A stretch of 64,000 nucleotides of DNA, taken from assembly GCA_036496605.1 (NCBI GenBank), contig DASXKV010000038.1, positions 1 through 64,000 of the forward strand. The letters are read 5' to 3'. Source of the DNA: Gemmatimonadaceae bacterium (GTDB taxonomy: Bacteria; Gemmatimonadota; Gemmatimonadetes; Gemmatimonadales; Gemmatimonadaceae). The translations under genes and the position numbers were made by a program. The notes below the pieces were generated by a model that was not told the DNA's origin, made no database searches, and saw nothing but the letters and a program-made list of their open reading frames with translations. Positions 1 through 64,000 of this stretch are shown here, one piece after another (within the stretch, counting starts at the first letter, position 1; each line of letters starts with the position of its first letter).

Positions 1-107
1 ATGTTCTCGGCGATCTCGAAGCCATGAAGCTCGCCGCGGAGGAGCAGCGTCTTCAGGATCAGCATGTCGAGCGTTCCCGGCGGGATGGTGTCGCGCATGG
101 CAGGCAT
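1..107 (-). CDS. PadR-family transcriptional regulator, N-terminal part (cut by window edge)
   Basis: Read leftward from an ATG at 107 (a second in-frame ATG is at 98), the frame gives about 35 residues containing GTLDMLILKTL and LHGFEIAEN. This is the signature start of the PadR winged-helix domain, where helix 1 is followed by the conserved H-G-[YF]. The rest lies outside the window. Four complete PadR genes further right have the same GTLD(M/V)L(I/V)LK motif and each precedes a large permease, so a permease is expected to the left. A dyad and a TTGACA box lie immediately upstream. Family assignment is firm; the ligand is unknown. Confidence 0.85.
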   Translation of the reverse strand, partial: MPAMRDTIPPGTLDMLILKTLLLRGELHGFEIAEN

Positions 108-108
108 G

Positions 109-142
109 ACATAGGCTATCTATGTTAGTCAGGCGATGTCAA
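109..142 (-). promoter_or_regulatory. Promoter and probable operator of the left-edge PadR gene
   Basis: On the minus strand, TTGACA (137-142) is followed after 18 nt by TAGCCT (113-118). A perfect dyad ACATAG-N5-CTATGT (109-125) covers this -10 region and ends just before the ATG at 107. PadR proteins classically bind ATGT/ACAT-type dyads on their own promoters, so autorepression is the natural reading. This is inference from position and symmetry. Confidence 0.6.
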
Positions 143-340
143 GTCCAGTGAACTGTCATCATGCAATTGGTGAGCGGCCCTCATGGGTTGTGAGAGCCGC
201 GCGCATCTCGCGGGTCAGATTGCGAAGCGAGCAATATGATCGTGAAATGATTGCAGTTGACGCACACAATGCCCACCCTTACCCGTTCGTTCACACCATC
301 ATTGAGACGGCGCACAGTCCTTCCTGACCCGAGGTGAGCG

Positions 341-865
341 ATGGAGTTTGACCTGATGCTGGGTACCGCGGTCCTCGAGCGTACCCCGCCGACACTTCGC
401 GCGCTGCTGCGTGGGCTCGCCCCCGCGTGGGCCGACGCGACGGAGGGCCCGGAGACCTGGAGCCCATATGTCATCGTGGGGCACCTGATCCTTGGCGAGC
501 GCGCCAACTGGGTTGCGCGCGCGCAACTCATCCTCGCCCAGGGACCGAACCGCCGTTTCACGCCTTTCGACCGCGTCCCGCCATTGCGGGGGAGTCGGAG
601 CGATTCGCTCGACGGCCTCCTCGATGAGTTTGCGTCGTTGCGTGCAGCGAACCTGACGACGCTCGTTGGGTGGCGACTGACCGACAGGGAACTCGCTCTG
701 GAAGGGGAGCACCCTGAGTTGGGAGCGGTCACGCTCCGGCAGTTACTCGCGACATGGGTCGCCCACGACTTGGGACACATCGCGCAGGCCGCTCGGGTGA
801 TGGCGAAGCAGTACCGCGAGGCGGTGGGGCCGTACCGTGCGTACTTGCCCATCGTGACCCGATAA
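341..865 (+). CDS. DinB-like four-helix-bundle protein
   Basis: The 174-residue protein has the length and helical character of the DinB/YfiT-like superfamily. Three histidines are placed as in the metal site of that family: H48 in VGHLIL, and H142 and H146 in AHDLGHIAQ near the C-terminus. Members are metal-binding bundles, often thiol-dependent S-transferases or damage-induced proteins of unknown substrate. A GAGGTGAG Shine-Dalgarno lies 3 nt before the ATG. The next gene starts 1 nt after its stop, so the two are probably co-transcribed. Superfamily assignment is good; the biochemical role is not determinable. Confidence 0.8.
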   Translation: MEFDLMLGTAVLERTPPTLRALLRGLAPAWADATEGPETWSPYVIVGHLILGERANWVARAQLILAQGPNRRFTPFDRVPPLRGSRSDSLDGLLDEFASLRAANLTTLVGWRLTDRELALEGEHPELGAVTLRQLLATWVAHDLGHIAQAARVMAKQYREAVGPYRAYLPIVTR

Positions 866-866
866 A

Positions 867-1418
867 ATGACCGTTGCCGCGAAACCATCGATGATCGAGC
901 TGGTCGCCGTCGAGGATACGGCAACGCGAGAAGCCGCGCGGCACCTGATTGCCGAATACTTGCGATGGATCGCGAGCTCTGCTGCCGCGAGCTACGGCCT
1001 GTCTTTCGATATCGAAACGATGGCCACGTCGGATATCGAGGATCGGGCGAAGTTCTACCCCCCCAGCGGCCGGTTCTACCTGATCCGCCGCGAGGGCGCG
1101 AACGTCGGAGTCGGATGTCTCAAACGCCTCACGCCGGGTGTCGCTGAAATCCAGAGGATGTATCTGCAGCCGCACGTCCGAGGAGTCGGCGCGGGTCGCC
1201 TCCTGCTCCAGCAACTCCTGTCAGACGCGCGAGCGATCGGCTACGACGCTGTGCGATTGGAAAGTCTGAAGTTCCTGTCCTCGGCTCACGCGCTCTACAA
1301 GTCCGTCGGTTTCGCTGAGATCACTCCGTATGCCGACAACAGCATGACGGAGTATCAGCCGCGCGACACGATGGACAGGTATCGTTCCAGCGCCGTATTC
1401 ATGGAGCTGCACCTCTGA
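867..1418 (+). CDS. GNAT-family N-acetyltransferase
   Basis: The 183-residue protein carries the GNAT acetyl-CoA loop at residues 104-111 (VRGVGAGR, matching the Q/R-x-x-G-x-G/A consensus), preceded by strand-4-like EIQRMYLQP. Downstream, RLESLKFLSSAHALYKSVGF is the usual motif B region with the conserved YxxxGF. The enzyme should transfer an acetyl group from acetyl-CoA to an amine; the acceptor is unknown. It begins 1 nt after the DinB-like stop. An internal ATG at 891 (MIELV) is an alternative start closer to the usual GNAT N-terminus. Confidence 0.85.
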   Translation: MTVAAKPSMIELVAVEDTATREAARHLIAEYLRWIASSAAASYGLSFDIETMATSDIEDRAKFYPPSGRFYLIRREGANVGVGCLKRLTPGVAEIQRMYLQPHVRGVGAGRLLLQQLLSDARAIGYDAVRLESLKFLSSAHALYKSVGFAEITPYADNSMTEYQPRDTMDRYRSSAVFMELHL

Positions 1419-1474
1419 CGGGAGCGTCCCGCGGGCGCTGATCCGCTGCCGCCATCCAGTTGAGTGCGGCGCGA

Positions 1475-1882
1475 TCAATGGACGCCGCGATCCGCGAAGT
1501 GGGTTCGAAACTCCTCGTTGAGAAAGGTCGCCGCCGCCTCGAGTCGGCCTAGATGGTTGGCTTGCATGAACACGATCGATGCCTCGATGCTGATGCCGGA
1601 CCGCGTGATTCGCTCCAGCCGCCGCCGCTTCGGATGGGAGGCGAGAAATCGCGCGGGGATGAGCCCGAGGCCGATCCCGCTCGCCACGAGAGACAATTGC
1701 ATGTCGATATTGTTGATCTCGGAGGCCACGTCGAACGGCGAGCCGAGTTCGCGCAACCTCGCCTCGAGTGACCGACGGATAAAGCACCCCGGCGGGTTGA
1801 GGACCCAGCGGGCGTCGAGATCGCTATTCGTGGACTTGCTGCCGCGCCGTGCGCGAGGTTGCGGTCCTCTCGCCCTGACCAA
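1475..1882 (-). pseudogene. LysR-type regulator remnant (effector-binding domain only)
   Basis: The frame encodes the second half of a LysR substrate-binding domain: a stretch around LVASGIGLGLIPARFL, preceded by EINNIDMQ and followed by a typical C-terminal helix region. No winged-helix DNA-binding domain precedes it; the first 20 residues are low-complexity Arg/Ser sequence and no in-frame HTH is seen upstream. A complete LysR protein is about 300 residues, so roughly the first 55 percent is missing. It is best read as a decaying gene. The neighbouring 1883-2105 region holds no recognisable gene. Confidence 0.6.
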
Positions 1883-2105
1883 TACCAGACGTGGACGGGG
1901 TTTTTGGTCTCCATCGACATGCTCGTTAGGCGCCCGGATTCACCTTCTGGACGTCGTTCTCGAGGTGGACGACATATCCATGTCGGCACAAACCCGACAC
2001 GCGTCGCACCGGTGCTAGCCGCGCTTCATAATAAGGGGTCGCGGCTGATAGCTTTGATAGGCCGCGGTTCCCTCCGCGCGCCTTCACCCCAACCACCAAG
2101 AAGCC

Positions 2106-2261
2106 GTGCCGCCCAAGCGCAACTACGATTTCGAGAAGCGTCGTAAAGAACAGGACCGCAAGACCAAGAAGGATCTCAAGCGCGCCGAGCGGCAGCAGCG
2201 CCGTGATGAGCGACGAGTCGATGAGGCGCCGACGCCGGAGAACACAGACTCCCCGCACTAG
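2106..2261 (+). CDS. Small highly charged conserved hypothetical protein
   Basis: A GTG-initiated frame of 51 residues begins PPKRNYDFEKRRKEQDRKTK, continues with a Lys/Arg/Glu-rich helix, and ends PTPENTDSPH before TAG. The opening (K-x-N-Y-x-F-E-K followed by a KK/RR-rich helix) resembles a short family of unknown function that is widespread in bacteria. The upstream AAGAAG could serve as ribosome-binding site. A GC-rich hairpin with a T-run follows at 2375-2401. No function can be assigned; the call rests on the N-terminal pattern and absence of competing frames. Confidence 0.55.
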   Translation: MPPKRNYDFEKRRKEQDRKTKKDLKRAERQQRRDERRVDEAPTPENTDSPH

Positions 2262-2374
2262 TGCCGTGCGGCTCTACCCAACGCGCGAGCGCCAGTGAAT
2301 TCTGAGAATCGCGTAATGAGCGACTATTAAGGTTTGCTCATCTTACGCCGGTGGCGCTCCGACTGACGATCACC

Positions 2375-2401
2375 GCCCGGGCATCAATCCGGGCCATTTT
2401 T
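2375..2401 (+). terminator. Rho-independent terminator after the small charged protein gene
   Basis: GCCCGG (2375-2380) and CCGGGC (2389-2394) form a short stem with an 8-nt loop, followed by CATTTTT. It lies about 115 nt past the stop at 2261, in the right orientation to end plus-strand transcription. Confidence 0.55.
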
Positions 2402-2708
2402 ACCTTACGGTATGCACCAAGGGCTCACCCTCCTCCAGCGTAGCGTCCTGAAACGGCTGCGCGAGCAAGGATTCACGACGGTCGCCGAGCGGGCGAATCG
2501 CGCGTGGCTTCGAGGGCAGCAGTTCGCGCCCGTGAACCTGGACGGCGCCAAGTCGGACCTGCGAGTCGATTTCGCAAAGGCACAGGAGCAGGCGTTGGAC
2601 ATTGACCATGCGTAACCCTGACCCGGCCGCACGCTCGTAGAGGGGAATACGGAGGGGAGCGACCTTCTTCATCCAACGGAAACGGCCTGGCACATGTGCG
2701 TGCATCAT
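2400..2708 (-). CDS. Hypothetical protein translationally coupled to the FabZ-like gene
   Basis: The start codon lies inside the stop region of the upstream FabZ-like gene (ATGATG containing its TGA), an arrangement typical of translational coupling. The 102-residue product is not recognised. An internal Met (MVNVQRLLL) is a possible later start. Third codon positions are moderately GC-rich, but a competing plus-strand frame at 2412-2615 has comparable codon bias, so coding status is uncertain. No domain, signal peptide or membrane segment is evident. Confidence 0.3.
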   Translation of the reverse strand: MMHAHVPGRFRWMKKVAPLRIPLYERAAGSGLRMVNVQRLLLCLCEIDSQVRLGAVQVHGRELLPSKPRAIRPLGDRRESLLAQPFQDATLEEGEPLVHTVR

Positions 2709-3175
2709 CGGTCGACCACAACCGCACCCAAATCGGCCTCACAGACGAGTGTGTCGCCGACCAGCGCGCGGCCGTGAACCTTGTGCAGTCGGCCCCGTTG
2801 CCGCGCGACACTGAGCTCCAGGCGTATTTGATCGCCAGGACACACGGCTGCAGGCCAATGCACATTGTCGAGCGAAGCGAAATATGCGACGCGATTCGTC
2901 CCCGGCGCTTGGTCGGCGAGGAGGAGAATCGCACCCGCCTGCGCCAGCGCCTCCACAATGAGAAGGCCCGGCATAGTCCAGTGCCCCGGGCCGGGATTCG
3001 CGAAGAACGGCTCGTTGGCGGAAACGTTCTTGACCGCGACGATGCGTCTTCCGCGCTCCAGCTCGAGGACCGTATCGACGAAGAGAAAGGGGTAACGGTG
3101 CGGCAGCACGCCGAGAATGCCATCCAGATCCAACACGAGTGCCGCCTCCGCGCCCAGATGGAGAGAGTGATGCAT
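2705..3175 (-). CDS. FabZ-like hotdog-fold 3-hydroxyacyl-ACP dehydratase homologue lacking the catalytic His
   Basis: From the ATG at 3175 the product is 156 residues, the usual FabZ length; the longer upstream reading is low-complexity. FabZ landmarks are clear: DGILGVLPHRYPFLFVD at 18-34, AVKNVSANEPFF at 47-58, and MPGLLIVEALAQ at 68-79 with the catalytic Glu (E75). The GHFPG motif that carries the catalytic His of the family is replaced by NPGPG at 60-64, so that His position is Pro61. A His at 65 cannot be assumed to substitute. Either it is a diverged dehydratase or a non-catalytic hotdog protein. No other fatty-acid genes are near. Confidence 0.75.
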   Translation of the reverse strand: MHHSLHLGAEAALVLDLDGILGVLPHRYPFLFVDTVLELERGRRIVAVKNVSANEPFFANPGPGHWTMPGLLIVEALAQAGAILLLADQAPGTNRVAYFASLDNVHWPAAVCPGDQIRLELSVARQRGRLHKVHGRALVGDTLVCEADLGAVVVDR

Positions 3176-3337
3176 GATCTGTCCCACCGCGCGCCGAGTT
3201 GAGTGCGGCGCAGGTGGTGACAAGCTACAACGGCCCGGACGCAACGCTCGATTCGGACGCAATGGCGAGCAGCGTCGAATGGCTCGCTTCACACGCTCAA
3301 TGAATGATTGTAGCGTTCACCGAACGGAGATCGGGAA

Positions 3338-3862
3338 ATGCGTCCGATCCGGGACGTGATCATCACGAGAGCGCCTTCGACTGAAGCCCGAGACATGACC
3401 GACCCAGCGAACCCCCGAACGCTTCAATGGAGCTCGTCGGCGAGCGCAAAAGCGAAAAACGCTGTTCAACGTTCCGTCACGCAGCTACTTGATGAGCTGG
3501 CGCCCGAACGCGTGCTGAAGCGTGTCGGGGAACTCAAGGGTCCGGTCGAGCAGCATCGCACGCCGACCGGGTGTGTGCTTCAGGCGGCGGATTGCGCCGT
3601 CAGCGTCTCGTGGTTCGCCGACGCGACCGAGGAGGCGGTCCTCGGGGAGCTGCACGTCTTGGTCTGGCGCGGCAAAGTCACACGACGAGGGCATGCGCGG
3701 CCCGCAAAGGGAGCAACAATGGTCGCCGATCTCATTCTGCGTCCGATCGAGCCTCCCGCGGACGACTGCGTGTGGCAAGCGAATGACGGCACTCGATATG
3801 ACACCGCGTCGCTCGCCGCACGATGCCTCGCGCTCCTGGACGCGCAGAACCGCGTCCTGTGA
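3338..3862 (+). CDS. Hypothetical protein
   Basis: The 174-residue frame has coding-type codon use and no competing frame of better quality. An internal ATG at 3395 (MTDPANP) may be the true start, giving about 155 residues, because the first 19 residues look non-protein-like. The middle contains a predicted beta-rich region around VSVSWFADATEEAVLGELHVLVW. There is no signal peptide or membrane segment. The family was not recognised. It is followed by 86 nt and then the convergent end of the orphan permease gene. Confidence 0.5.
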   Translation: MRPIRDVIITRAPSTEARDMTDPANPRTLQWSSSASAKAKNAVQRSVTQLLDELAPERVLKRVGELKGPVEQHRTPTGCVLQAADCAVSVSWFADATEEAVLGELHVLVWRGKVTRRGHARPAKGATMVADLILRPIEPPADDCVWQANDGTRYDTASLAARCLALLDAQNRVL

Positions 3863-3948
3863 TCGCTTCGCCGTGTCGTTAGGTACGACGGAATGGATTG
3901 CTCCCAGTGCGCACGCTCCAGAAGGAGCCAACGGCGAGCCCTGCTCCG

Positions 3949-6372
3949 TCAGCGCGGACGGAGCGCGATCGCCGGATCCACCTGCGTCGCACGCCGCGCC
4001 GGCAGGTAGCCCGCGAGCAGCGCGACCAATCCGAGCAGCACGAGCACCGCGCTGAACGTCGCTGGATCCGACGCGCCGACGTCGAACAACAGTCCCCGAA
4101 TGGCGCGTGCTGTCACAAACGACGCCGGCAGTCCGATCGCGACGCCGAAGAGCACCATCCTCGCCGTCTGGCCCAGAATGTTCGCGCGCAAGATGCCCGC
4201 TGTTGCGCCGAGCGCCATGCGGATGCCGATCTCCTGCGTCCGCTGGGTCACGGAGTACGAGATCACCGCGTAGATGCCGAGCGACGCGAGGATCAACCCG
4301 AACGCGGCGAACGCGGCAACGAGCAGTACCACGAAACGTCGCGTGAACGTCGACCGATCCACGAGCTGCTGCATCGTGCGGAATTCGGCGACGGGCAGCG
4401 TCGGATCCACGCGATGCAGCGCGTTGCGGATTCCCGACTCGACCGTTGACGCCGGAACCGCCGCGCGCACCACGAGATCCACGGACTGATAGTCGCCGGT
4501 GCGCAGCGGCATGTACATCTCAGGGTCTGTGGCGTGATCCAGGCCGAAGTAGCGGACGTCGCCGACGATCCCGACGACACGGCGATTGACGCCCGACGTG
4601 CGCACGTAATGCCCGATGGCGTTCTCGCCCGGAAGCAGCGTCTGCGCGAGTCGCTCGTTGATGATGATCACCGGCTCGCTCCCGGCATTGTCGGTCGCGG
4701 CGAATGCGCGCCCCGCAAGCAGCGGGATCCTCATCGCGCGGAGGTAGCCCTCGTCGATCATCCGCACCAGCGGAAAGACGCGCGTAGTGTCTCCCGGAAC
4801 ATCCACGCTCCATCGCCGCCATCCGAAATTGTCGCCTAACGGCAATGCGTCGGTGAGGCCGAGCGCCTGTACTCCCGGCACGCCCGACAGCTCGTGAACC
4901 ATGGCATCGAAATACACCGCGTTCCTGGCGGCCGCGTCGCGTCCGCTGGCCCGGGGATCGACGCGGACAGCGACGACATCGTTCGACGCAAAACCCGGCT
5001 GGACGTCGAGCACACGCGAAAGGCTGCGCGCCAGCAGCCCCGCACCGGTGAGGAGCACGCACACGAGTGCGACCTCGCTGACCACGAGCACGCGTCGCGC
5101 CCGCCCGCTGCGCCCTTCAGTCGAGCCCCGCGCTCCCTCGGCGAGCGAGCCGGGCACGAACGCCGACGCGTGCAGCGCGGGGAGCACTCCGGACGCGACG
5201 CCCGCGAGCATAGAAACGAGACCCGTGAAGCCGAGGACGACGATGTCCACGCGCACGCCGTTGAGCAGTGGAATCGTGGTTCCCTGGAGACGCGACACCG
5301 CGAAGGTGCCGGCCACCGCGAACGCTGCGCCTAACGCGGCGCCGCTGCCACAGAGCACGACGCTCTCCGCCAGCAGCTGCCTGACGAGACGCGACCTTGG
5401 CGCGCCGAGGGCAGTGCGCACCGCCATCTCCCGGCGACGCGCCGACGCGCGCACCAGGAGCAGGTTGGAGAGGTTGGCACAGACGAGCAACATCAGGAAT
5501 ACCACCGCGGCCGCCAGAACGAACAATGCGGACTGGAATCGTCCGCTCACGTGCTGCCGCAACGTGCTCACATTCGGACGGAACCGATTGATCGACCGGC
5601 CATCCACGACGTCGGCGTTATGCCGCGTTGCGATCAGCGTCGCCTCGGCTTGCGCGGCATCGAGCGACACACCGTCCCGGAGCCGTCCGATCAGAGCGAG
5701 CGTATTTCCTTGCTTGTTGGTCTCCGCGCTGAGGGGAAATGGAAAGAAGATGTCGGCGCGGCGTCCGGGCGTGAACGTCGCCGAAAAGTCAAACGACGCC
5801 GGCAGTACGCCGATGACGGTGACAGCGCTGTCGTCGAGTATGATGGAGCGGCCGACGATCGCACGGTTTCCCGCGAAGCGGCGCTCGAAGAATTGCTGCC
5901 CGAGGACGACGGTCTTCGGCGCGTGCCAGCGGCTCTCCGCATCGTCGAAGAAGCGACCGGCCAGTGGCTTCACACCGAGTACGTCGAAGAAGTTCTGCGT
6001 CACCGGAACGCCGGTGAGCCGCTCCGGCTCGCCCGCGCCCGTGAAGCGGACGTCACCCGGGGCATAGAAGGGAAACACACCGGCGATGGCGCTCCACGAG
6101 CGATTCTCCTCGCGGAGCGCGAGCAGGTTGTGCACCTGCACCGTCTGGCCAGAAAGATTTTCCGACGTGCCGTTGGCGATCCACGCCAGCCGCTCCGGCC
6201 TATCAAATGGAAGTGGACGAAGCAGTAGCGCGCGGCAGAGACTGAACACGGTGGTGCTCGCGCCGATGCCGACCGCCACGATGGCGATGGCGAAGATCGC
6301 GGCGCCCATGTCACGCCGGACGGACCGGATGCCGAAGCGGATGTCCTGCGCGAAAGTGTCGGTGAGTGTCAT
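3949..6372 (-). CDS. ADOP-family orphan MacB/FtsX-like permease (no PadR partner)
   Basis: The 807-residue protein is a tandem fusion of two MacB-type halves. Each half has one TM helix, a large periplasmic domain, then three TM helices with the FtsX signature. The first TM is at about 24-45 (IAIVAVGIGASTTVF). The first FtsX block includes RREMAVRTALGAPRSRLVRQ. The last block contains TQEIGIRMALGATAG and ends LPARRATQVDPAIALRPR. This architecture defines the acidobacterial duplicated orphan permease family, which lacks an adjacent ATPase; substrates are unknown. Unlike the other four here, it has no N-terminal prefix domain and no PadR gene upstream. It lies 91 nt downstream of gltD on the same strand. 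Confidence 0.88.
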   Translation of the reverse strand: MTLTDTFAQDIRFGIRSVRRDMGAAIFAIAIVAVGIGASTTVFSLCRALLLRPLPFDRPERLAWIANGTSENLSGQTVQVHNLLALREENRSWSAIAGVFPFYAPGDVRFTGAGEPERLTGVPVTQNFFDVLGVKPLAGRFFDDAESRWHAPKTVVLGQQFFERRFAGNRAIVGRSIILDDSAVTVIGVLPASFDFSATFTPGRRADIFFPFPLSAETNKQGNTLALIGRLRDGVSLDAAQAEATLIATRHNADVVDGRSINRFRPNVSTLRQHVSGRFQSALFVLAAAVVFLMLLVCANLSNLLLVRASARRREMAVRTALGAPRSRLVRQLLAESVVLCGSGAALGAAFAVAGTFAVSRLQGTTIPLLNGVRVDIVVLGFTGLVSMLAGVASGVLPALHASAFVPGSLAEGARGSTEGRSGRARRVLVVSEVALVCVLLTGAGLLARSLSRVLDVQPGFASNDVVAVRVDPRASGRDAAARNAVYFDAMVHELSGVPGVQALGLTDALPLGDNFGWRRWSVDVPGDTTRVFPLVRMIDEGYLRAMRIPLLAGRAFAATDNAGSEPVIIINERLAQTLLPGENAIGHYVRTSGVNRRVVGIVGDVRYFGLDHATDPEMYMPLRTGDYQSVDLVVRAAVPASTVESGIRNALHRVDPTLPVAEFRTMQQLVDRSTFTRRFVVLLVAAFAAFGLILASLGIYAVISYSVTQRTQEIGIRMALGATAGILRANILGQTARMVLFGVAIGLPASFVTARAIRGLLFDVGASDPATFSAVLVLLGLVALLAGYLPARRATQVDPAIALRPR

Positions 6373-6405
6373 GCGAATTCAGACATCCGCGAGTGAAGGA
6401 TCGTT

Positions 6406-6424
6406 GGACCGATGCCATCGGTCC
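6406..6424 (-). terminator. Hairpin between gltD and the orphan permease gene
   Basis: GGACCGAT and ATCGGTCC (6406-6413 and 6417-6424) form a perfect 8-bp stem with a 3-nt loop, about 40 nt past the gltD stop. On the minus strand it is followed only by AACGATCCTT, so the U-tract is weak and termination may be partial. Confidence 0.4.
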
Positions 6425-6463
6425 GCCCGCGAAAGCGACGTCGTCGGCTTGGCGGCGGGGATC

Positions 6464-7903
6464 TCACCGCTCGGCGTGGGTAGTCAGCTCCCGGTCGATC
6501 CAGTGCGCCGCGTCGCGTCCCTCACGGATTGCCCACACGACAAGTGACGCGCCGCGCCGCACGTCGCCGGCGGCGAACACACCGGGGACGTTCGTTCGGT
6601 GCGTCGCGTCCGTCGACACCAAACCGTCGTCTCCACACACGACGCCAAGCTCCCGAAGCAGGTCGCTGTCTCCGGCGCCAGTGAATCCGATTGCGAGCAG
6701 CACGAGATCCGCGCGTAGCGAAAATTCGGTGCCGGGGAGGGGCACTACTCGTGGCGCCCCATCCGCCATCGAGCGCGTTTCGACGCGAATGGCGTTGAGC
6801 CGCTGTACACGTCCATGCCTTCCGGCAAATCCCGTCGCCGAGACGCTCCACTCTCGTGAGCAGCCCTCTTCGTGTGCGTGGGACGTGCGGAGCTGCATCG
6901 GCCAGAGCGGCCACGGGGTCGATTCGTCGCGGCTCGTGGACGGCTGCGCGATGAGCACAAACTGCTGCACGCTCCGCGCGCCTTGCCGGATCGCCGTACC
7001 GGCACAGTCGGCACCGGTGTCTCCGCCCCCGATGATCACGACGCGCTTGCCGCGCGCGTCGATGAGCGTTTGTTCATCGATGGCGTCGTCGGCGAGACGG
7101 CGGTTCTGCTGCGTGAGGTACTCCATGGCGAGATGGATGCCGTGCAGCTCGCGGCCGCCAACGTCGAGCTCCCGGGCCGCCTGCGCGCCGAGCGCCAGAC
7201 AGATCGCATCGAAGTCGCGACGGAGCTCGCCGACCGCGACGTCTTCGCCGACGTTTACTCCGGTGCGAAAAACGATTCCTTCCGCCGTCAGCTGCGCGAG
7301 GCGGCGGTCGAGCACGGTTTTCTCGAGCTTGAAGTCGGGAACGCCATAGCGCAACAAGCCGCCGACACGATCAGCTTTCTCGAACACAACGACGGCGTGG
7401 CCGAGTCGGCGGAGCTGTTGCGCGGCGGCGAGACCGGTCGGGCCCGACCCGATCACGGCGACGCGACGCCCAGTCTCTTCCCGCGGCATTGCCGGCGTCA
7501 CCCAATCCTCGGCGAAGCCACGATCCGCGATTGCTTGCTCGATGGTGCGAATCGCCACTGGCTGCTCGATGAGTGTGAGCACGCAGGCTGACTCGCACGG
7601 CGCGGGACAGAGCCGCCCAGTGAATTCGGGGAAATTGTTCGTCGCGTGCAGGGCATCGAGGGCCTCGCGCCACTTGTCACGGTAGACCAGGTCATTCCAA
7701 TCAGGGATGACATTCCGAACGGGACAACCGGTGTCGCCCTGACAGAACGGCACGCCGCAATCCATGCATCGCGCGCCCTGGTCGCGGAGCTCACGCTCCG
7801 GCATCGGCGCATAGAACTCCCGCCAGTGCTGCACGCGCGTCTCCGCAGGCTCGCGCGTGGGCGTTGCGCGTCGGAGGCTGAGAAATCCCCGCAGATCACC
7901 CAT
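6464..7903 (-). CDS. gltD: Glutamate synthase small (beta) subunit
   Basis: The subunit takes electrons from NADPH through FAD and Fe-S clusters to the large subunit, which makes glutamate from 2-oxoglutarate and glutamine. The start is placed at the ATG at 7903 (MGDLRGF), overlapping the gltB stop by 8 nt and preceded by GAGG. This gives 479 residues, the normal size. Two N-terminal cysteine groups for 4Fe-4S clusters are visible ([16 protein letters not shown] and CPAPCESAC). They are followed by the FAD-binding [13 protein letters not shown] and the NADPH-binding [13 protein letters not shown] motifs. It is the last gene of the ilv-glt operon. Confidence 0.96.
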
Positions 7904-10900
7904 GCCGCAGCGCCTCCTCGGCCCGACCTGCCTCCGCCTCACGAGTGCGGGCAAGTGCCTTGCGGTACTCCACCGGCATAACGAGAACGAAATGGCGCAG
8001 CGTTTGTTCCCATCGTGAGAGCATATGCCGCGCGCGCGGACTGCCGGTGTACCGGGCGTGCTGCTCTACGAGCCGGCGAAGAACATCCCGGTGGCTGGCG
8101 TCGATCACGGGCCCGAGCTCCACCATCTCTCGATTACAGTTGCGTTCGAACGAACTGCTTTCGTCGAGGACGAACGCGATGCCGCCGCTCATTCCCGCGG
8201 CGAAGTTTCGTCCCGAGCGACCGAGCACGACGACCACGCCGCCCGTCATGTATTCGCAACCATGATTGCCAACACCTTCCACGACGGCAGCAGCGCCGCT
8301 GTTGCGTACGGCGAATCGCTCGCCGGCGACGCCACCAAAGTATGCTTCGCCCGACGTCGCACCATACAACACGGTATTACCGGCGATGACCGTCTCGTCA
8401 GGCAGGAAGAGCGCACCTCGGGGCGCGCGCACGACGAGACGTCCTCCGGACAGGCCCTTTCCGACATAATCGTTTGCTTCACCCTCGAGCTCGAGCGAGA
8501 GTCCGCGCGCGGCAAAGGCGCCAAAACTCTGTCCCGCCGAACCGACGAAACGAATGACGATGCTCTCGTCAGGCAAGCCGGCTTCCCCGTAACGTCTCGC
8601 AATCTCCCCCGAGAGCATCGCGCCGACGGCACGGTCGGCGGTGCGAATCGGAAGATCGATCGCCACGCGTTCCCGACGCTCGAGCGCCGGCCGCGCCTGC
8701 TCGATGAGCGTGTGATCGAGCACGTCATCCAGATCGTGTTGCTGCTGTCGCACGTGGTGTCGTGCGCTCGTACCGGCTCGCTCACCTGGCGCCGGCACGT
8801 GCAGCAGGGCCGTGAGGTCGAGCGTGCGCGCTTTGCCGGCCGCGAGCGTTAGGCGTGGTCGGAGGAGATCGGACCGGCCAATTATCTCGACCATCGTGCG
8901 GAAGCCGAGCTTCGCGATCAGCTCACGCACTTCTTCGGCGACGAAGAAGAAATAGTTGATCACATCCTCCGGCCGACCGGTGAAGTTGGCGCGGAGCTCC
9001 GGGTCTTGCGTCGCGATCCCAACGGGACACGTGTTGAGATGGCACTTGCGCATCATCACGCAGCCGGCAACGACGAGCGGCGCGGTCGCGAACCCATATT
9101 CGTCCGCGCCAAGCAAAGCGGCGATGACGACGTCGCGGCCGGTCTTGAGTTGACCGTCGGTCTGAAGACGCACGCGTGCGCGCAGACCCTTGAGCACGAG
9201 CGTCTGCTGCGCTTCGGCGAGGCCGATCTCCCACGGGATTCCGGCGCGTTTGATCGAGGAGAGCGGGGAGGCTCCCGTTCCGCCCGAGTCACCGGAGATG
9301 GTGATCAAGTCCGCGCGCGCCTTTGCGACCCCCGCCGCGATCGTCCCAACGCCCGACTCGGCGACGAGCTTTACCGAGACGGTCGCGCGCGGATTCACGC
9401 TCTTGAGATCATAAATCAGCTGTGCGAGGTCCTCGATCGAATAGATGTCGTGGTGCGGCGGCGGTGAGATCAGTGTCACACCAGGTGTCGAGTGGCGCGT
9501 TTTCGCGATGACGTCGTCCACCTTGTGGCCGGGCAGCTGACCACCTTCGCCGGGCTTCGCGCCTTGCGCGATCTTGATCTGTAGCTCGGCGGCATTCACG
9601 AGGTACTCGGTCGTCACGCCAAACCGCGCCGACGCCACCTGCTTGATCGCGCTGTTGCGCTCCGTGCCGAAGCGCGTTCGCTCCTCTCCACCCTCGCCAG
9701 TGTTGCTGCGACCGCCGAGCCGATTCATCGCGACGGCGAGCGTCTCGTGCGTCTCGCGACTGATCGAGCCGAAAGACATGGCGCCCGTCACGAAGCGCTT
9801 CACGATCGCCGACGCCGGTTCCACGTCGTCGAGCGGCACCGGGTCTCGTCCGTCGAAGTCGAGCAGGCCGCGGAGGGTACGCTGCCTAACGGCTTCCTCG
9901 TTCGCGAGCTGGCTGAACTCGCGGTAGGTCGCGTAGGCATTGCCCCGGGTCGCGTGCTGCAGCTTCGCGATCGTCGCGGGATTCCACTCGTGATGTTCGC
10001 CCTGGCTGCGGTAGTGGTATTCTCCACCGAAGTCGAGGAGCAGTGCGTCGGAAAGTGCGCCGAACGCCGCCGAGTGACGCTCGAGCGTTTCGGCAGCAAT
10101 CGTCTCGAGTGAGATGCCACCAACTGGCGAGGACGTACCGGTGAAGTGGCGCTCGACGAGCGCGCGATCCAGCCCGATAGCTTCGCAGATCTGCGCGCCG
10201 CAGAAGCTTTGCAGGGTGGAGATGCCCATCTTCGCGAGGATCTTGAGCATCCCCTTGTCGACGGCTTTCACGTAATGGAAGTCGGCGGTCGCCGGATCGG
10301 AGACGGTCACCAGATCGCCGCGACGCGCCATGTCTGCGATCGTCTCGAGGGCGAGGTATGGATAGACAGCGCTGGCGCCGTATCCAACGAGCAGCGCGAA
10401 ATGCGCGGTCTCTCGCGCTTCCGCGGTCTCGACGACGATACTGACGCGGGCTCGCAGCCGCTCGCGAATGAGATGATGATGAATCGCCGCGACGGCTAGC
10501 AGCGACGGAATCGGCGCGTGTTGTTCGTCGACGTCGCGGTCGCTGAGCAGGATGATGCCGCATCCTGCGCGGACTGCGTGCGCGGCGGCACGGCAGAGCG
10601 CGTCGACCGCGCGCTCGAGCGCGTGCGGCCCGTCGCCGGTGGGAAAGATGGCGGCGAGAGTCGTTAGGCGATGGCCGGGCGCCGTCAACGCGCGCAGTCT
10701 GCTCATCGACGCGCGCGTCAGCACCGGGTCGTCGAGGCGGAGCTGCCTGGCGTGCTCCGGCGTCTCGTCGAGCACGTTCTTCTGCGGCCCGAGATTCATT
10801 CGCAACGACATCACGAGCCGCTCGCGAATCGGATCGATCGCGGGGTTCGTGACCTGCGCGAAGAGCTGCCGAAAGTACGCGAACAGGAGCTGCGGCCGGT

Positions 10901-12461
10901 CGGAGAGCACAGCGAGCGGCGTGTCATTCCCCATCGAGCCAAGCGCCTCCTCGCCTGTGGTCGCCATCGGCGCGAGGACCATCCGCAGCTCCTCAGCGCT
11001 GTATCCGAAGAGTCGCTGGAGCCTAACGAGGACATCGGGATGGGTATCAGCGGGCGCGCGAGCGTCGGCGTGGAGTTCCGGCAGTGTGACCCGCTCTTCC
11101 GCCAGCCAACGTCGATACGGCCGCCGCGATGCCAACTCCTCCTTCAGCTCGACGTCATCGAGGACGCGTCCCTGCGTTGTGTTGACAAGCAGCATTCGCC
11201 CGGGCTCGAGCCGACCCTTCGCGCGGATCTTCTCGGGCGGGAAGGGAAGTGCTCCCGCCTCCGAGGCGAGTACGACCACGTCGTCGTTGGTGACGACGTA
11301 GCGTGCCGGACGCAGTCCGTTGCGATCCAACACCGCGCCGATCTGACGTCCATCGGTAAACGCCATCGCGGCTGGTCCGTCCCACGGCTCGACGATCGAG
11401 GAATGATACTCGTAGAACGCGCGTCGCTCCGGAGACATCGTCTCGTCGCCTTCCCATGCCTCGGGAATGAGCATCATCATCGCGTGCGCGAGCGGACGCC
11501 CCGCCTGTACGAGCAGCTCGAGCACGTTATCGAAGCACGCCGAGTCGCTCTGTCCTTCGGATACGACCGGGATTATTTCGCCCATGCAGTCGCCGAACTG
11601 CTCGGACGACATGCCGGCTTCGCGGACGCGCATCCACGTGAGATTGCCGCGCAGCGTGTTGATCTCGCCATTGTGGCAGACGTAGCGATAGGGATGCGCA
11701 AGCGGCCACGATGGGAATGTGTTCGTCGAGAAACGCGAGTGGACGAGCGCGAGCGCAGACGCAAAGTCGGTCTCGACGAGATCGGGATAGAAATGACGCA
11801 ACTGCGTCGGGCGCAGCATGCCCTTGTACACGAGCGTGCGTGACGAGAGACTGGCGACGTAGGTCGACGGCTGGCCTTCGGGCGCCGCCTCACGACTCAC
11901 GCGCTCGATGTGCCGGCGGATCACGTAGAGTGCGCGCTCGAATGTGGACGCGTCGTCCACGCTCAGATTCACGCCGAGCGGCGCGACGAAGAGTTGACGG
12001 ATCGCCGGCCGCGTCGCGCGCGCCGAGGCTCCGCAGTACTGCTCGTCGACCGGCACGTCGCGCCAGCCGAGGACACGGCACCCGCGATCGGCCACGACGC
12101 GCTCGATGAGGGACTCGGCTTCGGCACGGTGAGTCTCGTTAGGCGGCAAGAACATCATGCCGACGCCGTAGCTGCCCGCCTCTGGAAGGCTGATGCCGAT
12201 GTCTCGGCATACGCGCCAGAGGAACGCGTGCGGAATCTGAACCAGTATCCCCGCGCCGTCGCCCGTCTCCGAGTCGGCGGCGACCGCGCTTCGGTGGGCG
12301 AGGTTCCCAAGCAACTCGAGCGCGCCGCGAACGATTTCCGGAGAGCGCTCACCCTTCACATGGGCGAGAAATCCAATCCCGCAGCCATCGTGCTCATAAA
12401 ACGGATCGTACAGGCCTTCGCGGCGCATCGCGCCCGCGGTCTGGACGGAGCTCGTCGTCAT
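7896..12461 (-). CDS. gltB: Glutamate synthase large (alpha) subunit
   Basis: The 1521-residue protein matches the family length. Domains in order: N-terminal Ntn-type glutamine amidotransferase, central domain, FMN-binding synthase domain, and C-terminal beta-helix (GXGXG) domain. The amidotransferase nucleophile is expected at Cys27 in EHDGCGIGF, implying removal of a 26-residue propeptide. The synthase domain shows [13 protein letters not shown] and the 3Fe-4S segment [13 protein letters not shown]. The C-terminal domain has the repeated GxGxxGG pattern. Its start ATGA overlaps the ilvC stop by 4 nt. Placement directly after ilvC ties glutamate supply to branched-chain amino acid synthesis. 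Confidence 0.97.
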
Positions 12462-13480
12462 GCGCCCCCGGCGCCGGGGACGACCTCCTTTGGATTTACG
12501 AAAGTCATCATCCGCCGCAGCTCGCGACCGACGCTCTCGATTGGGTGAGCCGCGTCTTCCCGTCGCCGGCGATTGAATTGCGGCCGGCCTTTACGGTTCT
12601 CGTCGATCCACGCCGAGGCGAAGGAGCCGTTGCGCACCTCCTCGAGGAGCTGTCGCATCGCGGCGCGAGTGTCGTCGGTGACGATCCGCGGTCCGGCGAC
12701 ATAGTCGCCATACTCGGCGGTGTCCGAGACGGAGTAGCGCATGTAGTTCAGGCCCCCCTGGTAGAAGAGGTCGACGATCAACTTCAACTCGTGCATGCAC
12801 TCGAAGTATGCGACTTCGGGCTGATAGCCTGCTTCGACGAGCGTTTCGAATCCGGCTTTGACGAGCGCGGAGACGCCGCCACAGAGGACCGCCTGTTCAC
12901 CGAAGAGATCCGTCTCGGTCTCCTCGGCGAATGTTGTCTGAAGGACGCCGGCCCGCGTGCAGCCGATTCCCTTCGCATAGGCGAGCGCATCGGCGAGAGC
13001 GCCGCCGGACGCGTCTTGATGCACCCCGACGAGCGCCGGGACGCCTCCGCCCTGGAGGAAGACTTCGCGGACACGGTGACCGGGGGATTTTGGCGCGACC
13101 ATGCTCACGTCCACGTTAGGCGGAGGAATGATCTGGCAGAAGCGCACATTGAAGCCGTGTGCGAACATGAGCGTCTTTCCTGTGCCCAACGAGGGCGCGA
13201 TCTCCTCCTCGTAAATTTTTGCCTGCGCGGTATCGGGAGTGAGGATCATTATTAGCGCGGCCGCTTCGGCTGCCTCCGCGACGGGCAGCACCGTTAGGCC
13301 TGCGCGCTGGGCCTTCTCCCAACTTTTCGACCCCTCGTACAGCCCGACGGTCACGTCCAGGCCGCTGTCGCGAAGGTTCAGTGCGTGGGCATGCCCCTGG
13401 CTACCGAAGCCGATGATGGCGATCCGTCGTCCGTGGAGGCGCTCGAGCGCGGCATCCCGGTCATAGAACAATTGAGTCAT
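12458..13480 (-). CDS. ilvC: Ketol-acid reductoisomerase (NADP+), class I
   Basis: The enzyme converts acetolactate or acetohydroxybutyrate to the dihydroxy acid, using NADPH and Mg2+. At 340 residues it is the short class I form. The Rossmann motif [15 protein letters not shown] is at 22-36, the [12 protein letters not shown] segment is in the middle, and the knotted C-terminal domain contains [18 protein letters not shown] with the metal-binding acidic residues. It is preceded by ilvN and a short tandem repeat, and its stop overlaps the gltB start by 4 nt. Cytosolic; third enzyme encoded in the operon. Confidence 0.97.
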
Positions 13481-13484
13481 GTGT

Positions 13485-13521
13485 CGAGGGGCTAGGGGGC
13501 TAGGGGCTAGGGACTAGGGGC
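13485..13521. repeat. Short tandem repeat (CTAGGGG-type) at the ilvN/ilvC junction
   Basis: Four to five imperfect copies of a 7-8 nt unit (GGGGCTA with one extra or changed base) run from the ilvN stop into the ilvN-ilvC spacer. The ilvN stop codon TAG lies within the array, so the last residues of IlvN are encoded by it. Such arrays change length by slippage. Confidence 0.7.
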
Positions 13522-14024
13522 GAGAGAGGGGCGAAAGAGGAGTGAGAGCGGTGCGGCGTGCCACGGGTCATGGCGATGCGCCCGGTACGCATCATTTCCT
13601 TGAGACCGAAGGGCCTAACCGCCTCGATGAAACGCTCGACCTCGTCCGGGTCTCCGGTGATCTCGATGACCACCGACGACGACGCGACGTCGAGGATCTT
13701 CGCTCCGCACGCGCTCGCGGTCGCGACGACGTCACGCCGCGTGCCGGCGGGCGCGCCCACCTTCACGAGAACCGTCTCGCGGTCCACGGTGCGTTCATCG
13801 GTCACGTCCGTGACCTTGAGCACCTCGACGAGGCGATAGAGCTGCTTGATGACTTGCTCGACATTCTCCGCGTCGACGACGAGCGACATCCGGCTCACGC
13901 CCGACGTCTCGCTCTGCCCCACCGCGAGGCTATCGATGTTGTAGCCGCGGCGCCGGAAGAGGCTCACGACGCGGTGAAGCACCGCCGGCCGGTCCTGCAT
14001 CAGAGCAACTAGCGTGTGTTTCAT
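13500..14024 (-). CDS. ilvN: Acetolactate synthase small (regulatory) subunit
   Basis: The 174-residue protein has two ACT-type domains. The first starts at residue 1 ([21 protein letters not shown], the classic small-subunit opening, with NIDSL at about 30-34). The second contains the [31 protein letters not shown] region. The subunit binds valine and confers feedback inhibition on IlvB. The ATG lies 15 nt after the ilvB stop, so co-translation is likely. The C-terminal tail after IAMTRG (about 20 residues, Ser/Pro-rich) is extra relative to typical 155-165-residue homologues and is partly encoded by the tandem repeat. Confidence 0.95.
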
Positions 14025-14039
14025 CGGTCACGGCCTCCG

Positions 14040-15740
14040 TCATTCATGAGTCAGCATTTCGCCGATGCTCTTCCCCTGCGGCACGATCGGGAACACGTTC
14101 ACCTCGCGCTCGACGCGGAAGTCGATCACGACCGAGCCGTCATGCTGCCACGCCCGACGCACCGCGTCTTCGACATCCTCCATGCGCTCGACCGTGAGGC
14201 CGAGCAGACCATGCGCCTCGGCGAGCTTGGCGAAGTCGGGGCTGATGAGCGGCGTGGCGCTGTACACCTTGTTCTCGAAGAGTTGTTGCCACTGCCGCAC
14301 CATGCCGAGGTACCCATTGTTCACGATGGCAACCTTCACGTTACGAACATTCTCTTGCACGAGCGTCGAGAGCTCCTGGTTCGTCATCTGAAAGCCGCCA
14401 TCGCCGACGATCGCCCACACGGTCTCGTTAGGCCAGGCGAGCGCCACGCCGAGCGCCGCCGGCAGCGCGAAGCCCATCGTCCCGGCGCCCCCACTCGTTA
14501 TGTGCGTCCGTGGCCGGTGCCAGTCGATCAGTTGGGCGGCCCACATCTGATGCTGTCCGACGTCGGTGACGACGCGGTAATCGCCGCGGTCGTTGAGCGT
14601 CCGGTTCAACTCCGCGTAGACGTCGTGCGGCATGAGTGCCGCGCCCGACGGCCGCACGAGCTCGCGGTGTCGCTGCTGACACTGCAGTTGCTCGAGGCGA
14701 ATGTGCGCCAGCCATTCGTCACACCGTCGCGGCTGCAGCTCCCGGAGGAGCGCCTGCAGCACGTTCCGGGCATCACCGACGATGGGCACGGCAACGGGCA
14801 CGTTCTTGCCGATCTCCGACGGATCGATGTCGATGTGAATGACGGTTGCGCGCGGCGCGAACGTCGACGCCTTTCCGGTCACGCGATCGTCGAATCGCCC
14901 ACCGACGTTGAGGAGTACGTCGCACTCCTGGAGCGCGCGATTCACGTGGACCCAGCCGTGCATCCCCGGCATGCCGAGGCTCAACGGGTGAGTCTCGGGG
15001 AACGCGCCCATGCCGTGGAGCGTTGTGATCACAGGAATGCCGGTGCGCTCGGCGAGCGCGAGGAGCTCCGCCGTCGCGCCGGATTGAATGACACCGTTGC
15101 CGGCCATGACGAGCGGTCGCTCGGCATCCTTCAGCAGTGCCGCCGCGGCGCGGATCTGACGTGAGTTTCCGGTGTAGGTCGGCCGATAACCGGGCAGATC
15201 CAGCTCGACGTCCCAGTTAGGCGTTAGGCGGGCCTGCTGCGCGTCCTTCGTGACATCGATGAGTACGGGGCCGGGGCGCCCGCTCGCGGCGAGGAAGAAC
15301 GCCTCGCGGAACACGTAGGGCAACTCCTCGGCGTGAGTGACGAGGTAGTTGTGCTTGGTGATCGGGACGGTGATGCCGGTGATGTCGACTTCCTGAAATG
15401 CATCCTTGCCCAGTAACGATCGCGGCACCTGTCCGGTGATGGCGACGAGCGGCGTCGAATCCATCCAGGCGTCGGCGAGTGGCGTGACGAGATTCGTGGC
15501 CCCCGGGCCGCTCGTCGCGACGCACACACCAACGCGACCGGTCGAACGCGCGTAACCTTCGGCGGCGTGGCCGGCGCCCTGCTCGTGGCGGCAGAGCACA
15601 TGATGCAGTCGATCCCGACAACCGGCGAGGGCGTGATAGAACGGCATGATCGCTCCGCCGGGAATGCCGAAGATGACGTCCACCCGCTCGCGGATGAGCG
15701 CCTCGCACATCACTTGAGCGCCGGTTACTGATGTGCTCAT
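14040..15740 (-). CDS. ilvB: Acetolactate synthase large (catalytic) subunit
   Basis: The enzyme condenses pyruvate with pyruvate or 2-oxobutyrate using TPP and FAD. The start is the ATG at 15740 (MSTSVTGAQ), overlapping the ilvD stop as ATGA, which gives 566 residues; the longer upstream reading runs inside ilvD in another frame. Motifs: [11 protein letters not shown] near the N-terminus, the activating Glu in [15 protein letters not shown], the central FAD region with [10 protein letters not shown], and the TPP/Mg motif [12 protein letters not shown] with IVNN downstream. It pairs with IlvN encoded just downstream. Confidence 0.97.
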
Positions 15741-17479
15741 CGGCCGGCTGCGACGGGCGTGAGGCTCGCCGAGTGCGGCAGCGGTGCCAAAGCCGGCATC
15801 TCGAGAACCGCGCCGGCGCTCGCATTGGAAACGAGGGCGGCATAGCGCGCGAGCCAACCCCGCAGGTACTTCGGGGCCGGCGGCGTCCATTCGCTGTGCC
15901 GCCAGGCGAGCTCGTTAGGCGCCAGCTCGACTTCGAGCGTTCGGCCGGCGAGATCGATCGCGATCGTGTCGCCATCACGGAGCAGTGCAATCGGGCCGCC
16001 TTCCGCCGCCTCGGGCGCTACATGCCCGATGCTCAACCCGCGCGAGCCGCCGGAGAAGCGGCCGTCGGTGATGAGCGCGACGCGCGCGCCGAGCGGCATC
16101 CCCTTGAGCATGCTCGTGAGCGAGAGCATCTCGCGCATGCCGGGCCCGCCGCGCGGCCCCTCGTAGCGCACGACGACGGCCTCGCCCGGTTGAATGCGGC
16201 CTTCGCGAAGCGCATCGATCGCATCCTCCTCGCAATCGAACACGCGCGCCGGTCCCCGGAATGTCATCTCGTGCTGCTCGACGGCGCCCACTTTGATCAC
16301 GGCACCGTGCGGCGCGAGATTGCCGAAGAGCACCGAGAGCGCCCCACGCGCCGAGTGTGGGTGCGCCAGCGGCCGAATGCATTCGGGGTTGTCATTGGTG
16401 ACGTCAGCGAGGTTCTCGCCTAACGAACCGCCGGTGACGGTCGGTACGTCGAGATCGAGCGCGCCGGGAAGAGCGGAGAGCTCCTTGAGGATGGCGGGAA
16501 CGCCGCCGGCCGCGTGAACGTCCTGCATGTGCCATTGCCGGTCGCCGTCCCACGCGGGCGAGATCTTCGCGAGATGGGGCACCCGCTCCGCCACCTCGTT
16601 GAAGCGTGAGAGCGGATAGACGAGGCCGGACTCGCGTGCGAGCGCGAGCACGTGCAGCACGGTGTTCGTCGAGCCGCCCATCGCGACGTCGAGGGCGATG
16701 GCGTTGTCGATCGATCTCGCGGTCACGATATCGCCGAAGGTGACACCTCTCGCGAACAGGTCCATCAAGGCAACGGCGGCGCGCTGCGCGAGTGCGTGAC
16801 GTTCCGGCGACGTCGCGAGGATCGTCCCATTCCCCGGCAGCGCGATACCGAGTGCCTCACAGAGACAGTTCATCGAGTTGGCGGTGAACATGCCGCTGCA
16901 GCTGCCGCACGTCGGGCACCCCGCGGTCTCGAGCTCGGTGAGCCGCGCGTCGTCGATCGTTCCGGCGAGGCGCGCGCCGACGCCCTCGAACACCGTGATG
17001 AGATCGATCTTGCCGCCGCTGCGATCGATGCCGGCCTGCATCGGTCCGCCGGAGACGAAGATGGTTGGGAGATTCACGCGCGCGGCGCCCATGAGCATTC
17101 CTGGAACGATCTTGTCGCAGTTCGGAATGCAGATCATCGCGTCGAAGCAATGCGCCCGCGCCATGGTCTCGACGGCGTCGGCGATGAGCTCGCGCGAGGG
17201 CAACGAGTAGCGCATGCCCTCGTGTCCCATGATGATGCCGTCGTCGACGCCGATCGTGTTGAACTCGAACGGCACACCGCCAGCCGCGCGGATCGCCTCC
17301 TTGACGACGCGCCCGAACTCCTGCAAGTGGACATGACCGGGAACGATGTCCAGGTAGGAGTTGCAGACGGCGACGAACGGCTTGTCGAAATCGTTAGGCG
17401 ACCGGATCTGACCGGTTGCGCGCAGGAGGCTGCGGTGGGGCGCGCGCTCGAAGCCGCGCTTGATCGTGTCAGACCGCAT
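15737..17479 (-). CDS. ilvD: Dihydroxy-acid dehydratase
   Basis: The enzyme removes water from dihydroxyisovalerate or dihydroxymethylvalerate. The start is the ATG at 17479 ([21 protein letters not shown]), preceded by a strong GGAGG 8 nt upstream; a longer reading would begin inside the leader terminator. The product is 580 residues. Fe-S and metal ligands are visible in [10 protein letters not shown] and [17 protein letters not shown]. The C-terminal region has [20 protein letters not shown], the family signature. It is the first structural gene of the operon, 19 nt after an 11-bp terminator hairpin. Confidence 0.97.
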
Positions 17480-17497
17480 ACAAAACCTCCATGCGCG

Positions 17498-17560
17498 AAA
17501 AGGCCCCTTCAGTGCGAAGGGGCCTTCAGTCAAACGCCCCTCCCGATGCGGGAGGGGCGT
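17498..17560 (-). terminator. ilv attenuator: anti-antiterminator hairpin plus intrinsic terminator
   Basis: In the minus-strand transcript, ACGCCCCTCCC and GGGAGGGGCGT (17550-17560 and 17534-17544) form an 11-bp hairpin. AAGGCCCCTTC and GAAGGGGCCTT (17516-17526 and 17500-17510) then form an 11-bp terminator ending in TTTT, just before the ilvD ribosome-binding site. Alternative pairings exist. GGGAGG at 17584-17589, immediately after the leader stop codon, can pair with the CCTCCC of the first hairpin. This would free its GGGGC half to pair with GCCCC of the terminator. The five segments therefore allow two mutually exclusive folds. The mechanism is inferred from complementarity. Confidence 0.75.
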
Positions 17561-17594
17561 GTCGTTCTACCGTGTTGCCCGATCCTCCCAGCCG

Positions 17595-17660
17595 CTATGG
17601 TCCCGCGCTAATAAGCGCGAGTACCTGAAGCAGACCGAGTCGGAGCGAGCGAGGCGACAT
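17595..17660 (-). CDS. ilv operon leader peptide (attenuation)
   Basis: A 21-residue frame runs from the ATG at 17660 to TAG at 17595. It begins MSPRSLRLGLLQVLALIS and ends AGP. Eight of 21 residues are Leu, Val or Ile, clustered in the middle as in E. coli IlvL. The stop codon lies 5 nt before a GGGAGG segment that starts the competing hairpin series. A ribosome finishing at the stop would cover that segment and allow the terminator; a ribosome stalled at the Leu/Val/Ile codons would leave it free. No strong Shine-Dalgarno is visible. The assignment rests on composition, position and the downstream structures. Confidence 0.75.
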   Translation of the reverse strand: MSPRSLRLGLLQVLALISAGP

Positions 17661-17702
17661 GATTAGATGCTGAATTCGCGATCGGTGATGGTGTCGAAAC
17701 GC

Positions 17703-17730
17703 AACCTATGCCGATTCTGACATTTGTCAA
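17703..17730 (-). promoter_or_regulatory. Promoter of the ilv-glt operon
   Basis: On the minus strand, TTGACA (17725-17730) and TAGGTT (17703-17708) are separated by 16 nt. The -35 box lies only 8 nt from the -35 box of the divergent leu promoter. Transcription would start about 35-40 nt before the leader ATG at 17660. Confidence 0.65.
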
Positions 17731-17738
17731 CACGCGCC

Positions 17739-17768
17739 TTGACAGCCGCGGCGAGTGCGCTTTAGGTT
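17739..17768 (+). promoter_or_regulatory. Promoter of the leu operon
   Basis: TTGACA (17739-17744) and TAGGTT (17763-17768) are separated by 18 nt. The -10 hexamer is identical to that of the divergent ilv promoter. The predicted transcription start, about 7 nt downstream, falls at or next to the leader ATG at 17776, so the leader peptide is probably translated from a leaderless mRNA. Confidence 0.65.
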
Positions 17769-17775
17769 CGCGTTC

Positions 17776-17868
17776 ATGCATCGCGCCAACCTTCTCCTCC
17801 TTAGCAGCGCTCTCGGCCTTCTTGGTCGGGGGCTTCTGTGCATGGGAGGGAAGGAGCGCACCGAGTAG
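17776..17868 (+). CDS. leu operon leader peptide (attenuation)
   Basis: A 30-residue frame begins MHRANLLLLSSALGLLGRGL and ends in a charged KERTE before TAG at 17866-17868. Nine residues are Leu, including a run of four (17791-17802) and two Leu pairs. This is a leucine-sensing leader. Codons 23-25 (ATGGGAGGG, 17842-17850) exactly duplicate the first nine bases of the 3-prime arm of the downstream terminator and can pair with its 5-prime arm. Stalling at the Leu codons would therefore favour the antiterminator. No Shine-Dalgarno precedes the ATG, which coincides with the predicted transcription start. Confidence 0.8.
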   Translation: MHRANLLLLSSALGLLGRGLLCMGGKERTE

Positions 17869-17887
17869 CGGCGCGCTGACGCGATGA

Positions 17888-17930
17888 GCGGCCCCTCCCA
17901 TCCACGCGATGGGAGGGGCCGCTTCCGTTT
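17888..17930 (+). terminator. leu operon attenuator terminator
   Basis: GCGGCCCCTCCCAT (17888-17901) and ATGGGAGGGGCCGC (17909-17922) form a perfect 14-bp stem with a 7-nt loop, followed by TTCCGTTT. The 5-prime arm can instead pair over 9 bp with ATGGGAGGG at 17842-17850 inside the leader peptide gene, giving an antiterminator. It lies 96 nt before leuA. Confidence 0.8.
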
Positions 17931-18026
17931 GCGCCCTGCCATCGGTGGCCATCGAGGAGCCAATCGTTCACGAGCGCGCACGCGACGCGGACTTTCGCCA
18001 CCACTCTCACCGTCGCCTGTGCAACC

Positions 18027-19262
18027 ATGTCTCGACCAGCCTCCGGTAACGATTACGTGACAGTAGCACGTGACCCGACGCGCGTTCTCATCTTCGACAC
18101 GACGTTGCGAGACGGCGAACAAGCGCCGGGTTGCAGCATGTCGTTGGCGGAGAAGGTGGCCGTTGCCGAGCAGCTCGTTCGACTCGGCGTCGACATCATC
18201 GAGGCCGGATTCCCGGCTGCCTCACCAGGCGAGGAAGATGCCGTCGCCGCCGTCGCGGAGCGGATCGCGAGTGCAGAAACGTCGCCGATCGTCTGCGGCC
18301 TCGCGCGCGCGAAACCTGCCGACATCGAGACGTGCGCACGCGCCATCGGCGCGGCGCCGCGCCGCCGAATCCACACGTTCCTCGCGACGTCCGATTTGCA
18401 CCTCGCGCGCAAGCTGCACATGACTCGACGCGAGGTGCTTGACCAGGTTGGCGATGCGGTAGCGTACGCGCGATCCTTCGTCGACGACATCGAGTTCTCG
18501 CCCGAAGACGCGTCGCGCTCCGACCCCGAGTTCCTCGGCGAGGTGCTCGAGGTCGCGATCGCGGCCGGCGCGACGACGCTCAACATTCCCGACACCGTGG
18601 GCTACGCCACGCCTGACGAGTACCGTGACCTGATCCGCGATGTCTGCGCGCTCGCTGCCAGAGAGCCGGCCGTCGTCGTCTCGACGCACTGTCACGACGA
18701 CCTCGGGCTCGCCGTTGCGAATTCGCTCGCCGGCATACGCGCTGGAGCGCGACAGGTCGAGTGCACCGTCAACGGCATCGGCGAGCGGGCTGGCAACGCC
18801 GCGCTCGAGGAAGTGGTGATGGCGCTGCACACGCGCGCGGCATTTTACGAAACGCACACGGCCGTGGACACGCGGGAGATCGCGCGCGCCTCGCGGCTTG
18901 TTTCCGAATGCACGGGCGTCCACGTGCCCTTGAACAAAGCGATCGTCGGCGCCAACGCGTTTGCACACGAGGCGGGGATCCATCAGGACGGCGTGCTCAA
19001 GGATCGTCAGACATATGAGATCATGACGGCGCACTCTGTCGGCCAGGAGGGCAGCGCGCTCATCCTCGGCAAGCACTGCGGTCGCAGCGCTGTTCGCAAA
19101 CGGCTCGAGGAGCTTGGCGTGTCCGTCGACGAGGCTCGTTTCATTGGCATCTTCGAACGGCTCAAATCACTTGCCGATCGACAGAAGCGCATCACCGATC
19201 GCGATCTCATCGCCCTCGCGACGTCGTTCGCGACGATGGCCCAGCCGACGGAGGTCGCGTGA
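18027..19262 (+). CDS. leuA: 2-isopropylmalate synthase, short form without the regulatory domain
   Basis: The enzyme condenses acetyl-CoA with 2-oxoisovalerate, the committed step to leucine. Catalytic TIM-barrel signatures are complete: [12 protein letters not shown] near residue 25, [17 protein letters not shown] at about 53-69, [16 protein letters not shown] around 223, and the communication-domain motif [17 protein letters not shown]. The protein ends at 411 residues, where full-length enzymes (E. coli 523) continue into the LeuA dimer domain that binds leucine. It should therefore lack classical feedback inhibition. No separate regulatory-domain gene is seen nearby. No Shine-Dalgarno is obvious at the start. 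Confidence 0.92.
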
Positions 19263-20707
19263 GCGCGCCGCGAACGCTCCTCGACAAGGTCTGGGATGCG
19301 CACGTCGTGCGCGTCCCCGCGGCGTCCACGCCGGCGATCCTCTACGTCGACCTTCATCTCGTCCACGAGGTGACGTCGGCGCAAGCATTCACCGAGCTTC
19401 GTCAACGCCGACTGCGTGTGCGTCGTCCCGGCAACACCGTGGCGACGATGGACCATTCCACGCCCACGGCGTTCGGCCCCCCCGGAGCGCGCACGCTCGC
19501 CGTCCTCACGGGACTCGATGGGCAAGCGCGGACTCAGCTCGAGCAGCTCGAGCAGAACTGCACCGAATTCGGCATTCCACTGTACGCGTTAGGCGACGCA
19601 CGACGGGGAATCGTCCACGTCATTGGCCCGGAGCTCGGCCTCACACAGCCCGGAATGACGGTCGTGTGCGGCGACAGTCACACGAGTACGCACGGCGCGT
19701 TTGGCGCGCTCGCCTTTGGCATCGGCACGTCGCAGGTGGCGCATGTCCTCGCGACCCAGTGCCTCCTGCAGACAAAGCCGAAACGACTCGAGGTGCGGCT
19801 CGACGGGCGACTCGCGCCCGGCGTGACGGCGAAAGACGTCATTCTCGCCATCATCGCGCGACTCGGTGTCGGTGGCGGGACGGGTCATGTCATCGAATAC
19901 CGGGGCGATACGATCGGCGCGCTCTCGATGGAAGAGCGGATGACGATCTGCAACATGTCGATCGAGGCGGGCGCGCGCGCCGGCATGATCGCGCCGGACG
20001 ACACGACCTTCGAGTATCTGGTGGGTCGACCCCGGGCACCGCAGGGCGCGGCCTGGGATCGTGCGCTCGCGGTATGGCGCGCGCTCCGCAGCGACGACGA
20101 CGCAACCTTTGACGCAAGCCTAACGATCGACGCATCCTCGCTCGCGCCGATGATCACGTACGGGACGAATCCCGGCACCGGCGTCCCAATCACCCAACTT
20201 GTCCCCGATCCCGATCGACTATCCGCCGGTGACGACCGCGAGAGCGTGCGTCATGCCCTCGACTACATGCGACTCACACCCGGCCAACCGCTCATCGGGA
20301 CGCCTGTCGACGTCGTCTTCATTGGAAGCTGCACGAACTCACGACTCTCCGATCTGCGCGCGGCGGCGTCGATTCTCCGCGGACGCCGCGTCGCACCGGG
20401 TGTCCGCGTGCTCGTCGTGCCCGGCTCGGAAGCGGTGAAGCGCGCGGCGGAAACGGAGCGCCTCGACCGCATCTTCATCGAGGCGGGCGCTGAGTGGCGC
20501 GAGGCCGGTTGCTCGATGTGCATTGCCATGAATGGTGACTCTCTGCGCCCCGGCCAGCTCGCCGTCTCGACGAGCAATCGCAACTTCGAAGGACGCCAAG
20601 GCACCGGAGGTCGCACGCTGCTCGCGAGTCCATTGACCGCGGCCGCATCGGCGGTCGCCGGCGCGGTTGCCGATCCACGTCCGCTGTTCTTGGAGAGCCT
20701 TCGCTGA
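19259..20707 (+). CDS. leuC: 3-isopropylmalate dehydratase large subunit
   Basis: The 482-residue aconitase-family subunit isomerises 2- to 3-isopropylmalate together with LeuD. Start GTG at 19259 overlaps the leuA stop by 4 nt. Fe-S ligands are in place: [17 protein letters not shown] and, near the C-terminus, [14 protein letters not shown] (the C-x2-C pair). [21 protein letters not shown] is the substrate-site signature. The opening [13 protein letters not shown] is typical. Length is slightly above the usual 465-470 because of a short insertion around residue 260. Confidence 0.96.
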
Positions 20708-21363
20708 TGCCAACACGCCCGTTCGAAGCATTCACGTCGACATATGTCGTGTTGCCGGTCGACAACGTCGACACCGATCAGATCATTCCCGCGCGCTTTC
20801 TCAAGACGATCGAGCGCACCGGCCTCGGTGACGCCGCGTTCTACGACTGGCGCCGTCACGCCGACGGGACGCCTAACGCGGCATTTCCCCTGAACCAGCC
20901 GGGGGCCGCGGAGGCGCGAGTGCTCGTCGCCGGCCGCAACTTCGGTTGCGGCTCTTCGCGCGAGCACGCCGTGTGGGCGCTCCTCGGCGTTGGCTTCCGT
21001 GCCGTCGTGAGCACCGAGTTCGCCGACATCTTTCGCGGCAATGCGCTCGCGAACGGGCTGTTGCCGATCCAGGTCCACGCATCCGTCATCGAGCGACTCG
21101 CCACCGCTGCACGCGAAGGCTCGCCGAAGGTGCGCGTCGATCTCGAGTCGCAAACGCTCATCATGCCGGACGGCGAGGCGGTACAATTCCCGATCGCGTC
21201 CTTCGCGAGGCATTGCGTGCTGCATGGCATCGACGAGCTCGATGTTCTGCTCGACGCCACGGAGGATGTGAGCGTGTTTGAATCTTGTCATTCTCCCCGT
21301 GTCTCGACCAAGGATCGGGACGTGGGCGCGAGAGCGCCCATCGATGCGGACGTGGGCGTATGA
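20707..21363 (+). CDS. leuD: 3-isopropylmalate dehydratase small subunit
   Basis: The 218-residue swivel-domain subunit starts at an ATG sharing one base with the leuC TGA stop. Signatures: NVDTDQIIPARFLKTIERTGLG at the N-terminus and GRNFGCGSSREHAVWAL in the middle, both diagnostic for the bacterial LeuC/LeuD type. The last 20 or so residues after LDATEDVS vary from typical homologues and overlap the leuB start (ATGA). It forms the active isomerase with LeuC. Confidence 0.96.
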   Translation: MPTRPFEAFTSTYVVLPVDNVDTDQIIPARFLKTIERTGLGDAAFYDWRRHADGTPNAAFPLNQPGAAEARVLVAGRNFGCGSSREHAVWALLGVGFRAVVSTEFADIFRGNALANGLLPIQVHASVIERLATAAREGSPKVRVDLESQTLIMPDGEAVQFPIASFARHCVLHGIDELDVLLDATEDVSVFESCHSPRVSTKDRDVGARAPIDADVGV

Positions 21364-22595
21364 GCGCCGCGCGAGAGTCGATCACGGCGACGATCGTCAC
21401 GCTGCCCGGCGACGGCGTCGGTCCCGAGGTTGTCGCCGCCGCGCAGATGGTCCTCGACGCGGTGGCGTCGTGCTACACGCACACCTTCATTGTCCGCGAG
21501 GCGTTGATCGGCGGCGTCGCGATCGATACGGTAGGCGAACCGTTGCCGAGCGAAACGCTCGACTTCTGTCGTGCGGCTGACGCCGTTCTCCTCGGCGCTG
21601 TCGGTGGCCCGCGCTGGGACGCGGCCGGGGCACGCGTGCGACCCGAGCAGGGATTGTTGGCCATCCGACGCGCGCTCGGACTCTATGCCAACCTGCGACC
21701 CGTCGTGCCGTATGCGTCGCTCGCGGGAATGTCTCCGTTTCGTCCGGAGCACCTGACGAGCGTCGACATTCTCGTCGTCCGCGAGCTCACCGGCGGTATC
21801 TATTTCGGCGAGAAGCGGCTCGAGCGCACGCCCACCGGTGATGGCGAGATCGCGACTGACGTCTGCACGTATACGACTGGCGAGATCGAGCGGATCGTTC
21901 GCATCGCCGCCGAGATGGCCCGCGCGCGGCGACGACGTCTCACCTCGGTCGACAAAGCCAACGTGCTCGAGACGTCGCGTCTCTGGCGGAGGACCGTCAC
22001 TCGCGTCATCGCGGACGAGTTCCCCGACGTTGCGGTCGAGCATATGCTCGTCGACACCTGCGCGATGCGTCTCGTTCAGCGCCCGTCGGACTTCGACGTC
22101 ATCGTGACGGAGAACATGTTTGGCGACATCCTCACCGACGAGGCGGCGGTCCTGTCCGGATCGATCGGTCTCCTGCCATCGGCATCACTCGGCGCGCCCG
22201 ACGGTAATGCTCGTCGCGCAGGGCTTTATGAACCAATACATGGCTCGGCGCCGGACATCGCGGGTCGCGGCATCGCGAACCCGATCGGGGCGATCTTGAG
22301 CGCGGCGCTGCTTCTTCGCTACTCGCTCGGCCTCGAAGAGGAGGCACGTGCAGTCGAGGCGGCGGTGCGCCTAACGGTCGAGGAAGGCGTTCTCACCCGC
22401 GACCTGACCACCGATGCCACGCGCGCCGCGACGACGCGCGCGGTGACCGAGCGGGTCGTCGCCAACGTCGTTCATCGGGCAGCGTCGGCCGGCGCTGCGC
22501 AACGCGCTCATTCAGATCGCTCCCCCACTCACGCAGTCAGCCCGGGTACGGATCAGCAGCGGGCAGGCTCGCCAGGTTTGTCACACTCGTCGTGA
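21360..22595 (+). CDS. leuB: 3-isopropylmalate dehydrogenase
   Basis: The enzyme oxidatively decarboxylates 3-isopropylmalate with NAD+. The start at 21360 (MSAARESITATIVTLPGDGVGPEV) overlaps the leuD stop as ATGA, giving 411 residues. Motifs: LPGDGVGPEV, the LRELTGG-like VVRELTGGIYFGEKR, DKANVLETSRLWR, and ENMFGDILTDEAAVLSGSIGLLPSASLG. LYEPIHGSAPDIAG forms the cofactor site. About 50 C-terminal residues after VVANVVHRA exceed the usual 350-360 and run over the 3-prime end of the convergent DUF2235 gene (59-bp overlap). The tail is Ser/Pro-rich and probably recent read-through. Confidence 0.95.
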   Translation: MSAARESITATIVTLPGDGVGPEVVAAAQMVLDAVASCYTHTFIVREALIGGVAIDTVGEPLPSETLDFCRAADAVLLGAVGGPRWDAAGARVRPEQGLLAIRRALGLYANLRPVVPYASLAGMSPFRPEHLTSVDILVVRELTGGIYFGEKRLERTPTGDGEIATDVCTYTTGEIERIVRIAAEMARARRRRLTSVDKANVLETSRLWRRTVTRVIADEFPDVAVEHMLVDTCAMRLVQRPSDFDVIVTENMFGDILTDEAAVLSGSIGLLPSASLGAPDGNARRAGLYEPIHGSAPDIAGRGIANPIGAILSAALLLRYSLGLEEEARAVEAAVRLTVEEGVLTRDLTTDATRAATTRAVTERVVANVVHRAASAGAAQRAHSDRSPTHAVSPGTDQQRAGSPGLSHSS

Positions 22596-23703
22596 ACAAC
22601 TCGCTGAGATTCGGCGGATGATAGTCGCCTCGGCGCAAGCGTTTGAGAACTGAGACGTCAATGAGCGCGCCCGTTTGCAATGTGCGACGTCGGCCCAGGC
22701 CGATCGCTGGCCGACGGCGCTTCGTCGTCGGATTGTAGACGAGCTTCGGGACGAACTCGGCGATCCACCACGCTCCCTCGAGCGATTCGTGTTGCGGCTC
22801 GGCCCATGGCTCAGCGGGTAACGGCGATCGTCCGCGCACGTGCGCAAGGCGATCCTCGTCAACGAGCAAACCGGCAGCGCGAGCCTCGTTGAGCATCCAC
22901 TCAAAGGTGACCCTCCAGAGACCGCCCTGGTCTTCGGGATATCCTCCTCCGACGTCGCTGTGGACGCCCGCAAACCAGATCTCCTTCGCATCCTGCCCGG
23001 GTTGTGGCGCGATCCGGTTCTGACGAAAGAACCAGCGCCGCTCGTCGATCGAGACCGCGTGCCGGACGACGCTGACGTTAGGCAACTTGGCCGTGAAGGG
23101 ATACGCGGGTGCATTCCACACCCAACCGACCGAAGAGACCGTGTCCCAGACACCGAGAAAGTGAATCGGGAAGCGTGCGTCCTCGCGGCCAGGAATCTGC
23201 CGCGCGAACGACTGCCGGAACGAGTTCAGCACGTGCCAGTACTCGTCGGATGAGCTCTGTCGCAGTGAGCCGAACAACCGCGTCACGTAAGGCAGGAGCT
23301 GGGTGTTGCCCTTCGGCAAGAGGCCGAGGGCGTAGAGCGCGGCGGCGAGCATGCGCGCCGTGTATGCGCCGCGGCTGAATCCGAAGAGAAAAACGCGATC
23401 GCCAGGCTCCCACACCTCCATGAGATGCGCGTACGCCGTGCTGACCTTGTCTTTGATGTCCGTCGCGAAGGCGAGGGCCATCCAGCGTGACACCGTTCGA
23501 CCGACGCGCGTGAGCACGCCTTGTTCGGGCAACGTGCCAACGCCTGGGTCGTAGTAGCACAGCTGCTGCGCCGGATCTCGCGCTACCAGTTCCGCGATCC
23601 GCACGACATTTGTGTTGCAGATGCCGAACTGGTTGTTCGTGCCATCGCAACAGATGATGATGTTCCTCGGCAAGAGTCGGTTACCGTTATTTGAGTATGC
23701 CAT
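22537..23703 (-). CDS. DUF2235 alpha/beta-hydrolase (Tle1-like phospholipase family)
   Basis: The 388-residue protein opens with NIIICCDGTNNQF, the family start. The nucleophile elbow GFSRGAYTARML puts the catalytic Ser at 110. The acidic residue is expected in GVWDTVSSVGW and the His in FAGVHSDVGGGYPE. DUF2235 includes the Tle1 phospholipase effectors of type VI secretion, but no secretion genes, immunity gene or signal peptide are present, so only a lipase/esterase-type hydrolase can be stated. A 7-bp perfect dyad lies 16 nt upstream. Its C-terminal codons overlap leuB. Confidence 0.85.
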   Translation of the reverse strand: MAYSNNGNRLLPRNIIICCDGTNNQFGICNTNVVRIAELVARDPAQQLCYYDPGVGTLPEQGVLTRVGRTVSRWMALAFATDIKDKVSTAYAHLMEVWEPGDRVFLFGFSRGAYTARMLAAALYALGLLPKGNTQLLPYVTRLFGSLRQSSSDEYWHVLNSFRQSFARQIPGREDARFPIHFLGVWDTVSSVGWVWNAPAYPFTAKLPNVSVVRHAVSIDERRWFFRQNRIAPQPGQDAKEIWFAGVHSDVGGGYPEDQGGLWRVTFEWMLNEARAAGLLVDEDRLAHVRGRSPLPAEPWAEPQHESLEGAWWIAEFVPKLVYNPTTKRRRPAIGLGRRRTLQTGALIDVSVLKRLRRGDYHPPNLSELFTTSVTNLASLPAADPYPG

Positions 23704-23718
23704 CGAGATTTACTGGAT

Positions 23719-23743
23719 GGTACGACGTTCGCTCGTTCGTACC
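23719..23743 (-). promoter_or_regulatory. Perfect dyad upstream of the DUF2235 gene
   Basis: GGTACGA (23719-23725) and TCGTACC (23737-23743) are perfect inverted arms separated by 11 nt, 16 nt before the start codon. The position suits an operator or a 5-prime UTR hairpin. No regulator gene is adjacent. Confidence 0.4.
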
Positions 23744-23777
23744 AAGCAGAGCGCCATGCTGTCGACGCTTATCCAGT

Positions 23778-23812
23778 GAATGGCCGCACCGGCTATGCCG
23801 ATCCGGCCATTC
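23778..23812 (-). terminator. GC-rich hairpin between the lipoprotein and DUF2235 genes
   Basis: GAATGGCCG and CGGCCATTC (23778-23786 and 23804-23812) pair perfectly over 9 bp, and the 17-nt interior can extend the stem imperfectly. There is no U-tract. It could slow or end transcription from the lipoprotein gene at 24125. Confidence 0.35.
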
Positions 23813-23852
23813 CTGCATACGACTCATGGTGGGAGTAGCAGAGAGAGGTCTT

Positions 23853-24125
23853 TTACGGAGTTGGAGTGGGCGACGGGCTCGGCGAAGGGGAGGGCGACGG
23901 CGAAGGAGACGGCGAAGGCGTGGGATTGGTTTTGTCGTTCCGTCCGACGTTGGAGCCGCAGGAGCAGCCACTTTCGCTGACTTCGCTGACGCTGAGCGAG
24001 TACGCCCGCGACGCCAGAGCGGAGGACCGCTGCGGACCGGTTACGTTCGTGCCACTGCAGCCGCTGACGGCGAGGCCGACGACACTGAACAGCACGAGGG
24101 CGGGTGACAGGAATGGGCGTGACAT
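23853..24125 (-). CDS. Small lipoprotein with a Pro-Ser repeat tail
   Basis: From the ATG at 24125, with GGAGG upstream, the product is 90 residues. A signal sequence ends in lipobox LAVSGC at about residues 17-22. A short mature region holds a Cys pair in SGCSCGS. The last 23 residues are a Pro-Ser/Pro-Thr dipeptide repeat (PSPSPS...PTPTP). Such tails are extended and usually serve as spacers across the periplasm or outside the cell. The repeat DNA is prone to length change. Family not recognised; function unknown. The 24126-24339 stretch upstream holds no recognisable gene. Confidence 0.65.
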   Translation of the reverse strand: MSRPFLSPALVLFSVVGLAVSGCSGTNVTGPQRSSALASRAYSLSVSEVSESGCSCGSNVGRNDKTNPTPSPSPSPSPSPSPSPSPTPTP

Positions 24126-24339
24126 GGGAAACCTCCACAAAAAGGCTGCAGGTTGAGAGTCGATCAGGAGATCGTCACCCGTCGGTAAGATGCGGTCACA
24201 TCTGCGTCCGCCTTCGCCGATTGCGCGCGCGTCGAGCAACTGCAGTCAATTTGCGTTGCGATGGTGCAAAGCGCGATGACGCATGTAGCAGGTTGTTGAT
24301 GATCTTTGCAACAGTCGGCGTGCAACTAATGTTACAGAT

Positions 24340-27000
24340 CTAGCGCGAGCCGTCGCTCACCATCGCTGCGACATCGCCTCTCCGTGGCAGCGCAGCGGAG
24401 GCGAGGTTCGCAATGGCAATCGGACGCAGCGAGAGCCAGGCGTCGCCGTCGTCACGAAGCCGTCCCGGCGTACTGACCTGGGAATAGAGCGAATCAGCCC
24501 GAGTGCGCGCCCCGGCGAGCCGTAGTGCATCGGCCTGGAGGAGCGCCAGGGCGCACTCGGAGCGGCCATAGAACGATTGCGCTCGCGTCCGATCCAGTTG
24601 ACGGATCGCCGAAGCGTAGTCGCCGTGTACGAACGCGTCCGCAGCATCGATAGTAATCTGTGCCAGTACGTGACTGCGCAGATTCCGCCCGGCATCCCGT
24701 TCGGCGACGATGGCGCGGAGAGTGGCGAGGCTCTCCTGATCACCGGCGGCCGCGGCCACGAATGCCGCGAGCTCCGCGAGCCGTGCCGTCGCCGGCGGCG
24801 ACAGATCGGTACTGTCGAGGCGCGTGATCGCCGCGCGGAGGAGCGCGCGGCCACGTTCGGGCGATCCGTTGACTGACGAGAGCTCGTTGCGCGCCTGAAA
24901 CAACTCGGCGCGAATCGCGAATTGCGCGTGTAACGTCGCTATGACCACCGCGCCGTAATTCGCCGCCTCGCGAACGCGGCCGAGCGAGAGCAGCAGCGCC
25001 TGACGCGTTGGTGCGAGCTCCATGTTGGGCCGACCGCGCACGACTGGGGGTGCGATGCTGTCGATGAGGCGTTGCAAGCCGGGCAAGTCGGCCCGCAGGA
25101 GGTACTCCGCGATGCGCACCTGCTGCTCGAGATAGGGCCACCGCGCGCCGGCGCCGCGCGCGAGCGCCAGCGCACGCGCCGTATCTCGCAGTGCCAACAG
25201 CGCGATCATGCGGTTCCGTATTTGAGGCGCGGCGGTCGAGTCGATACCCAGCGCGCTGTCGGCTGCCGCTGCCGCGTCCTCGAATGCACCGGTCGCCAAG
25301 TCCGTCCAGACCGCGCCCTCGTAGCCTAACGACTCTCGCGGATAGGCCGCGCGCAGCGCCCGCCAGTACCCGAGCGCGCTGTCGGGCCGATCGAGGACGA
25401 CCTGGGCATAGCGCGCACGAACGAGAAGGCGCTCGCGCACCGGAAGCCGCGCGCTCAGACGGTACGCTCGGCCGAGGTGCTCCTCGGCACGATGCTCCTG
25501 ATCGACGTACCAGAGCAGATCACCAACGAGATAATGCGCGAGCGCGAAATCACTGTCGTGCGCCACGGCCGCTTCGCCGTACGCGATCGCCGCCGGCCGG
25601 TCGAGCCGCGCGAGCGCGGCACGGGCGAGCGTGTACGCACGCAGCGCCTCGAGCGAGCTGGTGGTGATGGCCGGTAATGGCACGCCATTGTCCACGCGCG
25701 CGCGAGTCGCTCGGCCGCGAAGCTCCGATCCGATCTCGGCGAGCGCACGAACGACATCGTCGTTCGTGCGCGGCCTCGTCGAGAGCACCGCCATGGGAGT
25801 CGTCCGAGTCGGATCCAGCAAGCGCGCGACGATCTCGATGCTGCTACCGAGCGTCGCGATTCGACCGACGATCACCAACGAGGCACCATTTCGCAGTGCC
25901 ACATCGTCGGCCACCGCTTCCGTGAGTGGCACCGTGGGCGGCAGCTTCATGAGACGAAGCGTGCTGGCGACGACACCGTCATCCAGCACGATTACGTCGG
26001 GCGTTCGCTCGAGCTCCGCGCGCACCACCTCGCGCGCGGCGAGCGAGAGCAGCGTATCGGGACTCGCGATCTCACCCAACACGACGAGTCGCGCTGTCGC
26101 GCGACTTTCGACGCGTAACGCGCGGAGCACCATGCCGCCGCCAAACAAAAGCAGGGAAGCGGCGACGAGCGGCAGGCTGGCACGAAGACTCCGCCGCCAG
26201 CGCCTTTCGCGGTCCGGCGGCTCGTTCGGCGGCGCGGATTCGTCTTCGACCACCGCTGGTTTCTTGGCTGCCGGGAGTGCTCTCTCAGGGTTGGCCGGGC
26301 GCGCCAGCTCCGCCGCGAGTTGCGTGACTGACGGCTCGGCGTCGACGTCCAACTCTCCGCGGACGACCTGCGCGTAGAGCTGCGCGTGATGGATTGCGGC
26401 CGGCCGATCGCCGGCACGCGCGAGCGCATTCATCGCGGCCAAGGCGTGACGCGCGCTCAGCGGATCGAGCGCCGCGACGCGGAGGCGAAGCTCGGCCGCA
26501 GCCGAGAAATCGCCGCGATTCGTCGCCGCGACCGCCAGCATTTCTACTGCGTGCACGTGTTTTGTCGCGAGCTCGCGACGACGAGCCTCCGCCCAACGCT
26601 CGAACTCGGCCGCGCCCGAAACGAAAAAACCGTCGAGAAATGGCCCGGCGTAAACGGCGACGGCGCGCTCCATCGATCCCACCTGCAACGCGTCCTCGAA
26701 GTCGCCAACGTCACTCGTTAGATCATCGTCGAACACAAGATCATCTGCTCCACCGGTGATCACCGACGCCCCGAGGTCACGGCGAAGCTCGTAAACCAAT
26801 TGGGCGAGCGCATGGCGGCCGCGGTCCTGGTCGCGTTCGGGCCAGAGCAGCCCCAAGAGCCGGTCGCGACTGACGGGCTTCCGCCGCGCAGATGCGAGGA
26901 GCACGAGCAGCGCGAGACGACGGCGCTGCGTATTGCGGCCTTTCAACGGAATGCCGTCCCGCTCGAGCGTGACGGCACCGAACGTCCGGAGCCGGATCAT
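24340..27000 (-). CDS. BTAD-type transcriptional regulator with TM anchor and TPR-rich C-terminus
   Basis: The 886-residue protein starts with an OmpR/SARP-like DNA-binding domain (1-95; LRTFGAVTLERDGIPL, LLGLLWPERDQDRGRHALAQLVYELRR). A bacterial transcriptional activation domain follows at about 98-235. A Pro/charged linker leads to one TM helix at 272-293. The remaining 590 residues are Ala-rich helical repeats of TPR type with a preceding alpha/beta region (305-420). The topology places the DNA-binding half in the cytoplasm and the TPR half outside, a one-protein receptor-activator layout. It lies 144 nt downstream of the dockerin gene and has a promoter of its own. Confidence 0.85.
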   Translation of the reverse strand: MIRLRTFGAVTLERDGIPLKGRNTQRRRLALLVLLASARRKPVSRDRLLGLLWPERDQDRGRHALAQLVYELRRDLGASVITGGADDLVFDDDLTSDVGDFEDALQVGSMERAVAVYAGPFLDGFFVSGAAEFERWAEARRRELATKHVHAVEMLAVAATNRGDFSAAAELRLRVAALDPLSARHALAAMNALARAGDRPAAIHHAQLYAQVVRGELDVDAEPSVTQLAAELARPANPERALPAAKKPAVVEDESAPPNEPPDRERRWRRSLRASLPLVAASLLLFGGGMVLRALRVESRATARLVVLGEIASPDTLLSLAAREVVRAELERTPDVIVLDDGVVASTLRLMKLPPTVPLTEAVADDVALRNGASLVIVGRIATLGSSIEIVARLLDPTRTTPMAVLSTRPRTNDDVVRALAEIGSELRGRATRARVDNGVPLPAITTSSLEALRAYTLARAALARLDRPAAIAYGEAAVAHDSDFALAHYLVGDLLWYVDQEHRAEEHLGRAYRLSARLPVRERLLVRARYAQVVLDRPDSALGYWRALRAAYPRESLGYEGAVWTDLATGAFEDAAAAADSALGIDSTAAPQIRNRMIALLALRDTARALALARGAGARWPYLEQQVRIAEYLLRADLPGLQRLIDSIAPPVVRGRPNMELAPTRQALLLSLGRVREAANYGAVVIATLHAQFAIRAELFQARNELSSVNGSPERGRALLRAAITRLDSTDLSPPATARLAELAAFVAAAAGDQESLATLRAIVAERDAGRNLRSHVLAQITIDAADAFVHGDYASAIRQLDRTRAQSFYGRSECALALLQADALRLAGARTRADSLYSQVSTPGRLRDDGDAWLSLRPIAIANLASAALPRRGDVAAMVSDGSR

Positions 27001-27047
27001 CTTCGCCCCTGACTCCTAACTGAGACACAACTGATCGCCTGAGCACA

Positions 27048-27075
27048 ATCATACGCGCCGTTGTCTGTCCCGCAA
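27048..27075 (-). promoter_or_regulatory. Promoter of the BTAD regulator gene
   Basis: On the minus strand, TTGCGG (27070-27075) and TATGAT (27048-27053) are separated by 16 nt, about 48 nt before the start codon. This suggests the regulator can be expressed apart from the cohesin/dockerin genes upstream. Confidence 0.5.
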
Positions 27076-27144
27076 CTCTCTCTCGGGGCGGAGCGGATGT
27101 GCCGCAGGTCGTTCAGAGCTCAGCTGGACCGTACTCAGGGACGC

Positions 27145-29703
27145 CTAACGTGACGGCCGTACGCTGTGCATCGCGCCGGCGCAGCTTCCCTGCGTCGAAA
27201 GACCAACGGCCTGTCGCAGTACGACGAGTGCGTCGCCTGCATCGAGACCGCCGTTGCAGTTCGCGTCGCCGGCCGGAAGCACCTGCACCAGCGTGCCGAG
27301 GACGGTTTTGCCGACATCGAGGTTCGCCAGGGCTTCGGCGACGAGGAGCGCATCGTTCGCATCGACGACGCCATCGAGATTCAGGTCACCGCGCAGCACC
27401 GCGACCGGTGCGACGACGGGCGCGACCCAGATCCCGCGGCCATACGTCGCCGCAACGAGTCGCTGGTTCATCTTATCGTAGACGAGATCGTTTACTTCCA
27501 CGTTAGGCAAGCCGCCCGCAGCCGTCTGCCAGGACGTTCCAGCATCGCTGCTCAACCAGACACCGACATCCGTGCCCACCGCAATCGCGCTTGCGGAGCC
27601 CACGAAGGTGATCGCGTTCGCCGGCACATCTGGCAGCGCGCTCCCGCCGGTCCCACTGATCGCCGACCACGTCATGCCCGCATCGTGGGATTCCCACAGG
27701 TGAGGCGTGCCAAATCCGCCGACGGCCGCCACCAGATGCGCTGCATCTGCAGGATCCAGCGCGAGGCCGTTGACGAAACGATCTGGAAGTCCGGATCCGC
27801 CCGCCGCGAACGTGACGCCGCCATCGACGCTCAAGCGTACGAGTCCATCGCTCGTGCCGACATATATGGTATCCGGGTCCGTGCGCGCGATCGCGATGCG
27901 GGTGATGGCGCCCGCTCCCTTGGTGAGATCCGAGCTCGCTGACACCTGCTGCCAGGTGTACTCATCGGTCGTTCGATACAGACGCTGCGTGCCGAAGTAG
28001 AGTGTACTGGAAATGAGAGGGTGCATAACGAGCGGTGGAAGATACAGGGCACGGTCGCTCGGGTCGACACCATCGTTCACGGAACGAATGACACCGTTCC
28101 CGAAGCGAGCAATGCCCGGACCGGGAGCGAAACCATTCCATTGTGCCTCCAACCAGAGCACATCCCCTGCGGCGCTGAACGCCGTGTACCCTCCATCGCC
28201 TGACCACAGCCCGTCCCAGTTCGGCAGGCCGTTGGATTCGATGACGCCGTTGTCCTGCGTCCCACCAACCAGATATGCATTCAGATTCGGACTGATCGAT
28301 ACGCCGGGATAGAACATCGTGATCTCCAGTCCGGCGCTCCGACTCACCCAGCTGTCGCCGCCATCAGTCGAAATGAACACGCCTCCATCGGATGCGCCGA
28401 CCAGGCGCGAGTGGTCCGTGGGATCGATCCTGACGGCGTGCCAATCGACGTGCACCTCGGCTCCGATTCGGCTGAAGCTCGCGCCGCCATCGGTCGAGCG
28501 AAACAGCCGCTCACCGCCAAGGTAGATTCGATTTGCATCCGTCGGGTCGACGGTTATCAGCAGGTCGTAGCCAGTCTGTTTTCCGATGTCGCCGCGCGGA
28601 TCATCCGTGCGCAACCCCGCTGCGACGAGCTTCGTCCACTGTCCGTTTGCATCGTTCCACCTCCACAGCCCCTCGAACTCGCCGATGCTGCCGTCGTAAT
28701 TGCCGACGGCGACCCACACCTGGTCGGGAGCGGCCGCCGACGTCGCCAACTGCACGCGCTCGATGCGGTCGCTCGTTAGGCCGGATGGCAGCGGGAGCAG
28801 CGTCCACGTGGCGCCCTTGTCCGCCGAGCGAAGCAACCCACCCTGTGACACGGTGCTCGTGCTCGCTCCGGCGAAGAGGATGTTGGGGTCGCGGGCGCTT
28901 GCCACGAGGCTGACTGTCCAACCGGTGTTGCTCAGTGACCAGCTCTGGCCGCTATCCGTCGAGCGAAAGATGCCGGTCGTTGTCGCCACCAACAGGACGG
29001 TGCTGCTCGTGGTGCCCGCGGTTGTGGGGTCGACGTACACGGCGCCCGTGGCGGAATAGTAGACGCCGGCATCCGGTCCGAGTTCAGCCGCCCCGAAGAG
29101 CTGCCAGCTTCTCCCGCCATCGACGGATCGCAGCATGCCGCAGCCGAACGATTCGTCATTCAACTCGCCCGTTCCCGCGTACACGATGTCGGGATTCCTG
29201 GGATCGACGGCGATGCCGCCGATGTTGAGTGAACACTGATCATCCGTGAGTGGTGCCCAGGTGCTTCCGCCGTCGCCGGTCTTCCAGACGCCACCGCCGG
29301 CAGAGCCCGCGTAGACCGTGTTGCGATTCGAGGGATCGATCGCCACGTCGGCGACGCGGCCGGCGTCGAGCTGCGGAGCGGAGAGGTAGTAGTTCGTCCG
29401 CTGGAGGATGGACCACGGTCCTTCCGAGGTCCACTGGGCGCCCGTGGCCAGCACGTCCGCCGAAATGCGCGGTGCGAGCGTCCGTGATGAGCTGCGCCGG
29501 AGTCGCATGATCTCCCGCAAGCCGCTGCTTGGGATTTGTTGATGCGGATAGGCGCGCTGCAGGCGATGATAGCGCCGGCGGGCAGCGACGTCTTCCTCGC
29601 GGCGTTGCGCCGCAACGGCGTGGCTGACGACGCCGAGCATCATCGCGAGCATGAATTGACGTGTGAGCGATCGCTGAATCTTCACTGTTATCCTCGCCGT
29701 CAT
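27145..29703 (-). CDS. Secreted Asp-box (BNR) beta-propeller protein with C-terminal dockerin
   Basis: The 852-residue protein has an N-terminal signal peptide (hydrophobic FMLAMMLGVVSHAVA, then AQ). It carries nine Asp-box motifs of the S-x-D-x-G-x-[ST]-[WF] kind, for example KTGDGGSTW, RSVDGGRSW, ISTDGGDSW and LSSDAGTSW, giving a sortilin/sialidase-like multi-bladed propeller. Residues 773-832 contain two calcium-binding dockerin loops: DLNLDGVVDANDALLVAEAL and DANCNGGLDAGDALVVLRQA, with Asp/Asn at positions 1, 3, 5, 9 and 12. Sialidase catalytic residues were not identified, so binding rather than hydrolysis is likely. The start overlaps the upstream lipoprotein gene as ATGA. Confidence 0.85.
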   Translation of the reverse strand: MTARITVKIQRSLTRQFMLAMMLGVVSHAVAAQRREEDVAARRRYHRLQRAYPHQQIPSSGLREIMRLRRSSSRTLAPRISADVLATGAQWTSEGPWSILQRTNYYLSAPQLDAGRVADVAIDPSNRNTVYAGSAGGGVWKTGDGGSTWAPLTDDQCSLNIGGIAVDPRNPDIVYAGTGELNDESFGCGMLRSVDGGRSWQLFGAAELGPDAGVYYSATGAVYVDPTTAGTTSSTVLLVATTTGIFRSTDSGQSWSLSNTGWTVSLVASARDPNILFAGASTSTVSQGGLLRSADKGATWTLLPLPSGLTSDRIERVQLATSAAAPDQVWVAVGNYDGSIGEFEGLWRWNDANGQWTKLVAAGLRTDDPRGDIGKQTGYDLLITVDPTDANRIYLGGERLFRSTDGGASFSRIGAEVHVDWHAVRIDPTDHSRLVGASDGGVFISTDGGDSWVSRSAGLEITMFYPGVSISPNLNAYLVGGTQDNGVIESNGLPNWDGLWSGDGGYTAFSAAGDVLWLEAQWNGFAPGPGIARFGNGVIRSVNDGVDPSDRALYLPPLVMHPLISSTLYFGTQRLYRTTDEYTWQQVSASSDLTKGAGAITRIAIARTDPDTIYVGTSDGLVRLSVDGGVTFAAGGSGLPDRFVNGLALDPADAAHLVAAVGGFGTPHLWESHDAGMTWSAISGTGGSALPDVPANAITFVGSASAIAVGTDVGVWLSSDAGTSWQTAAGGLPNVEVNDLVYDKMNQRLVAATYGRGIWVAPVVAPVAVLRGDLNLDGVVDANDALLVAEALANLDVGKTVLGTLVQVLPAGDANCNGGLDAGDALVVLRQAVGLSTQGSCAGAMHSVRPSR

Positions 29704-30236
29704 CGCACCGTGAACCCGGTGCTCGCACCAGCCGATCGCAGTCGCGAGCGGAGATCCTCGTGTTGCGCGGAGTGAAGCTCACTGAACGACAGCTGCAGCC
29801 CATCGAGCGCCGCCGCGCCGCGCGCGGTGCGTACCTGCCACGACAGGCGAAAGAGATCGGCGCTCGCGAGTCCGCCGACGGCAAAGCCGGCGACGCGCAC
29901 GCTTGGACCGACGGCATTGCTGACGCGCGTGGCCTTGTCGTCGAGCGGGAGCTCGCCGGCAAAGCGAAGCGCGAGCGTGTCGTAGGTCACGCGAGCCGTG
30001 TAGCTCGCGACCCGTGGGGTGCCGTTAGGCGCGCCAACCAGCCGCGCTGTGACGCTGACGACCGAACCCATGCGAGGCGCGCTGTCCGAGAGCATGAGAA
30101 CCACACCGACGTCTCGTCCCGACAACGTCGATTCCGGGAGGGCGCGTCGCTCGGGCTCGAGGCAGGACAGAGCGAGAACGGCCAAGAGTACGGCGCCCAG
30201 TCGCATCGGCCGCGCGAGGCGGTGACGAGGCATCAT
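29700..30236 (-). CDS. Small lipoprotein with a cohesin-like domain
   Basis: The 178-residue product has a signal sequence ending LAVLALSC, a plausible lipobox. The mature region follows the cohesin layout: MGSVVSVTARLVG (first strand pair), VASYTARVTYDTLALRFAGEL (the Y-D-x-x-x-L element), and later LFRLSWQVRT (the L-F-x-L-x-F-x-V element). Sequence identity to canonical cohesins would be low, so this is a fold-level inference. The gene overlaps both neighbours by 4 nt, between another cohesin-like lipoprotein and a dockerin protein. This strongly supports a docking role. Confidence 0.6.
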   Translation of the reverse strand: MMPRHRLARPMRLGAVLLAVLALSCLEPERRALPESTLSGRDVGVVLMLSDSAPRMGSVVSVTARLVGAPNGTPRVASYTARVTYDTLALRFAGELPLDDKATRVSNAVGPSVRVAGFAVGGLASADLFRLSWQVRTARGAAALDGLQLSFSELHSAQHEDLRSRLRSAGASTGFTVR

Positions 30237-31621
30237 TTGATGACCAGTGGATAATGAGTGGATGTCGTTTGCGAGAGGAGCGACGATTCATCGAGCGCGA
30301 CGACGTCGAGAGGGACAACGAACAACCCACCGGCGCCGCCAGCCGGGCCGAGGTCGGTGCGCGCGACGAGACGGAATGTGATGAGCTCCTCGCTCCCGCT
30401 CAGGCCATTGGCGTATGCGGCCGTGAGCCTAACGATTGAGCTCGTGTAGACCTCCGCGCCGCTGGCCGTGACGCCGGACCCCACGGAGATGGCATCGAGG
30501 AAGGTCGCAACACCCGTGGATTTCGGGGTCAGGTCGCCCGACCAGCTGACGAGAATGCTCGCCGCGCCCACGGTCGAAGTGCGGCTGTCCATCACCACGG
30601 TGACGGAGATGGTATCGCCCGCATGCCAGTTGGTGCGCGACAGGGTAGTGTAGAGCACCGGCCCGTTAGGCTTCGTGACTTGCACCCAGATCGAATCGGC
30701 GACGCCCGCAGTGGCGGTCGCGACGACCCAGGCCGCGCCCTCCGCGACGCCGGTGACCGTTCCGTGTGCGTCGACGCTCGCTACACTTGGCGCACGGGTC
30801 GCGTACGTAATCGCCACGCCACTCAGCGCCGCGCCCGTGCTGTCTCGCACCGCCGTTGTCGGAGCGACTGTCGCGTTAGGCGAGAGGAGATAGACCTTTC
30901 CCGCCGGCGACTCGTAGGAGATTGACGCTGGAATGGCGAGCGGCGGAGCCACGTTCAGCGCCGCCGACGTCGCCGCGGCGACGGCCGTCGCCGTGAACGT
31001 CAACGTCACCGGGCCCGATCCCGTGAGGCTCAGGTCGACGAAAGTCGCGACGCCCGCAACCGCGGTCACTGAGAGCGATCCGGAAAGACTCGCACTGCCG
31101 CTGCTCACGGCAGCAGTCACACTTGTCGTCGACGACGTGACGAGGTTGCCCGCCTGGTCTCTCACCTCGACCACGGGTTGTGTCGTGAGAGCTGCTTTCG
31201 ACACCGCGCCGGCGGGCTGCGTTCGGATCGCGAGCTGCGTCGCCGCGCCGGGCGTCACGGTGACCGTAACGGAAGAGGAGGAAACGCTACCGGCGGATGC
31301 GGCAATCCCGGACGTTCCAGTCCGCGCACCAGTGACCCTTCCCGATTGCTCGATGATTCCGACGGTCGGATCCGACGACATCCACGTCACGGTCAGCCCA
31401 GGAATCGAGTTTCCGTCGCGGTTGCGGACGTCTGCCGAAAACGACACCGAGCTCCCCGAGGCGATGGTTTGCGACGTGGACGGTGTGATGACGACCGTCG
31501 CCGGTGTCGTGTCGGGCGCGGTGCCGTGATCGCCCCCCGAGCCTCCACAACCTCCAACCGCCAGCAGTCCAATGGCGAACAGGCCAATGGGACAACGCGC
31601 GCGTGCTGACTGCCTTCGCAT
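30233..31621 (-). CDS. Lipoprotein with Ig-like (Big) domains and a C-terminal cohesin-like domain
   Basis: The start at 31621 is chosen because GGAG lies 8 nt upstream; ATG 31627 and GTG 31633 are alternatives. The 462-residue product has a lipobox (LLAVGGC) and a Gly/Asp-rich spacer. A BIG2-type repeat follows (ATVVITPSTSQTIASGSSVSF, then VTWMSSDPTVGIIEQSGRVTG). Next come a central Ig-like module and a second BIG2-type repeat ending GVAEGAAWVVATA. The last 140 residues resemble cohesin (GDTISVTVVMDSRT, ILVSWSGDLTPKS, ELITFRLVART). It is probably an outer-membrane scaffold and the first gene of the cluster. Confidence 0.65.
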   Translation of the reverse strand: MRRQSARARCPIGLFAIGLLAVGGCGGSGGDHGTAPDTTPATVVITPSTSQTIASGSSVSFSADVRNRDGNSIPGLTVTWMSSDPTVGIIEQSGRVTGARTGTSGIAASAGSVSSSSVTVTVTPGAATQLAIRTQPAGAVSKAALTTQPVVEVRDQAGNLVTSSTTSVTAAVSSGSASLSGSLSVTAVAGVATFVDLSLTGSGPVTLTFTATAVAAATSAALNVAPPLAIPASISYESPAGKVYLLSPNATVAPTTAVRDSTGAALSGVAITYATRAPSVASVDAHGTVTGVAEGAAWVVATATAGVADSIWVQVTKPNGPVLYTTLSRTNWHAGDTISVTVVMDSRTSTVGAASILVSWSGDLTPKSTGVATFLDAISVGSGVTASGAEVYTSSIVRLTAAYANGLSGSEELITFRLVARTDLGPAGGAGGLFVVPLDVVALDESSLLSQTTSTHYPLVIK

Positions 31622-31928
31622 GCGCATCTCCACTCGTGTGATCCAACGCGCAGCTCGCCACGAGCGACCCGCGGCCGAGCTGAATCCTGCGACACGAGCA
31701 TAGGCATCCGGAGTCAGCCGCCGATCAGATCACGATCAGTTGGCGCGTATTAATGAGCGTCATCGTGGCCAGCACTCGGACTCGCGCACCGCGAGGCGGT
31801 GTCGCCGAACGACTGTCGGAGCCTCCACTGACGCTCAACTGATTGCCATCTGATCTGCTCGCGCGATGATGTGTGTTGCGTGATGCGCCCGATTAGCACC
31901 CTGACCCGCATCGCTACCGCACATACCC
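31622..31928. other. Divergent intergenic region between the cohesin-like cluster and the exported coiled-coil gene
   Basis: No gene is supported in this stretch, which should hold both divergent promoters. A small hairpin (CACCGC-GA-GGCGGTG, near 31787-31801) and a cluster of GATC-containing half-sites near 31725-31740 are visible. No clear TTGACA/TATAAT pair was found. Confidence 0.4.
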
Positions 31929-33428
31929 ATGGCCACTTCCACTAGACGTCAACGATGGCTACGCCTCCCTATGGTTGTGGTGGCACTCGTCGTCGCCGCC
32001 AGGCGTCTCACGCGTGCCCAAGGAGGAAATTCCCAATCGGGCAGTAATCCCCCGAACATGGGCTTTTATCACGGCGGCTGGTGTTCGCGAACGGCGGCCG
32101 ACATCCGCAGTCAATACGACGCGGCTATGCGCGAATACGCCGCCGCGGAAGAGAGGCACGCCGCCGCCGTGAGAGCGAGCGCGGATGCTGCGGCACACCA
32201 CGATATCGAAAAGGCCGACCAGGCAACGGCAGCGGCGGACGCGGCGCAGGATGAGATGGACGAGCTCCGCAGCCTCATCGCGCAACTGCGACGCGAATGG
32301 AGCAACATTCGGGGGTCGTGCGGCCTTCCCAGCGACATCGGCAATCAGGATCCGGGTGCGAGTCCCGCACAGTCCTCGGGCTCGAGTCCGAGCGGCGGCT
32401 CCGGAGGAGGCGGCCGTGGGGCATCGGGCGGTGGAGGTGGTGGCGCGGGTAGCGGCTCGTCCGGCAGCAACACCGGATCGGCCGGGGGCGGGAACACTGG
32501 CGAGACTTCCGGGACGCTGGAGTACGAGTGGCTCGTCATTCCGCCGCCTAACGGCGCCGCGAACCGCCGCCAAGGATTCGGCGTGCTCCTCGGCCGCCAC
32601 ATCGCCGCACGAAAGAGCCTTCGACTCGCGCTCGACAGCATCGATCATCCCGCGCTCTTGCGCGACAGCGTCGGCGTCGTGAGTTCGCGAACGCTGCAAC
32701 CCAACCCGGCGCCGGCCGACGCGTCACCCATTCTTCGCACAGGGCTCGAGGCCGTCGGTTTCCTCGAGCGTGAAGTCGCAGATCTGCAGGACTACCGAGT
32801 GGACTATGGCCGCTACCTTGGCGCGCTCGACGCGCGCAACACGGCGGCGGCCACGGACCAAGCCAACGCGACGATCGAGTTGATGAAGGACGCGATCAAT
32901 TCCGCCAACGAGTCCACCGCCCGATTCTCGCTAACGGCAAAGGCGCTCGAGGCGGTGCTGGCGCCGGAGGCGTCCTTGCCGAGTGGAGCTCGCAAGCACT
33001 TTCGCCCTTCTATCGCGCCCAGTCTGGAGCAGGAGCTGGAAAGCGCCGGTCTGACGTCGAGCGACGTCGCTCACGTCATCGATGACATGAAGAGCACCAG
33101 GCCGGACCAGATCGATGCCAGTCTCGGTCGCTCAGCTCGACAGATCGCCGCGGATTTTCTCGTCGCGAACGCTCTGTCTGCGTCAGGCAAGTGGCCCCGG
33201 CCACCCGAGCTGCCCGAGCTCGATGGCGCGTATGCCATGGCGATGGCCGCCGTGGCGCGGCGCGTTCCCGACCACACTGAAGCGGCCGCGACACAGGCCG
33301 GAACGTCCGCGGGTGGAGTGTCATCCCATTCGAGCGGCGCGGCGTGGATCGTGGGAGGAGCTGCGGCTCTCCTACTCATCGGCGGTGGAGGATTCTCCTG
33401 GGCACGCGCTCGTCGGCGGAGCTCATGA
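31929..33428 (+). CDS. Exported coiled-coil protein with Gly/Ser-rich linker and C-terminal membrane anchor
   Basis: The 499-residue protein has a signal sequence (LPMVVVALVVAARRLTRAQ) and an Ala/Glu/Asp-rich coiled coil at about 55-125 flanked by cysteines (C52, C130). A Gly/Ser-rich disordered linker covers about 135-195. A mostly helical region follows (200-440), then a C-terminal hydrophobic helix (AAWIVGGAAALLLIGGGGF) with the basic tail RARRRSS. That end resembles a sorting-signal or tail-anchor layout, though no LPxTG or known CTERM motif is seen. Family not recognised. It is divergent from the cohesin-like cluster, so a surface-linked role is possible. Confidence 0.6.
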   Translation: MATSTRRQRWLRLPMVVVALVVAARRLTRAQGGNSQSGSNPPNMGFYHGGWCSRTAADIRSQYDAAMREYAAAEERHAAAVRASADAAAHHDIEKADQATAAADAAQDEMDELRSLIAQLRREWSNIRGSCGLPSDIGNQDPGASPAQSSGSSPSGGSGGGGRGASGGGGGGAGSGSSGSNTGSAGGGNTGETSGTLEYEWLVIPPPNGAANRRQGFGVLLGRHIAARKSLRLALDSIDHPALLRDSVGVVSSRTLQPNPAPADASPILRTGLEAVGFLEREVADLQDYRVDYGRYLGALDARNTAAATDQANATIELMKDAINSANESTARFSLTAKALEAVLAPEASLPSGARKHFRPSIAPSLEQELESAGLTSSDVAHVIDDMKSTRPDQIDASLGRSARQIAADFLVANALSASGKWPRPPELPELDGAYAMAMAAVARRVPDHTEAAATQAGTSAGGVSSHSSGAAWIVGGAAALLLIGGGGFSWARARRRSS

Positions 33429-33477
33429 TGCCCGGGTTCCCTGAGCGTCGCGCAAACTCGAGCACGAAGGAGGACGC

Positions 33478-33882
33478 ATGATCTTCTTCTCTCATATCTG
33501 GGATGGCGTGCTGAAACTCGCCTCGCTCTTCGCCGTGGTAATGCTGCTCATGACGCTGCACATTGAAGACCGCCTCGAGAGCATGGGCGTCTCCTCGAGC
33601 ACGGCGACCTTCGTTGTGGTCGTGTTACTGATGGCGATCTGGATTCCGCTCTATCGACAGGGTTTGTCGACGCTCGCCGCATGGCTGTATGCAAACGTGA
33701 ATCTTGGCGCGAGAGTCTCGTTCTCGGAGGCGCGGCAGCTCGCGAGAATCTTTCAGCTCGATCTCTCTCTGAAGTGGGTTCCGCTCAAAGAAGTGCGTCG
33801 GCTGCCGAGGCCGCAGCGGCGAGACGCCCTTCTCTCGGCGCTCACCGGCTTGATGCCGCATCGCAAGGCAATGCTGATCTGA
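33478..33882 (+). CDS. Small two-TM membrane protein
   Basis: GGAGG lies 7 nt before the ATG, and the gene starts 50 nt after the exported coiled-coil gene, so co-transcription is likely. The 134-residue product has hydrophobic segments at about 12-29 (LKLASLFAVVMLLMTLHI) and 43-60 (ATFVVVVLLMAIWIPLY). A cytoplasmic, Arg-rich C-terminal half follows. Family not recognised. It could assist export or anchoring of its upstream neighbour, but nothing in the sequence proves this. Confidence 0.6.
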   Translation: MIFFSHIWDGVLKLASLFAVVMLLMTLHIEDRLESMGVSSSTATFVVVVLLMAIWIPLYRQGLSTLAAWLYANVNLGARVSFSEARQLARIFQLDLSLKWVPLKEVRRLPRPQRRDALLSALTGLMPHRKAMLI

Positions 33883-33907
33883 ACCGCCCTGTCCGAGTCG
33901 GGCACGA

Positions 33908-35344
33908 CTAGTCGATTCGTTTCGCGTGGGCGCTCTCGCCGCCCTGGTGCACGATCAGCTCTATCGCCTTGCCGCGGCCATCCGTCACGAACGACACCCG
34001 CGCGTCGAACGCTTTCACAAAGAAATCGTGGTCGCCCTCCGGCAGGATCTCGAACGGCGGCTGACCGGCGACCTGCGTGAGGAAACGCTCATTCTCGCGC
34101 GTGACGGTCATGACTGCGCCGCCCGGCAGCTGGTAGCGACCGACGTACGCGTCAAAGATCTTCGGATCGATCGCCACTGCCCGATGCTCCTTCGAGGATT
34201 CAACCAGCCGTGAGAGAATGTCAACGGCGAGTCGGTCGCCGTTCACCTTCCCGCCCGTCACGTTCCTGAACAGCACGACGCCGACTTCCGCCGGCCGGCT
34301 GAAGTACATCGATGCGCCGTAGCCGGCCACGCCGCCGTTATGGCCGGTGAAGGCGAAGGCCTGGCGACGCATGGCCATGAACCCGAGTCCGTAGCCCGAT
34401 CCCAACTCCGACGACGACGCCACCACGCCGCCGAACGCCGAGTCGAGGCGGGCTGACGGTAGCACGCTCGCGGGGCCGTGACCGAGCTCGAACTCCACGA
34501 ATCGACTCAGGTCGTCGACCGTAGTGAAGATGGCGCCGTTAGGCACCTTGTATCCGCGCCCCTCGCGTCCCTCCTTCGCCGCCGTCAGGCTGTCGATCGC
34601 GCCGCCGCGGCTCACGTCATAGCCTGTCGCAACGTCGGCGGCGATGCTCGGATCGATCTCGAAGCGCGTACGCGTCATCCCGAGCGGCTCGAGTACGTGC
34701 GTCCGCTCCCACGTGGTATACGGCACGCCGGCGGCGCGGCCCAGCGCGGCGCCGAGAATGGCGTAGCCAATGTTCGAATAGAGGAAGCGCGTCCCTGGCA
34801 TGTACGCGTAGCTGGTGTGCGGGAGCGCCGAGATGAGCGTTTCCTCCCACTTCGCGACGGGACCACTCCAGAACGGTCCTTCTTCGCGTGGCTCGCGCGA
34901 GAGCCCCGCGGTCATCGTCGCGAGTTGGAGCAGCGTTGGAGGCGAAGCGCCGACGGGCATCCCGCCGACCGTGCGAATCTCAGGGAAGAACTTCTCGACC
35001 GGATCGGCGAGGCGGACCTTCCCCGCCTGTTCGAGCTGCATCAGCATGACCGCCGTGAAGGGCTTCGTGATCGATCCGATGCGGTAGACCGTGTTGCGGT
35101 CGGCGAGCCTGCGCGTGGCACGATTCGCGAAGCCGTAACTCCTCGTCCACACGAGGTCACCACCGGCGACGACGCCGACGGTGATGCTGCCGACGCTGTC
35201 CTTCGCGAACTCCGCCGCGACGAGCGAGTCGATGCCTGGAAGCGCGGGCTCGACACGACGCGCGAGTGCCTGGGCGTCCAGCGTTGCCGCCGCGGCGAGC
35301 AGCAGCGGGATGGCGTTCGCGAAGACACGCGCGACGGTTTTCAT
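33908..35344 (-). CDS. Exported serine hydrolase of the beta-lactamase class C / penicillin-binding protein fold
   Basis: From the ATG at 35344 (MKTVARVFANAIPLLLAAAA, a signal peptide ending near LDAQA) the product is 478 residues. The nucleophile motif S91-I-T-K94 is in YRIGSITKPFTAVMLMQLE. The second motif Y189-S-N191 is in RFLYSNIGYAILG. A late His-Asn-Gly (TGHNGG) replaces the KTG box, as in esterase and D-aminopeptidase relatives. The C-terminal 100 residues form an extra beta-rich domain common in these family members. Likely substrates are peptides or esters; resistance to beta-lactams should not be assumed. Confidence 0.85.
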   Translation of the reverse strand: MKTVARVFANAIPLLLAAAATLDAQALARRVEPALPGIDSLVAAEFAKDSVGSITVGVVAGGDLVWTRSYGFANRATRRLADRNTVYRIGSITKPFTAVMLMQLEQAGKVRLADPVEKFFPEIRTVGGMPVGASPPTLLQLATMTAGLSREPREEGPFWSGPVAKWEETLISALPHTSYAYMPGTRFLYSNIGYAILGAALGRAAGVPYTTWERTHVLEPLGMTRTRFEIDPSIAADVATGYDVSRGGAIDSLTAAKEGREGRGYKVPNGAIFTTVDDLSRFVEFELGHGPASVLPSARLDSAFGGVVASSSELGSGYGLGFMAMRRQAFAFTGHNGGVAGYGASMYFSRPAEVGVVLFRNVTGGKVNGDRLAVDILSRLVESSKEHRAVAIDPKIFDAYVGRYQLPGGAVMTVTRENERFLTQVAGQPPFEILPEGDHDFFVKAFDARVSFVTDGRGKAIELIVHQGGESAHAKRID

Positions 35345-35516
35345 GTTGGGTCTCCAGTAGTTGTCCATGACGAAGACAACAATGAGGTTCTTCCCTCATC
35401 ATCACGTCGTATCATACATCGTCATGGCGCGACCAGCAGGGAAGAGCGCGGCGCGTTGCTCGCCCTCGCCGGCGGCATTAGCGTATTTTCGGGACATGCA
35501 GCGATCCGAGGAGCCA

Positions 35517-35810
35517 ATGAATCCGAAGAAAGCCAAGCTGCTGGAGACTCTCGAAGAATCAGCGCGTGTCCACAGTGCGTCGCTTCTACGGAGTCTGGAT
35601 ATCGCCGCCCACCCCGAGAAGCACGGATGGCAGCGGAGCATTCTCACGGCCGTGGTCGTCCTTCCGCTCACCGGGCTGAGTGCGATGATTACTGAGGCCA
35701 ACCGCTTCCTGGTCGCGCAGTCGGATGACGAGGCCTGGGATCGATCATCTCCACCACCGAGTGATGCGCGCGACGGCAGCAACGTTCTTCCTCCGGATTC
35801 CTCGGCCTAA
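35517..35810 (+). CDS. Hypothetical small protein
   Basis: The start at 35517 is favoured by GAGGAG 5 nt upstream; an ATG at 35496 is the alternative. The 97-residue product begins MNPKKAKLLETLEESARVHS, contains one moderately hydrophobic helix (SILTAVVVLPLTGLSAMI), and ends in an acidic, Pro/Ser-rich tail. The stop codon TAA lies inside a copy of the dispersed GCCTAACG octamer. Family not recognised. It is convergent with the permease gene that ends at 35906. Confidence 0.5.
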   Translation: MNPKKAKLLETLEESARVHSASLLRSLDIAAHPEKHGWQRSILTAVVVLPLTGLSAMITEANRFLVAQSDDEAWDRSSPPPSDARDGSNVLPPDSSA

Positions 35811-35905
35811 CGGCGACTGCTCGACACGGAAGTCGCCAGGGACGGCCTCGCGATCAGCGCTTCGGGTGTGGCTTGAGTGCGGTCCTGCCGGCTTTGCGTG
35901 CGCGA

Positions 35906-38527
35906 CTACTCGACGCGCAGGGCGCGCGCGGGATCGATGCGCGACGCGCGGCGAGCCGGGACCAGACAAGCGATGAACGACACGGCCGACACCGCGAGCG
36001 CGGCCAGCGCGAACGCGACGACGTCGTGCGTCGGGACGCCAACGAGCCAACTGCTCAGGAAGCGACTCGTCGCAAACGCTCCGACCAAACCGCCGGCGAC
36101 GCCGACGGCCGTCGTGCGAGCTCCCTGGTCGAGCAGCGCGAACACGACCCGTCTCGGGCCTGCGCCGAGTGCGAGACGGATCCCGATCTCCCGCGTTCGG
36201 CGTGCGACTACGAACGCGATCGTCCCGTACAACCCGATCGCGCAGAGCAGGAGCGCGAGCACGCCGGCCGCGATGAGAATCTTCTCACCGAGGTGAATCT
36301 CCACATAGCTCGCGTCGATCTGCGACGACATCGTCATCACCTCGGCGACCGGGACACCACGGTCGACTTCGACGGCGGCGCGGCGGAGTGTCGAGAGCAT
36401 GTCGCCTGCGCGTGCGTCGACGCGGACCGCGAAGCGTGCGTCACGCTCCTCACCGAGTGCATTCTGCCAGAAGGGAAAGAAAAGCATGAGCGGTGTCGCG
36501 TCGCTGCCCATGTGCACCTGATAGTCGGGGACGACGCCGACCACACGGAACGGCTTGCCCCGCGCGTACACAGTGCGTCCCAGTGACGGATGACCGTGCC
36601 AGAGACGCTGCGCGAGCGATTGACTGACGACCGCGACCGGCGGGGCGCCGACGACATCGGAGTTGTCGAATTCGCGGCCGGCGAGAACCGGGATGCGCAG
36701 CGTCGCGAAGAAAGCCGGCGACGTGAAATGCGCTTCGACGTGGAGTGACGTGTCGCCGGCGGCGACGCCGACGCCTGCTTCGACGGGCGACTCGCTCCAC
36801 ACGAAGCCAATACCACGCGCGAACGCCACGGCCTTGACTCCGGGCACTGCCGCCAGCCGATCGCTCACGGCGCGAACGTACCGTTGGGCGCGGCCGGGCT
36901 CGTAGCGCGCGGCTTCGGGCCGAACGCGAACCAGGACAACGTTGCTCGAGTCGAACTCTTGCGCGTGCAGGAGATGCGCGAAGCTTCGCGTCAGCAGCGC
37001 GGCGCCGCACAACAAGGTCGACGTGAGCGCGATCTGTAAGCCGATCAAGCCGTAGCGGGCGCGCGCACGGGGCGATCCGCCGCTCGAGTTCTTCAATACG
37101 TCGGCTGCATTGGACCGCGCGGTCGTCAGGGCGGGGAACAGCCCGAACGCGATTGTCGCCAACGCCGAGATTCCGACGGCGAATGCGAAGGTGCGTGAGT
37201 CGAACGCGATCGGGAACAGGTTCTCGAATCCTTCGGAGTCCGTCGTGAAGACGCCGGCGAGGACGCGCGCCGTCCAGAGCGAGAGGATCGACCCCACGAT
37301 TCCGCCGGCGACAGCGATCAACGCGCTCTCACACAGCAGCTGCCTAACGATCCGCCAGCGGCCGGCGCCGAGCGAAAGCCGGAGCGCGATCTCGCGCTCG
37401 CGGGAGACGCCGCGGGCCAGCAGCAGACCGCTCAGGTTCGCGAACGCAATCAGGAGAAGAACGCCGGCGATCGCGCCGAGGAGACGGGCGAGCGGCGCGT
37501 ACTGTCGCTGACGAGCGACGGGCGCGCCCGCTGCACGAGCGACGGTGATGTGGCGAACGCTGTCATCGCCGATCGAAAGATGCGACAACGTCGCGCTGAG
37601 AGTGGCCATCGCCGCCCGAACGCGATCGACGCTCACGCCGGGTGCCAGTCGGACGAACGCATCGGCGTCGTCGCACGGAACTGGTGTTCTGCAACCCATG
37701 CCGATCGCGCTCATCATCGTCGTCGGCAGCCACACTTGAGTCGGCGGATAACCGAGGCCACTTCCGTCGAAGCCCTCAGGCCCGACACCGATGATGCTGA
37801 ACGGTTGGCCCGCGATCTCGATGCGTTCGCCGATGACGCGCGGATCCATGCCGAACGCGGAGCGCCACAGGGCGTAGCTGATCACGGCGACCGGTTCGCG
37901 CCCGGGCGACGTTGTCTCGTCGGGAGCGAAGAAACGGCCGAGGTGGGGCGCAAGCCCCAGCATCGGGAAGAGCTCGGCCGATGCGTACGAGGTGTAGCGC
38001 TGCTGCAAGGCGCCACGCTCGCGGACGAACTTCACCCAGCAACATGCCTCGGCGGCGACGTCGTCGAACAGCTCGCGATGTTGCCGGAGGAGTGCGACAC
38101 TTGCTGCGCCGACGCTGAGGTGCCGCCCGTTGTTGCCGTCTATATAGATGTGCGCGAGACGGTCGGCCGACGGCGCGTGCAGCGGCCGGAGAAAGAGCGC
38201 GTTGGCAAAGGCGAAGGCGGTGACCGACGCGGCAATCGCGAAACCGAGCGTCAGGATGGCGGACGCCGCGAAGAGTGGGCGCGTGCGAAGTGAACGCACG
38301 CCGAAGCGCAGGTCGCGCCAGAGATGCTCGAGGCGAGCGCCGGGGATCTCGTCGCTGCCGGCCTCCTGCCAGCTATCCATGCCGCCTAACGAGACGAGCG
38401 CGGCGCGGCGAGCATCGTCGGCCGACATGCCCGCGGCAACGTTCTTGGCGGTGGCCATGTCGACGTGGAATTGCAATTCCTCACGAATCTCCCGTCGCTC
38501 GCGCGCCCAGCGCAGAAACCCGAACAT
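35906..38527 (-). CDS. ADOP-family permease, module 1
   Basis: The 873-residue protein begins with a permease-prefix domain (REEIREELQFHVDMATAKNVA and SADDARRAALVSLGG, residues 10-50). Two MacB/FtsX halves follow, with eight predicted TM helices. The first FtsX block includes EREIALRLSLGAGRWRIVRQ. The last contains TREIGIRLALGAGPRRVVFA and ends LVPARRASRIDPARALRVE. There is no ATP-binding cassette gene nearby, as usual for this family. It starts 4 nt after the stop of its PadR gene (38532-38876) and should be co-transcribed with it. Substrate unknown. Confidence 0.9.
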   Translation of the reverse strand: MFGFLRWARERREIREELQFHVDMATAKNVAAGMSADDARRAALVSLGGMDSWQEAGSDEIPGARLEHLWRDLRFGVRSLRTRPLFAASAILTLGFAIAASVTAFAFANALFLRPLHAPSADRLAHIYIDGNNGRHLSVGAASVALLRQHRELFDDVAAEACCWVKFVRERGALQQRYTSYASAELFPMLGLAPHLGRFFAPDETTSPGREPVAVISYALWRSAFGMDPRVIGERIEIAGQPFSIIGVGPEGFDGSGLGYPPTQVWLPTTMMSAIGMGCRTPVPCDDADAFVRLAPGVSVDRVRAAMATLSATLSHLSIGDDSVRHITVARAAGAPVARQRQYAPLARLLGAIAGVLLLIAFANLSGLLLARGVSREREIALRLSLGAGRWRIVRQLLCESALIAVAGGIVGSILSLWTARVLAGVFTTDSEGFENLFPIAFDSRTFAFAVGISALATIAFGLFPALTTARSNAADVLKNSSGGSPRARARYGLIGLQIALTSTLLCGAALLTRSFAHLLHAQEFDSSNVVLVRVRPEAARYEPGRAQRYVRAVSDRLAAVPGVKAVAFARGIGFVWSESPVEAGVGVAAGDTSLHVEAHFTSPAFFATLRIPVLAGREFDNSDVVGAPPVAVVSQSLAQRLWHGHPSLGRTVYARGKPFRVVGVVPDYQVHMGSDATPLMLFFPFWQNALGEERDARFAVRVDARAGDMLSTLRRAAVEVDRGVPVAEVMTMSSQIDASYVEIHLGEKILIAAGVLALLLCAIGLYGTIAFVVARRTREIGIRLALGAGPRRVVFALLDQGARTTAVGVAGGLVGAFATSRFLSSWLVGVPTHDVVAFALAALAVSAVSFIACLVPARRASRIDPARALRVE

Positions 38528-38531
38528 CCGA

Positions 38532-38876
38532 TCAGCTCTGCGAGAGATTCATGATGAGATCGATCGCGCCCGAGAGTCGTTGCCAGGTTGCGTGCTCCAC
38601 GCCGAGTTGGCGACGTCCCGCCGCCGTGATGGCATAGATGCGGGCCCGACGATTGTTCTCGGTCGTTTGCCAAGCCGACGTGATCCAACCTTGCCGCTTG
38701 AGCCGATAAAGAGCGGGATAGAGCGAACCCTGGTTCACCTGGAGCGCATCCTTGGACCAGTGGTGAATGCGCTCCGTCATGCCCCACCCGTGCATGGGCT
38801 CGAGCTGGAGTGCTTTCAGGATGAGCATGTCCAAGGTGCCTTGGAGCATGTCGCCGCGTGCGTCCTTTGATGACAC
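38532..38876 (-). CDS. PadR-family repressor, module 1
   Basis: The 114-residue winged-helix protein has the PadR core GTLDMLILKAL, MHGWGMTERI, the wing region VNQGSLYPALYRLKRQGWITSAW, and a short C-terminal dimerisation helix. GTG at 38876 is the likely start; an ATG at 38849 would remove nine residues just before the core. PadR proteins repress their own promoter until a ligand or stress signal releases them. It is directly upstream of the module 1 permease. The two imperfect dyads on its promoter are listed separately. Confidence 0.92.
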   Translation of the reverse strand: MSSKDARGDMLQGTLDMLILKALQLEPMHGWGMTERIHHWSKDALQVNQGSLYPALYRLKRQGWITSAWQTTENNRRARIYAITAAGRRQLGVEHATWQRLSGAIDLIMNLSQS

Positions 38877-38885
38877 GAAGGGCTT

Positions 38886-38934
38886 CCTCTCTGCTGTCGA
38901 GAGGAACGATCGTCACGCTTCTCTCGATTGTCAA
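38886..38934 (-). promoter_or_regulatory. Promoter and operator of PadR-permease module 1
   Basis: On the minus strand, TTGACA (38929-38934) is followed after 17 nt by a weak GATCGT (38906-38911). A perfect dyad CCTCTC-N7-GAGAGG lies at 38886-38904, just downstream of the -10. A related half (CTCTCGATTGTCAAGAG) overlaps the -35. The arms differ from those of the other PadR modules. Confidence 0.6.
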
Positions 38935-38979
38935 GAGGTACTGTTGTGGGTTGAGGGTAGAGGGTAGAGGGCGCTGCGA

Positions 38980-41685
38980 CTATTCGCCGCGCATGCTCAG
39001 CGTGGGATCCACGCTTCCCGCTCGTCGCGCAGGTAACCACGAGGCGACGGCGCTTGCGCCAATGAGCACGATCCCCGCCACAAGGAAAGTCGGCCAATCG
39101 ATTGGCGACACGCCGAACAACAGCGCGCGGAGCACCTGCGTCACGCCACTTGCGGCGACAAGTCCGATGATCACGCCCACCGCGCATGGAGCAATACCAC
39201 GCCGCAACGCCTCCCTACGAAGGCGCGATGGTGCGGCACCTAACGCGAGACGGATCCCCAGCTCGCGCCGCCGCAGGCGCACCGCGTAGGCCGTGACACC
39301 GTAACTCCCGATCGCCGCCAGGAGAAGCGCGATTGCCGCAAACGCCGACAACACCACCGCGTACAGCCGCGGTTCGGCCACAGCCCGATCGAGCGCCTGG
39401 GGCAGTGTTTGCATGCTATAAACCGCCACCGTGGGGTCGAGGGCGTGGAGGAGACGGCGAATCGCGGCCTCTGTCATCGATGGCGTTGCGGTCGTCCGAA
39501 CGAGAAAGGCAGTCGCCATTGGCATACGCCCGTAGCCAATGTACGCGGTCGGCAGGTGTCGCTCGCGCAGCGAGAACGCAGTGGCGTTGGCGACGACGCC
39601 GACGATCTCACCTTCCTCCTTCAATTCGCTGCTCGGCGCCTTGCTCGTGTCGTGGCTCACGCCGAAGGTGACCCAGTGGCCGATCGGATTCTCGTTGGGA
39701 AAGTTCGCCCGCGCGAACTCCTCGTCGACGACGATCGCAGGCCGTGGAATCGGATTGACCTCGCTAGGCAGCAGCAGCCGTCCCGCGCGGAGCGGAATCC
39801 CCAGCGTTCGAAAGTAGTCCGCGGACACGGGAATCAGTCGCGCTTCGGGCCGTCGATCGTGCGGAACGGGCGGTCGACCACGCACGACCAGCGTCGTCCC
39901 CAGGTCGAAGTCGTAATCCGCATCGAGCGGCCGTGACGCCGCCACCGCAACCGACTGCACGCCCGGCAAGGCGTTGAGCCGCTCCAGCACCGTCGCCGCG
40001 AACGCGCGGCTCGCCTGGTCCGTCTCGTATTTCTTGCCAAGACGCGCATCGAAGGCCACCACCTGCTCCGCGCTGAAGCCGGGATCGACCATCAGTAGCC
40101 GCCAGAAGCTGCGCGCGAGCAGGCCCGCCCCGATCACCATCACCAGCGCCAACGCGGTCTCGGCCACGACAATCGCGCGCCGTGTGCGATCGCCCTCCGT
40201 CGTGCTCCGCACGCCGACGCCACTGCGCAGCGCGGTCGCCGCGTCGTGCCGAGCGACGCGAATCGCGGGTGTCGCGGCAAAGAGGAGCGAGGCGAGGAAC
40301 GTGACGGCCGAGGTGAACGCCAGGACCGTGGCATCGACGTGGACCTGCGTGATCCGCGGCAGCTCGGCCGGCGCGAATCGAACGAACAGGTGCACGGCGC
40401 CGTCGGCGAGGGCGACACCGAGCGTCGCGCCGATGAAGGCAATGAGTAGGCTCTCAACCATGATCAGCCTAACGAGCCGCATGCGGTCCGCGCCGAGCGC
40501 GCTGCGTACCGCGATCTCGGAGGCGCGTGCATCGATCCGCACGAGCAGGAGATTCGCAATGTTGGCGCACGCGATCAACAGAACGAGGGCGACCGCGCCA
40601 AGGATGGCCCATAACGGCGTCGTGACGCCGCCAAGGAGATTGTCACGCAGCGGCGACGCGCGCGGCGTGTAGCCGCGGTCCGCATCGGGATATGTCTCGG
40701 CCGATCGTGCGTAGAGTCCGCGCAGCTCAGCCATGGCGCTGGCCATCGAGACGGCGTTTCGAATTCGCGCCAGTGCGTGCAGCATCCTCGCGCCGCGATT
40801 TCCAGCGTCGATCTCCCACGGCTCCCAGACCGTCGGCACCCACAGGCTCGGCTTGTTAGGATACTCTAATGCCGCCGGCGCCACTCCAATCACGCGCGCT
40901 GGTGCATCGTCGAGCGTGACCGTACGACCGATGATGCCTGGATCGCCACCGAACTCGTTGACCCACGTGCGCTCGGCGAGGACGATTCCGCGGACGCCGT
41001 CCTTCGTGGTGTCCGGTGCGCCAAAGAAGCGCCCGCGCAGTGGAACGGTGCCGAGGAGACCAAAGAAATTGCTTCCGACGCGCGCACCGCGCAGGCGGAT
41101 CGCCGTGCCATCGGCGCGCTCGAGCCGATACGCGCGGCCGCTCTGGATCGGCGCCATACCGACAAAGCTGCGATTCTCGCGTTGCAGATCGATGAAGCCG
41201 AGCGGCGAGATCGCGTCCTGGTCTTCCTCCCCATTGCGCGCACTCGTGATCTCGATCAGCTGGTCCGGCGCGGTGAAGGGAAGTGCTTTGAGGATCACTC
41301 CATCGACGACGCTGAAGACGGCCGTCGTGGCGCCAATGCCAAGCGCGATCGTGATGATTGCCGTCACCGCAAAGCCAGGCGATCGCAGCAACCCCCGCGC
41401 GGCAAATCGCATGTCACCGCCTAACTGCGAGAGCCAGTCCCGCCGGCGCGCCTGGCGCTCGCGTCGCGCGTCGATCGCGGCAAGCTCGTGGCGCGCCTCG
41501 GCGACATTACCGAATTCTCGCTCGGCAATACGTGCTGCCTCGCCGCGCGTCGCGCACACGCCCGAGCGCAGCAGCTCCTCGATGCGCGACTCGATGTGAA
41601 AGGTGAGCTCGTCGTCGACGGCCGCGATCCGAGACCGATTCGTTTCGATGCGGAAGAGCCGGCGCAGACCTGGAATCATCGACAT
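38980..41685 (-). CDS. ADOP-family permease, module 2
   Basis: The 901-residue protein has an N-terminal prefix domain (FHIESRIEELLRSGV, then AREFGN-like AEREFGNVAEARHELAAID). The first TM is at about 105-127 (VTAIITIALGIGATTAVFSVV). Two MacB-like periplasmic domains and two three-helix FtsX blocks follow. Signatures: ASEIAVRSALGADRMRLVRL, later RRELGIRLALGAAPSRLRRE, ending WLPARRAGSVDPTLSMRGE. It starts 12 nt after its PadR gene. Upstream of module 1 on the same strand, it may partly read through into that module, whose promoter lies in the gap. Confidence 0.9.
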   Translation of the reverse strand: MSMIPGLRRLFRIETNRSRIAAVDDELTFHIESRIEELLRSGVCATRGEAARIAEREFGNVAEARHELAAIDARRERQARRRDWLSQLGGDMRFAARGLLRSPGFAVTAIITIALGIGATTAVFSVVDGVILKALPFTAPDQLIEITSARNGEEDQDAISPLGFIDLQRENRSFVGMAPIQSGRAYRLERADGTAIRLRGARVGSNFFGLLGTVPLRGRFFGAPDTTKDGVRGIVLAERTWVNEFGGDPGIIGRTVTLDDAPARVIGVAPAALEYPNKPSLWVPTVWEPWEIDAGNRGARMLHALARIRNAVSMASAMAELRGLYARSAETYPDADRGYTPRASPLRDNLLGGVTTPLWAILGAVALVLLIACANIANLLLVRIDARASEIAVRSALGADRMRLVRLIMVESLLIAFIGATLGVALADGAVHLFVRFAPAELPRITQVHVDATVLAFTSAVTFLASLLFAATPAIRVARHDAATALRSGVGVRSTTEGDRTRRAIVVAETALALVMVIGAGLLARSFWRLLMVDPGFSAEQVVAFDARLGKKYETDQASRAFAATVLERLNALPGVQSVAVAASRPLDADYDFDLGTTLVVRGRPPVPHDRRPEARLIPVSADYFRTLGIPLRAGRLLLPSEVNPIPRPAIVVDEEFARANFPNENPIGHWVTFGVSHDTSKAPSSELKEEGEIVGVVANATAFSLRERHLPTAYIGYGRMPMATAFLVRTTATPSMTEAAIRRLLHALDPTVAVYSMQTLPQALDRAVAEPRLYAVVLSAFAAIALLLAAIGSYGVTAYAVRLRRRELGIRLALGAAPSRLRREALRRGIAPCAVGVIIGLVAASGVTQVLRALLFGVSPIDWPTFLVAGIVLIGASAVASWLPARRAGSVDPTLSMRGE

Positions 41686-41697
41686 GGTGGCCTCGCG

Positions 41698-42033
41698 TTA
41701 TGCGTGCGACGCTTGCAGGACTTTGAACACCGCCGTCGCGTACTCCGTCCACGTGCCGGTTTGCGCGCGAAGCTGTCGCCGTCCGGCCGACGTGAGCTGA
41801 TAGTACTTGGCCTTGCGATTGTTGTCGGAGAGTCCCCACTCGCTCTCGACCCACGCGCGCTGCTCGAGTCGGTGGAGGGAGACATAGAGCGCTCTGTCCT
41901 CGACGGTGAGCGCATCGTCGCTCGTGTGCTTGATCCAACTCGCGACCGCGTAACCGTGGCGCGGACCCCACGAGAGGGCCTTGAGGACAAGTACGTCGAG
42001 TGTGCCCTGGAGGAGCGCGAGATCACCGACCAT
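41698..42033 (-). CDS. PadR-family repressor, module 2
   Basis: The 111-residue winged-helix protein contains LLQGTLDVLVLKALSWGPRHGYAVA, the wing motif VEDRALYVSLHRLEQRAWVESEW, and a C-terminal helix. The wing carries RALY where most PadR proteins have GSLY or GALY. It precedes and is presumably co-transcribed with the module 2 permease. Its promoter carries a well-formed dyad ending 5 nt before the start codon. Confidence 0.92.
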   Translation of the reverse strand: MVGDLALLQGTLDVLVLKALSWGPRHGYAVASWIKHTSDDALTVEDRALYVSLHRLEQRAWVESEWGLSDNNRKAKYYQLTSAGRRQLRAQTGTWTEYATAVFKVLQASHA

Positions 42034-42037
42034 GATT

Positions 42038-42091
42038 GTCTTCCCCGGAACATTTCCGGGAAGACTAGGTGGCTCGCCCCTGGAATGTCAA
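42038..42091 (-). promoter_or_regulatory. Promoter and operator of PadR-permease module 2
   Basis: On the minus strand, TTGACA (42086-42091) and TAGTCT (42062-42067) are 18 nt apart. A dyad with perfect arms GTCTTCCC (42038-42045) and GGGAAGAC (42058-42065) overlaps the -10 and the transcription start; inner bases extend the symmetry (CGGAA/TTCC). This position would block RNA polymerase. Confidence 0.7.
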
Positions 42092-42142
42092 GAAGGGAAG
42101 GGGAAACGGAGGCTAAGCCTCTAACCAGTTACGCCGCGAGCG

Positions 42143-43564
42143 TCAGAGTGCCTTGAGCAATCGATAGGTGAACTCCAGCTGATCGTAGAATCCTTTTACG
42201 CTGATGCGTTCATTGAGCCCGTGAGCTCGCGTGTCGGCCGGGATGTTCGGATCGACGAAATATCCTGACACGCCGAACACTGGAAAGCCCGCATTGCGCA
42301 GGAAGAGGCCGTCGGTCGCACCAGTCTCCATCTCGGGAATGACCGGGAGCGGCCCCCAGATCGACGCCGTCACCGAACGAATCACCTCTTCCACCGCCGG
42401 CGGCATCGGTGATGGAGGACTCGGTACGGCGGTGTCCGCGCGCGCAATCGCCACCGCGGTGTCGGCGACGACGGTGTTGAGTGTACGCTCAACATTAGAG
42501 GCGTCCACTCCCGGGAAGATCCGGCAGTTCACGGTTGCGCTTGCGCGCTGGGGAAGCGCGTTGACGGCATGCCCACCCTCGAGCATCGTTGCGACGCACG
42601 TCGTGCGAAGCTGCGCATTGTAGAATGGCGAACGGCCGGAGAGGTGAGCTGCGGCGGCGCTATCGGGAGCTGCACCAGTGCTCACGGCGCGGAGCTCGGC
42701 TGAGAGCGCGCCAGTCTGGAGCGCGGCCGTGCGCGCAAAATAGGCACGCGTGATCGCATCGGTCTGTGGTGGAAAGTCGTAGGCGCCGAGTCGATCGAGC
42801 GCGTGCGCGAGGCGATAGATGGCGTTGTCTTTCTCCGGCAACGAACTATGGCCACCGGGATTGCGAACCGTTAGGCGGTACGTCTGAAACACCTTCTCGG
42901 CTGCCTGCACATCCATGGCGACGGGTGTCTCGCCTCGGAGCTCTCCGCCACCAGCGTCGGCATTGAGGACATAGACAGGATCGCCGAGCAGATCACGCCG
43001 ATGGGCGAGGAGCCACTGTATTCCGTTGTACCCACCGCCACCCTCCTCGCCGGCGGTGAGCGCGAGGATGTAGTCACCGCTTGGAACGTATCCTTCCTGC
43101 TTCATCCGCAACAACGCCGCGACCCATGACGCGTCGCCGTTCTTCATGTCGAGCGTGCCGCGACCATAGAAGTGACCGTCGCGCTCGACGAGCTGGAACG
43201 GATCGAGCACCCAATCGGCGCGCCTTGCCTCGACGACATCGAGATGGCCGATGAGGAGAACCGGACGTCGCGCGCCGCGACCACGGAAGCGAACGACGAG
43301 ATTGCGATCCTTCGCGTCGCGCCCGGTGTCAGGGCCGACGATCTGAACGTCGCTCGCTGGAAGCCCGGCCGCGCGAAAGCGTGCGGCGAGCAGCTCAGCG
43401 GCTTTCGTGGTGCTCCCGACGGAATATGTCGTATTCGTCTCGACGAGCTCGCGGAGCAGGCTTCGGCCGAGCGTCTGATATGGCGTGAGCGGCGACTGTG
43501 CATGGAGGAGAGACGCGACGCCGGTTGCCGCCAGGAGCGGGAGCATCAATCGGGAATAATTCAT
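42143..43564 (-). CDS. Exported M20-family zinc metallopeptidase
   Basis: The start at 43564 gives a signal peptide (LMLPLLAATGVASLLHA) and 473 residues; the longer frame upstream adds non-signal sequence. Zinc ligands and catalytic residues are in GHLDVVE (H107, D109), GRGTLDMKNGD (D139) and LTAGEEGGGG (E173 catalytic, E174 ligand). A bacterial exopeptidase dimerisation domain lies between, with GGHSSLPEKDNAIYRLAHAL. The C-terminal METGATDGLFLRNAGFPVFG region supplies the last ligand. It probably cleaves di- or oligopeptides, or N-acyl amino acids, in the periplasm. It lies upstream of module 2 but has separate transcription signals. Confidence 0.92.
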   Translation of the reverse strand: MNYSRLMLPLLAATGVASLLHAQSPLTPYQTLGRSLLRELVETNTTYSVGSTTKAAELLAARFRAAGLPASDVQIVGPDTGRDAKDRNLVVRFRGRGARRPVLLIGHLDVVEARRADWVLDPFQLVERDGHFYGRGTLDMKNGDASWVAALLRMKQEGYVPSGDYILALTAGEEGGGGYNGIQWLLAHRRDLLGDPVYVLNADAGGGELRGETPVAMDVQAAEKVFQTYRLTVRNPGGHSSLPEKDNAIYRLAHALDRLGAYDFPPQTDAITRAYFARTAALQTGALSAELRAVSTGAAPDSAAAAHLSGRSPFYNAQLRTTCVATMLEGGHAVNALPQRASATVNCRIFPGVDASNVERTLNTVVADTAVAIARADTAVPSPPSPMPPAVEEVIRSVTASIWGPLPVIPEMETGATDGLFLRNAGFPVFGVSGYFVDPNIPADTRAHGLNERISVKGFYDQLEFTYRLLKAL

Positions 43565-43714
43565 CGATACTATGTAGCGATGCGCTTCCAATGAGGCCAG
43601 GTCTGGCCATTGTGAGAAGCTCCCGTGGGACACATTATTTGGCTGAGCATCAGCACTCAACCGCCCTCATTCAACGATGAAGGCCTAACGAGTCACAGCT
43701 GGGCACAGACAACC

Positions 43715-43918
43715 ATGAACCCTCGCGTGCCAGGGCTTGTCGCCCTCGTCGTCGGCTTCGTTCTCATCGCTCACGCCGTGCTCGCCTTCACGAAGCACCG
43801 TTGGGTGACTGGCCTCGTCGAACTTATCGCGGCCGGTGTGCTTCTCTGGCACTGGTGGCTCCGCGGAAGCACCGTCTCGCTACCGGGACCCGCGCAAAGC
43901 AGGGGAGCGTCAGAGTGA
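43715..43918 (+). CDS. Small two-TM membrane protein
   Basis: The start at 43715 gives 67 residues: MNPRVPGLVALVVGFVLIAH followed by a short loop (FTKHRW) and a second hydrophobic segment (VTGLVELIAAGVLLWHWWL). A short polar tail contains SLPGPA. The hydrophobic double-hairpin pattern and codon use support a real gene. Family not recognised. A copy of the GCCTAACG octamer lies 32 nt upstream. Confidence 0.5.
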   Translation: MNPRVPGLVALVVGFVLIAHAVLAFTKHRWVTGLVELIAAGVLLWHWWLRGSTVSLPGPAQSRGASE

Positions 43919-44008
43919 CGTAGCGGGCTGCTCCAGCCTGTACGAACGTGCTCATCGTCAGGTCAGCCAAGAGCACTTGCCTTCATCTTCTTCTGTAGAG
44001 GCATCGTC

Positions 44009-44188
44009 ATGTACGATGAGACAGCGCTCGCGAGCCAGATCGCGGCGACGTTACTTGCCGCCTCACCTGGCTCGACGGGCTCGGATTCTTACGTCCAGGC
44101 AGCGGTGAAATCGGCGTTCCGTATCATCGACGTCGTGCGTGAGCAACAAAGGCAGCGACAGCCCGCGGCAGAGGCTGCGGACAAATAG
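44009..44188 (+). CDS. Small hypothetical protein upstream of the DUF3830 gene
   Basis: A 59-residue frame from the ATG at 44009 to TAG at 44188 begins MYDETALASQIAATLLAASP and ends in a Gln/Ala-rich charged tail. TAGAGG upstream could be the ribosome-binding site. The stop lies 1 nt before the next ATG (44190), so the pair is probably translated together. The middle (YVQAAVKSAFRIIDVVREQ) should form an amphipathic helix. Not recognised; partnership with the DUF3830 protein is suggested only by spacing. Confidence 0.5.
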   Translation: MYDETALASQIAATLLAASPGSTGSDSYVQAAVKSAFRIIDVVREQQRQRQPAAEAADK

Positions 44189-44189
44189 A

Positions 44190-44633
44190 ATGCGCGCAGA
44201 CATCGTGATCTCGGTCGGCGACGACCTGCAATTCATCGCCTGCACGGAGGATGAGCATTGTCCGCGCACGTGCGACATGTTCGTGAACGCTCTACCGTTC
44301 ACCGCGCGGCTCATCCAGGCGCGATGGAGCGGCGAAGCGGCTTGGGTGCCACTGAGAGGAAGTGCGCTCGACGGCGCCGTGACCTGGTTCGAGAATCCGA
44401 CCAGTCATCCGGCACCCGGTCAGCTCTTATTGTACCCCGGTGGACTGAGTGAGCCAGAGCTGCTCGTCCCGTATGGACCAACGACGTTCGCGAGCAAAGT
44501 CGGTCAACTCGCCGGCAGTCACTTTCTCACCATCATTCGCGGTCAGGAGCAGCTGAGCGCGCTCGGTCGCCGAGTGCTCTGGGAAGGAGCGCAGGAGATT
44601 CGCATGAGCCGGGCGCTCGATCACGCGCGTTAG
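44190..44633 (+). CDS. DUF3830 family protein (cyclophilin-like fold)
   Basis: The 147-residue protein starts at 44190, 1 nt after the previous stop. It matches the DUF3830 pattern: an N-terminal strand with CTEDEHCPRTCDMF, then LPFTARLIQARWSGEAAWVPL, PTSHPAPGQLLLYPGGLSE, and FASKVGQLAGSHFLTI. The family has a cyclophilin-like barrel and is often found with amidohydrolases and dicarboxylate-type transporters, but no enzymatic activity is established. An amidohydrolase (creatininase-like) lies 740 nt downstream. The stop TAG is within an octamer copy (CGTTAGGC). Confidence 0.8.
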   Translation: MRADIVISVGDDLQFIACTEDEHCPRTCDMFVNALPFTARLIQARWSGEAAWVPLRGSALDGAVTWFENPTSHPAPGQLLLYPGGLSEPELLVPYGPTTFASKVGQLAGSHFLTIIRGQEQLSALGRRVLWEGAQEIRMSRALDHAR

Positions 44634-44807
44634 GCATCGTTCGCCTCAGCACCCTTGTCGGCGTTTCCCCTTCCGTGACCGTCATACGCCCCACAGCATT
44701 TCCGCCGAATACCTGACAGAATTTGCGTCGGTGCCCACCTAGTTTGATGTCGTCGGACCTGCTAACTGCCGTAGTCGTGATCCACCAGAAAGATTTGGGC
44801 GACATCC

Positions 44808-45308
44808 ATGACGGCGCTCCACGAACGCTGCCGCGGCGATCTCGCGCTGATCGGGCAAGGGCGAAGCGAAGTGGGCCTCGCAAGCCTGCTGCAGATAACG
44901 CTCTCGAAGTTGCGCCTGTTCACGGGAGAGCCGCAGTCTGCACCGTCGGGGTTCTTCGACACGCTCGCCGAGATCTGCCTCCTTCGCCACAATGCGATTG
45001 CCTTCTCGGAAGGGCCGCAGTCGTTCATGCCCACCGCTGAGTCGGCGCATTTTCTCGAATCGAGCAAGTTGTACGCGGAGGAAGCGGCCCGACTGATCGC
45101 TGTCGCGTGGACCGCCATGCGAGAGTCCTTACCAAAGCAGATGCCGAAGCGAGCACTGTATCGGCGTCTCAACGCCTGGCTCGCAACCAATCCCTGCGAG
45201 TGGAGAAATCCGGCACGGAGTCTCGAGGAAGTCGCTGCTCTCTGTGGCAAACCGGTCGATCAAGTCCTTCGGGACATCGGCTTCACAATCGATGACAGCA
45301 GCAGCTAA
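44808..45308 (+). CDS. Hypothetical cytosolic helical protein
   Basis: The 166-residue frame has coding-type composition and is predicted mostly helical. The N-terminal half ends near SAPSGFFDTLAEICLLRHN. A middle helix EEAARLIAVAWTAMRESL and a C-terminal RSLEEVAALCGKPVDQVLRD suggest small alpha-helical units. No signal peptide, TM segment or known motif is visible. It lies between the DUF3830 and creatininase-like genes on the same strand, with a 174-nt gap before it and 63 nt after. Function unknown. Confidence 0.5.
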   Translation: MTALHERCRGDLALIGQGRSEVGLASLLQITLSKLRLFTGEPQSAPSGFFDTLAEICLLRHNAIAFSEGPQSFMPTAESAHFLESSKLYAEEAARLIAVAWTAMRESLPKQMPKRALYRRLNAWLATNPCEWRNPARSLEEVAALCGKPVDQVLRDIGFTIDDSSS

Positions 45309-45371
45309 CTCTGCCCTGGCAGGCGCGCGATTATTTGCTACAATCAGCCGCACACCAGCAGCGGGGAACAC

Positions 45372-46259
45372 GTGCGCAGATCGTCATCGCTTTCCATAGC
45401 GCTACTCTTCGCGTCGACCGCAGGGGCGCAGTCACCCGTAGCGCCAGGCCGGCCGTCGGTCCACTGGGAGGAGCTGACTGCAGCCGACTTCCGTGATGCC
45501 ATCGGGCGTGCGCAGGGCACGTGCTTGCTCCCGTTCGGCATCCTGGAGAAGCATGGGCCACACCTCCCGCTCGGGAACGACCTGCTCAACGTGCGTTACG
45601 CAGCGCTCAACGCCGCCCAGCAGGAATACGCCGTGGTGTTTCCCGAGTACTACTTCGGCCAGATCTTCGAGGCGAAGCATGAGCCCGGAACCATCGCGTA
45701 CAGCCGCGGACTGCAGCTGCAGCTGCTCCAGGAGACGACGGACGAGATGGCCCGCAATGGCTGCAAGAAGATCATCATCGTGAATGGCCATGGTGGCAAC
45801 AACAGCCTGCTGCCTTATTTCGCGCAGACGCAACTCGAGGCGCCGCACGATTACGTCGTGTACGTGCAGGGGCTCGCGCGCAGCGGACCGGGTGAACCGA
45901 AGCACCGGTCGAATCCGGCGACGGACATGCACGCCGGTGAGAGCGAGACATCGATGAGCATGATCGCGCGGCCCGATCTCGTGCACCTCGATCGCGCGGC
46001 GCAGGAATCGGGTGCCGATCAGGGGCGCGTGAGGCTACCGGACGGCCTGTACACCGGCATCTGGTGGTACGCGCGCTTCCCGAACCACTACGCCGGTGAA
46101 GGCGCGGCCGCGTCGCGCGAGCTCGGCGAGTTCGAGATGAAGACGTGGATCAATGCGATTGTGCAGTCGATCCGCGCCGTCAAGGCGGACCAGGAAAGTC
46201 TGCGGCTTCAGAACGAGTTCTTCGAGCGCAGCAAGCACCCGCTGGACACCCGGCAATAG
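45372..46259 (+). CDS. Exported creatininase-family amidohydrolase
   Basis: The 295-residue product starts at GTG and has a signal peptide (SSSLSIALLFASTAGAQ). Metal ligands match the family: LPFGILEKHGPHLPLGND (E59, H61, D70), IIIVNGHGGNN, and HAGESETSMS with the third-site Glu. In the first motif Lys replaces the usual Gln before HGPH. Family members hydrolyse cyclic amides such as creatinine or act in cofactor biosynthesis. An exported form more likely degrades an external amide. Substrate not determinable. The gene is convergent with the lipoprotein gene that ends 2 nt away. Confidence 0.88.
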   Translation: MRRSSSLSIALLFASTAGAQSPVAPGRPSVHWEELTAADFRDAIGRAQGTCLLPFGILEKHGPHLPLGNDLLNVRYAALNAAQQEYAVVFPEYYFGQIFEAKHEPGTIAYSRGLQLQLLQETTDEMARNGCKKIIIVNGHGGNNSLLPYFAQTQLEAPHDYVVYVQGLARSGPGEPKHRSNPATDMHAGESETSMSMIARPDLVHLDRAAQESGADQGRVRLPDGLYTGIWWYARFPNHYAGEGAAASRELGEFEMKTWINAIVQSIRAVKADQESLRLQNEFFERSKHPLDTRQ

Positions 46260-46261
46260 TT

Positions 46262-46891
46262 CTACTTCTTCTCATCAAAGCTTTCGAGTCGCCAACCGTT
46301 GTCATCGCGTCGAAAGTGTCCGGTCAGGGTCGTCGTGAAGAGGCGCTCCGTTGCGTCGGACCACTTCGGCCGATGAAGAAGCTCGCCGAGCGCGGTGCGT
46401 TCCTGTGTGATCTCGAAGTCGGCAACGGCTGAATCCTTGCCATTCGAGTCTTCAGGAATCCCGACGACGTCGGCCTTTGTGTGAGCAGTCTCCACCATCC
46501 AGTAACTCGTCCACGGACTCTTGCTCGCATCCTCGGCTTCGTGGAACGCCGCCTTGTCTGCTTTCCGCGTGAGGACGGCGCGGCAGTGTTTCTTCTGCCG
46601 CGGGTCGGATGGTGCATCTACATCGGCAAGGTCCATCCAGCCGGCACTCGACAACAGAATCCACGCGGAATCGCCAGCCATTTCCGCGGTGGCAGGATCG
46701 TCGCTGTAGATCGCTCGGCAATCCGCTAGAGTTTCATGGGCTACGCGTTCACTGTCCGGCACGAGCAAGCGGTGAATCGTCTCGTGGCGTTGAATTGCCG
46801 TAAGTGCATCCTCTTGCGTCAAAGGATGCTGACACGCTGCGGAAACGAGGGCAGCGAGAAGAATGAGGTAGCGGGTATGCCGAACTCTCAT
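46262..46891 (-). CDS. Lipoprotein of unknown function
   Basis: The start at 46891 gives a clean signal sequence (RHTRYLILLAALVSAAC) with lipobox LVSAAC, and 209 residues. The mature part has an N-terminal helix (EDALTAIQRHETIHRL) and two cysteines (DCRAIYSDD, KKHCRAVL). Its beta-rich second half ends with LTGHFRRDDNGWRLESFDEKK, reminiscent of a compact NTF2-like or anti-parallel sheet fold, but the family is not certain. The reading frame upstream of 46891 lacks signal-peptide features. Confidence 0.6.
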   Translation of the reverse strand: MRVRHTRYLILLAALVSAACQHPLTQEDALTAIQRHETIHRLLVPDSERVAHETLADCRAIYSDDPATAEMAGDSAWILLSSAGWMDLADVDAPSDPRQKKHCRAVLTRKADKAAFHEAEDASKSPWTSYWMVETAHTKADVVGIPEDSNGKDSAVADFEITQERTALGELLHRPKWSDATERLFTTTLTGHFRRDDNGWRLESFDEKK

Positions 46892-47505
46892 ATCAAAGGC
46901 CGATGAACGAGGCGACAGTAATACAGGCAGGGACATTTGCCTCAAGGACGCTCGATCGAGCGGTCCGGTAATCGGCGCAGCGGGCGGGAACGTCTTGTGG
47001 TTACGTTACCGAGTGGGTTCCGTCGGCAGCGCGTCGTGAAGCGACGTGCGCCCGGACGACAACTTCGGGAATGAAGCTCCGTCTCGGGATGGCACGCTGA
47101 GTACCGCTCATTCAGACTCGCCGGGTCGTTGGGTCTCACGAAAATAATCAACGCCAGGCTCGCCACAGGTGAGGACTCAACGCGTGTCCTCACTGCGAAT
47201 CGGGTAGATCGTCTGGACAGCATCTGCCGGTGATTCGCAGCCAATGGAGGTAGATGAGCCGCGACGCCGGGTGCCGATCAAATGTTTGGTCGTTAGGCAG
47301 CGCGAAGCAACGCCGCGGAGCCGAGTATGCTGATGGCCAGAAGCGAGGGAGCGACGCGCATCTGGCGCTCCCAAGGGTCCCAACGGTTGTGTTCGAACAA
47401 ACCCGGTCTTCCTGCGCGACGACCCCGTGACGTATCTTGACCCACACGGGATCGACGCGTTCAAAGACTCCGGCCCGGCCGTACGCGGCCACTGAAGGTG
47501 TAGTA
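46892..47505. other. Intergenic region without a supported gene
   Basis: About 610 nt between divergent genes. Frames present have poor composition and no ribosome-binding sites. One GCCTAACG-type octamer lies at 47291, next to AAATGTTTGGT. No clear promoter pair, hairpin or RNA was recognised. Confidence 0.4.
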
Positions 47506-48132
47506 ATGAGGTTTCCCCTCGCGTTTGCTTTCGCTGGTCTTGTGGTGCTCGTCGCCGCGCGAGCCGACGCACAGACCACAACTGCGACGGCCGCAGATAC
47601 CGTGCAACGCAGCGATTCGACGCCGAGCACTCGCTATCGATACGAATCCTTCGCGAGCTTCGCGAAGCACACCTTTGGACCGATGCCGCTTCTGCGCGCG
47701 ACGGCGTTCGCGGGCTTCGATCAGTGGCGTCGGCAGCCGGTTCACTGGACGCAGACGAGTCGTGGATTCCGCGACCGGCTGGACAGTCGGCTTGGCGGCG
47801 AGGTGCTCGGTCACTCTATTCAATTCGCGTTCGAACGTGCGGCCCACGAGCAGCCGGAGAAGTTTCACGCGTGCCAGTGCGAGGGCCTCGAGCCGCGCAC
47901 GTTGCATGCGCTCCTCACGCCGCTCCGCGTCGAGACGCCTAACGGTCCACGACTCTCGGCGATTGCGCCCTTCGGTGTCGTCGTCGGCGCGCTTGCGGTG
48001 ACGTCCGTGCATCCTGGCGGCTTTTCGCTGTCGCGTGGTTTGGAGGGTGCAGCGGGCGGTGTCGCGTCGGCAGCGCTCACGTCGGTCGTGCGCGAGCTCT
48101 GGCCATGGCACTGGCGGCCGCCGGGACTGTAG
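47506..48132 (+). CDS. Exported hypothetical protein
   Basis: AAGGTG lies 6 nt before the ATG at 47506. The 208-residue product has a signal peptide (FPLAFAFAGLVVLVAARADA). The mature region contains a Tyr/Phe-rich segment (RYRYESFASFAKHTFGPMPL) and a Cys pair (HACQCEG). Two moderately hydrophobic, Gly-rich segments lie near the C-terminus (IAPFGVVVGALAVTSVHPGG and LEGAAGGVASAALTSVV), suggesting membrane association. Family not recognised. An octamer copy lies at its 3-prime side (47937) and just after the stop (48134). Confidence 0.55.
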   Translation: MRFPLAFAFAGLVVLVAARADAQTTTATAADTVQRSDSTPSTRYRYESFASFAKHTFGPMPLLRATAFAGFDQWRRQPVHWTQTSRGFRDRLDSRLGGEVLGHSIQFAFERAAHEQPEKFHACQCEGLEPRTLHALLTPLRVETPNGPRLSAIAPFGVVVGALAVTSVHPGGFSLSRGLEGAAGGVASAALTSVVRELWPWHWRPPGL

Positions 48133-48365
48133 ACGTTAGGCGCGCGCGCTGACGTCAACCGTTCCCGGCGCCACGAATCGACGGAGCTAGAATCACCATG
48201 TGCTCGGTCAGCCATTAGAGACTTTGTGACAACACAATCGAGTCGAATTGTCTTTCTGGTCATCCTCGTGTGATGCGAGTCATGGGAGACGGCGGTTACG
48301 CTCCGACGTCATGAGTTGTCGAGTCTAGTAGTAACACTCGCATCTCATCAATCAGGAGGGCATCC

Positions 48366-48929
48366 ATGCGCGGCTCATTATTCGTGCTTGCGATGGCGAT
48401 GTCGCCGTTCGTTACCACGGTGTCGAAGGCACAAGCCCCGGCGTCGACGAGCAGCAGCTCGAGGCCGATGTGTCAGTGGGATCCCGGCAATCCGTCGGCA
48501 AATGGCGAGGCGAACCGCACCAAGAAGTGCCCACCCCCGCCGCCTCCCGCCACGGGCAAGGTGACGATCACCGGTATGGTCTTCTTCGACCTGGCGCCTT
48601 ATGACGGCATCTTCGATCCAGACAATGAGAACGGGATCGCCGGCTGGACGGTCGTGCTTATCGGTCCGACGGGTCAGTTGACGTACAGTACGGCGACGGA
48701 CCCGAACAACCCCGGCTTCTTCAGTTTTGCCGGCCTGCCCTCGAATGCCACGTACACGTTGTGCGTGCAGCCCGCGCCGGGTTGGACGCAAACGGCACCG
48801 ATGGGTGGCGCATCGTGCACGAGCAGCGTCGGAAGCAGCTGGGGCTACACCTTCGCCGTTCCTGCTCTTGCGGGGGACGCAGTGGTTTCTGATCAGAATT
48901 TCGGATTCTACAGCAACCCAATGCACTAG
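48366..48929 (+). CDS. Secreted protein with SdrD B-like domain
   Basis: CAGGAGG lies 7 nt before the ATG. The 187-residue product has a signal peptide (LFVLAMAMSPFVTTVSKAQA), a Cys-containing linker and a Pro-rich stretch (CPPPPPPATG). One SdrD_B/prealbumin-like domain follows: TITGMVFFDLAPYDGIFDPD, GIAGWTVVLIGPTG, FFSFAGLPSNATYTLCV, ending DQNFGFYSN. The Asp/Asn-rich loop (DPDNENG) is the usual calcium-binding site. Such domains are stalk modules in surface proteins; a single-domain form may be an adhesin component. It is followed by a 15-bp perfect hairpin. Confidence 0.75.
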   Translation: MRGSLFVLAMAMSPFVTTVSKAQAPASTSSSSRPMCQWDPGNPSANGEANRTKKCPPPPPPATGKVTITGMVFFDLAPYDGIFDPDNENGIAGWTVVLIGPTGQLTYSTATDPNNPGFFSFAGLPSNATYTLCVQPAPGWTQTAPMGGASCTSSVGSSWGYTFAVPALAGDAVVSDQNFGFYSNPMH

Positions 48930-48947
48930 CCGCTGTCGTTGCCTAAC

Positions 48948-48982
48948 GCGATGGGCTCGGCGCATAACGCCGAGCCCATCGC
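48948..48982 (+). terminator. Strong hairpin after the SdrD-like gene
   Basis: GCGATGGGCTCGGCG (48948-48962) and CGCCGAGCCCATCGC (48968-48982) form a perfect 15-bp stem with a 5-nt loop between convergent genes. There is no U-tract on either strand, so it may act as a bidirectional RNA-stabilising or weak terminating element. An octamer copy overlaps its 5-prime edge. Confidence 0.55.
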
Positions 48983-49034
48983 CCCGTGTAGGGTTAGGAT
49001 TGGTCCTGTGGTACAGCGACACCTTGGTGCCACC

Positions 49035-51740
49035 TTACTCCGCCCGCAGAGCCTCGAGCGGGTCGACACGACTCGCTCGCCACGCCGGCAATGCGCTGGC
49101 CACTCCCGCGACGACCATCACCAAGAGCGTTACCAGAACGAGCACGGTGGGGTCGCGCGGCGCAACACCGTACAAGAGCGACGCGACGAGACGTCCCCCG
49201 GCAATCGCCAGGGCGACTCCAGAGACTACACCCACGATGGTCACGCGAAGGCCGTGCCCAACGACCAGGCGAACGATGTCGCCGAGACTCGCTCCAAGAG
49301 CCGCGCGCACACCCATTTCGTGCCGGCGTTGACTGACGTCATGTGAAAGAGTGCTAAAGATCCCGACGGCCGCGACGATGAGCGCCAGCAACCCGAAGAT
49401 GCTGAACAACGTCGCGCCGAGCTCCCACGGCCGATACTGAGGCGCGAGGACGTTGGCCATTCGGAGCACGCGTGCTTCGCCACCCGGGAAAATCCGCGTG
49501 ACTTCATTCCGCGCGACAAGTTCCACGCGCGCCGCCTGCTCGGGCGCAACGCGGACGATCACGTAAGCCGGCAAGGCGTCGCCAGTGCGAGGCGCCGAAA
49601 CGTAGATCTGGCGCACCGGCTGCTCGAGGAGCCCCGCACGGCGTGCGTCGTCCACCACGCCGATAACGGTGACGCAAGGTGCCGACGGTTCGCCAATACG
49701 CAAGCACTGGCCGATTGCGTCCTCGTGCGGCCAGGACGAGCGCGCGAGTGTGCGGTTGACGATCGCGACTCCGCCGTTCTGAACGTCGCTCGCCGTTAGG
49801 CCGCGCCCGCGGACTAGACCGAGTCCAACCGTTGCGAAGTACTCCGGTGACACGGCCGTAACGTTTGGCACGCCGTCACTCCACTTGGGCAACGTGTCAC
49901 CGCTCGCGTAGAAAACGGTGTTGAATGCAAAGCCGTACATCGGTGACATATTTGCAAGAGCGACACGCTCGACTCCGGGGACTCGTGCGAGCCGGGCAGC
50001 CAACTCCAGAATGCCCGCCTCGCGGGCAGCGTCGTTGGCTTTGCGATCACCGCCATCGAAGTGCACCGACACCGAGACGAGCCGTTGCACATCATATCCG
50101 AGATCGAGCGCACGGACGGCATAGAGGCTCTTCACGAACAACACGGCACCGACAAGCAGGACTGTAGAAAGAGCCGCCTGCGTCACGACAAGCATCGTGC
50201 GCAACCGCGAGCTCCGTACACTCCCTTCGCGCCCGCCGGACTTGAGTGTTTGGGTAATATCGGTGCGGCTCGCGCGGAGTGCCGCGCCGATCCCAGCGGC
50301 GATGCCGGTGACGAGAGTGACCAGCACCGTGAACGCGGCGACGCGCCAATCCAGAACACCGGATGCCCAGTGGATCGACGGGAACAGGAGCCGACGCAGC
50401 AATGCCCCGGCCCACCCTGCAATGAGCAATGCCGCCGCACCCGCGGTCATCGCCACCAGAATGCTCTCCGCGAGAAACAACTTCACGATACCGGCTCGCC
50501 CGATGCCTAACGCGGAGCGAATGGCGATCTCCCGCCGCCGTTGAATCGATCGGGCCAACAACAGGTTAGCCACGTTCGCGCAGGCGATGAGCAGGACGAT
50601 CACGGCAACGCCACCCAGCCTGATCGCAATGGAGGCTTCCTGCTCAGGTTCACCGGGACCGCGCGCCGCAACGAGTGGTCCCGCGTGCACGCGCGCGTTG
50701 CGGCCTTCGCGAGCGTCAGCAAATCCGTGCTGCGCCGCCACGCTTGCTGCCGCCTCGAGCCGCGCCCCGCTCGTGAGCGACGGGCGTGCCAGAACTTGAA
50801 AGCCGTATAGCCAGCGCAACTGGTACCACGGCGGCCCGTTCTCCTGCTGCCCCATTGGAGACAGCTCGGCGAGCATGCCCAACGGCACCCAGACGTCAGT
50901 CGCGTCGAGGTCCGTGCCGTTGAAATCGCGCGGCGCCACGCCGATCACCGTGAGCTGATGCTTGTTGACGACGATCTTCTGGCCAATCGCATCCGCTGGC
51001 GATCCGTCGAAGCGGCGACGCCAGAACGCATCGCTCACCACCGCAACTGGCGACGGTACGTCGATGCGGTCCTCGTCTGGAGAGAAGAAACGCCCAAAGG
51101 CGGGATGGACACCTAACACGGAGAAGTACTGCGCACCCGCCATCGTCACGACTGTCGACGGCTCCGGGTCAGCGCCGAAACGTTGTCCTTCTTGCTGATA
51201 CGTGGTGATCGCGGCGACACCATTCAGACCATCACGCATTGCCTTCACGACCGGGATGGAAAAGGGCGCGTTTGGAAACGATCGGCCGCCTCCTTCGCCG
51301 CCCTGCCAGTACAGCCTCCTGACCTCCTCCGGATGACTGATGCCAGTCGGCATCTGAACGAACACCCGATCCAGAAGCGAGAAGAGTGTGGCGTTGACGC
51401 CGATGCCTAACGCGAGTGTGACGATGATGGTCGCGGCGAGACCGGGCGTGCGACGCAGGCCCCGCACCGCGTACGCAAAGTCCTGTCGCCACTGCTCGAG
51501 CCGGCGTGCGCGTGACCGTCCCGCGTGCACACGTCGGTCAATTTCGCGGAGTCCTTCCCGCACGGCGTTTATGTCGCCGAACTCACGGTCGGCGGCGCGC
51601 CGAGCATCGTCCTCAGTGAGACCTGTTGCGACGAGTGACTCGATACGCTCCTCGAAGTGAAAGCGCAGCTCGTCATCGAGATCTGCATCGATGTTCGAAC
51701 GCCAGAAGCGGAGATATCGCCGCCACGTTGCTTCGGCCAT
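49035..51740 (-). CDS. ADOP-family permease, module 3
   Basis: The 901-residue protein has the prefix domain at its N-terminus (LRFHFEERIESLVATGLTED, then ADREFGDINAVREGL). The first TM is at about 100-122 (ATIIVTLALGIGVNATLFSLL). Two MacB-like periplasmic domains and two FtsX blocks follow. Signatures: RREIAIRSALGIGRAGIVKL and RHEMGVRAALGASLGDIVRL, ending LPAWRASRVDPLEALRAE. It starts 3 nt after its PadR gene. No ATPase gene is adjacent. Confidence 0.9.
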   Translation of the reverse strand: MAEATWRRYLRFWRSNIDADLDDELRFHFEERIESLVATGLTEDDARRAADREFGDINAVREGLREIDRRVHAGRSRARRLEQWRQDFAYAVRGLRRTPGLAATIIVTLALGIGVNATLFSLLDRVFVQMPTGISHPEEVRRLYWQGGEGGGRSFPNAPFSIPVVKAMRDGLNGVAAITTYQQEGQRFGADPEPSTVVTMAGAQYFSVLGVHPAFGRFFSPDEDRIDVPSPVAVVSDAFWRRRFDGSPADAIGQKIVVNKHQLTVIGVAPRDFNGTDLDATDVWVPLGMLAELSPMGQQENGPPWYQLRWLYGFQVLARPSLTSGARLEAAASVAAQHGFADAREGRNARVHAGPLVAARGPGEPEQEASIAIRLGGVAVIVLLIACANVANLLLARSIQRRREIAIRSALGIGRAGIVKLFLAESILVAMTAGAAALLIAGWAGALLRRLLFPSIHWASGVLDWRVAAFTVLVTLVTGIAAGIGAALRASRTDITQTLKSGGREGSVRSSRLRTMLVVTQAALSTVLLVGAVLFVKSLYAVRALDLGYDVQRLVSVSVHFDGGDRKANDAAREAGILELAARLARVPGVERVALANMSPMYGFAFNTVFYASGDTLPKWSDGVPNVTAVSPEYFATVGLGLVRGRGLTASDVQNGGVAIVNRTLARSSWPHEDAIGQCLRIGEPSAPCVTVIGVVDDARRAGLLEQPVRQIYVSAPRTGDALPAYVIVRVAPEQAARVELVARNEVTRIFPGGEARVLRMANVLAPQYRPWELGATLFSIFGLLALIVAAVGIFSTLSHDVSQRRHEMGVRAALGASLGDIVRLVVGHGLRVTIVGVVSGVALAIAGGRLVASLLYGVAPRDPTVLVLVTLLVMVVAGVASALPAWRASRVDPLEALRAE

Positions 51741-51743
51741 CGG

Positions 51744-52082
51744 TCAAGCCGGTTCTGCGCGTAAGACTTTCGCCACGGCGGCTACGTATTCCTGCCAGTT
51801 GGCCGCCTCGCTGCGCAATGCACGGCGCCCAGCTGCCGTTAGGCGATAGAACTTCGCGCGTTTGCCTTTCTCGGAGAGTCCCCACTCGCTCTCGACCCAG
51901 CCACGCTCTTCCATTCGATGCAACGCCGTGTACAGCGCACCGTCGATCACGCTGAGGCTTCCGTCGGATGAATCGCGGATGAATCGAGCGACCGCGTATC
52001 CATGCTGTGGTTTGCCAGCCAGCGCCCGGAGTACGAGGACGTCGAGGGTACCCTGCAGAAGTTCCAGTGCGTTGGACGGCAT
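51744..52082 (-). CDS. PadR-family repressor, module 3
   Basis: The 112-residue winged-helix protein contains LELLQGTLDVLVLRALAGKPQ followed by HGYAVARFI. The wing is VIDGALYTALHRMEERGWVESEW, and the C-terminal helix ends near VLRAEPA. It is closely related to the module 2 regulator (shared WVESEWGLS segment). It is co-transcribed with the module 3 permease. A long dyad spans its promoter. Confidence 0.93.
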   Translation of the reverse strand: MPSNALELLQGTLDVLVLRALAGKPQHGYAVARFIRDSSDGSLSVIDGALYTALHRMEERGWVESEWGLSEKGKRAKFYRLTAAGRRALRSEAANWQEYVAAVAKVLRAEPA

Positions 52083-52087
52083 GATCC

Positions 52088-52125
52088 ATCATACCCTCAA
52101 CGTTTGATTGAATCAAGTGTTGAGG
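52088..52125 (-). promoter_or_regulatory. Promoter and operator of PadR-permease module 3
   Basis: On the minus strand, TTGATT (52111-52116) and TATGAT (52088-52093) are 17 nt apart. A 31-bp dyad (52095-52125) with arms CCTCAAC and GTTGAGG, and inner TTTGATT/AATCAA symmetry, covers the spacer and the -35 box. Only two mismatches occur over 15-bp arms. Confidence 0.75.
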
Positions 52126-52188
52126 CTATTGAGCCCAACCGCGCCGGAACATCGCGGCGGCACCGGCGCCGCCGCGACGTGCAGCGGT

Positions 52189-52512
52189 CTAGCGGCGGTC
52201 GCCGCGCGCCGACTCGCGACTTCGTCCGTTCTTGTCGTGCGATCCGTGCGAGGTATGTGAAGGCCGATGCACCGGCGTCTTCACATCGTGCCTTGCAACG
52301 CGCGACGGTGCCTGTTGATGGTCGTTCGCGCGCGTCGGCGCCGGATAAACTCGATGCGTCCAGCCATTATCCGCCGACTTCGCGAGGTGTTTCACCGTCG
52401 ACAGTGTCGTCGAAACACTGGGCGGATCAATCGTTGCGGCGCTCGCGGTGCGCATCGCTCCAAGCGATGCAATCGTGGCCAGCGCGCCCGCAACAATCAT
52501 GAGCTTTCTCAT
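52189..52512 (-). CDS. Small exported His/Arg-rich protein
   Basis: GGAGGAG lies just before the ATG at 52512. The 107-residue product has a signal peptide (MRKLMIVAGALATIASLGAM, then RTASA). The mature region is polar. Its last 35 residues are rich in His, Arg and Ser (HDVKTPVHRPSHTSHGSHDK), a pattern compatible with metal binding or disorder. It lies 64 nt downstream of the module 3 operator region on the opposite side of the PadR promoter. Family not recognised. Confidence 0.6.
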   Translation of the reverse strand: MRKLMIVAGALATIASLGAMRTASAATIDPPSVSTTLSTVKHLAKSADNGWTHRVYPAPTRANDHQQAPSRVARHDVKTPVHRPSHTSHGSHDKNGRSRESARGDRR

Positions 52513-52797
52513 ATCTCCTCCGAATAGTCCGTGCGGCCGAATCTCTTCAATCATCGTGGCCGCATGAAGTGAGACGCCGGCGACTGGCAAAGGATCCGCG
52601 CCCAATCGCCAACAACGCAGGAATGTTACGAATGGCGGTTTATGCGTCCCGAGTGGAGCTCAATGCGCGCCTGCGACAAGAGAGCGGCAGCCGCCGAGCA
52701 TGCTTCATCGCACGCTGCTCAGGCTGTGATAAGTACACGACGCACGATTGATGCAGCTAACTTGAACACCCGAGGCCATTGTGGAGGAACGCGAGTT

Positions 52798-53670
52798 ATG
52801 GCGACGAGGAAAGGGCGCAAGAAAAAAAAGAGGCCGGCGACGGCTCGCTCGGCAGCCGCAGCGAAGACAAGGCGCCGATCGAAGGTGGCCGCGAGCCGTA
52901 GTACTCGAGAGCGTATCCGCGATGCAATTCGCATCGTGCCCATTGCGGCGCCGAAGGAGCTCTTTCCCCACGTCGCCAGCGTTCCTGCCGCGCCGCCACC
53001 ATCGCTCACGTATCGTGGTGGTCCGCTCCTCGCAGCCGTCCAGGTCTTCACGTTGTACGTCGGCAACGCCTGGTCGAGTCCTCAACAAAAAGCGCTCGCC
53101 GCGAAGCTCGACGCATTCTTCACGTTCATCCTTACGAGCCAACTGATCGACCAACTCGGCGAGTATGACGTCCCGAATGTCACGATCGAGCACGGCAAGT
53201 TTCTCGGCAGTACGACACTCTCGTCGATCGCGCCGCCCGCGAGCGTCACGGACGCGTGGCTTCAGGAAACACTGCAGCAAGCGATCGGCGCGGGAGCGCC
53301 GGTTCCACAACCTGGGCCCAACATCCTGTACTTCCTCTATCTTCCACCGGGCATCACGCTCGTGCAGGGCGGTGCGCGCTCGTGCCAGGCGTTCTGCGGG
53401 TACCATGACAGCATCGGTACGTCGACGTGTTATGCCGCGATGCCGTATCCGAACTGTGCCGGCTGCCTCGGCAATCTGTCGGCGCTCGATGCACTGACGT
53501 CGACAAGCTCCCACGAGCTGTGCGAGGCGATCACCGATCCTGTTCCCGGCACCGGTTGGTACGACGACACAAACGGCGAGATCGGCGATATCTGCGCCTG
53601 GCAGACGCGGAAACTCGGCGCCTACACGGTGCAGCTCGAATGGTCGAACGATCAGCAGCGCTGTCTATGA
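52798..53670 (+). CDS. Cys-rich protein with metallopeptidase-like HELxEAxTDP motif
   Basis: The start at 52798 gives 290 residues; GGAGG lies 11 nt upstream. The N-terminus is strongly basic (KGRKKKKRP) and Ala/Arg-rich to residue 45. From about 80 the protein is an alpha/beta domain with YFLYLPPGITLVQ (178-190), then cysteines at 196, 200, 211, 220 and 223. The motif SSHELCEAITDP (237-248) precedes GEIGDIC (260-266). HE-x2-E with a downstream acidic D/E is reminiscent of zinc-dependent or EXORDIUM-like proteins. Eight cysteines suggest an extracytoplasmic location, yet no signal peptide is apparent. It ends 4 nt from the convergent permease gene. Confidence 0.6.
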   Translation: MATRKGRKKKKRPATARSAAAAKTRRRSKVAASRSTRERIRDAIRIVPIAAPKELFPHVASVPAAPPPSLTYRGGPLLAAVQVFTLYVGNAWSSPQQKALAAKLDAFFTFILTSQLIDQLGEYDVPNVTIEHGKFLGSTTLSSIAPPASVTDAWLQETLQQAIGAGAPVPQPGPNILYFLYLPPGITLVQGGARSCQAFCGYHDSIGTSTCYAAMPYPNCAGCLGNLSALDALTSTSSHELCEAITDPVPGTGWYDDTNGEIGDICAWQTRKLGAYTVQLEWSNDQQRCL

Positions 53671-53674
53671 GCCG

Positions 53675-56422
53675 CTAGTCGCGACGAAGTGCCTCCAGGG
53701 GATCGATCGACGCGGCGCGCCGCGCCGGGATCCAGCTCGCGAGCGCCGCAATCGCCAGAAGTGTCAGGCAGGTGCCACCGAGCGCCAGCGGATCCGTCGG
53801 ACTCACGTCATAGAGAAGCCCGCGCAGGAGGTGCGTGGTCGCGAGCGCGCCGGCCAGCCCGATGCCTACGCCCAACAACCCAAGGCGCAATCCCTGTCTC
53901 GAGATCATCCCGCTCACCTCGCGTGGCTCGGCGCCGAGCGCCATCCGCACGCCGATCTCACGCTGACGGAGACTCACCGTGTAAGCCATGACGCCATAGA
54001 CGCCCAAAGCACCGAGCAACAAGGCGAGCGCACTCGCGAGCGCCAGTAACGAGAGTGTAATACGCGCACGCGCCGTCGCCGCCGCGACGATCTCCGTTAG
54101 TGGATGCTCATCATACGTCGGGAGCGACCGGTCGAGTGAATGGACGAGCGTCCTCACCGTAGACGCGACCGTGGCCTCGTGACCTCGCGCATCCACGAAG
54201 AGGGCGACATAGCGCGGCGTGCCGGCCATGCCTGAATCGGGCAAAGCGAGCGGATAGTACGCCGCCTCGGAAGCCGGCTTGTCGAGCGCATCGTAATGCA
54301 CATCGCCTACTTCGCCGACGATGGTGAGCCACGCGCCCGAGATCGCGGGCCGCAATCGTTTGCCAAGCGGACTGCCGTTCGGCCAATACCGCTCGGCGAA
54401 CGCGTGGCTGACGATCGCCTCACTCGATGGGCGCGCCGGATCGGCCTGGCTGAAGGTTCGCCCCGCAAGCAGCGGAATCTTCATCGTCCTGAAGTAGCCT
54501 CCGTCGATCACGAGCGTCGTGTGTACTCGTGGCACCGCGTTCAGGGGCACAGGATGATCCTCGACACTCACGACATTCGTGTTCGCGTCCGGCGTCAATG
54601 GCACGAGGTCACTGAGAGAGGCGGAACGGACGCCGGGCAGCGCGCGCAGGCGCTCGAGCAGTTGGTTCTCGAACAGGATCACCGACGCATAGCTTTTGTA
54701 GCTCGCCTGCGGAAGGACGATCCGCGCCATGATCACCCCATTGGGGTCGAAGCCGGGGCGCACGTCGCGGAGCCGCGCAAAACTTCGCGCGAGGAGACCG
54801 GACGCCGCGACGAGGATCAGTGCGAGCGCGACCTGCGCGACCACGAGTGCGCTGCGAAGGCGTTGGCGCGCGGCACCGGCCATGCCGCCGCGTCCCGCTT
54901 CACGCAACACGATCGCGACGGGAATTCGTCGCGCCCGAAGGACGGGCACGAGACTCACGACGACCGCGCAGAAGAAACTCACGCCAAGAGCGAACAACAA
55001 CACGCGCGCGTCGACGCTCACTTCCTCGAGACGCGGCAACCCCAGCTCGCCACCCGAGACTCTCGCAAAGCGGACACCGATCTCCGCCAACAAAACGCCT
55101 AACGCGCCGCCGGCGAAGGCGAGGACGATCGACTCGCTCAAGGGTTGAGTCATCATACCCGCGGTGCCGGAACCGAGCGCGCCGCGCACGGCCAGCTCGT
55201 GCTGCCGGCTCTCGCCACGCACCAGGAAGAGGCTCGCCACGTTGGCGCAGGCGATGACCAACACGAGCGAAACGCTTCCCAGGAGGATCCAGAGCAGTCG
55301 CGACGCATCACCGACGAGGTAATCGCGCAGCGGCGTGACGACGGGTTCGACGCGCGCAGCTGCCCACATCGCCGGCGGAATGCCGCTGGCGAACTCCTCG
55401 AGGATGTGCGGCAGAATGCGTACGAGATCGGCGCGCGCTGTGACCGGTGTTTCGCCAGCGCGCAGTCTTGCGACACTCGAGTAATTGAAGCTCGTCACGG
55501 CCGCCGTCGCCGCGTCGAGTGGTACGGGGTACCATATCTCCGGTGCGGAATGGATGAAAACAAAATCGCGCGGCATCACGCCAACGATCTCGCGCGACAC
55601 GCCGTCGATAAGAATGCGCTTTCCCACTACCGATGGATCACCGCGGAAGAGCCGCGTCCACAGTCGATGCGAGAGCATCGCCACAGGCGGCGCATTGATC
55701 CGATCTTCGCCGGCGTGAAAGTCGCGGCCCAACTCCGGCGCAATGCCGAAGACGTCGAAGAGGTTGGCCGTGACCATCGCCGCCGAGACGCGCGACGCCG
55801 GTCCCGGGTCGTCGGCCGGCGGTGAGACGTTGACGTCGCGGTCGCGCCATCCCGCGCTTCCTTCAAATGCGGTTGCGTGACGCTGATAGTAGAGCAGCCC
55901 GGCGTCGGACTGATCGACGGTTGTCAATCCAGCCACTTGAACGGTGTGCGTGATCTCGACGAGTCGATCCGGCTGGCGGTAGGGCAGGGGCCGCAGCAGG
56001 ACCCCGTTCACGACGCTGAAGACCGCCGTCGTTGCACCGACGCCAAGTGCCAGGACGACAACCGTTGTGAGGGCGAAGCTCGGCGCACGCCGCAGCCGGC
56101 GAAACGCGACACGGAGCTCGGCAAGCCGCAGCGATCCGGAGAGTGCGGACATTAGAGTATCCTCATCATGATCACCGCGGCGTACCAGGCGAGCAACGCT
56201 CGCCATACGCTCGGCCGCGCCTTGGGTTATGACGTCGTTGACCGCCGCGAGCCAGAATGCCGTTGCCGACACACCCAACTGCGCGGCGCTCCGACGTTCG
56301 TCGCGAAAGGTCTCGATCAGATCCTGCTTGAATGCGCGTCGAAATCGCGCCGGATAGAGATGGAGCAGGGCGCGATAGAATCGCTCGCCGCCGTTGAGGG
56401 GCGGCATCCTGAAGTCGGCCAT
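53675..56422 (-). CDS. ADOP-family permease, module 4
   Basis: The 915-residue protein is the longest of the five and has a different N-terminal extension, the second type of permease prefix (FYRALLHLYPARFRRAFKQD and LIETFRDERR, residues 13-42). The first TM is at about 115-137 (LTTVVVLALGVGATTAVFSVV). Duplicated MacB/FtsX halves follow. Signatures: QHELAVRGALGSGTAGMMTQ and QREIGVRMALGAEPREVSGM, ending IPARRAASIDPLEALRRD. Its ATG overlaps the PadR stop by one base, so the pair is translationally coupled. Confidence 0.9.
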   Translation of the reverse strand: MADFRMPPLNGGERFYRALLHLYPARFRRAFKQDLIETFRDERRSAAQLGVSATAFWLAAVNDVITQGAAERMASVARLVRRGDHDEDTLMSALSGSLRLAELRVAFRRLRRAPSFALTTVVVLALGVGATTAVFSVVNGVLLRPLPYRQPDRLVEITHTVQVAGLTTVDQSDAGLLYYQRHATAFEGSAGWRDRDVNVSPPADDPGPASRVSAAMVTANLFDVFGIAPELGRDFHAGEDRINAPPVAMLSHRLWTRLFRGDPSVVGKRILIDGVSREIVGVMPRDFVFIHSAPEIWYPVPLDAATAAVTSFNYSSVARLRAGETPVTARADLVRILPHILEEFASGIPPAMWAAARVEPVVTPLRDYLVGDASRLLWILLGSVSLVLVIACANVASLFLVRGESRQHELAVRGALGSGTAGMMTQPLSESIVLAFAGGALGVLLAEIGVRFARVSGGELGLPRLEEVSVDARVLLFALGVSFFCAVVVSLVPVLRARRIPVAIVLREAGRGGMAGAARQRLRSALVVAQVALALILVAASGLLARSFARLRDVRPGFDPNGVIMARIVLPQASYKSYASVILFENQLLERLRALPGVRSASLSDLVPLTPDANTNVVSVEDHPVPLNAVPRVHTTLVIDGGYFRTMKIPLLAGRTFSQADPARPSSEAIVSHAFAERYWPNGSPLGKRLRPAISGAWLTIVGEVGDVHYDALDKPASEAAYYPLALPDSGMAGTPRYVALFVDARGHEATVASTVRTLVHSLDRSLPTYDEHPLTEIVAAATARARITLSLLALASALALLLGALGVYGVMAYTVSLRQREIGVRMALGAEPREVSGMISRQGLRLGLLGVGIGLAGALATTHLLRGLLYDVSPTDPLALGGTCLTLLAIAALASWIPARRAASIDPLEALRRD

Positions 56423-56799
56423 CAGGCGAGCGCGGGACCACCGCGGAGCGCGGCGTGTGCGGCCGCGGCGAGCGTCGCCATGCGGTCGGCTTCTGCCGCG
56501 ATCGCTCGACGGCCGAGTGACGTGATTCTATAATAGCGGCGCCGTTCGTCGTCGGCGTCGGCCGCGGGGCGCCGCTGCGATTCGACGACGAATCCATCTT
56601 CGAGCAGGCGCGCGAGGAGGCGATAGAGCGCGCCGGCCTGGAGCTCGACGCGACCGCTCGAGCGGTCGGCGGCCTCGCGCATGATGGCGTAGCCGTGGCG
56701 CTCACCGTGCAACAGGACGAACAGCACGTAGAACACATCGGGCTTGAGCGGGAGGAACTGCTCGGCGCTCCGCGGCGACGAGGTGCTATTCAGGGACAT
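56422..56799 (-). CDS. PadR-family repressor, module 4
   Basis: ATG at 56799 is preferred over an in-frame GTG at 56808, because the GTG lies inside the operator dyad. The 125-residue winged-helix protein has LKPDVFYVLFVLLHGERHGY in place of the usual GTLD opening, and a wing of VELQAGALYRLLARLLEDGF. A longer C-terminal helix completes it (ALRGGPALA). It belongs to a different PadR subgroup from the other three complete ones, matching the different prefix type of its permease. Stop and permease start overlap. Confidence 0.9.
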   Translation of the reverse strand: MSLNSTSSPRSAEQFLPLKPDVFYVLFVLLHGERHGYAIMREAADRSSGRVELQAGALYRLLARLLEDGFVVESQRRPAADADDERRRYYRITSLGRRAIAAEADRMATLAAAAHAALRGGPALA

Positions 56800-56800
56800 T

Positions 56801-56857
56801 ATAGACACTCTGTCTATAGGTGCCCCGTATGTAGCGCTGGCGGTGCAGGGATGTCAA
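56801..56857 (-). promoter_or_regulatory. Promoter and operator of PadR-permease module 4
   Basis: On the minus strand, TTGACA (56852-56857) and TACATA (56828-56833) are 18 nt apart. A perfect dyad ATAGACA-CTC-TGTCTAT (56801-56817) lies between the predicted transcription start and the ATG at 56799. Confidence 0.7.
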
Positions 56858-56878
56858 GCACCACTTTTGCCGAAGCGC

Positions 56879-57170
56879 GCGAGCTCGAGGCTCGAGAAAT
56901 GAGCGGTGAGATCCGGCCTACTCCGTGAGGCGCTGCCGGCATCTCACCCACGACGTCGAGCCCAGCTCCGAGCGACGAGACGGCAGCGACGAGTTTCGAG
57001 ATCGAGCTCCAGATGCGAGATGGCTCGCGGCTCGAGCTCAATCTCGCACCTCGTTGCTGCCTTCTCGTGGCTCGCAGCTGGGCTCGCGGATGGCGGGTGA
57101 GATGCCGGCGTGCCACATCGAAAAAGCGGGATCTCATTACTCACGTCTCGCTTCTGAAGCTCGACCTCGA
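56879..57170. repeat. Long imperfect inverted repeat (two copies of a non-coding unit)
   Basis: The left arm (about 56879-57024) and the reverse complement of the right arm (about 57025-57170) align over most of their length, with shared blocks such as GCCGGCATCTCACCC, GAGCCCAGCT and CGAGCTC-rich segments. Identity was judged near 80 percent by eye. A single further copy of the right-arm unit lies at 61626-61721. No protein is supported here, although several short frames run through it. The folded RNA or DNA would be a stem of more than 100 bp. The rest of the 56858-57303 gap holds no gene. Confidence 0.7.
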
Positions 57171-57303
57171 GAATGTGGCGTCGCCGATCGCTCTGTGGCG
57201 ATGCCTGTACCTATCGAAATGGCGAGTGAAGCTTGCGGCCGGACTAACCGTATGTAACTCAATAGCGGGACTGCCGGGCTCGCGCCCCATACTGGAGTGA
57301 ACG

Positions 57304-57606
57304 ATGAATGAAGAGATGCTTGTTGACCTTCTGGTTTTTGGTGGACTGATGGCGACGCTCGGGTGCGCGATGAAGCTCCTCCTCATCAGGCTCAATCGCC
57401 GCAAATCGCCCTTGCCGGAGAGCAGCGTCGCGACCATCGAGGAGATTGGCCAGCGACTTGCCCGGATGGAGCAGGCGATGGATGCGACGGCGATCGAAGT
57501 CGAGCGGATCAGCGAAGCGCAGCGATTCACGACGAAGCTACTGGTCGAGAGAGGTCACCAGGGACCGGGCGACGCCTCTCGCGCCAGAGTCATCACACCG
57601 CATTGA
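57304..57606 (+). CDS. Small membrane-anchored coiled-coil protein
   Basis: CTGGAG lies 7 nt before the ATG. The 100-residue product has an N-terminal TM helix (MLVDLLVFGGLMATLGCAMKLLLI), a short basic segment, then a coiled coil (VATIEEIGQRLARMEQAMDA and beyond, 43-85). A polar tail follows. The layout resembles PspB-like or small scaffold proteins, but no family is certain. It is the first gene of the block bracketed by the non-coding repeats. Confidence 0.6.
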   Translation: MNEEMLVDLLVFGGLMATLGCAMKLLLIRLNRRKSPLPESSVATIEEIGQRLARMEQAMDATAIEVERISEAQRFTTKLLVERGHQGPGDASRARVITPH

Positions 57607-57635
57607 GCGGCACATCGAGTACAAGGGAATCCTCC

Positions 57636-57941
57636 ATGTCCGAGCACAGGAATTATTGTGAGTTTACGGACTCCGCTGGCGTCCGGTGGAAGGCATACCG
57701 GGTCGAGCCGCAACGGGTGTCAGAAGCGCTGGAGCGGCTTCGCAGCAGTCTGTCGTCGGACCTGAGCGAACGGCGTCAGGCGTGGCTGCTCTTCGAGTCG
57801 CCTAACGACAGACGACGTCTGTCGCCCGTTCCCGACGGGTGGGATGAGAATGCCAGCGCCATACAGCTCGAGCAGTGGTGCGGATCGGCGGACCGCATCC
57901 CCCCTGCTCCCGAGCGACGCGAGGACGATCGGCGCACTTGA
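57636..57941 (+). CDS. Small hypothetical cytosolic protein
   Basis: The 101-residue product starts at 57636 with AAGGGA upstream. It opens YCEFTDSAGVRWKAYRVEP, has a helix (VSEALERLRSSLSSDLSERR) and WLLFESPNDRRRLSPVPDGW, and ends in a charged tail. The short strand-W-x-V/A-Y opening and a late pattern of a Trp-containing segment followed by an acidic tail are also seen in the 63-residue product at 62777, so both may belong to one family of small soluble proteins. Function unknown. Confidence 0.55.
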   Translation: MSEHRNYCEFTDSAGVRWKAYRVEPQRVSEALERLRSSLSSDLSERRQAWLLFESPNDRRRLSPVPDGWDENASAIQLEQWCGSADRIPPAPERREDDRRT

Positions 57942-58039
57942 TCCGGGGCTGAGAACCGATCTGGACTACTCTTCACCTGTTCGCGCCCAGATCGATTCTA
58001 CCTACGAGCACACATGTCAGGCCCAACGTCCGATCAGCA

Positions 58040-59848
58040 ATGCTGCGATCGATCACTGAACGCAAAGAGTGGAAATTCTTCAGCATCCTGCCCAAGGCTG
58101 ATGCTCCACTGGCGACGGTCTGGTGGACGGTGCTCCTGGTGCGCGGCATTCTGCCGGCGGTTTTCGCAATCGTTATGGGAGTGCTCGTCTCCGCCGTGCA
58201 GGGCAGGGCTCCGCTCGGCGCACCGCTGACAATCGCCGGGCTCGTATTCGTCCTGCTGCAAATTCTTCCCCCCGTCCATACGGCGGTTGGTTGGAATCTC
58301 GGCGATCGCACCGCTGCGTGGCTGTACGATCGGCTCACGGAAGCGTGTGTCCGCCCACCCGGCATCGCGCACCTGGAGGATCCGGAACTCACCAGCGATC
58401 TGACCGTGGCGCGCGACTTCGACCTCGGCATGACCGGGCCGCCGCTCAGCATCTCGATGGATTTCATCGCCAGCGGTATGACGGAGATGATCGGTGGTGT
58501 CGCATCAGCGGTCATTCTCTTTGGATTTGCCTGGTGGGCGCCTCCAGTGCTCGTCGGCGCGTGGCTCGCCACGCACTGGCTCCTGCGCGAGAGCGCGGTC
58601 TGGCACGACCGTAACACGCCCGAAGTGCGTGCCGCGCAGCGCGACGCGGAGTACGCCTACCGGCTCGCGGTCGATCCACCGGCGAGCAAGGAACTGCGGC
58701 TCTTCGGGCTCGCGGGTTGGACGCTCGAACGCTTCATTGCTCGCCGCACGACGCTCCACCGGTTGCAATACGAGGCGACGCGCCTCCGCGAACGGTCCGT
58801 TGTTTGGAGTCTGCTCATCGTCATCGCCGGCAACATAGCGGTGTTCTGGGCGCTGGCGCACGCGACGGCGATCGGCCACCTAACGACTGGTGCGCTCGTC
58901 GTCTACGCGCAATGCGCCGTGGGGGTCTCGCTCATCGCGTTTGGGGGGTTCAGTTGGGCGCTCGACGGCGCGTCGGCACCCATCGCCGCCGTGCTGCGTC
59001 TCGAGACGGCGATGGCGCCCAAAGGCGCGCTGGGCTCCGGCAACGGCGACGCACGCGAGCTGCCCGCGCGCGAGATCCGCTTCCGGAACGTGCGCTTTGC
59101 TTATCCCGGCCCGGAGGCGAGCGGACCGATCCTCGACGGCTTCGACCTGACGATTCCCGCTGGCTCGTCACTCGCCATCGTTGGTCAGAATGGCGCGGGC
59201 AAGACGACCATCGCGAAGTTGCTCTGTCGCTTGTATGACCCGCAGGCCGGGATGATCGAAGTCGACGGCGTCGACATTCGCGAGCTGGATCTCGCGGGCT
59301 GGCGTCACATGATCTCGGCGGTGTTTCAAGACTTCATACGCTTCGAGCTGCCGCTGCGCGACAACGTGGCGCCGAACGGCGCGCCGGATGACAGAATCAA
59401 CGAGGCGTTGGCGTCCGCGGGCGCGACGCCGCTCGCGCGTCTCGACACGGTCCTGTCGCGAGGATACGCGGGCGGCACCGATTTGTCCGGCGGACAATGG
59501 CAACGCGTCGCGCTCGCGCGCGCCTTATGTGCCGTGGCCGGCGGCGCGCGGGTCGTCCTTCTCGACGAACCGACGGCACAGCTCGACGTCCGCGGCGAAG
59601 CCGAGATCTTCGAGCGCATCCTCGCCGAGACGGCGCACTGTACGACAATTCTCATCTCGCACCGCTTCTCGACGGTGCGCCTCGCGGACCGCATCTGCGT
59701 CCTCGAGCACGGCCGGGTCGTCGAGCTTGGATCACACGACGAGCTCATGGCGAGCGGCGGACGCTATCGCACGATGTTCGAATTGCAGGCCAAACGTTTC
59801 GGCGAGACACTGGACGAGGAGGGCGTGACGCATGACGTCCTCACCTAA
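58040..59848 (+). CDS. ABC exporter half-transporter, ATPase with canonical motifs
   Basis: The 602-residue protein has an ABCB-type transmembrane domain (about 25-310, six predicted helices) fused to an ATPase. Walker A is GQNGAGKTT (382-390), the Q-loop is at Q430, the signature LSGGQ is at 482-486, and Walker B VVLLDE ends with the catalytic Glu at 510. ISHRFST holds the H-loop. It overlaps the next gene by 17 nt. Together they should form a heterodimeric exporter of a lipid, peptide or drug; cargo is not indicated by neighbours. Confidence 0.92.
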   Translation: MLRSITERKEWKFFSILPKADAPLATVWWTVLLVRGILPAVFAIVMGVLVSAVQGRAPLGAPLTIAGLVFVLLQILPPVHTAVGWNLGDRTAAWLYDRLTEACVRPPGIAHLEDPELTSDLTVARDFDLGMTGPPLSISMDFIASGMTEMIGGVASAVILFGFAWWAPPVLVGAWLATHWLLRESAVWHDRNTPEVRAAQRDAEYAYRLAVDPPASKELRLFGLAGWTLERFIARRTTLHRLQYEATRLRERSVVWSLLIVIAGNIAVFWALAHATAIGHLTTGALVVYAQCAVGVSLIAFGGFSWALDGASAPIAAVLRLETAMAPKGALGSGNGDARELPAREIRFRNVRFAYPGPEASGPILDGFDLTIPAGSSLAIVGQNGAGKTTIAKLLCRLYDPQAGMIEVDGVDIRELDLAGWRHMISAVFQDFIRFELPLRDNVAPNGAPDDRINEALASAGATPLARLDTVLSRGYAGGTDLSGGQWQRVALARALCAVAGGARVVLLDEPTAQLDVRGEAEIFERILAETAHCTTILISHRFSTVRLADRICVLEHGRVVELGSHDELMASGGRYRTMFELQAKRFGETLDEEGVTHDVLT

Positions 59849-61625
59849 GCAAGACGATCTGCCGCCGACGCTGTCCTCGATCTGGCGGTTATGCCGTCTG
59901 GGACTGCGCTTCGAGCCAGGCTTGATGACGACGGCATTCGTGCTGGCGCTTGTCTCCTCGATACCTGACGCGCTCCTTGCCCTGTGGTTCAAGCTGATGG
60001 CGGACGCCGTCGTTGCCGGCAACACGTTCAAACTCGGCCTAACGGCGATCGCTCTGGGTGTCTCTGCCGCGGGCACGTGGTTTCTCCGCACCGTCAGCGC
60101 GCGTGTGCAGCGGCGCTTCCGCGACAAGGTGACGATCGCGCTCGAGTCACACGTGGCGCGACTGCAGGCGAGCATCGCGTCGATCGCGCATCAGGAAATT
60201 CCCGAGTACCTGGACCGTATCGCGATGCTGCGCGACCAGGTCTTCGTCCTCGACCACATGTATCTCGCGCTCTTCTCTACCGCGGGATGGATTCTGCAGT
60301 TGGCGGTCACGATCGCCCTCCTCATGTCGGTGCATCCCGCGCTCGCACTGGTCGGCGTATTCGCACTCCCGACAGTATTCACGTCGATGTGGCGTCCGGG
60401 CGTCGAGCGTGCGGCGCAGGAACGCGCCGCACCGTTCAATCGGCTCGCGCGCCACCTCTTCACGATCGCGACAACGGCGTCGCCAGCGAAGGAGATTCGC
60501 CTAACGGGGATCGGCCCTCGTATTGTGCGCGAGCGTCGGGCTTCGTGGGAGTCGGGTCACCGCCCGATCGCGGCCGTGCGCTGGTCGTCGATGACGTGGC
60601 ACGCGTTTGCATGGGCAATCTTCGGCGCCGCATACGTCGCGTCGATCGTCTTCGTGTCTGCCGTGCTGCATGCAACCGCGGGCTCGGTGCTCCTCGTCCT
60701 CGCTGCCGGCGCGCGGCTCTCGGCGTACGTCGGCGCAACGGTCGGTGAACTGGGCTTCCTGCGGGGATTCTGGGCGTACGGCGCGCGACGCCTTGCCTGG
60801 CTCGAGGATTACGCTGCGTCGGTCGCGTCCGCGACGGACTTGACGGCGCCGTCGCGTCTCGAGCACGGCATTCGCTTCGAGCATGTGTCCTTTGCGTATC
60901 CGGGCACGACCCGGCTCGTACTCGACGACATCACGATGGAGCTGCCCGCCGGCGCCGTCGTCGCCGTCGTCGGCGAAAACGGAGCGGGGAAGAGCACGCT
61001 CGTGAAGCTGCTCGCCAAGATGTACGAGCCGACGTCGGGCCGGATCCTCGTCGACGACACGCCGCTGTCCCGTATCACGGCGGACTCATGGCGCACGAAG
61101 ATGGCGGGCGCGTTTCAGGATTTCTTTCGCTTCGAGCTGCGCGCGCGTCAGAGCGTCGGTCTCGGCGATGTGCCGCGCGTCGACGAGAGTCCCGCGGTTG
61201 CAATCGCCGTGACACGCGCCGGCGCCGACGACGTGATCGCGCGGTTCCACGCGGGGCTCGACACCCAACTTGGCCCAACGTGGCCGGGCGGAGTCGACGT
61301 GAGCTTCGGGCAATGGCAGAAGCTGGCGCTCGCGCGCGGATTCATGCGCGACAAGCCACTTGTGCTCGTACTCGACGAACCGACGGCGGCGCTCGATTCC
61401 GAGACGGAGCATGCGCTCTTCGAGCGCTACGCCGCCGCGGCGCGCTCGACGGATGGATGCATAACGATTCTCGTCTCGCATCGTTTCTCCACCGTGGGCA
61501 TGGCCGATCTGATCGTCGTTCTCCAGGGCGCGCGGCTCGCGGAGATCGGCTCGCATGAGGAGCTGATGGCGCGCGGCGGGCCGTATGCGGAGCTCTATGG
61601 CATTCAAGCGGCCGCCTACCGATGA
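59832..61625 (+). CDS. ABC exporter half-transporter with degenerate signature
   Basis: The 597-residue partner has the same layout: TMD at about 30-310 and ATPase from 345. Walker A is GENGAGKST (381-389) and Walker B is LVLVLDE (510-516), but the signature LSGGQ is replaced by VSFGQ (490-494). Such asymmetry is usual in heterodimeric exporters with one impaired ATP site. Here the change affects the signature contributed to the partner's Walker A site. Start ATG at 59832 lies inside the upstream gene. A single copy of the non-coding repeat follows the stop directly. Confidence 0.92.
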   Translation: MTSSPKQDDLPPTLSSIWRLCRLGLRFEPGLMTTAFVLALVSSIPDALLALWFKLMADAVVAGNTFKLGLTAIALGVSAAGTWFLRTVSARVQRRFRDKVTIALESHVARLQASIASIAHQEIPEYLDRIAMLRDQVFVLDHMYLALFSTAGWILQLAVTIALLMSVHPALALVGVFALPTVFTSMWRPGVERAAQERAAPFNRLARHLFTIATTASPAKEIRLTGIGPRIVRERRASWESGHRPIAAVRWSSMTWHAFAWAIFGAAYVASIVFVSAVLHATAGSVLLVLAAGARLSAYVGATVGELGFLRGFWAYGARRLAWLEDYAASVASATDLTAPSRLEHGIRFEHVSFAYPGTTRLVLDDITMELPAGAVVAVVGENGAGKSTLVKLLAKMYEPTSGRILVDDTPLSRITADSWRTKMAGAFQDFFRFELRARQSVGLGDVPRVDESPAVAIAVTRAGADDVIARFHAGLDTQLGPTWPGGVDVSFGQWQKLALARGFMRDKPLVLVLDEPTAALDSETEHALFERYAAAARSTDGCITILVSHRFSTVGMADLIVVLQGARLAEIGSHEELMARGGPYAELYGIQAAAYR

Positions 61626-61721
61626 GCTGGGCTCGCTGATGGTGGGTGAGATGCCTGAATGCGACTTCGATGAAAAGGCCGGATCTCTTTACTCACGTCT
61701 CGCTTCTGGAGCTCGCCTCGA
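61626..61721 (+). repeat. Single copy of the non-coding repeat unit
   Basis: The stretch begins GCTGGGCTCGCTGATGGTGG and ends with TTACTCACGTCTCGCTTCTG and a following CTCGCCTCGA. It matches 57077-57170 closely over about 95 nt in the same orientation. It starts at the stop codon of the second ABC gene. Confidence 0.7.
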
Positions 61722-61753
61722 TACGACTAGGTATAACCTCTCCATCGGACGCG

Positions 61754-62617
61754 TTAGGCATGCCAGAGCCAACGGGCCGTCTCGACGTGTCGCGTGACGG
61801 ACTCGCCGCCGAACGACCATGCGAGCGTTTGCGCCAGTGCCCAGAGCCGAGCGCGCTCCCGATCGAGGTGAAGCTGCGCCGCGAGGTTGTCCAATCGCCT
61901 GACGACCAACGCTCGGCTGTGACCAAGTTCATAACTGCGAATGATCGGCGCGAGCGAGAACTCGCGCTCTCCCACGAGCGGCTTCGGGTCGATCGCCAGC
62001 CATGGCTCGCGCGCAGCGCGCAGGATGTTGTCGGCGTGCAGATCCTGATGCAGCAAGACGGGTTCGCCCTGTGTGCCACGGAGTCGCTCGAGGGAATCGA
62101 GCGCGTCGTCGAGCAACGCCACCTCGAATGGACGGCCGGCTTGCCCCCACTCCGCGGGCAGCGAGCGAATCCACGTCTCCGCCTCATCCGACAGCGATGT
62201 GAACGGCGCGCCGGCAGGAATCCAGAGCCTTGGCAGTAGATGCGAGAGCACGTCGAGCGCTTCGTCGGCACGCACGGTGGAGAGATGCTCACCCGGTTCG
62301 CAGCGCTCGATGAGAAGCGCATGGTGCTCGGCGTCGTAATCGAAGAGTTGAACGGCGCCATTCCCGCTCCACAGCCGTAACGCGTCCTGCTCGTGGTCCG
62401 ATTCACGATGTGGATATTGAATCTTCAACACCGCGGGCGATCCGTCGGGACGAGAAACGCGAAGGACGAGCGAGACATAGGAATGCTCGTAGGGCGCTTC
62501 CAATCGCAATCGCCAGTTCTCGACGCACGCCGTCACGCGCGATGGCAGCTCTCTCAGCCACACGCGACCGTCGACGGATGCTTCCATCCAATTGAGTGCT
62601 TGTGGAATCGGGAACAT
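61754..62617 (-). CDS. APH(6)/hydroxyurea-type phosphotransferase
   Basis: The 287-residue protein has a kinase-like fold: Lys65 in PAVLKIQYP, the Brenner motif LLHQDLHADNILRA (H190, D192, N197) and the metal-binding Asp210 in WLAIDPKPLVGEREF. The GEREFSLAPI continuation is typical of the streptomycin-6-phosphotransferase subgroup. It probably phosphorylates an aminoglycoside-like or small hydroxylated compound. Whether it gives resistance is not known from sequence. It reads toward the ABC exporter genes and ends 32 nt after the repeat copy. Confidence 0.85.
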   Translation of the reverse strand: MFPIPQALNWMEASVDGRVWLRELPSRVTACVENWRLRLEAPYEHSYVSLVLRVSRPDGSPAVLKIQYPHRESDHEQDALRLWSGNGAVQLFDYDAEHHALLIERCEPGEHLSTVRADEALDVLSHLLPRLWIPAGAPFTSLSDEAETWIRSLPAEWGQAGRPFEVALLDDALDSLERLRGTQGEPVLLHQDLHADNILRAAREPWLAIDPKPLVGEREFSLAPIIRSYELGHSRALVVRRLDNLAAQLHLDRERARLWALAQTLAWSFGGESVTRHVETARWLWHA

Positions 62618-62776
62618 GAGAGTGTTCGACGCGGGTAAGCGCGACCGGTTGCCCTACAATGCCCGTGTCACTTGCTCGGGTCCAGGTGCCGGTGCGACTC
62701 CGATAGGGCTGAAAGTCGGCACCATCACTCCAGGCGTTGTCATCGTGGCGTCAGTTTCGCGTGATACGTTCCGCTC

Positions 62777-62968
62777 GTGAACCGGCGCCGTTTCGTCATC
62801 GGAGATGAGGAGTGGTCTGTGTATGAAGACGCGCGCCTGGAGGCGCCGCACTTTGGACCGGCGCTCGTCTTCCAGACGGCCGGAAGCGCGCGGCGCGTGC
62901 GAACCTATCCCGCGAATTGGCGCGAGCTGCCTGACGAGCAATTGTACGCGCTGAGTTGGTCCCGTTGA
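62777..62968 (+). CDS. Small hypothetical protein
   Basis: A GTG-initiated 63-residue frame opens NRRRFVIGDEEWSVYEDARL, continues with GPALVFQTAGSARRVRTYPA and ends WRELPDEQLYALSWSR. The compact strand-helix pattern (conserved W, hydrophobic strand, then NW-x-ELPDEQLYAL) recurs in a widespread group of small proteins of unknown function. Start codon and spacing to a ribosome-binding site are not strong. It is divergent from the APH-type gene. Confidence 0.5.
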   Translation: MNRRRFVIGDEEWSVYEDARLEAPHFGPALVFQTAGSARRVRTYPANWRELPDEQLYALSWSR

Positions 62969-63007
62969 GACCGCCGGCATCACTGCCGTAGGCTTCACGC
63001 CAACGAG

Positions 63008-63460
63008 CTACTCGGGCGCACTGGTCTTTGGAATGAGCGCGATCTTGCCATCGCCTTCGAGAATGGCCCATTCGACCTGGTCAAGTTGCTCCAGTCCGAC
63101 TTTGTGCATCGCCGAGAAAATGTCCTCGGGCGCAATGCGCTCCCGATTCAGATGCTGCTCGATCAGGACGCCACGGCGAACCAGGACAGTGGGCCGCGCC
63201 TGAACGACACGCGAGAGCCATCGGAACCGGTAGCTGCCTGCGCTCGTCAGAAAGACGAGAGTAACGAGCGTCGTCGCGCCAATCACCGCATTCGTCATCG
63301 AGTAGTCTTGCCGTGTGAGCGCTCGAGAAAAGAGCTGTGGAATGAACAGCAACGTCACGAGCTCGAACGGAGACATCTGCGTCAGTTCCCGTTTGCCGAG
63401 CACGCGGAAACAAGCCCAGACAAGCAGGTACACGAATGCAACCCGAAGGACCGTCTCCAT
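63008..63460 (-). CDS. YetF-like (DUF421) membrane protein
   Basis: The 150-residue product has three N-terminal TM helices (RVAFVYLLVWACFRVLGKRE; MSPFELVTLLFIPQLFSRA; AVIGATTLVTLVFLTSAGSY). They are followed by the cytoplasmic DUF421 domain, with [19 protein letters not shown] and EDIFSAMHKVGLEQLDQVEW. The conserved GKRE-x3-M-x2-FE opening is intact. Function is not established for the family. It lies 24 nt downstream of the exported protein gene at the right edge, so co-transcription is likely. Confidence 0.85.
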   Translation of the reverse strand: METVLRVAFVYLLVWACFRVLGKRELTQMSPFELVTLLFIPQLFSRALTRQDYSMTNAVIGATTLVTLVFLTSAGSYRFRWLSRVVQARPTVLVRRGVLIEQHLNRERIAPEDIFSAMHKVGLEQLDQVEWAILEGDGKIALIPKTSAPE

Positions 63461-63484
63461 CGTTCCTCCGCTTCCGGTTTGTAG

Positions 63485-64000
63485 TTATGGAAACACGAAC
63501 GTCGAGATCGCAGCAACCGCGCTATCGCTTCTCGTCGACACGACGATACGCCCCTGATGCCGCCCGTAACGTTCGCCCCAGAGCTCGGCGACCACGAGAC
63601 GAGCTTCCCCCGGCCGGAGCCGAGTCAGCGCAACGTCGTACGCGATGTCCGGCTCCGGCTCGATCTGCACGGTGGAGAATCGCGTGACGTAGGCGGTGTC
63701 GATCCAGACGTGAAGCGTATCGATTACATGTGAGGTGCGATTCCGGACCGTGATGTCGAGCGCCTCGACCTGACGATATCGAAATCGCTCGGGATACACG
63801 ACATCGACGGCGACACTGGCCGATGTAGTGTGAAGCTCGCCGCGCCGTTCGCCAAAGAGACCCAGCAGAGTGAGAATCGGGACCGCTGCGATCAGCGGTA
63901 GCCCAACCCACTGCTTTCGCGTCAAGGCCAGCCGGCGATCGCTCGCCGGCGGATGCGATGGCGTACTCGCGGCGGTCGGGCCGGCGTCATCCGCCTTTGA
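63485..64000 (-). CDS. Membrane-anchored protein of unknown function, N-terminus beyond the window
   Basis: The frame is open to the right edge. A TTG at 63925 could start a 146-residue form (TTG then TRKQWVGLPL), but the upstream codons remain coding-like, so a longer protein starting outside the window is plausible. A TM helix (WVGLPLIAAVPILTLLGLFG) follows a short polar stretch. The remaining 110 residues form a beta-rich extracytoplasmic domain (VDVVYPERFRYRQVEALDIT, later LRPGEARLVVAELWGERYG). Family not recognised. Confidence 0.55.
   Translation of the reverse strand, partial: SKADDAGPTAASTPSHPPASDRRLALTRKQWVGLPLIAAVPILTLLGLFGERRGELHTTSASVAVDVVYPERFRYRQVEALDITVRNRTSHVIDTLHVWIDTAYVTRFSTVQIEPEPDIAYDVALTRLRPGEARLVVAELWGERYGRHQGRIVVSTRSDSAVAAISTFVFP

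Follow-up and report, generated by a model that had tools for sequence, protein, structure and literature searches.

In Proteobacteria, the leu and ilv operons are controlled by the leader-peptide attenuators leuL and ilvL. The locus described here, in the 64,000-nt stretch of Gemmatimonadaceae DNA that was analyzed (the window), shares with them a leader ORF with many codons for the amino acid under control, a terminator/antiterminator switch and leu/ilv genes next to it. It differs from them in that the first segment of the switch is formed by the Leu codons themselves, the mRNA is probably leaderless, the phylum is another one, there is no match to an Rfam family, and there are orphan copies accompanied by a small-protein gene. 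Branched-chain amino acid (BCAA)-rich leader ORFs are described at ilvB and leuS in Actinobacteria, together with a LEU element that is a leuA pseudoknot (Seliverstov et al.; PMC1262725). Those leaders resemble ours in standing ahead of ilv/leu genes in a GC-rich group, whereas a terminator arm that tracks the leader sets our locus apart from the LEU element as described in the available part of that paper. In mycobacteria, leaderless short ORFs were put forward, speculatively, as candidate Cys attenuators, with no terminator switch described in the portion of the text available (Shell et al.; PMC4633059). These also place a regulatory short ORF at the mRNA 5′ end and show an RTGA-type overlap between a small ORF and the next gene, but the downstream small ORF here is a second, Leu-poor gene. 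The leader peptide of the Sinorhizobium rnTrpL/peTrpL system, according to the part of the source available, itself acts in trans (PMC7298713), which is alike in that an attenuator product is used outside the biosynthetic operon, whereas the output proposed here is a separate downstream small protein. The original prediction had called such control little described in Gemmatimonadota, and this holds within the open-access library searched (a part of the whole literature), where no paper joins Gemmatimonad* with leader peptides or attenuators. The present analysis extends leader-peptide attenuation, with substantial comparative evidence, to a phylum without a description in that library.

Positions 17776-17930 of the window very probably represent a ribosome-mediated transcription attenuator that senses charged leucyl-tRNA ahead of leuA-leuC-leuD-leuB, as judged from sequence and modeling. 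The mechanism follows the textbook, in a new lineage, and what was less expected is the survival of the attenuator next to a small leucine-poor protein and not only next to leuA. The leader ORF (17776..17868, forward strand; MHRANLLLLSSALGLLGRGLLCMGGKERTE followed by a stop) has 30 codons with a run of the end-product codon conserved in relatives, nine codons being Leu (codons 6-9, 13, 15, 16, 20, and 21), and its stop codon lies about 19 nt 5′ of a GC-rich stem, both as originally predicted. Homologous leaders are found in the two alignments described below (A1 and A2). Segment 1 (17790..17801, +) is the Leu codon run, which pairs with segment 2 in the ribosome-free RNA in both the MFE fold and the RNAalifold consensus. 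Segment 2 (17842..17854, +), the antiterminator strand within the leader ORF, consists of ATGGGAGGG (17842-17850) and the following AAGG. Segment 3 (17887..17902, +) is both the terminator 5′ arm and the antiterminator partner and carries CCCTCCCAT (17893-17901), and segment 4 (17908..17923, +) is the terminator 3′ arm, which contains a repeat of ATGGGAGGG and is followed by a weak U-tract. The terminator hairpin was found at the predicted place, although with a stem of 16 bp (17887-17902 with 17908-17923) and not the 14 bp claimed, and the dual complementarity of its 5′ arm, to its own 3′ arm and to ATGGGAGGG at 17842-17850, was confirmed.

In the proposed mechanism, transcription would begin on the leader ATG or beside it, and the 5′ end would be loaded with a ribosome. 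With ample leucine the ribosome would reach the stop codon, past segment 2, leaving segments 3 and 4 to pair and transcription to end ahead of leuA; with no ribosome, segments 1 and 2 would pair and the terminator would again be left to form. When leucine is short, the ribosome would stall in the CTT CTC CTC CTT run (segment 1), and the freed segment 2 would pair with segment 3 before segment 4 is made, allowing leuACDB to be transcribed. We infer the stalling and the termination, as well as the role of the small protein discussed below.

The case for an attenuator is carried by conservation of the sequence in relatives. Regions upstream of leuA were read at 26 loci, including duplicates of the same genomes, and several relatives had ilvC directly ahead of leuA with no leader there. 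Nine family leaders (alignment A1) displayed a mean column identity of 70%, and RNAalifold returned the 1:2 hairpin, a hairpin after the stop codon and the terminator. A covariance model (R1) built from these nine leaders was searched against 179 family genomes, with matches at E ≤ 0.01 in 24 of them. In 17 genomes, 18 loci (the strong loci) matched over the full length with more than 55 bits; eight of these loci had served to build the model and ten are independent. In the larger alignment of 19 family leaders (A2; group f1), three consecutive Leu codons were kept in 18. The terminator (3:4) was paired in 91.6% of cells, and 8 of its 16 pairs had changed on both sides, giving 23 such cells against 6.7 in shuffles, with 0 of 500 shuffles as good. 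The antiterminator (2:3) uses the terminator 5′ arm, which makes the two structures mutually exclusive, and was paired in 81.3% of cells compared to 50-61% when slid. Its covariation score of 0.132 was reached by 6 of 500 shuffles, and its count of three pairs with double changes by 41 of 500. The alternative pairing is kept as a GGGAGG:CCTCCC core with two compensatory exchanges, one in G181 (GGGAGA facing TCTCCC, preserving 2:3) and one in G061 (GGAAGG facing CCTTCC, preserving 2:3 although the terminator is thereby mismatched). Column 144 of segment 3 pairs with segment 2 in 19 of 19 leaders and with segment 4 in 12 of 19, which indicates that segment 2 constrains segment 3 independently of the terminator. 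No covariation was seen for segments 1:2 in the register counted, which is not optimal, a slide of +1 pairing better. The five leaders of a second family (f2) and their arms differ in sequence from f1 yet match each other (−24.7 kcal/mol for their own duplexes versus −14.9 and −15.7 kcal/mol when swapped); f1 duplexes overall (−17.1) were barely stronger than those obtained by swapping in f2 arms (−14.9). Shared descent could account for part of the conservation.

Upstream of the leader, promoter-like boxes TTGACA (17739-17744) and TAGGTT (17763-17768) span 17739..17768 on the forward strand. The distance from box to ATG is fixed in relatives: for 17 of 19 f1 leaders and all nine leaders of genus g22 (see below), TTG[AC][CG] begins 35-38 nt 5′ of the ATG, the exceptions being G046 (43 nt) and the second copy in the window’s own genome (none at the usual place). 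If the spacer is 17 nt and transcription starts 6-7 nt past the −10 box, the 5′ end falls at the leader ATG, and no Shine-Dalgarno (SD) sequence was seen ahead of that ATG in the upstream sequences listed. Because this spacing is constant, the mRNA from which the leader is translated is probably leaderless, transcription being predicted to start on the ATG or no more than 1-2 nt away from it. A start downstream of 17868 had been named beforehand as an outcome that would speak against the attenuator; the start predicted from the promoter-like box lies upstream of that point. A generic promoter and terminator scan of the window returned neither a consensus promoter (−10 box TAGGTT) nor a U-tract terminator (tail TTCCGTTT).

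Folds and energies, a check suggested with the original prediction, were calculated for positions 17776-17950 (175 nt), giving −111.4 kcal/mol compared to −78.3 ± 4.4 kcal/mol in 200 shuffles (z −7.5). The MFE structure of the RNA alone contained the 1:2 hairpin, formed by the Leu codons with segment 2, together with the terminator. The energy of the 2:3 duplex in the window was equalled by 26% of 300 shuffled leaders, and since neither the window nor most f1 leaders stood out significantly from shuffles, duplex energy was not used as main evidence. We also folded 34 leaders (19 f1, the window ilvD leader described below, five f2 and nine g22, the latter covering 9 of the 13 unit-bearing g22 genomes), taking each transcript to the 3′ end of segment 3. 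Each was modeled ribosome-free, with a ribosome in the first Leu/Ile/Val codon run and with a ribosome at the stop codon, using an assumed ribosome footprint. The values quoted count segment 3 pairing to anything upstream; a narrower test restricted to pairing with the leader ORF missed the ilvD leader and several g22 leaders and was set aside. For the window, the modeled probability that segment 3 is paired upstream was 0.00 when free, 0.89 when stalled in the Leu run, where the predicted state is antiterminated, and 0.01 at the stop codon, a predicted structure that depends on the position of the ribosome over the regulatory codons. Means for the free, stalled and stop states were 0.24, 0.86, and 0.11 in f1 (19 leaders), 0.28, 0.96, and 0.09 in g22 and 0.71, 0.89, and 0.46 in f2, with 0.07, 0.96, and 0.42 for the window ilvD leader. 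A stalled value above 0.6 with a stop value below 0.3 was obtained for 19/19 f1, 9/9 g22 and 2/5 f2 leaders. The strict switch (free <0.2, stalled >0.6) was displayed by 13/19 f1, 5/9 g22 and 0/5 f2 leaders and by 13 of 480 shuffled controls (8 leaders × 60 shuffles). Within f1, G046, G130, and G025 were predicted to be antiterminated even when ribosome-free, and G002, G125, and G136 partly so.

The weak U-tract in the window and the lack of a match in the terminator scan would fit an element that controls translation of leuA or the small ORF, or that uses Rho, instead of intrinsic termination. The same could be said of segments 2 and 3, which are SD-like and anti-SD-like (GGGAGG, CCTCCC), and of the leuA/ilvB leaders of Streptomyces, which in the available part of the source do not behave as classical attenuators (PMC1262725). 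We consider this improbable, as the 16-bp hairpin covaries strongly, lies well upstream of the small-ORF or leuA start and is followed by T-rich tails in several relatives (G130, G181, G061). Less credible still is a genuine small membrane or lipoprotein-like peptide (Leu-rich core, ..LLC/LSC..) with the hairpin as its ordinary terminator. Such a peptide would be hydrophobic and rich in Leu, as the leader is, and most f1 members have a Cys following the Leu core, but the leader dN/dS is about 0.2-1.0, segment 2 inside the ORF tracks the terminator arm, the element precedes biosynthetic genes or the small ORF, and the g22 and f2 leaders have BCAA codons in common and not a peptide. The textbook layout of ribosome-mediated attenuation ahead of leuA, as originally predicted, is supported by the conserved Leu run, the switch segment and the terminator; failure of relatives to keep the Leu codons or the alternative pairing had been the other outcome named beforehand as speaking against it.

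Known RNA families did not account for the element. Rfam (4227 models, gathering cut-off) gave no match in the window to a leader family or riboswitch, only sub-threshold matches at E ≤ 10 over 17480-18030, and one tRNA only at eight related loci; for T-box riboswitches there was no Rfam match upstream of leuA at gathering or permissive cut-offs.

The attenuator was not confined to leu operons. Nine of the 18 strong loci lie ahead of an intact or contig-cut leuA (G000, G002, G015, G018, G060, G062, G063, G130, G136), one (G064) ahead of leuA/leuB remnants, and eight have no leu gene (contig 30 of G000, G025, G061, G067, G123, G125, G181, G182). The own-genome second copy (L141, 9937-10089, minus strand; G000:C30:123436-123588) is followed by a small ORF ending in QADGSA and then by an ORF that resembles a PAS-type sensor by eye. 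Loci L142-L148 are orphan attenuators with a small ORF ending in QADGxP and no leu gene, and their neighbors look unrelated from one genome to the next. No other shared target gene was found, the genes downstream of orphan copies being unrelated to each other by eye. At L149 (G064; leader 7028-7180, minus strand) the attenuator and small ORF are followed by leuA and leuB fragments, a leu operon caught decaying. G046 (L031/L002), which is assigned to another family, carries an f1-type leu leader and small ORF, possibly from operon transfer. In the genus g22 (30 genomes), a leader of Leu/Ile/Val codons, a terminator and a homologous small ORF were found together in 13 genomes, one of the leaders being cut by a contig end. 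L210 and L211, which also came up in this search, were dropped because neither a suitable leader nor a suitable small ORF was there, and other weak rows of the search were left out.

A true ilvC (over the cut-off) was present in 31 of 179 family genomes. It was absent from all eight non-g22 genomes with only an orphan or decayed copy (G025, G061, G064, G067, G123, G125, G181, G182; completeness 64-99%, and draft genomes can miss genes) and from 10 of the 13 g22 genomes with the unit, and present in seven of the nine genomes with the unit ahead of leuA (missing in G063 and G130). As orphan-bearing genomes mostly lack ilvC, the switch seems, on sequence grounds, to have persisted beyond loss of the pathway, its output being the small protein. 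Orphan copies might instead have lost all function and be decaying remnants of former leu operons, as the gene fragments in G064, the missing TTGAC box of the own-genome copy and the restriction of strong f1-type leaders to 17 of 179 genomes would allow. We regard this as unlikely, because the eight orphan loci, including those of three divergent species of the same genus, preserve the leader frame with its Leu run as well as segment 2 and the terminator, the small ORF has a low dN/dS in ten pairs, nine of them from the orphan genus g22, and the unit is present in 13 of the 30 genomes of g22, ilvC being absent from 10 of the 13. A switch that persists after its pathway would offer a case of an amino-acid attenuator that keeps an uncharacterized small protein as its output.

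The small ORF has 37-68 aa, a variable body and a C-terminus of QADGxP/A, and lies past the terminator in 17 of the 18 strong loci. Its C-terminus varies to QADGSA in the own-genome copy and QADGAA in G136, and in G067 no stop follows the motif directly; QADGVP stands ahead of leuA in G046, and the g22 form reads MFMxFDR..DATGxPF..QADGAP. At most loci with leuA, the stop codon of the small ORF overlaps the start of leuA or lies directly beside it. The window’s own leuA locus is the only strong locus without it. In G002 a small ORF (MSRHLHRSRV..QADGEP) is kept between terminator and leuA, and the N-terminus of the window leuA resembles its start, so the window leuA appears to begin at the ATG of the lost small ORF, which suggests a deletion that fused the two. 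A strict DNA pattern for QADGxP and a stop matched 27 of 179 family genomes compared to 2 of 179 for the reversed pattern; among these 27 loci, L164, L166, L178, and L181 were spurious on reading, lacking a suitable leader or small ORF. A loose QADGx[P/A] pattern matched 42 of 395 phylum genomes, many outside the family, and because its reversed control also matched often the strict pattern was used for counts. Pfam and NCBIfam searches with four small ORFs and two leaders gave no match, with one chance match only (E 0.33).

The dN/dS of the small ORF was 0.04-0.38 in ten pairs, which share members and are hence not independent, and it looks like a real coding sequence under purifying selection. 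Its composition is poor in leucine. Thirty small ORFs, related to one another and excluding that of G046, contained 20 Leu in 1675 residues (1.2%), with 0.8% Ile, 2.3% Val and 4.8% Phe. The Leu/Phe ratio was 0.25 compared to 3.0 in 6168 control windows and 9.7 in 44 equally polar controls, and 80% had at most one Leu, a level seen in 3.5% of all controls and, among the most polar controls, in 41%, the control proteins being ORFs picked by codon-position GC and not annotated genes. The comparison with polar controls indicates that polarity explains part of the low leucine but not the depletion of Leu with respect to Phe. We gave up the idea of the small ORF as a mere device for leuA, since it is also kept where leuA is absent. 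On balance, and with some reserve, we favor the view that Gemmatimonadaceae carry a stand-alone BCAA starvation switch, made of a leaderless BCAA-codon leader and an attenuator, whose dedicated output would be a new small-protein family, depleted of leucine to allow its synthesis while leucyl-tRNA is scarce. One cargo of this switch would be the leu operon, and the unit would persist in BCAA auxotrophs after the pathway has gone. The near-absence of leucine leads to a testable prediction on expression under starvation, and the unit may be a response of auxotrophic soil bacteria to amino-acid supply.

The window’s genome has one leuA, whose closest named relatives are from Gemmatimonadetes/Gemmatimonadaceae MAGs, supporting the Gemmatimonadota-type genome suspected at the outset. 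This leuA (2-isopropylmalate synthase; 18027..19262, +) is the first gene of leuA-leuC-leuD-leuB, with ilvD-ilvB-ilvN-ilvC divergent (names from protein reading, ilvC also by an NCBIfam model). The original prediction had missed the probable leaderless start, the orphan copies and the small ORF, and also a similar BCAA leader, with its own terminator, in the divergent ilvD operon. This putative leader peptide ORF (17595..17660, minus strand; MSPRSLRLGLLQVLALISAGP and a stop) contains six Leu, one Ile and one Val, and lies with its terminator about 115 bp from the leu attenuator. Its terminator-like hairpin (17534..17560, −) has a CCTCCC arm that can pair with GGGAGG at 17584-17589, and is joined ahead of ilvD by a second, tandem hairpin, AAGGCCCCTTC..GAAGGGGCCTT (17500..17526, −), conserved in G002. 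This genome, of the same genus, has a leader MSRLSLRISLLLVLAILIAGP with a stop in the same place and the same hairpins. The ilvD leader of the window scored only 12.8 bits with R1. BCAA leaders ahead of ilvD were also found in G030, G009, and G006, three of the eight operon loci examined, that of G006 being assigned by hand from its position. Between the two attenuators of the window, at 17725-17744, the divergent promoter boxes TGTCAA and TTGACA stand back to back, 8 nt apart, with a far wider gap in G002.

Follow-up and report, generated by a model that had tools for sequence, protein, structure and literature searches.

The window, by which we mean the whole 64-kb stretch of DNA analysed here from a soil-type bacterium of the Gemmatimonadaceae, encodes three adjacent proteins (P1, P2 and P3) that probably constitute a non-cellulosomal, lipoprotein-anchored cohesin-dockerin display cassette, in which P3 is held by P1 and P2. 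The basis for this reading is the gene order, the export and lipoprotein signals, the identity of the cohesin and dockerin domains, and their tight genetic linkage. The following features were identified:

30233-31621, minus strand: P1, lipoprotein in which two Ig-like domains of the Big_2 type are followed by a C-terminal cohesin
30236-30670, minus strand: P1C, the C-terminal cohesin of P1, from AlphaFold model and structural matches
29700-30236, minus strand: P2, small lipoprotein, essentially a single cohesin domain (mature part 29703-30164)
27145-29703, minus strand: P3, secreted Asp-box beta-propeller with a C-terminal type I dockerin
27406-29436, minus strand: propeller region (P3 residues about 90-766), from profile matches to GH74 and sortilin
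27196-27396, minus strand: dockerin of P3 (about residues 770-836), Dockerin_1 in orthologues; the genome scan places the match at 27214-27390
27352-27387, minus strand: calcium loop 1 DLNLDGVVDAND (residues 773-784), dockerin loop motif
27232-27267, minus strand: calcium loop 2 DANCNGGLDAGD (residues 813-824), dockerin loop motif

All three open reading frames lie on the minus strand at coordinates that agree with the preliminary description, and the 4-nt overlaps described there were found as the sequence ATGA at both junctions (P1/P2 and P2/P3). Alternative in-frame starts for P1 are present at 31633 (GTG) and 31627 (ATG). Many other genomes also contain the proposed three-gene set, but the typical operon comprises four genes rather than three. 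Most relatives encode a fourth protein, an IPT/TIG lipoprotein, between P2 and P3, which is absent from the operon in the window.

P1 carries a lipobox-type motif (AVGGC) predictive of a lipoprotein signal and contains two Big_2 stretches (Pfam, E 3.4e-8), and its homologues in Gemmatimonadaceae align through the C-terminus. The Cys of the putative P2 lipobox is invariant in 25 of 25 P2 sequences. As single-sequence searches against Pfam (P1, P2 and P3) and the PDB (P3) were too weak to decide, orthologue alignments and structural models were used instead. The Pfam Cohesin family matched P2 of the window weakly (E 0.071) and P1C of the window not at all, while 7 of 14 P2 orthologues (best 4.9e-7) and 2 of 16 P1C homologues (best 8.2e-11) matched at E up to 1. 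The AlphaFold models of P1C (pLDDT 88.2, rounded 88; pTM 0.82) and P2 (pLDDT 83.8, rounded 84; pTM 0.79) both display the nine-stranded beta-sandwich of the cohesin fold (PF00963) and match solved cohesins almost exclusively, above everything else, the best matches overall being 2xdh, a non-cellulosomal cohesin from Archaeoglobus, and a cohesin-like module of C. perfringens (Z 13-15). For P2, Foldseek ranks 1-24 are all cohesins or cohesin-like modules, and structural alignment with 2jh2 gave a VIA Z of 13.4; for P1C, 2xdh is the top Foldseek match (E 6.4e-8; VIA Z 15.3). Furthermore, P1C and P2 are homologous to each other (profile match E 1.7e-9). A CLIPPER isopeptide domain (9ifr; Foldseek rank 10, Z 12.9) was rejected for P1C, as cohesins rank higher and both P1C and P2 are genetically tied to dockerins. 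The preliminary description had viewed P1 as a lipoprotein with Ig-like repeats and a cohesin-like end and P2 as a small lipoprotein with a cohesin-like domain, and had named a predicted non-cohesin fold as grounds for dismissing its proposal; both domains proved cohesin-like. Based on the orthologues and the predicted structures, the assignment of P1C and P2 as cohesins is secure.

Scanning the genome contigs with the P2 sequence alone retrieved no relatives because P2 is too divergent, and the P3 alignment succeeded as a query. Likewise, the Cohesin family search of the window genome returned no match, which reflects a failure of sensitivity and not absence. The window genome contains one strong P2-like gene, P2 itself.

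The C-terminal region of P3 contains two 12-residue loops with D/N at positions 1, 3 and 5 and D at position 12, as in type I dockerins. Asp occupies positions 1 and 12 in each loop in 15 of 15 orthologues, in which positions 3 and 5 are D, N or S, and positions 1, 3 and 12 of loop 2 are invariant; the claim that P3 ends in two dockerin calcium loops thus stands. In addition, C816 (within loop 2) and C841 are invariant in the P3 alignment (A3). Dockerin_1 (PF00404) matched P3 of the window weakly in hmmscan (E 0.0056; 17.3 bits against a cut-off of 22.9) and with 23.6 bits in the genome scan, which counts neighbours in frame, and it matched all 15 aligned P3 proteins (best 6.1e-11), which secures the assignment. 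P3 is the sole protein of the window genome with a convincing two-repeat dockerin. Two further matches to the dockerin model were rejected: a 1064-aa protein with a single DINGDGKIDAND loop that in our reading resembles a TonB receptor, and a one-loop protein of 322-349 aa.

P3 has a signal peptide end of the Ala-X-Ala type (AVA/AQ) and matches the Pfam families Sortilin-Vps10 (E 1.2e-19) and BNR (E 1.3e-8). It contains exactly nine strict Asp boxes ([ST]-x-D-x-G-x-x-[WF]), and a slightly looser pattern recovered the same nine versus 0.28 expected by chance (2000 shuffles, maximum 3), so that the description of P3 as a secreted nine-Asp-box propeller is upheld by both the count and the export signal. 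Its orthologues align over their full length with 36-46% identity.

The association of cohesin and dockerin genes is conserved. Among the Gemmatimonadaceae loci with upstream sequence, P1 adjoins a dockerin-bearing P3 in 22/22 cases and P2 in 21/22, and one locus (L099) has a dockerin-bearing P3 lacking P2; neither P1 nor P2 accompanies any of the 28 dockerin-less P3 homologues. In 99 Gemmatimonadaceae genomes, 30 of 32 strong P2-like genes have a dockerin within 5 kb; both are encoded by 19 genomes, the cohesin alone by one, the dockerin alone by five and neither by 74. The P2-like/dockerin pairs of the family include about eight cassettes with unrelated cargo, namely an RCC1 propeller, peptidase-like and uncharacterised proteins, and the linkage is seen again beyond the family, elsewhere in the order and class, with M6 peptidase, subtilase and beta-helix proteins among the cargo. 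The search for the set in other genomes, proposed as a check on the preliminary description, thus located it in many, with cohesin genes tracking dockerin genes family-wide. Sortilin/Vps10-like homologues of P3 (E<1e-20) occur in most genomes, in several to over ten copies each, and nearly all lack a dockerin, which was gained by one clade alone. The propeller tree shows a single change in the dockerin, so the P3 operons, though numerous, represent one evolutionary event. A single inherited event accounts for the propeller operon and not for the other cassettes, and the independence of the linkage rests on these others, roughly eight within the family, and on those in other families. In some proteins (L045, L047 and L120), a cohesin-like domain lies immediately ahead of a dockerin within one polypeptide, an arrangement that would likewise permit intramolecular binding or binding from one cargo molecule to another.

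The set shares with clostridial cellulosomes the same two folds, an exported protein with a type I dockerin at its C-terminus and a cell-anchored cohesin. However, cellulosomal scaffoldins carry an array of cohesins and an SLH or sortase anchor, whereas P1 and P2 each possess one cohesin and a lipid anchor. No other strong P2-like gene is present in the genome, and Pfam searches of P1, P2 and P3 revealed no glycoside hydrolase or carbohydrate-binding module (CBM). The set therefore lacks both a multi-cohesin scaffoldin and the cellulases, other dockerin-bearing plant-polysaccharide hydrolases and CBMs of a cellulosome, in agreement with the non-cellulosomal role initially suggested. 'Scaffold', the term used initially, is too strong, as one cohesin per partner makes P1 and P2 anchors and not scaffoldins. 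Ruminococcus flavefaciens ScaG (4n2o, 4wkz), an autonomous cohesin, is, like P2, essentially one cohesin domain (structural Z about 10-12). ScaG belongs to a cellulosome, and we know of no Gram-negative lipoprotein signal in it and no operon combining it with a propeller. The non-cellulosomal cohesin of the archaeon Archaeoglobus fulgidus (2xdh), the best Foldseek match of both domains, is also a single cohesin, as in P1 and P2. To our knowledge, neither a propeller cargo nor a lipoprotein-anchored cohesin pair occurs in this archaeon. Its non-cellulosomal cohesin and dockerin modules, including 2xdh, were reportedly treated by Bayer in 1999 and Voronov-Goldman in 2011. Archaeal cohesins and dockerins are reported to form specific, strong bonds (PMC9012536). 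In the non-cellulolytic Cloacimonadota and ANME archaea, dockerins are found on peptidases and other non-cellulase cargo (PMC8542988, PMC9012536), which resembles the peptidase cargo of related Gemmatimonadota. These lineages encode large multi-cohesin scaffoldin-like proteins, whereas the cohesins of the present system are small single-domain lipoproteins whose genes lie beside those of their presumed cargo. P3 itself belongs to the bacterial sortilin/Vps10-like Asp-box propellers of Gemmatimonadota.

In the proposed mechanism, P1 and P2 would be exported lipoproteins whose lipid anchor most likely lies in the outer membrane, presumably on its outer face, with the P1 cohesin at the tip of an Ig-like stalk and the P2 cohesin close to the membrane. 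P3 would be exported as a soluble propeller and would cross the outer membrane. Its dockerin would fold around two calcium ions and bind the cohesin of P1 or P2, presumably in a calcium-dependent manner, and the propeller would be retained by the cell as a platform for binding or processing a putative ligand, not as a glycosidase. Alternatively, genuine cohesins and dockerin could form a periplasmic envelope complex without surface exposure, which we consider somewhat unlikely. In its favour, all proteins carry Sec-type or lipoprotein signals only, the operon encodes no dedicated outer-membrane exporter, and the match of P3 to the T9SS PorZ family is faint (E 1.4e-5, far below the family cut-off); however, Ig-like domains of the Big_2 type, present in P1, typically occur in surface proteins, and dockerin cargo outside Gemmatimonadaceae includes secreted peptidases and beta-helix proteins.

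It is distinctly unlikely that the P3 dockerin binds cohesins of another protein or is a calcium-stabilised tail, with the cohesins of P1 and P2 serving as adhesive Ig-like modules. The sequence similarity of these domains to pairs with biochemical proof of binding is low (about 10-18% identity with the majority of solved cohesins), and animal TMEM132 proteins combine a cohesin with Ig domains in the absence of a detectable dockerin partner in vertebrates (PMC6030884); yet the near-exclusive linkage of cohesin and dockerin genes across several cargo types, and a window genome with one P2-like gene and no second two-repeat dockerin, argue for partnership. That P3 is a GH74- or sialidase-type glycoside hydrolase in a minimal cellulosome-like degradation unit is highly improbable. 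The P3 alignment profile matches solved GH74 xyloglucanases best (6p2m, E 5.5e-29), along with sortilin and solved dockerins, and an NCBIfam family named glycosylhydrolase scores 131.9 of the required 175 bits. However, the Asp-box propeller fold is common to GH74 and sortilin without shared chemistry, the operon encodes no other hydrolase, and the P3 profile and 15 of 15 orthologues have a non-acidic residue in place of the catalytic Asp (D70 of C. thermocellum Xgh74A). This position, the one alignable GH74 catalytic position, was set by comparing wild-type 2cn2 (ARADIGG) with mutant 2cn3 (ARAAIGG). P3 was accordingly rejected as a GH74 enzyme, and the claim that the set contains no glycoside hydrolase remains valid.

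Full-text literature searches, whose coverage excludes the main prior survey of non-cellulosomal modules (Peer et al. 2009), revealed no cohesin-dockerin system in Gemmatimonadota, consistent with the suggestion that this form of operon is undescribed. Few known protein-protein contacts are as strong as those of cohesin-dockerin pairs. Their non-cellulosomal use has long been noted and rarely explained, partly because assigning partners to each other is difficult. In the present case, one operon conserved across the family places single cohesins beside single dockerins, and the assignment of partners is therefore immediate and testable with three small proteins. The same arrangement has been engineered by attaching proteins to E. 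coli via the Archaeoglobus pair (PMC9705933), and Gemmatimonadota pairs could supply new orthogonal connectors. A plausible, if tentative, generalisation is that Gemmatimonadota use a phylum-specific, cargo-swapping surface attachment, in which single-cohesin lipoproteins beside dockerin-tailed secreted cargo (propellers, M6/S8 peptidases, RCC1 and beta-helix proteins) provide each cargo with its own anchor; didomain proteins of the L120 type could chain into non-cellulosomal assemblies. At L120, cohesin-dockerin didomain proteins are encoded among four tandem genes. Overall, these findings suggest that Gemmatimonadota, a Gram-negative phylum that has received little study and is largely uncultured, may fasten secreted peptidases and propellers to its envelope by cohesin-dockerin pairing.

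The window contains three consecutive minus-strand genes joined by ATGA overlaps, which are therefore regarded, on overlap evidence, as a single transcription unit:

30233-31621, minus strand: P1, with a lipoprotein signal, two Ig-like (Big_2) stretches and a C-terminal domain (P1C)
29700-30236, minus strand: P2, a small lipoprotein
27145-29703, minus strand: P3, with an export signal, Asp boxes, a Sortilin-Vps10/BNR match and two C-terminal calcium loops

The gene order and overlaps at 27145-31621 agree with the preliminary description, as do the nine Asp boxes reported for the P3 propeller; nine strict boxes are present, and a slightly looser pattern recovers the same nine against 0.28 expected. 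The lipobox Cys of P2 is unchanged in 25/25 relatives. Directly downstream of the operon lies a gene for a SARP/BTAD-type transcriptional regulator whose C-terminal half is long (24340-27000, minus strand); no such regulator was seen beside the operon in relatives. The window also encodes a T6SS Tle1-like phospholipase-domain protein (22537-23703, minus strand; Pfam E 6.1e-73), beside which no secretion genes were noted.

Sequence evidence from the window alone is weak: P2 matches Cohesin at E 0.071, a Cohesin family search with the P1 end returned zero matches, and P3 matches Dockerin_1 (Pfam) at E 0.0056. Cohesin and dockerin identity is settled because the orthologues match. Cohesin is matched by 7/14 P2 proteins (best 4.9e-7) and 2/16 P1-type C-terminal domains (best 8.2e-11), and P1C is homologous to P2 (hhalign E 1.7e-9). 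From alignments of 25 and 24 sequences, AlphaFold produced confident models of P2 (pLDDT 83.8, pTM 0.79) and P1C (pLDDT 88.2, pTM 0.82). As the proposed cohesin-like character of P2 and the P1 end predicts, solved cohesins rank first for both models in Foldseek searches of the PDB, led by the non-cellulosomal Archaeoglobus cohesin 2xdh (E 6.3e-6 for P2, 6.4e-8 for P1C). A second structural aligner placed P2 closest to the C. perfringens cohesin-like module 2jh2 (Z 13.4) and P1C closest to 2xdh (Z 15.3); P1C also matches an isopeptide CLIPPER domain and a few pilins, ranked under the best cohesins. The dockerin suggested at the P3 end is likewise borne out, with Dockerin_1 matched by 15/15 aligned P3 proteins (best 6.1e-11), none of which varies at position 1 or 12 of either loop. 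Furthermore, C816 and C841 (27181-27258), within and after the second loop, are invariant in all orthologues, which suggests a disulfide-locked dockerin.

The best solved matches of the P3 profile are GH74 xyloglucanases (6p2m, E 5.5e-29), sortilin being more distant. The GH74 catalytic Asp (2cn2 wild type versus 2cn3 mutant), the sole catalytic position aligned, is non-acidic in the P3 profile and Asp in 0/15 orthologues, in keeping with the earlier claim that no glycoside hydrolase is present. The most likely role of the propeller is thus that of a binding platform.

The window genome belongs to a large family whose named relatives are Gemmatimonadaceae MAGs, and a search for the same set recovered the order P1-P2-P3 in about 14 genomes of this family. 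Most of these operons carry PX, a small lipoprotein with an IPT/TIG domain by homology (Zhengella copy versus TIG, E 3.2e-8), between P2 and P3 (L032-L046); the window operon lacks it. PX also lies upstream of several dockerin-less P3 homologues (L049-L098). In L045 (5808-10125), P2 is fused to PX, and an additional Ig and cohesin-like stretch directly precedes the dockerin of the propeller protein. L048/L099 contains the operon without P2. L095 (CALQGY020000011.1) is titled Candidatus Kuenenia stuttgartiensis, yet has the Gemmatimonadaceae operon and is placed in the tree inside Gemmatimonadota; this MAG contig was probably mis-binned or mislabelled.

Surveying 84,980 species genomes yielded 52 loci with P3 homologues, 23 of them dockerin-bearing. 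Where upstream sequence was available (n=22), the latter are accompanied by the P1 cohesin in 22/22 and P2 in 21/22 cases, whereas P1 or P2 occurs with 0/28 dockerin-less homologues (from Longimicrobiales and other groups; in two the sequence stops short of the C-terminus). The dockerin changed once on the propeller-region tree (support 96), and this contrast thus represents one evolutionary event. Linkage elsewhere in the family genomes is independent evidence for cohesin-dockerin co-occurrence. Among 99 family genomes, 30/32 strong P2-like matches lie <5 kb from a dockerin, and one of the two exceptions has a dockerin-like loop in the same chain; 19 genomes contain both modules, 1 cohesin only, 5 dockerin only and 74 neither. 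About eight of these family cassettes carry other cargo: an RCC1 propeller, proteins that match peptidases faintly, and others that are uncharacterised. Two genomes with the propeller operon contain a further cassette that combines multiple cohesin-like genes with a gene for a dockerin-tailed protein (L047, 7552-13323; L129, 8534-14488); in L129 the dockerin-tailed protein weakly matches reprolysin-type metallopeptidases. In other families or classes, the P2-like domain is accompanied by a dockerin, either in the protein itself or no more than a few kb away, at 5/8 loci (L120, L122, L123, L125, L126); the remaining 3/8 P2-like genes are near a contig end. Among the cargo outside the family are M6 peptidase, subtilase and beta-helix proteins. 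L120 (1-11940), with beta-helix and PD40 propeller cargo, is a possible self-chaining cohesin-dockerin array: four tandem genes each encode a dockerin near the N-terminus, preceded in three of them by a detected cohesin-like domain, and a stand-alone P2-like gene lies next to them.

Non-cellulosomal cohesins and dockerins are an established phenomenon (Peer et al., 2009, cited by PMC8542988 and PMC9012536), and binding has been reported for archaeal pairs (PMC9012536). Full-text searching of the open-access literature yielded no account of a system of this form in Gemmatimonadota. In contrast to the multi-cohesin scaffoldins and dockerin-bearing peptidases or transporters of Cloacimonadota and ANME archaea (PMC8542988, PMC9012536), the Gemmatimonadaceae set consists of single-cohesin lipoproteins adjoining one dockerin cargo, a propeller, and includes no glycoside hydrolase. 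This set is real and conserved, and it is a variant within an already known type of cohesin-dockerin system. We infer a surface position, reached by a route across the outer membrane, at which exported P3 would be caught via its dockerin by the cohesin of lipid-anchored P1 or P2, presumably in a calcium-dependent manner by analogy with known pairs. P1 would hold the propeller at the tip of an Ig stalk, and P2 would hold it close to the membrane.
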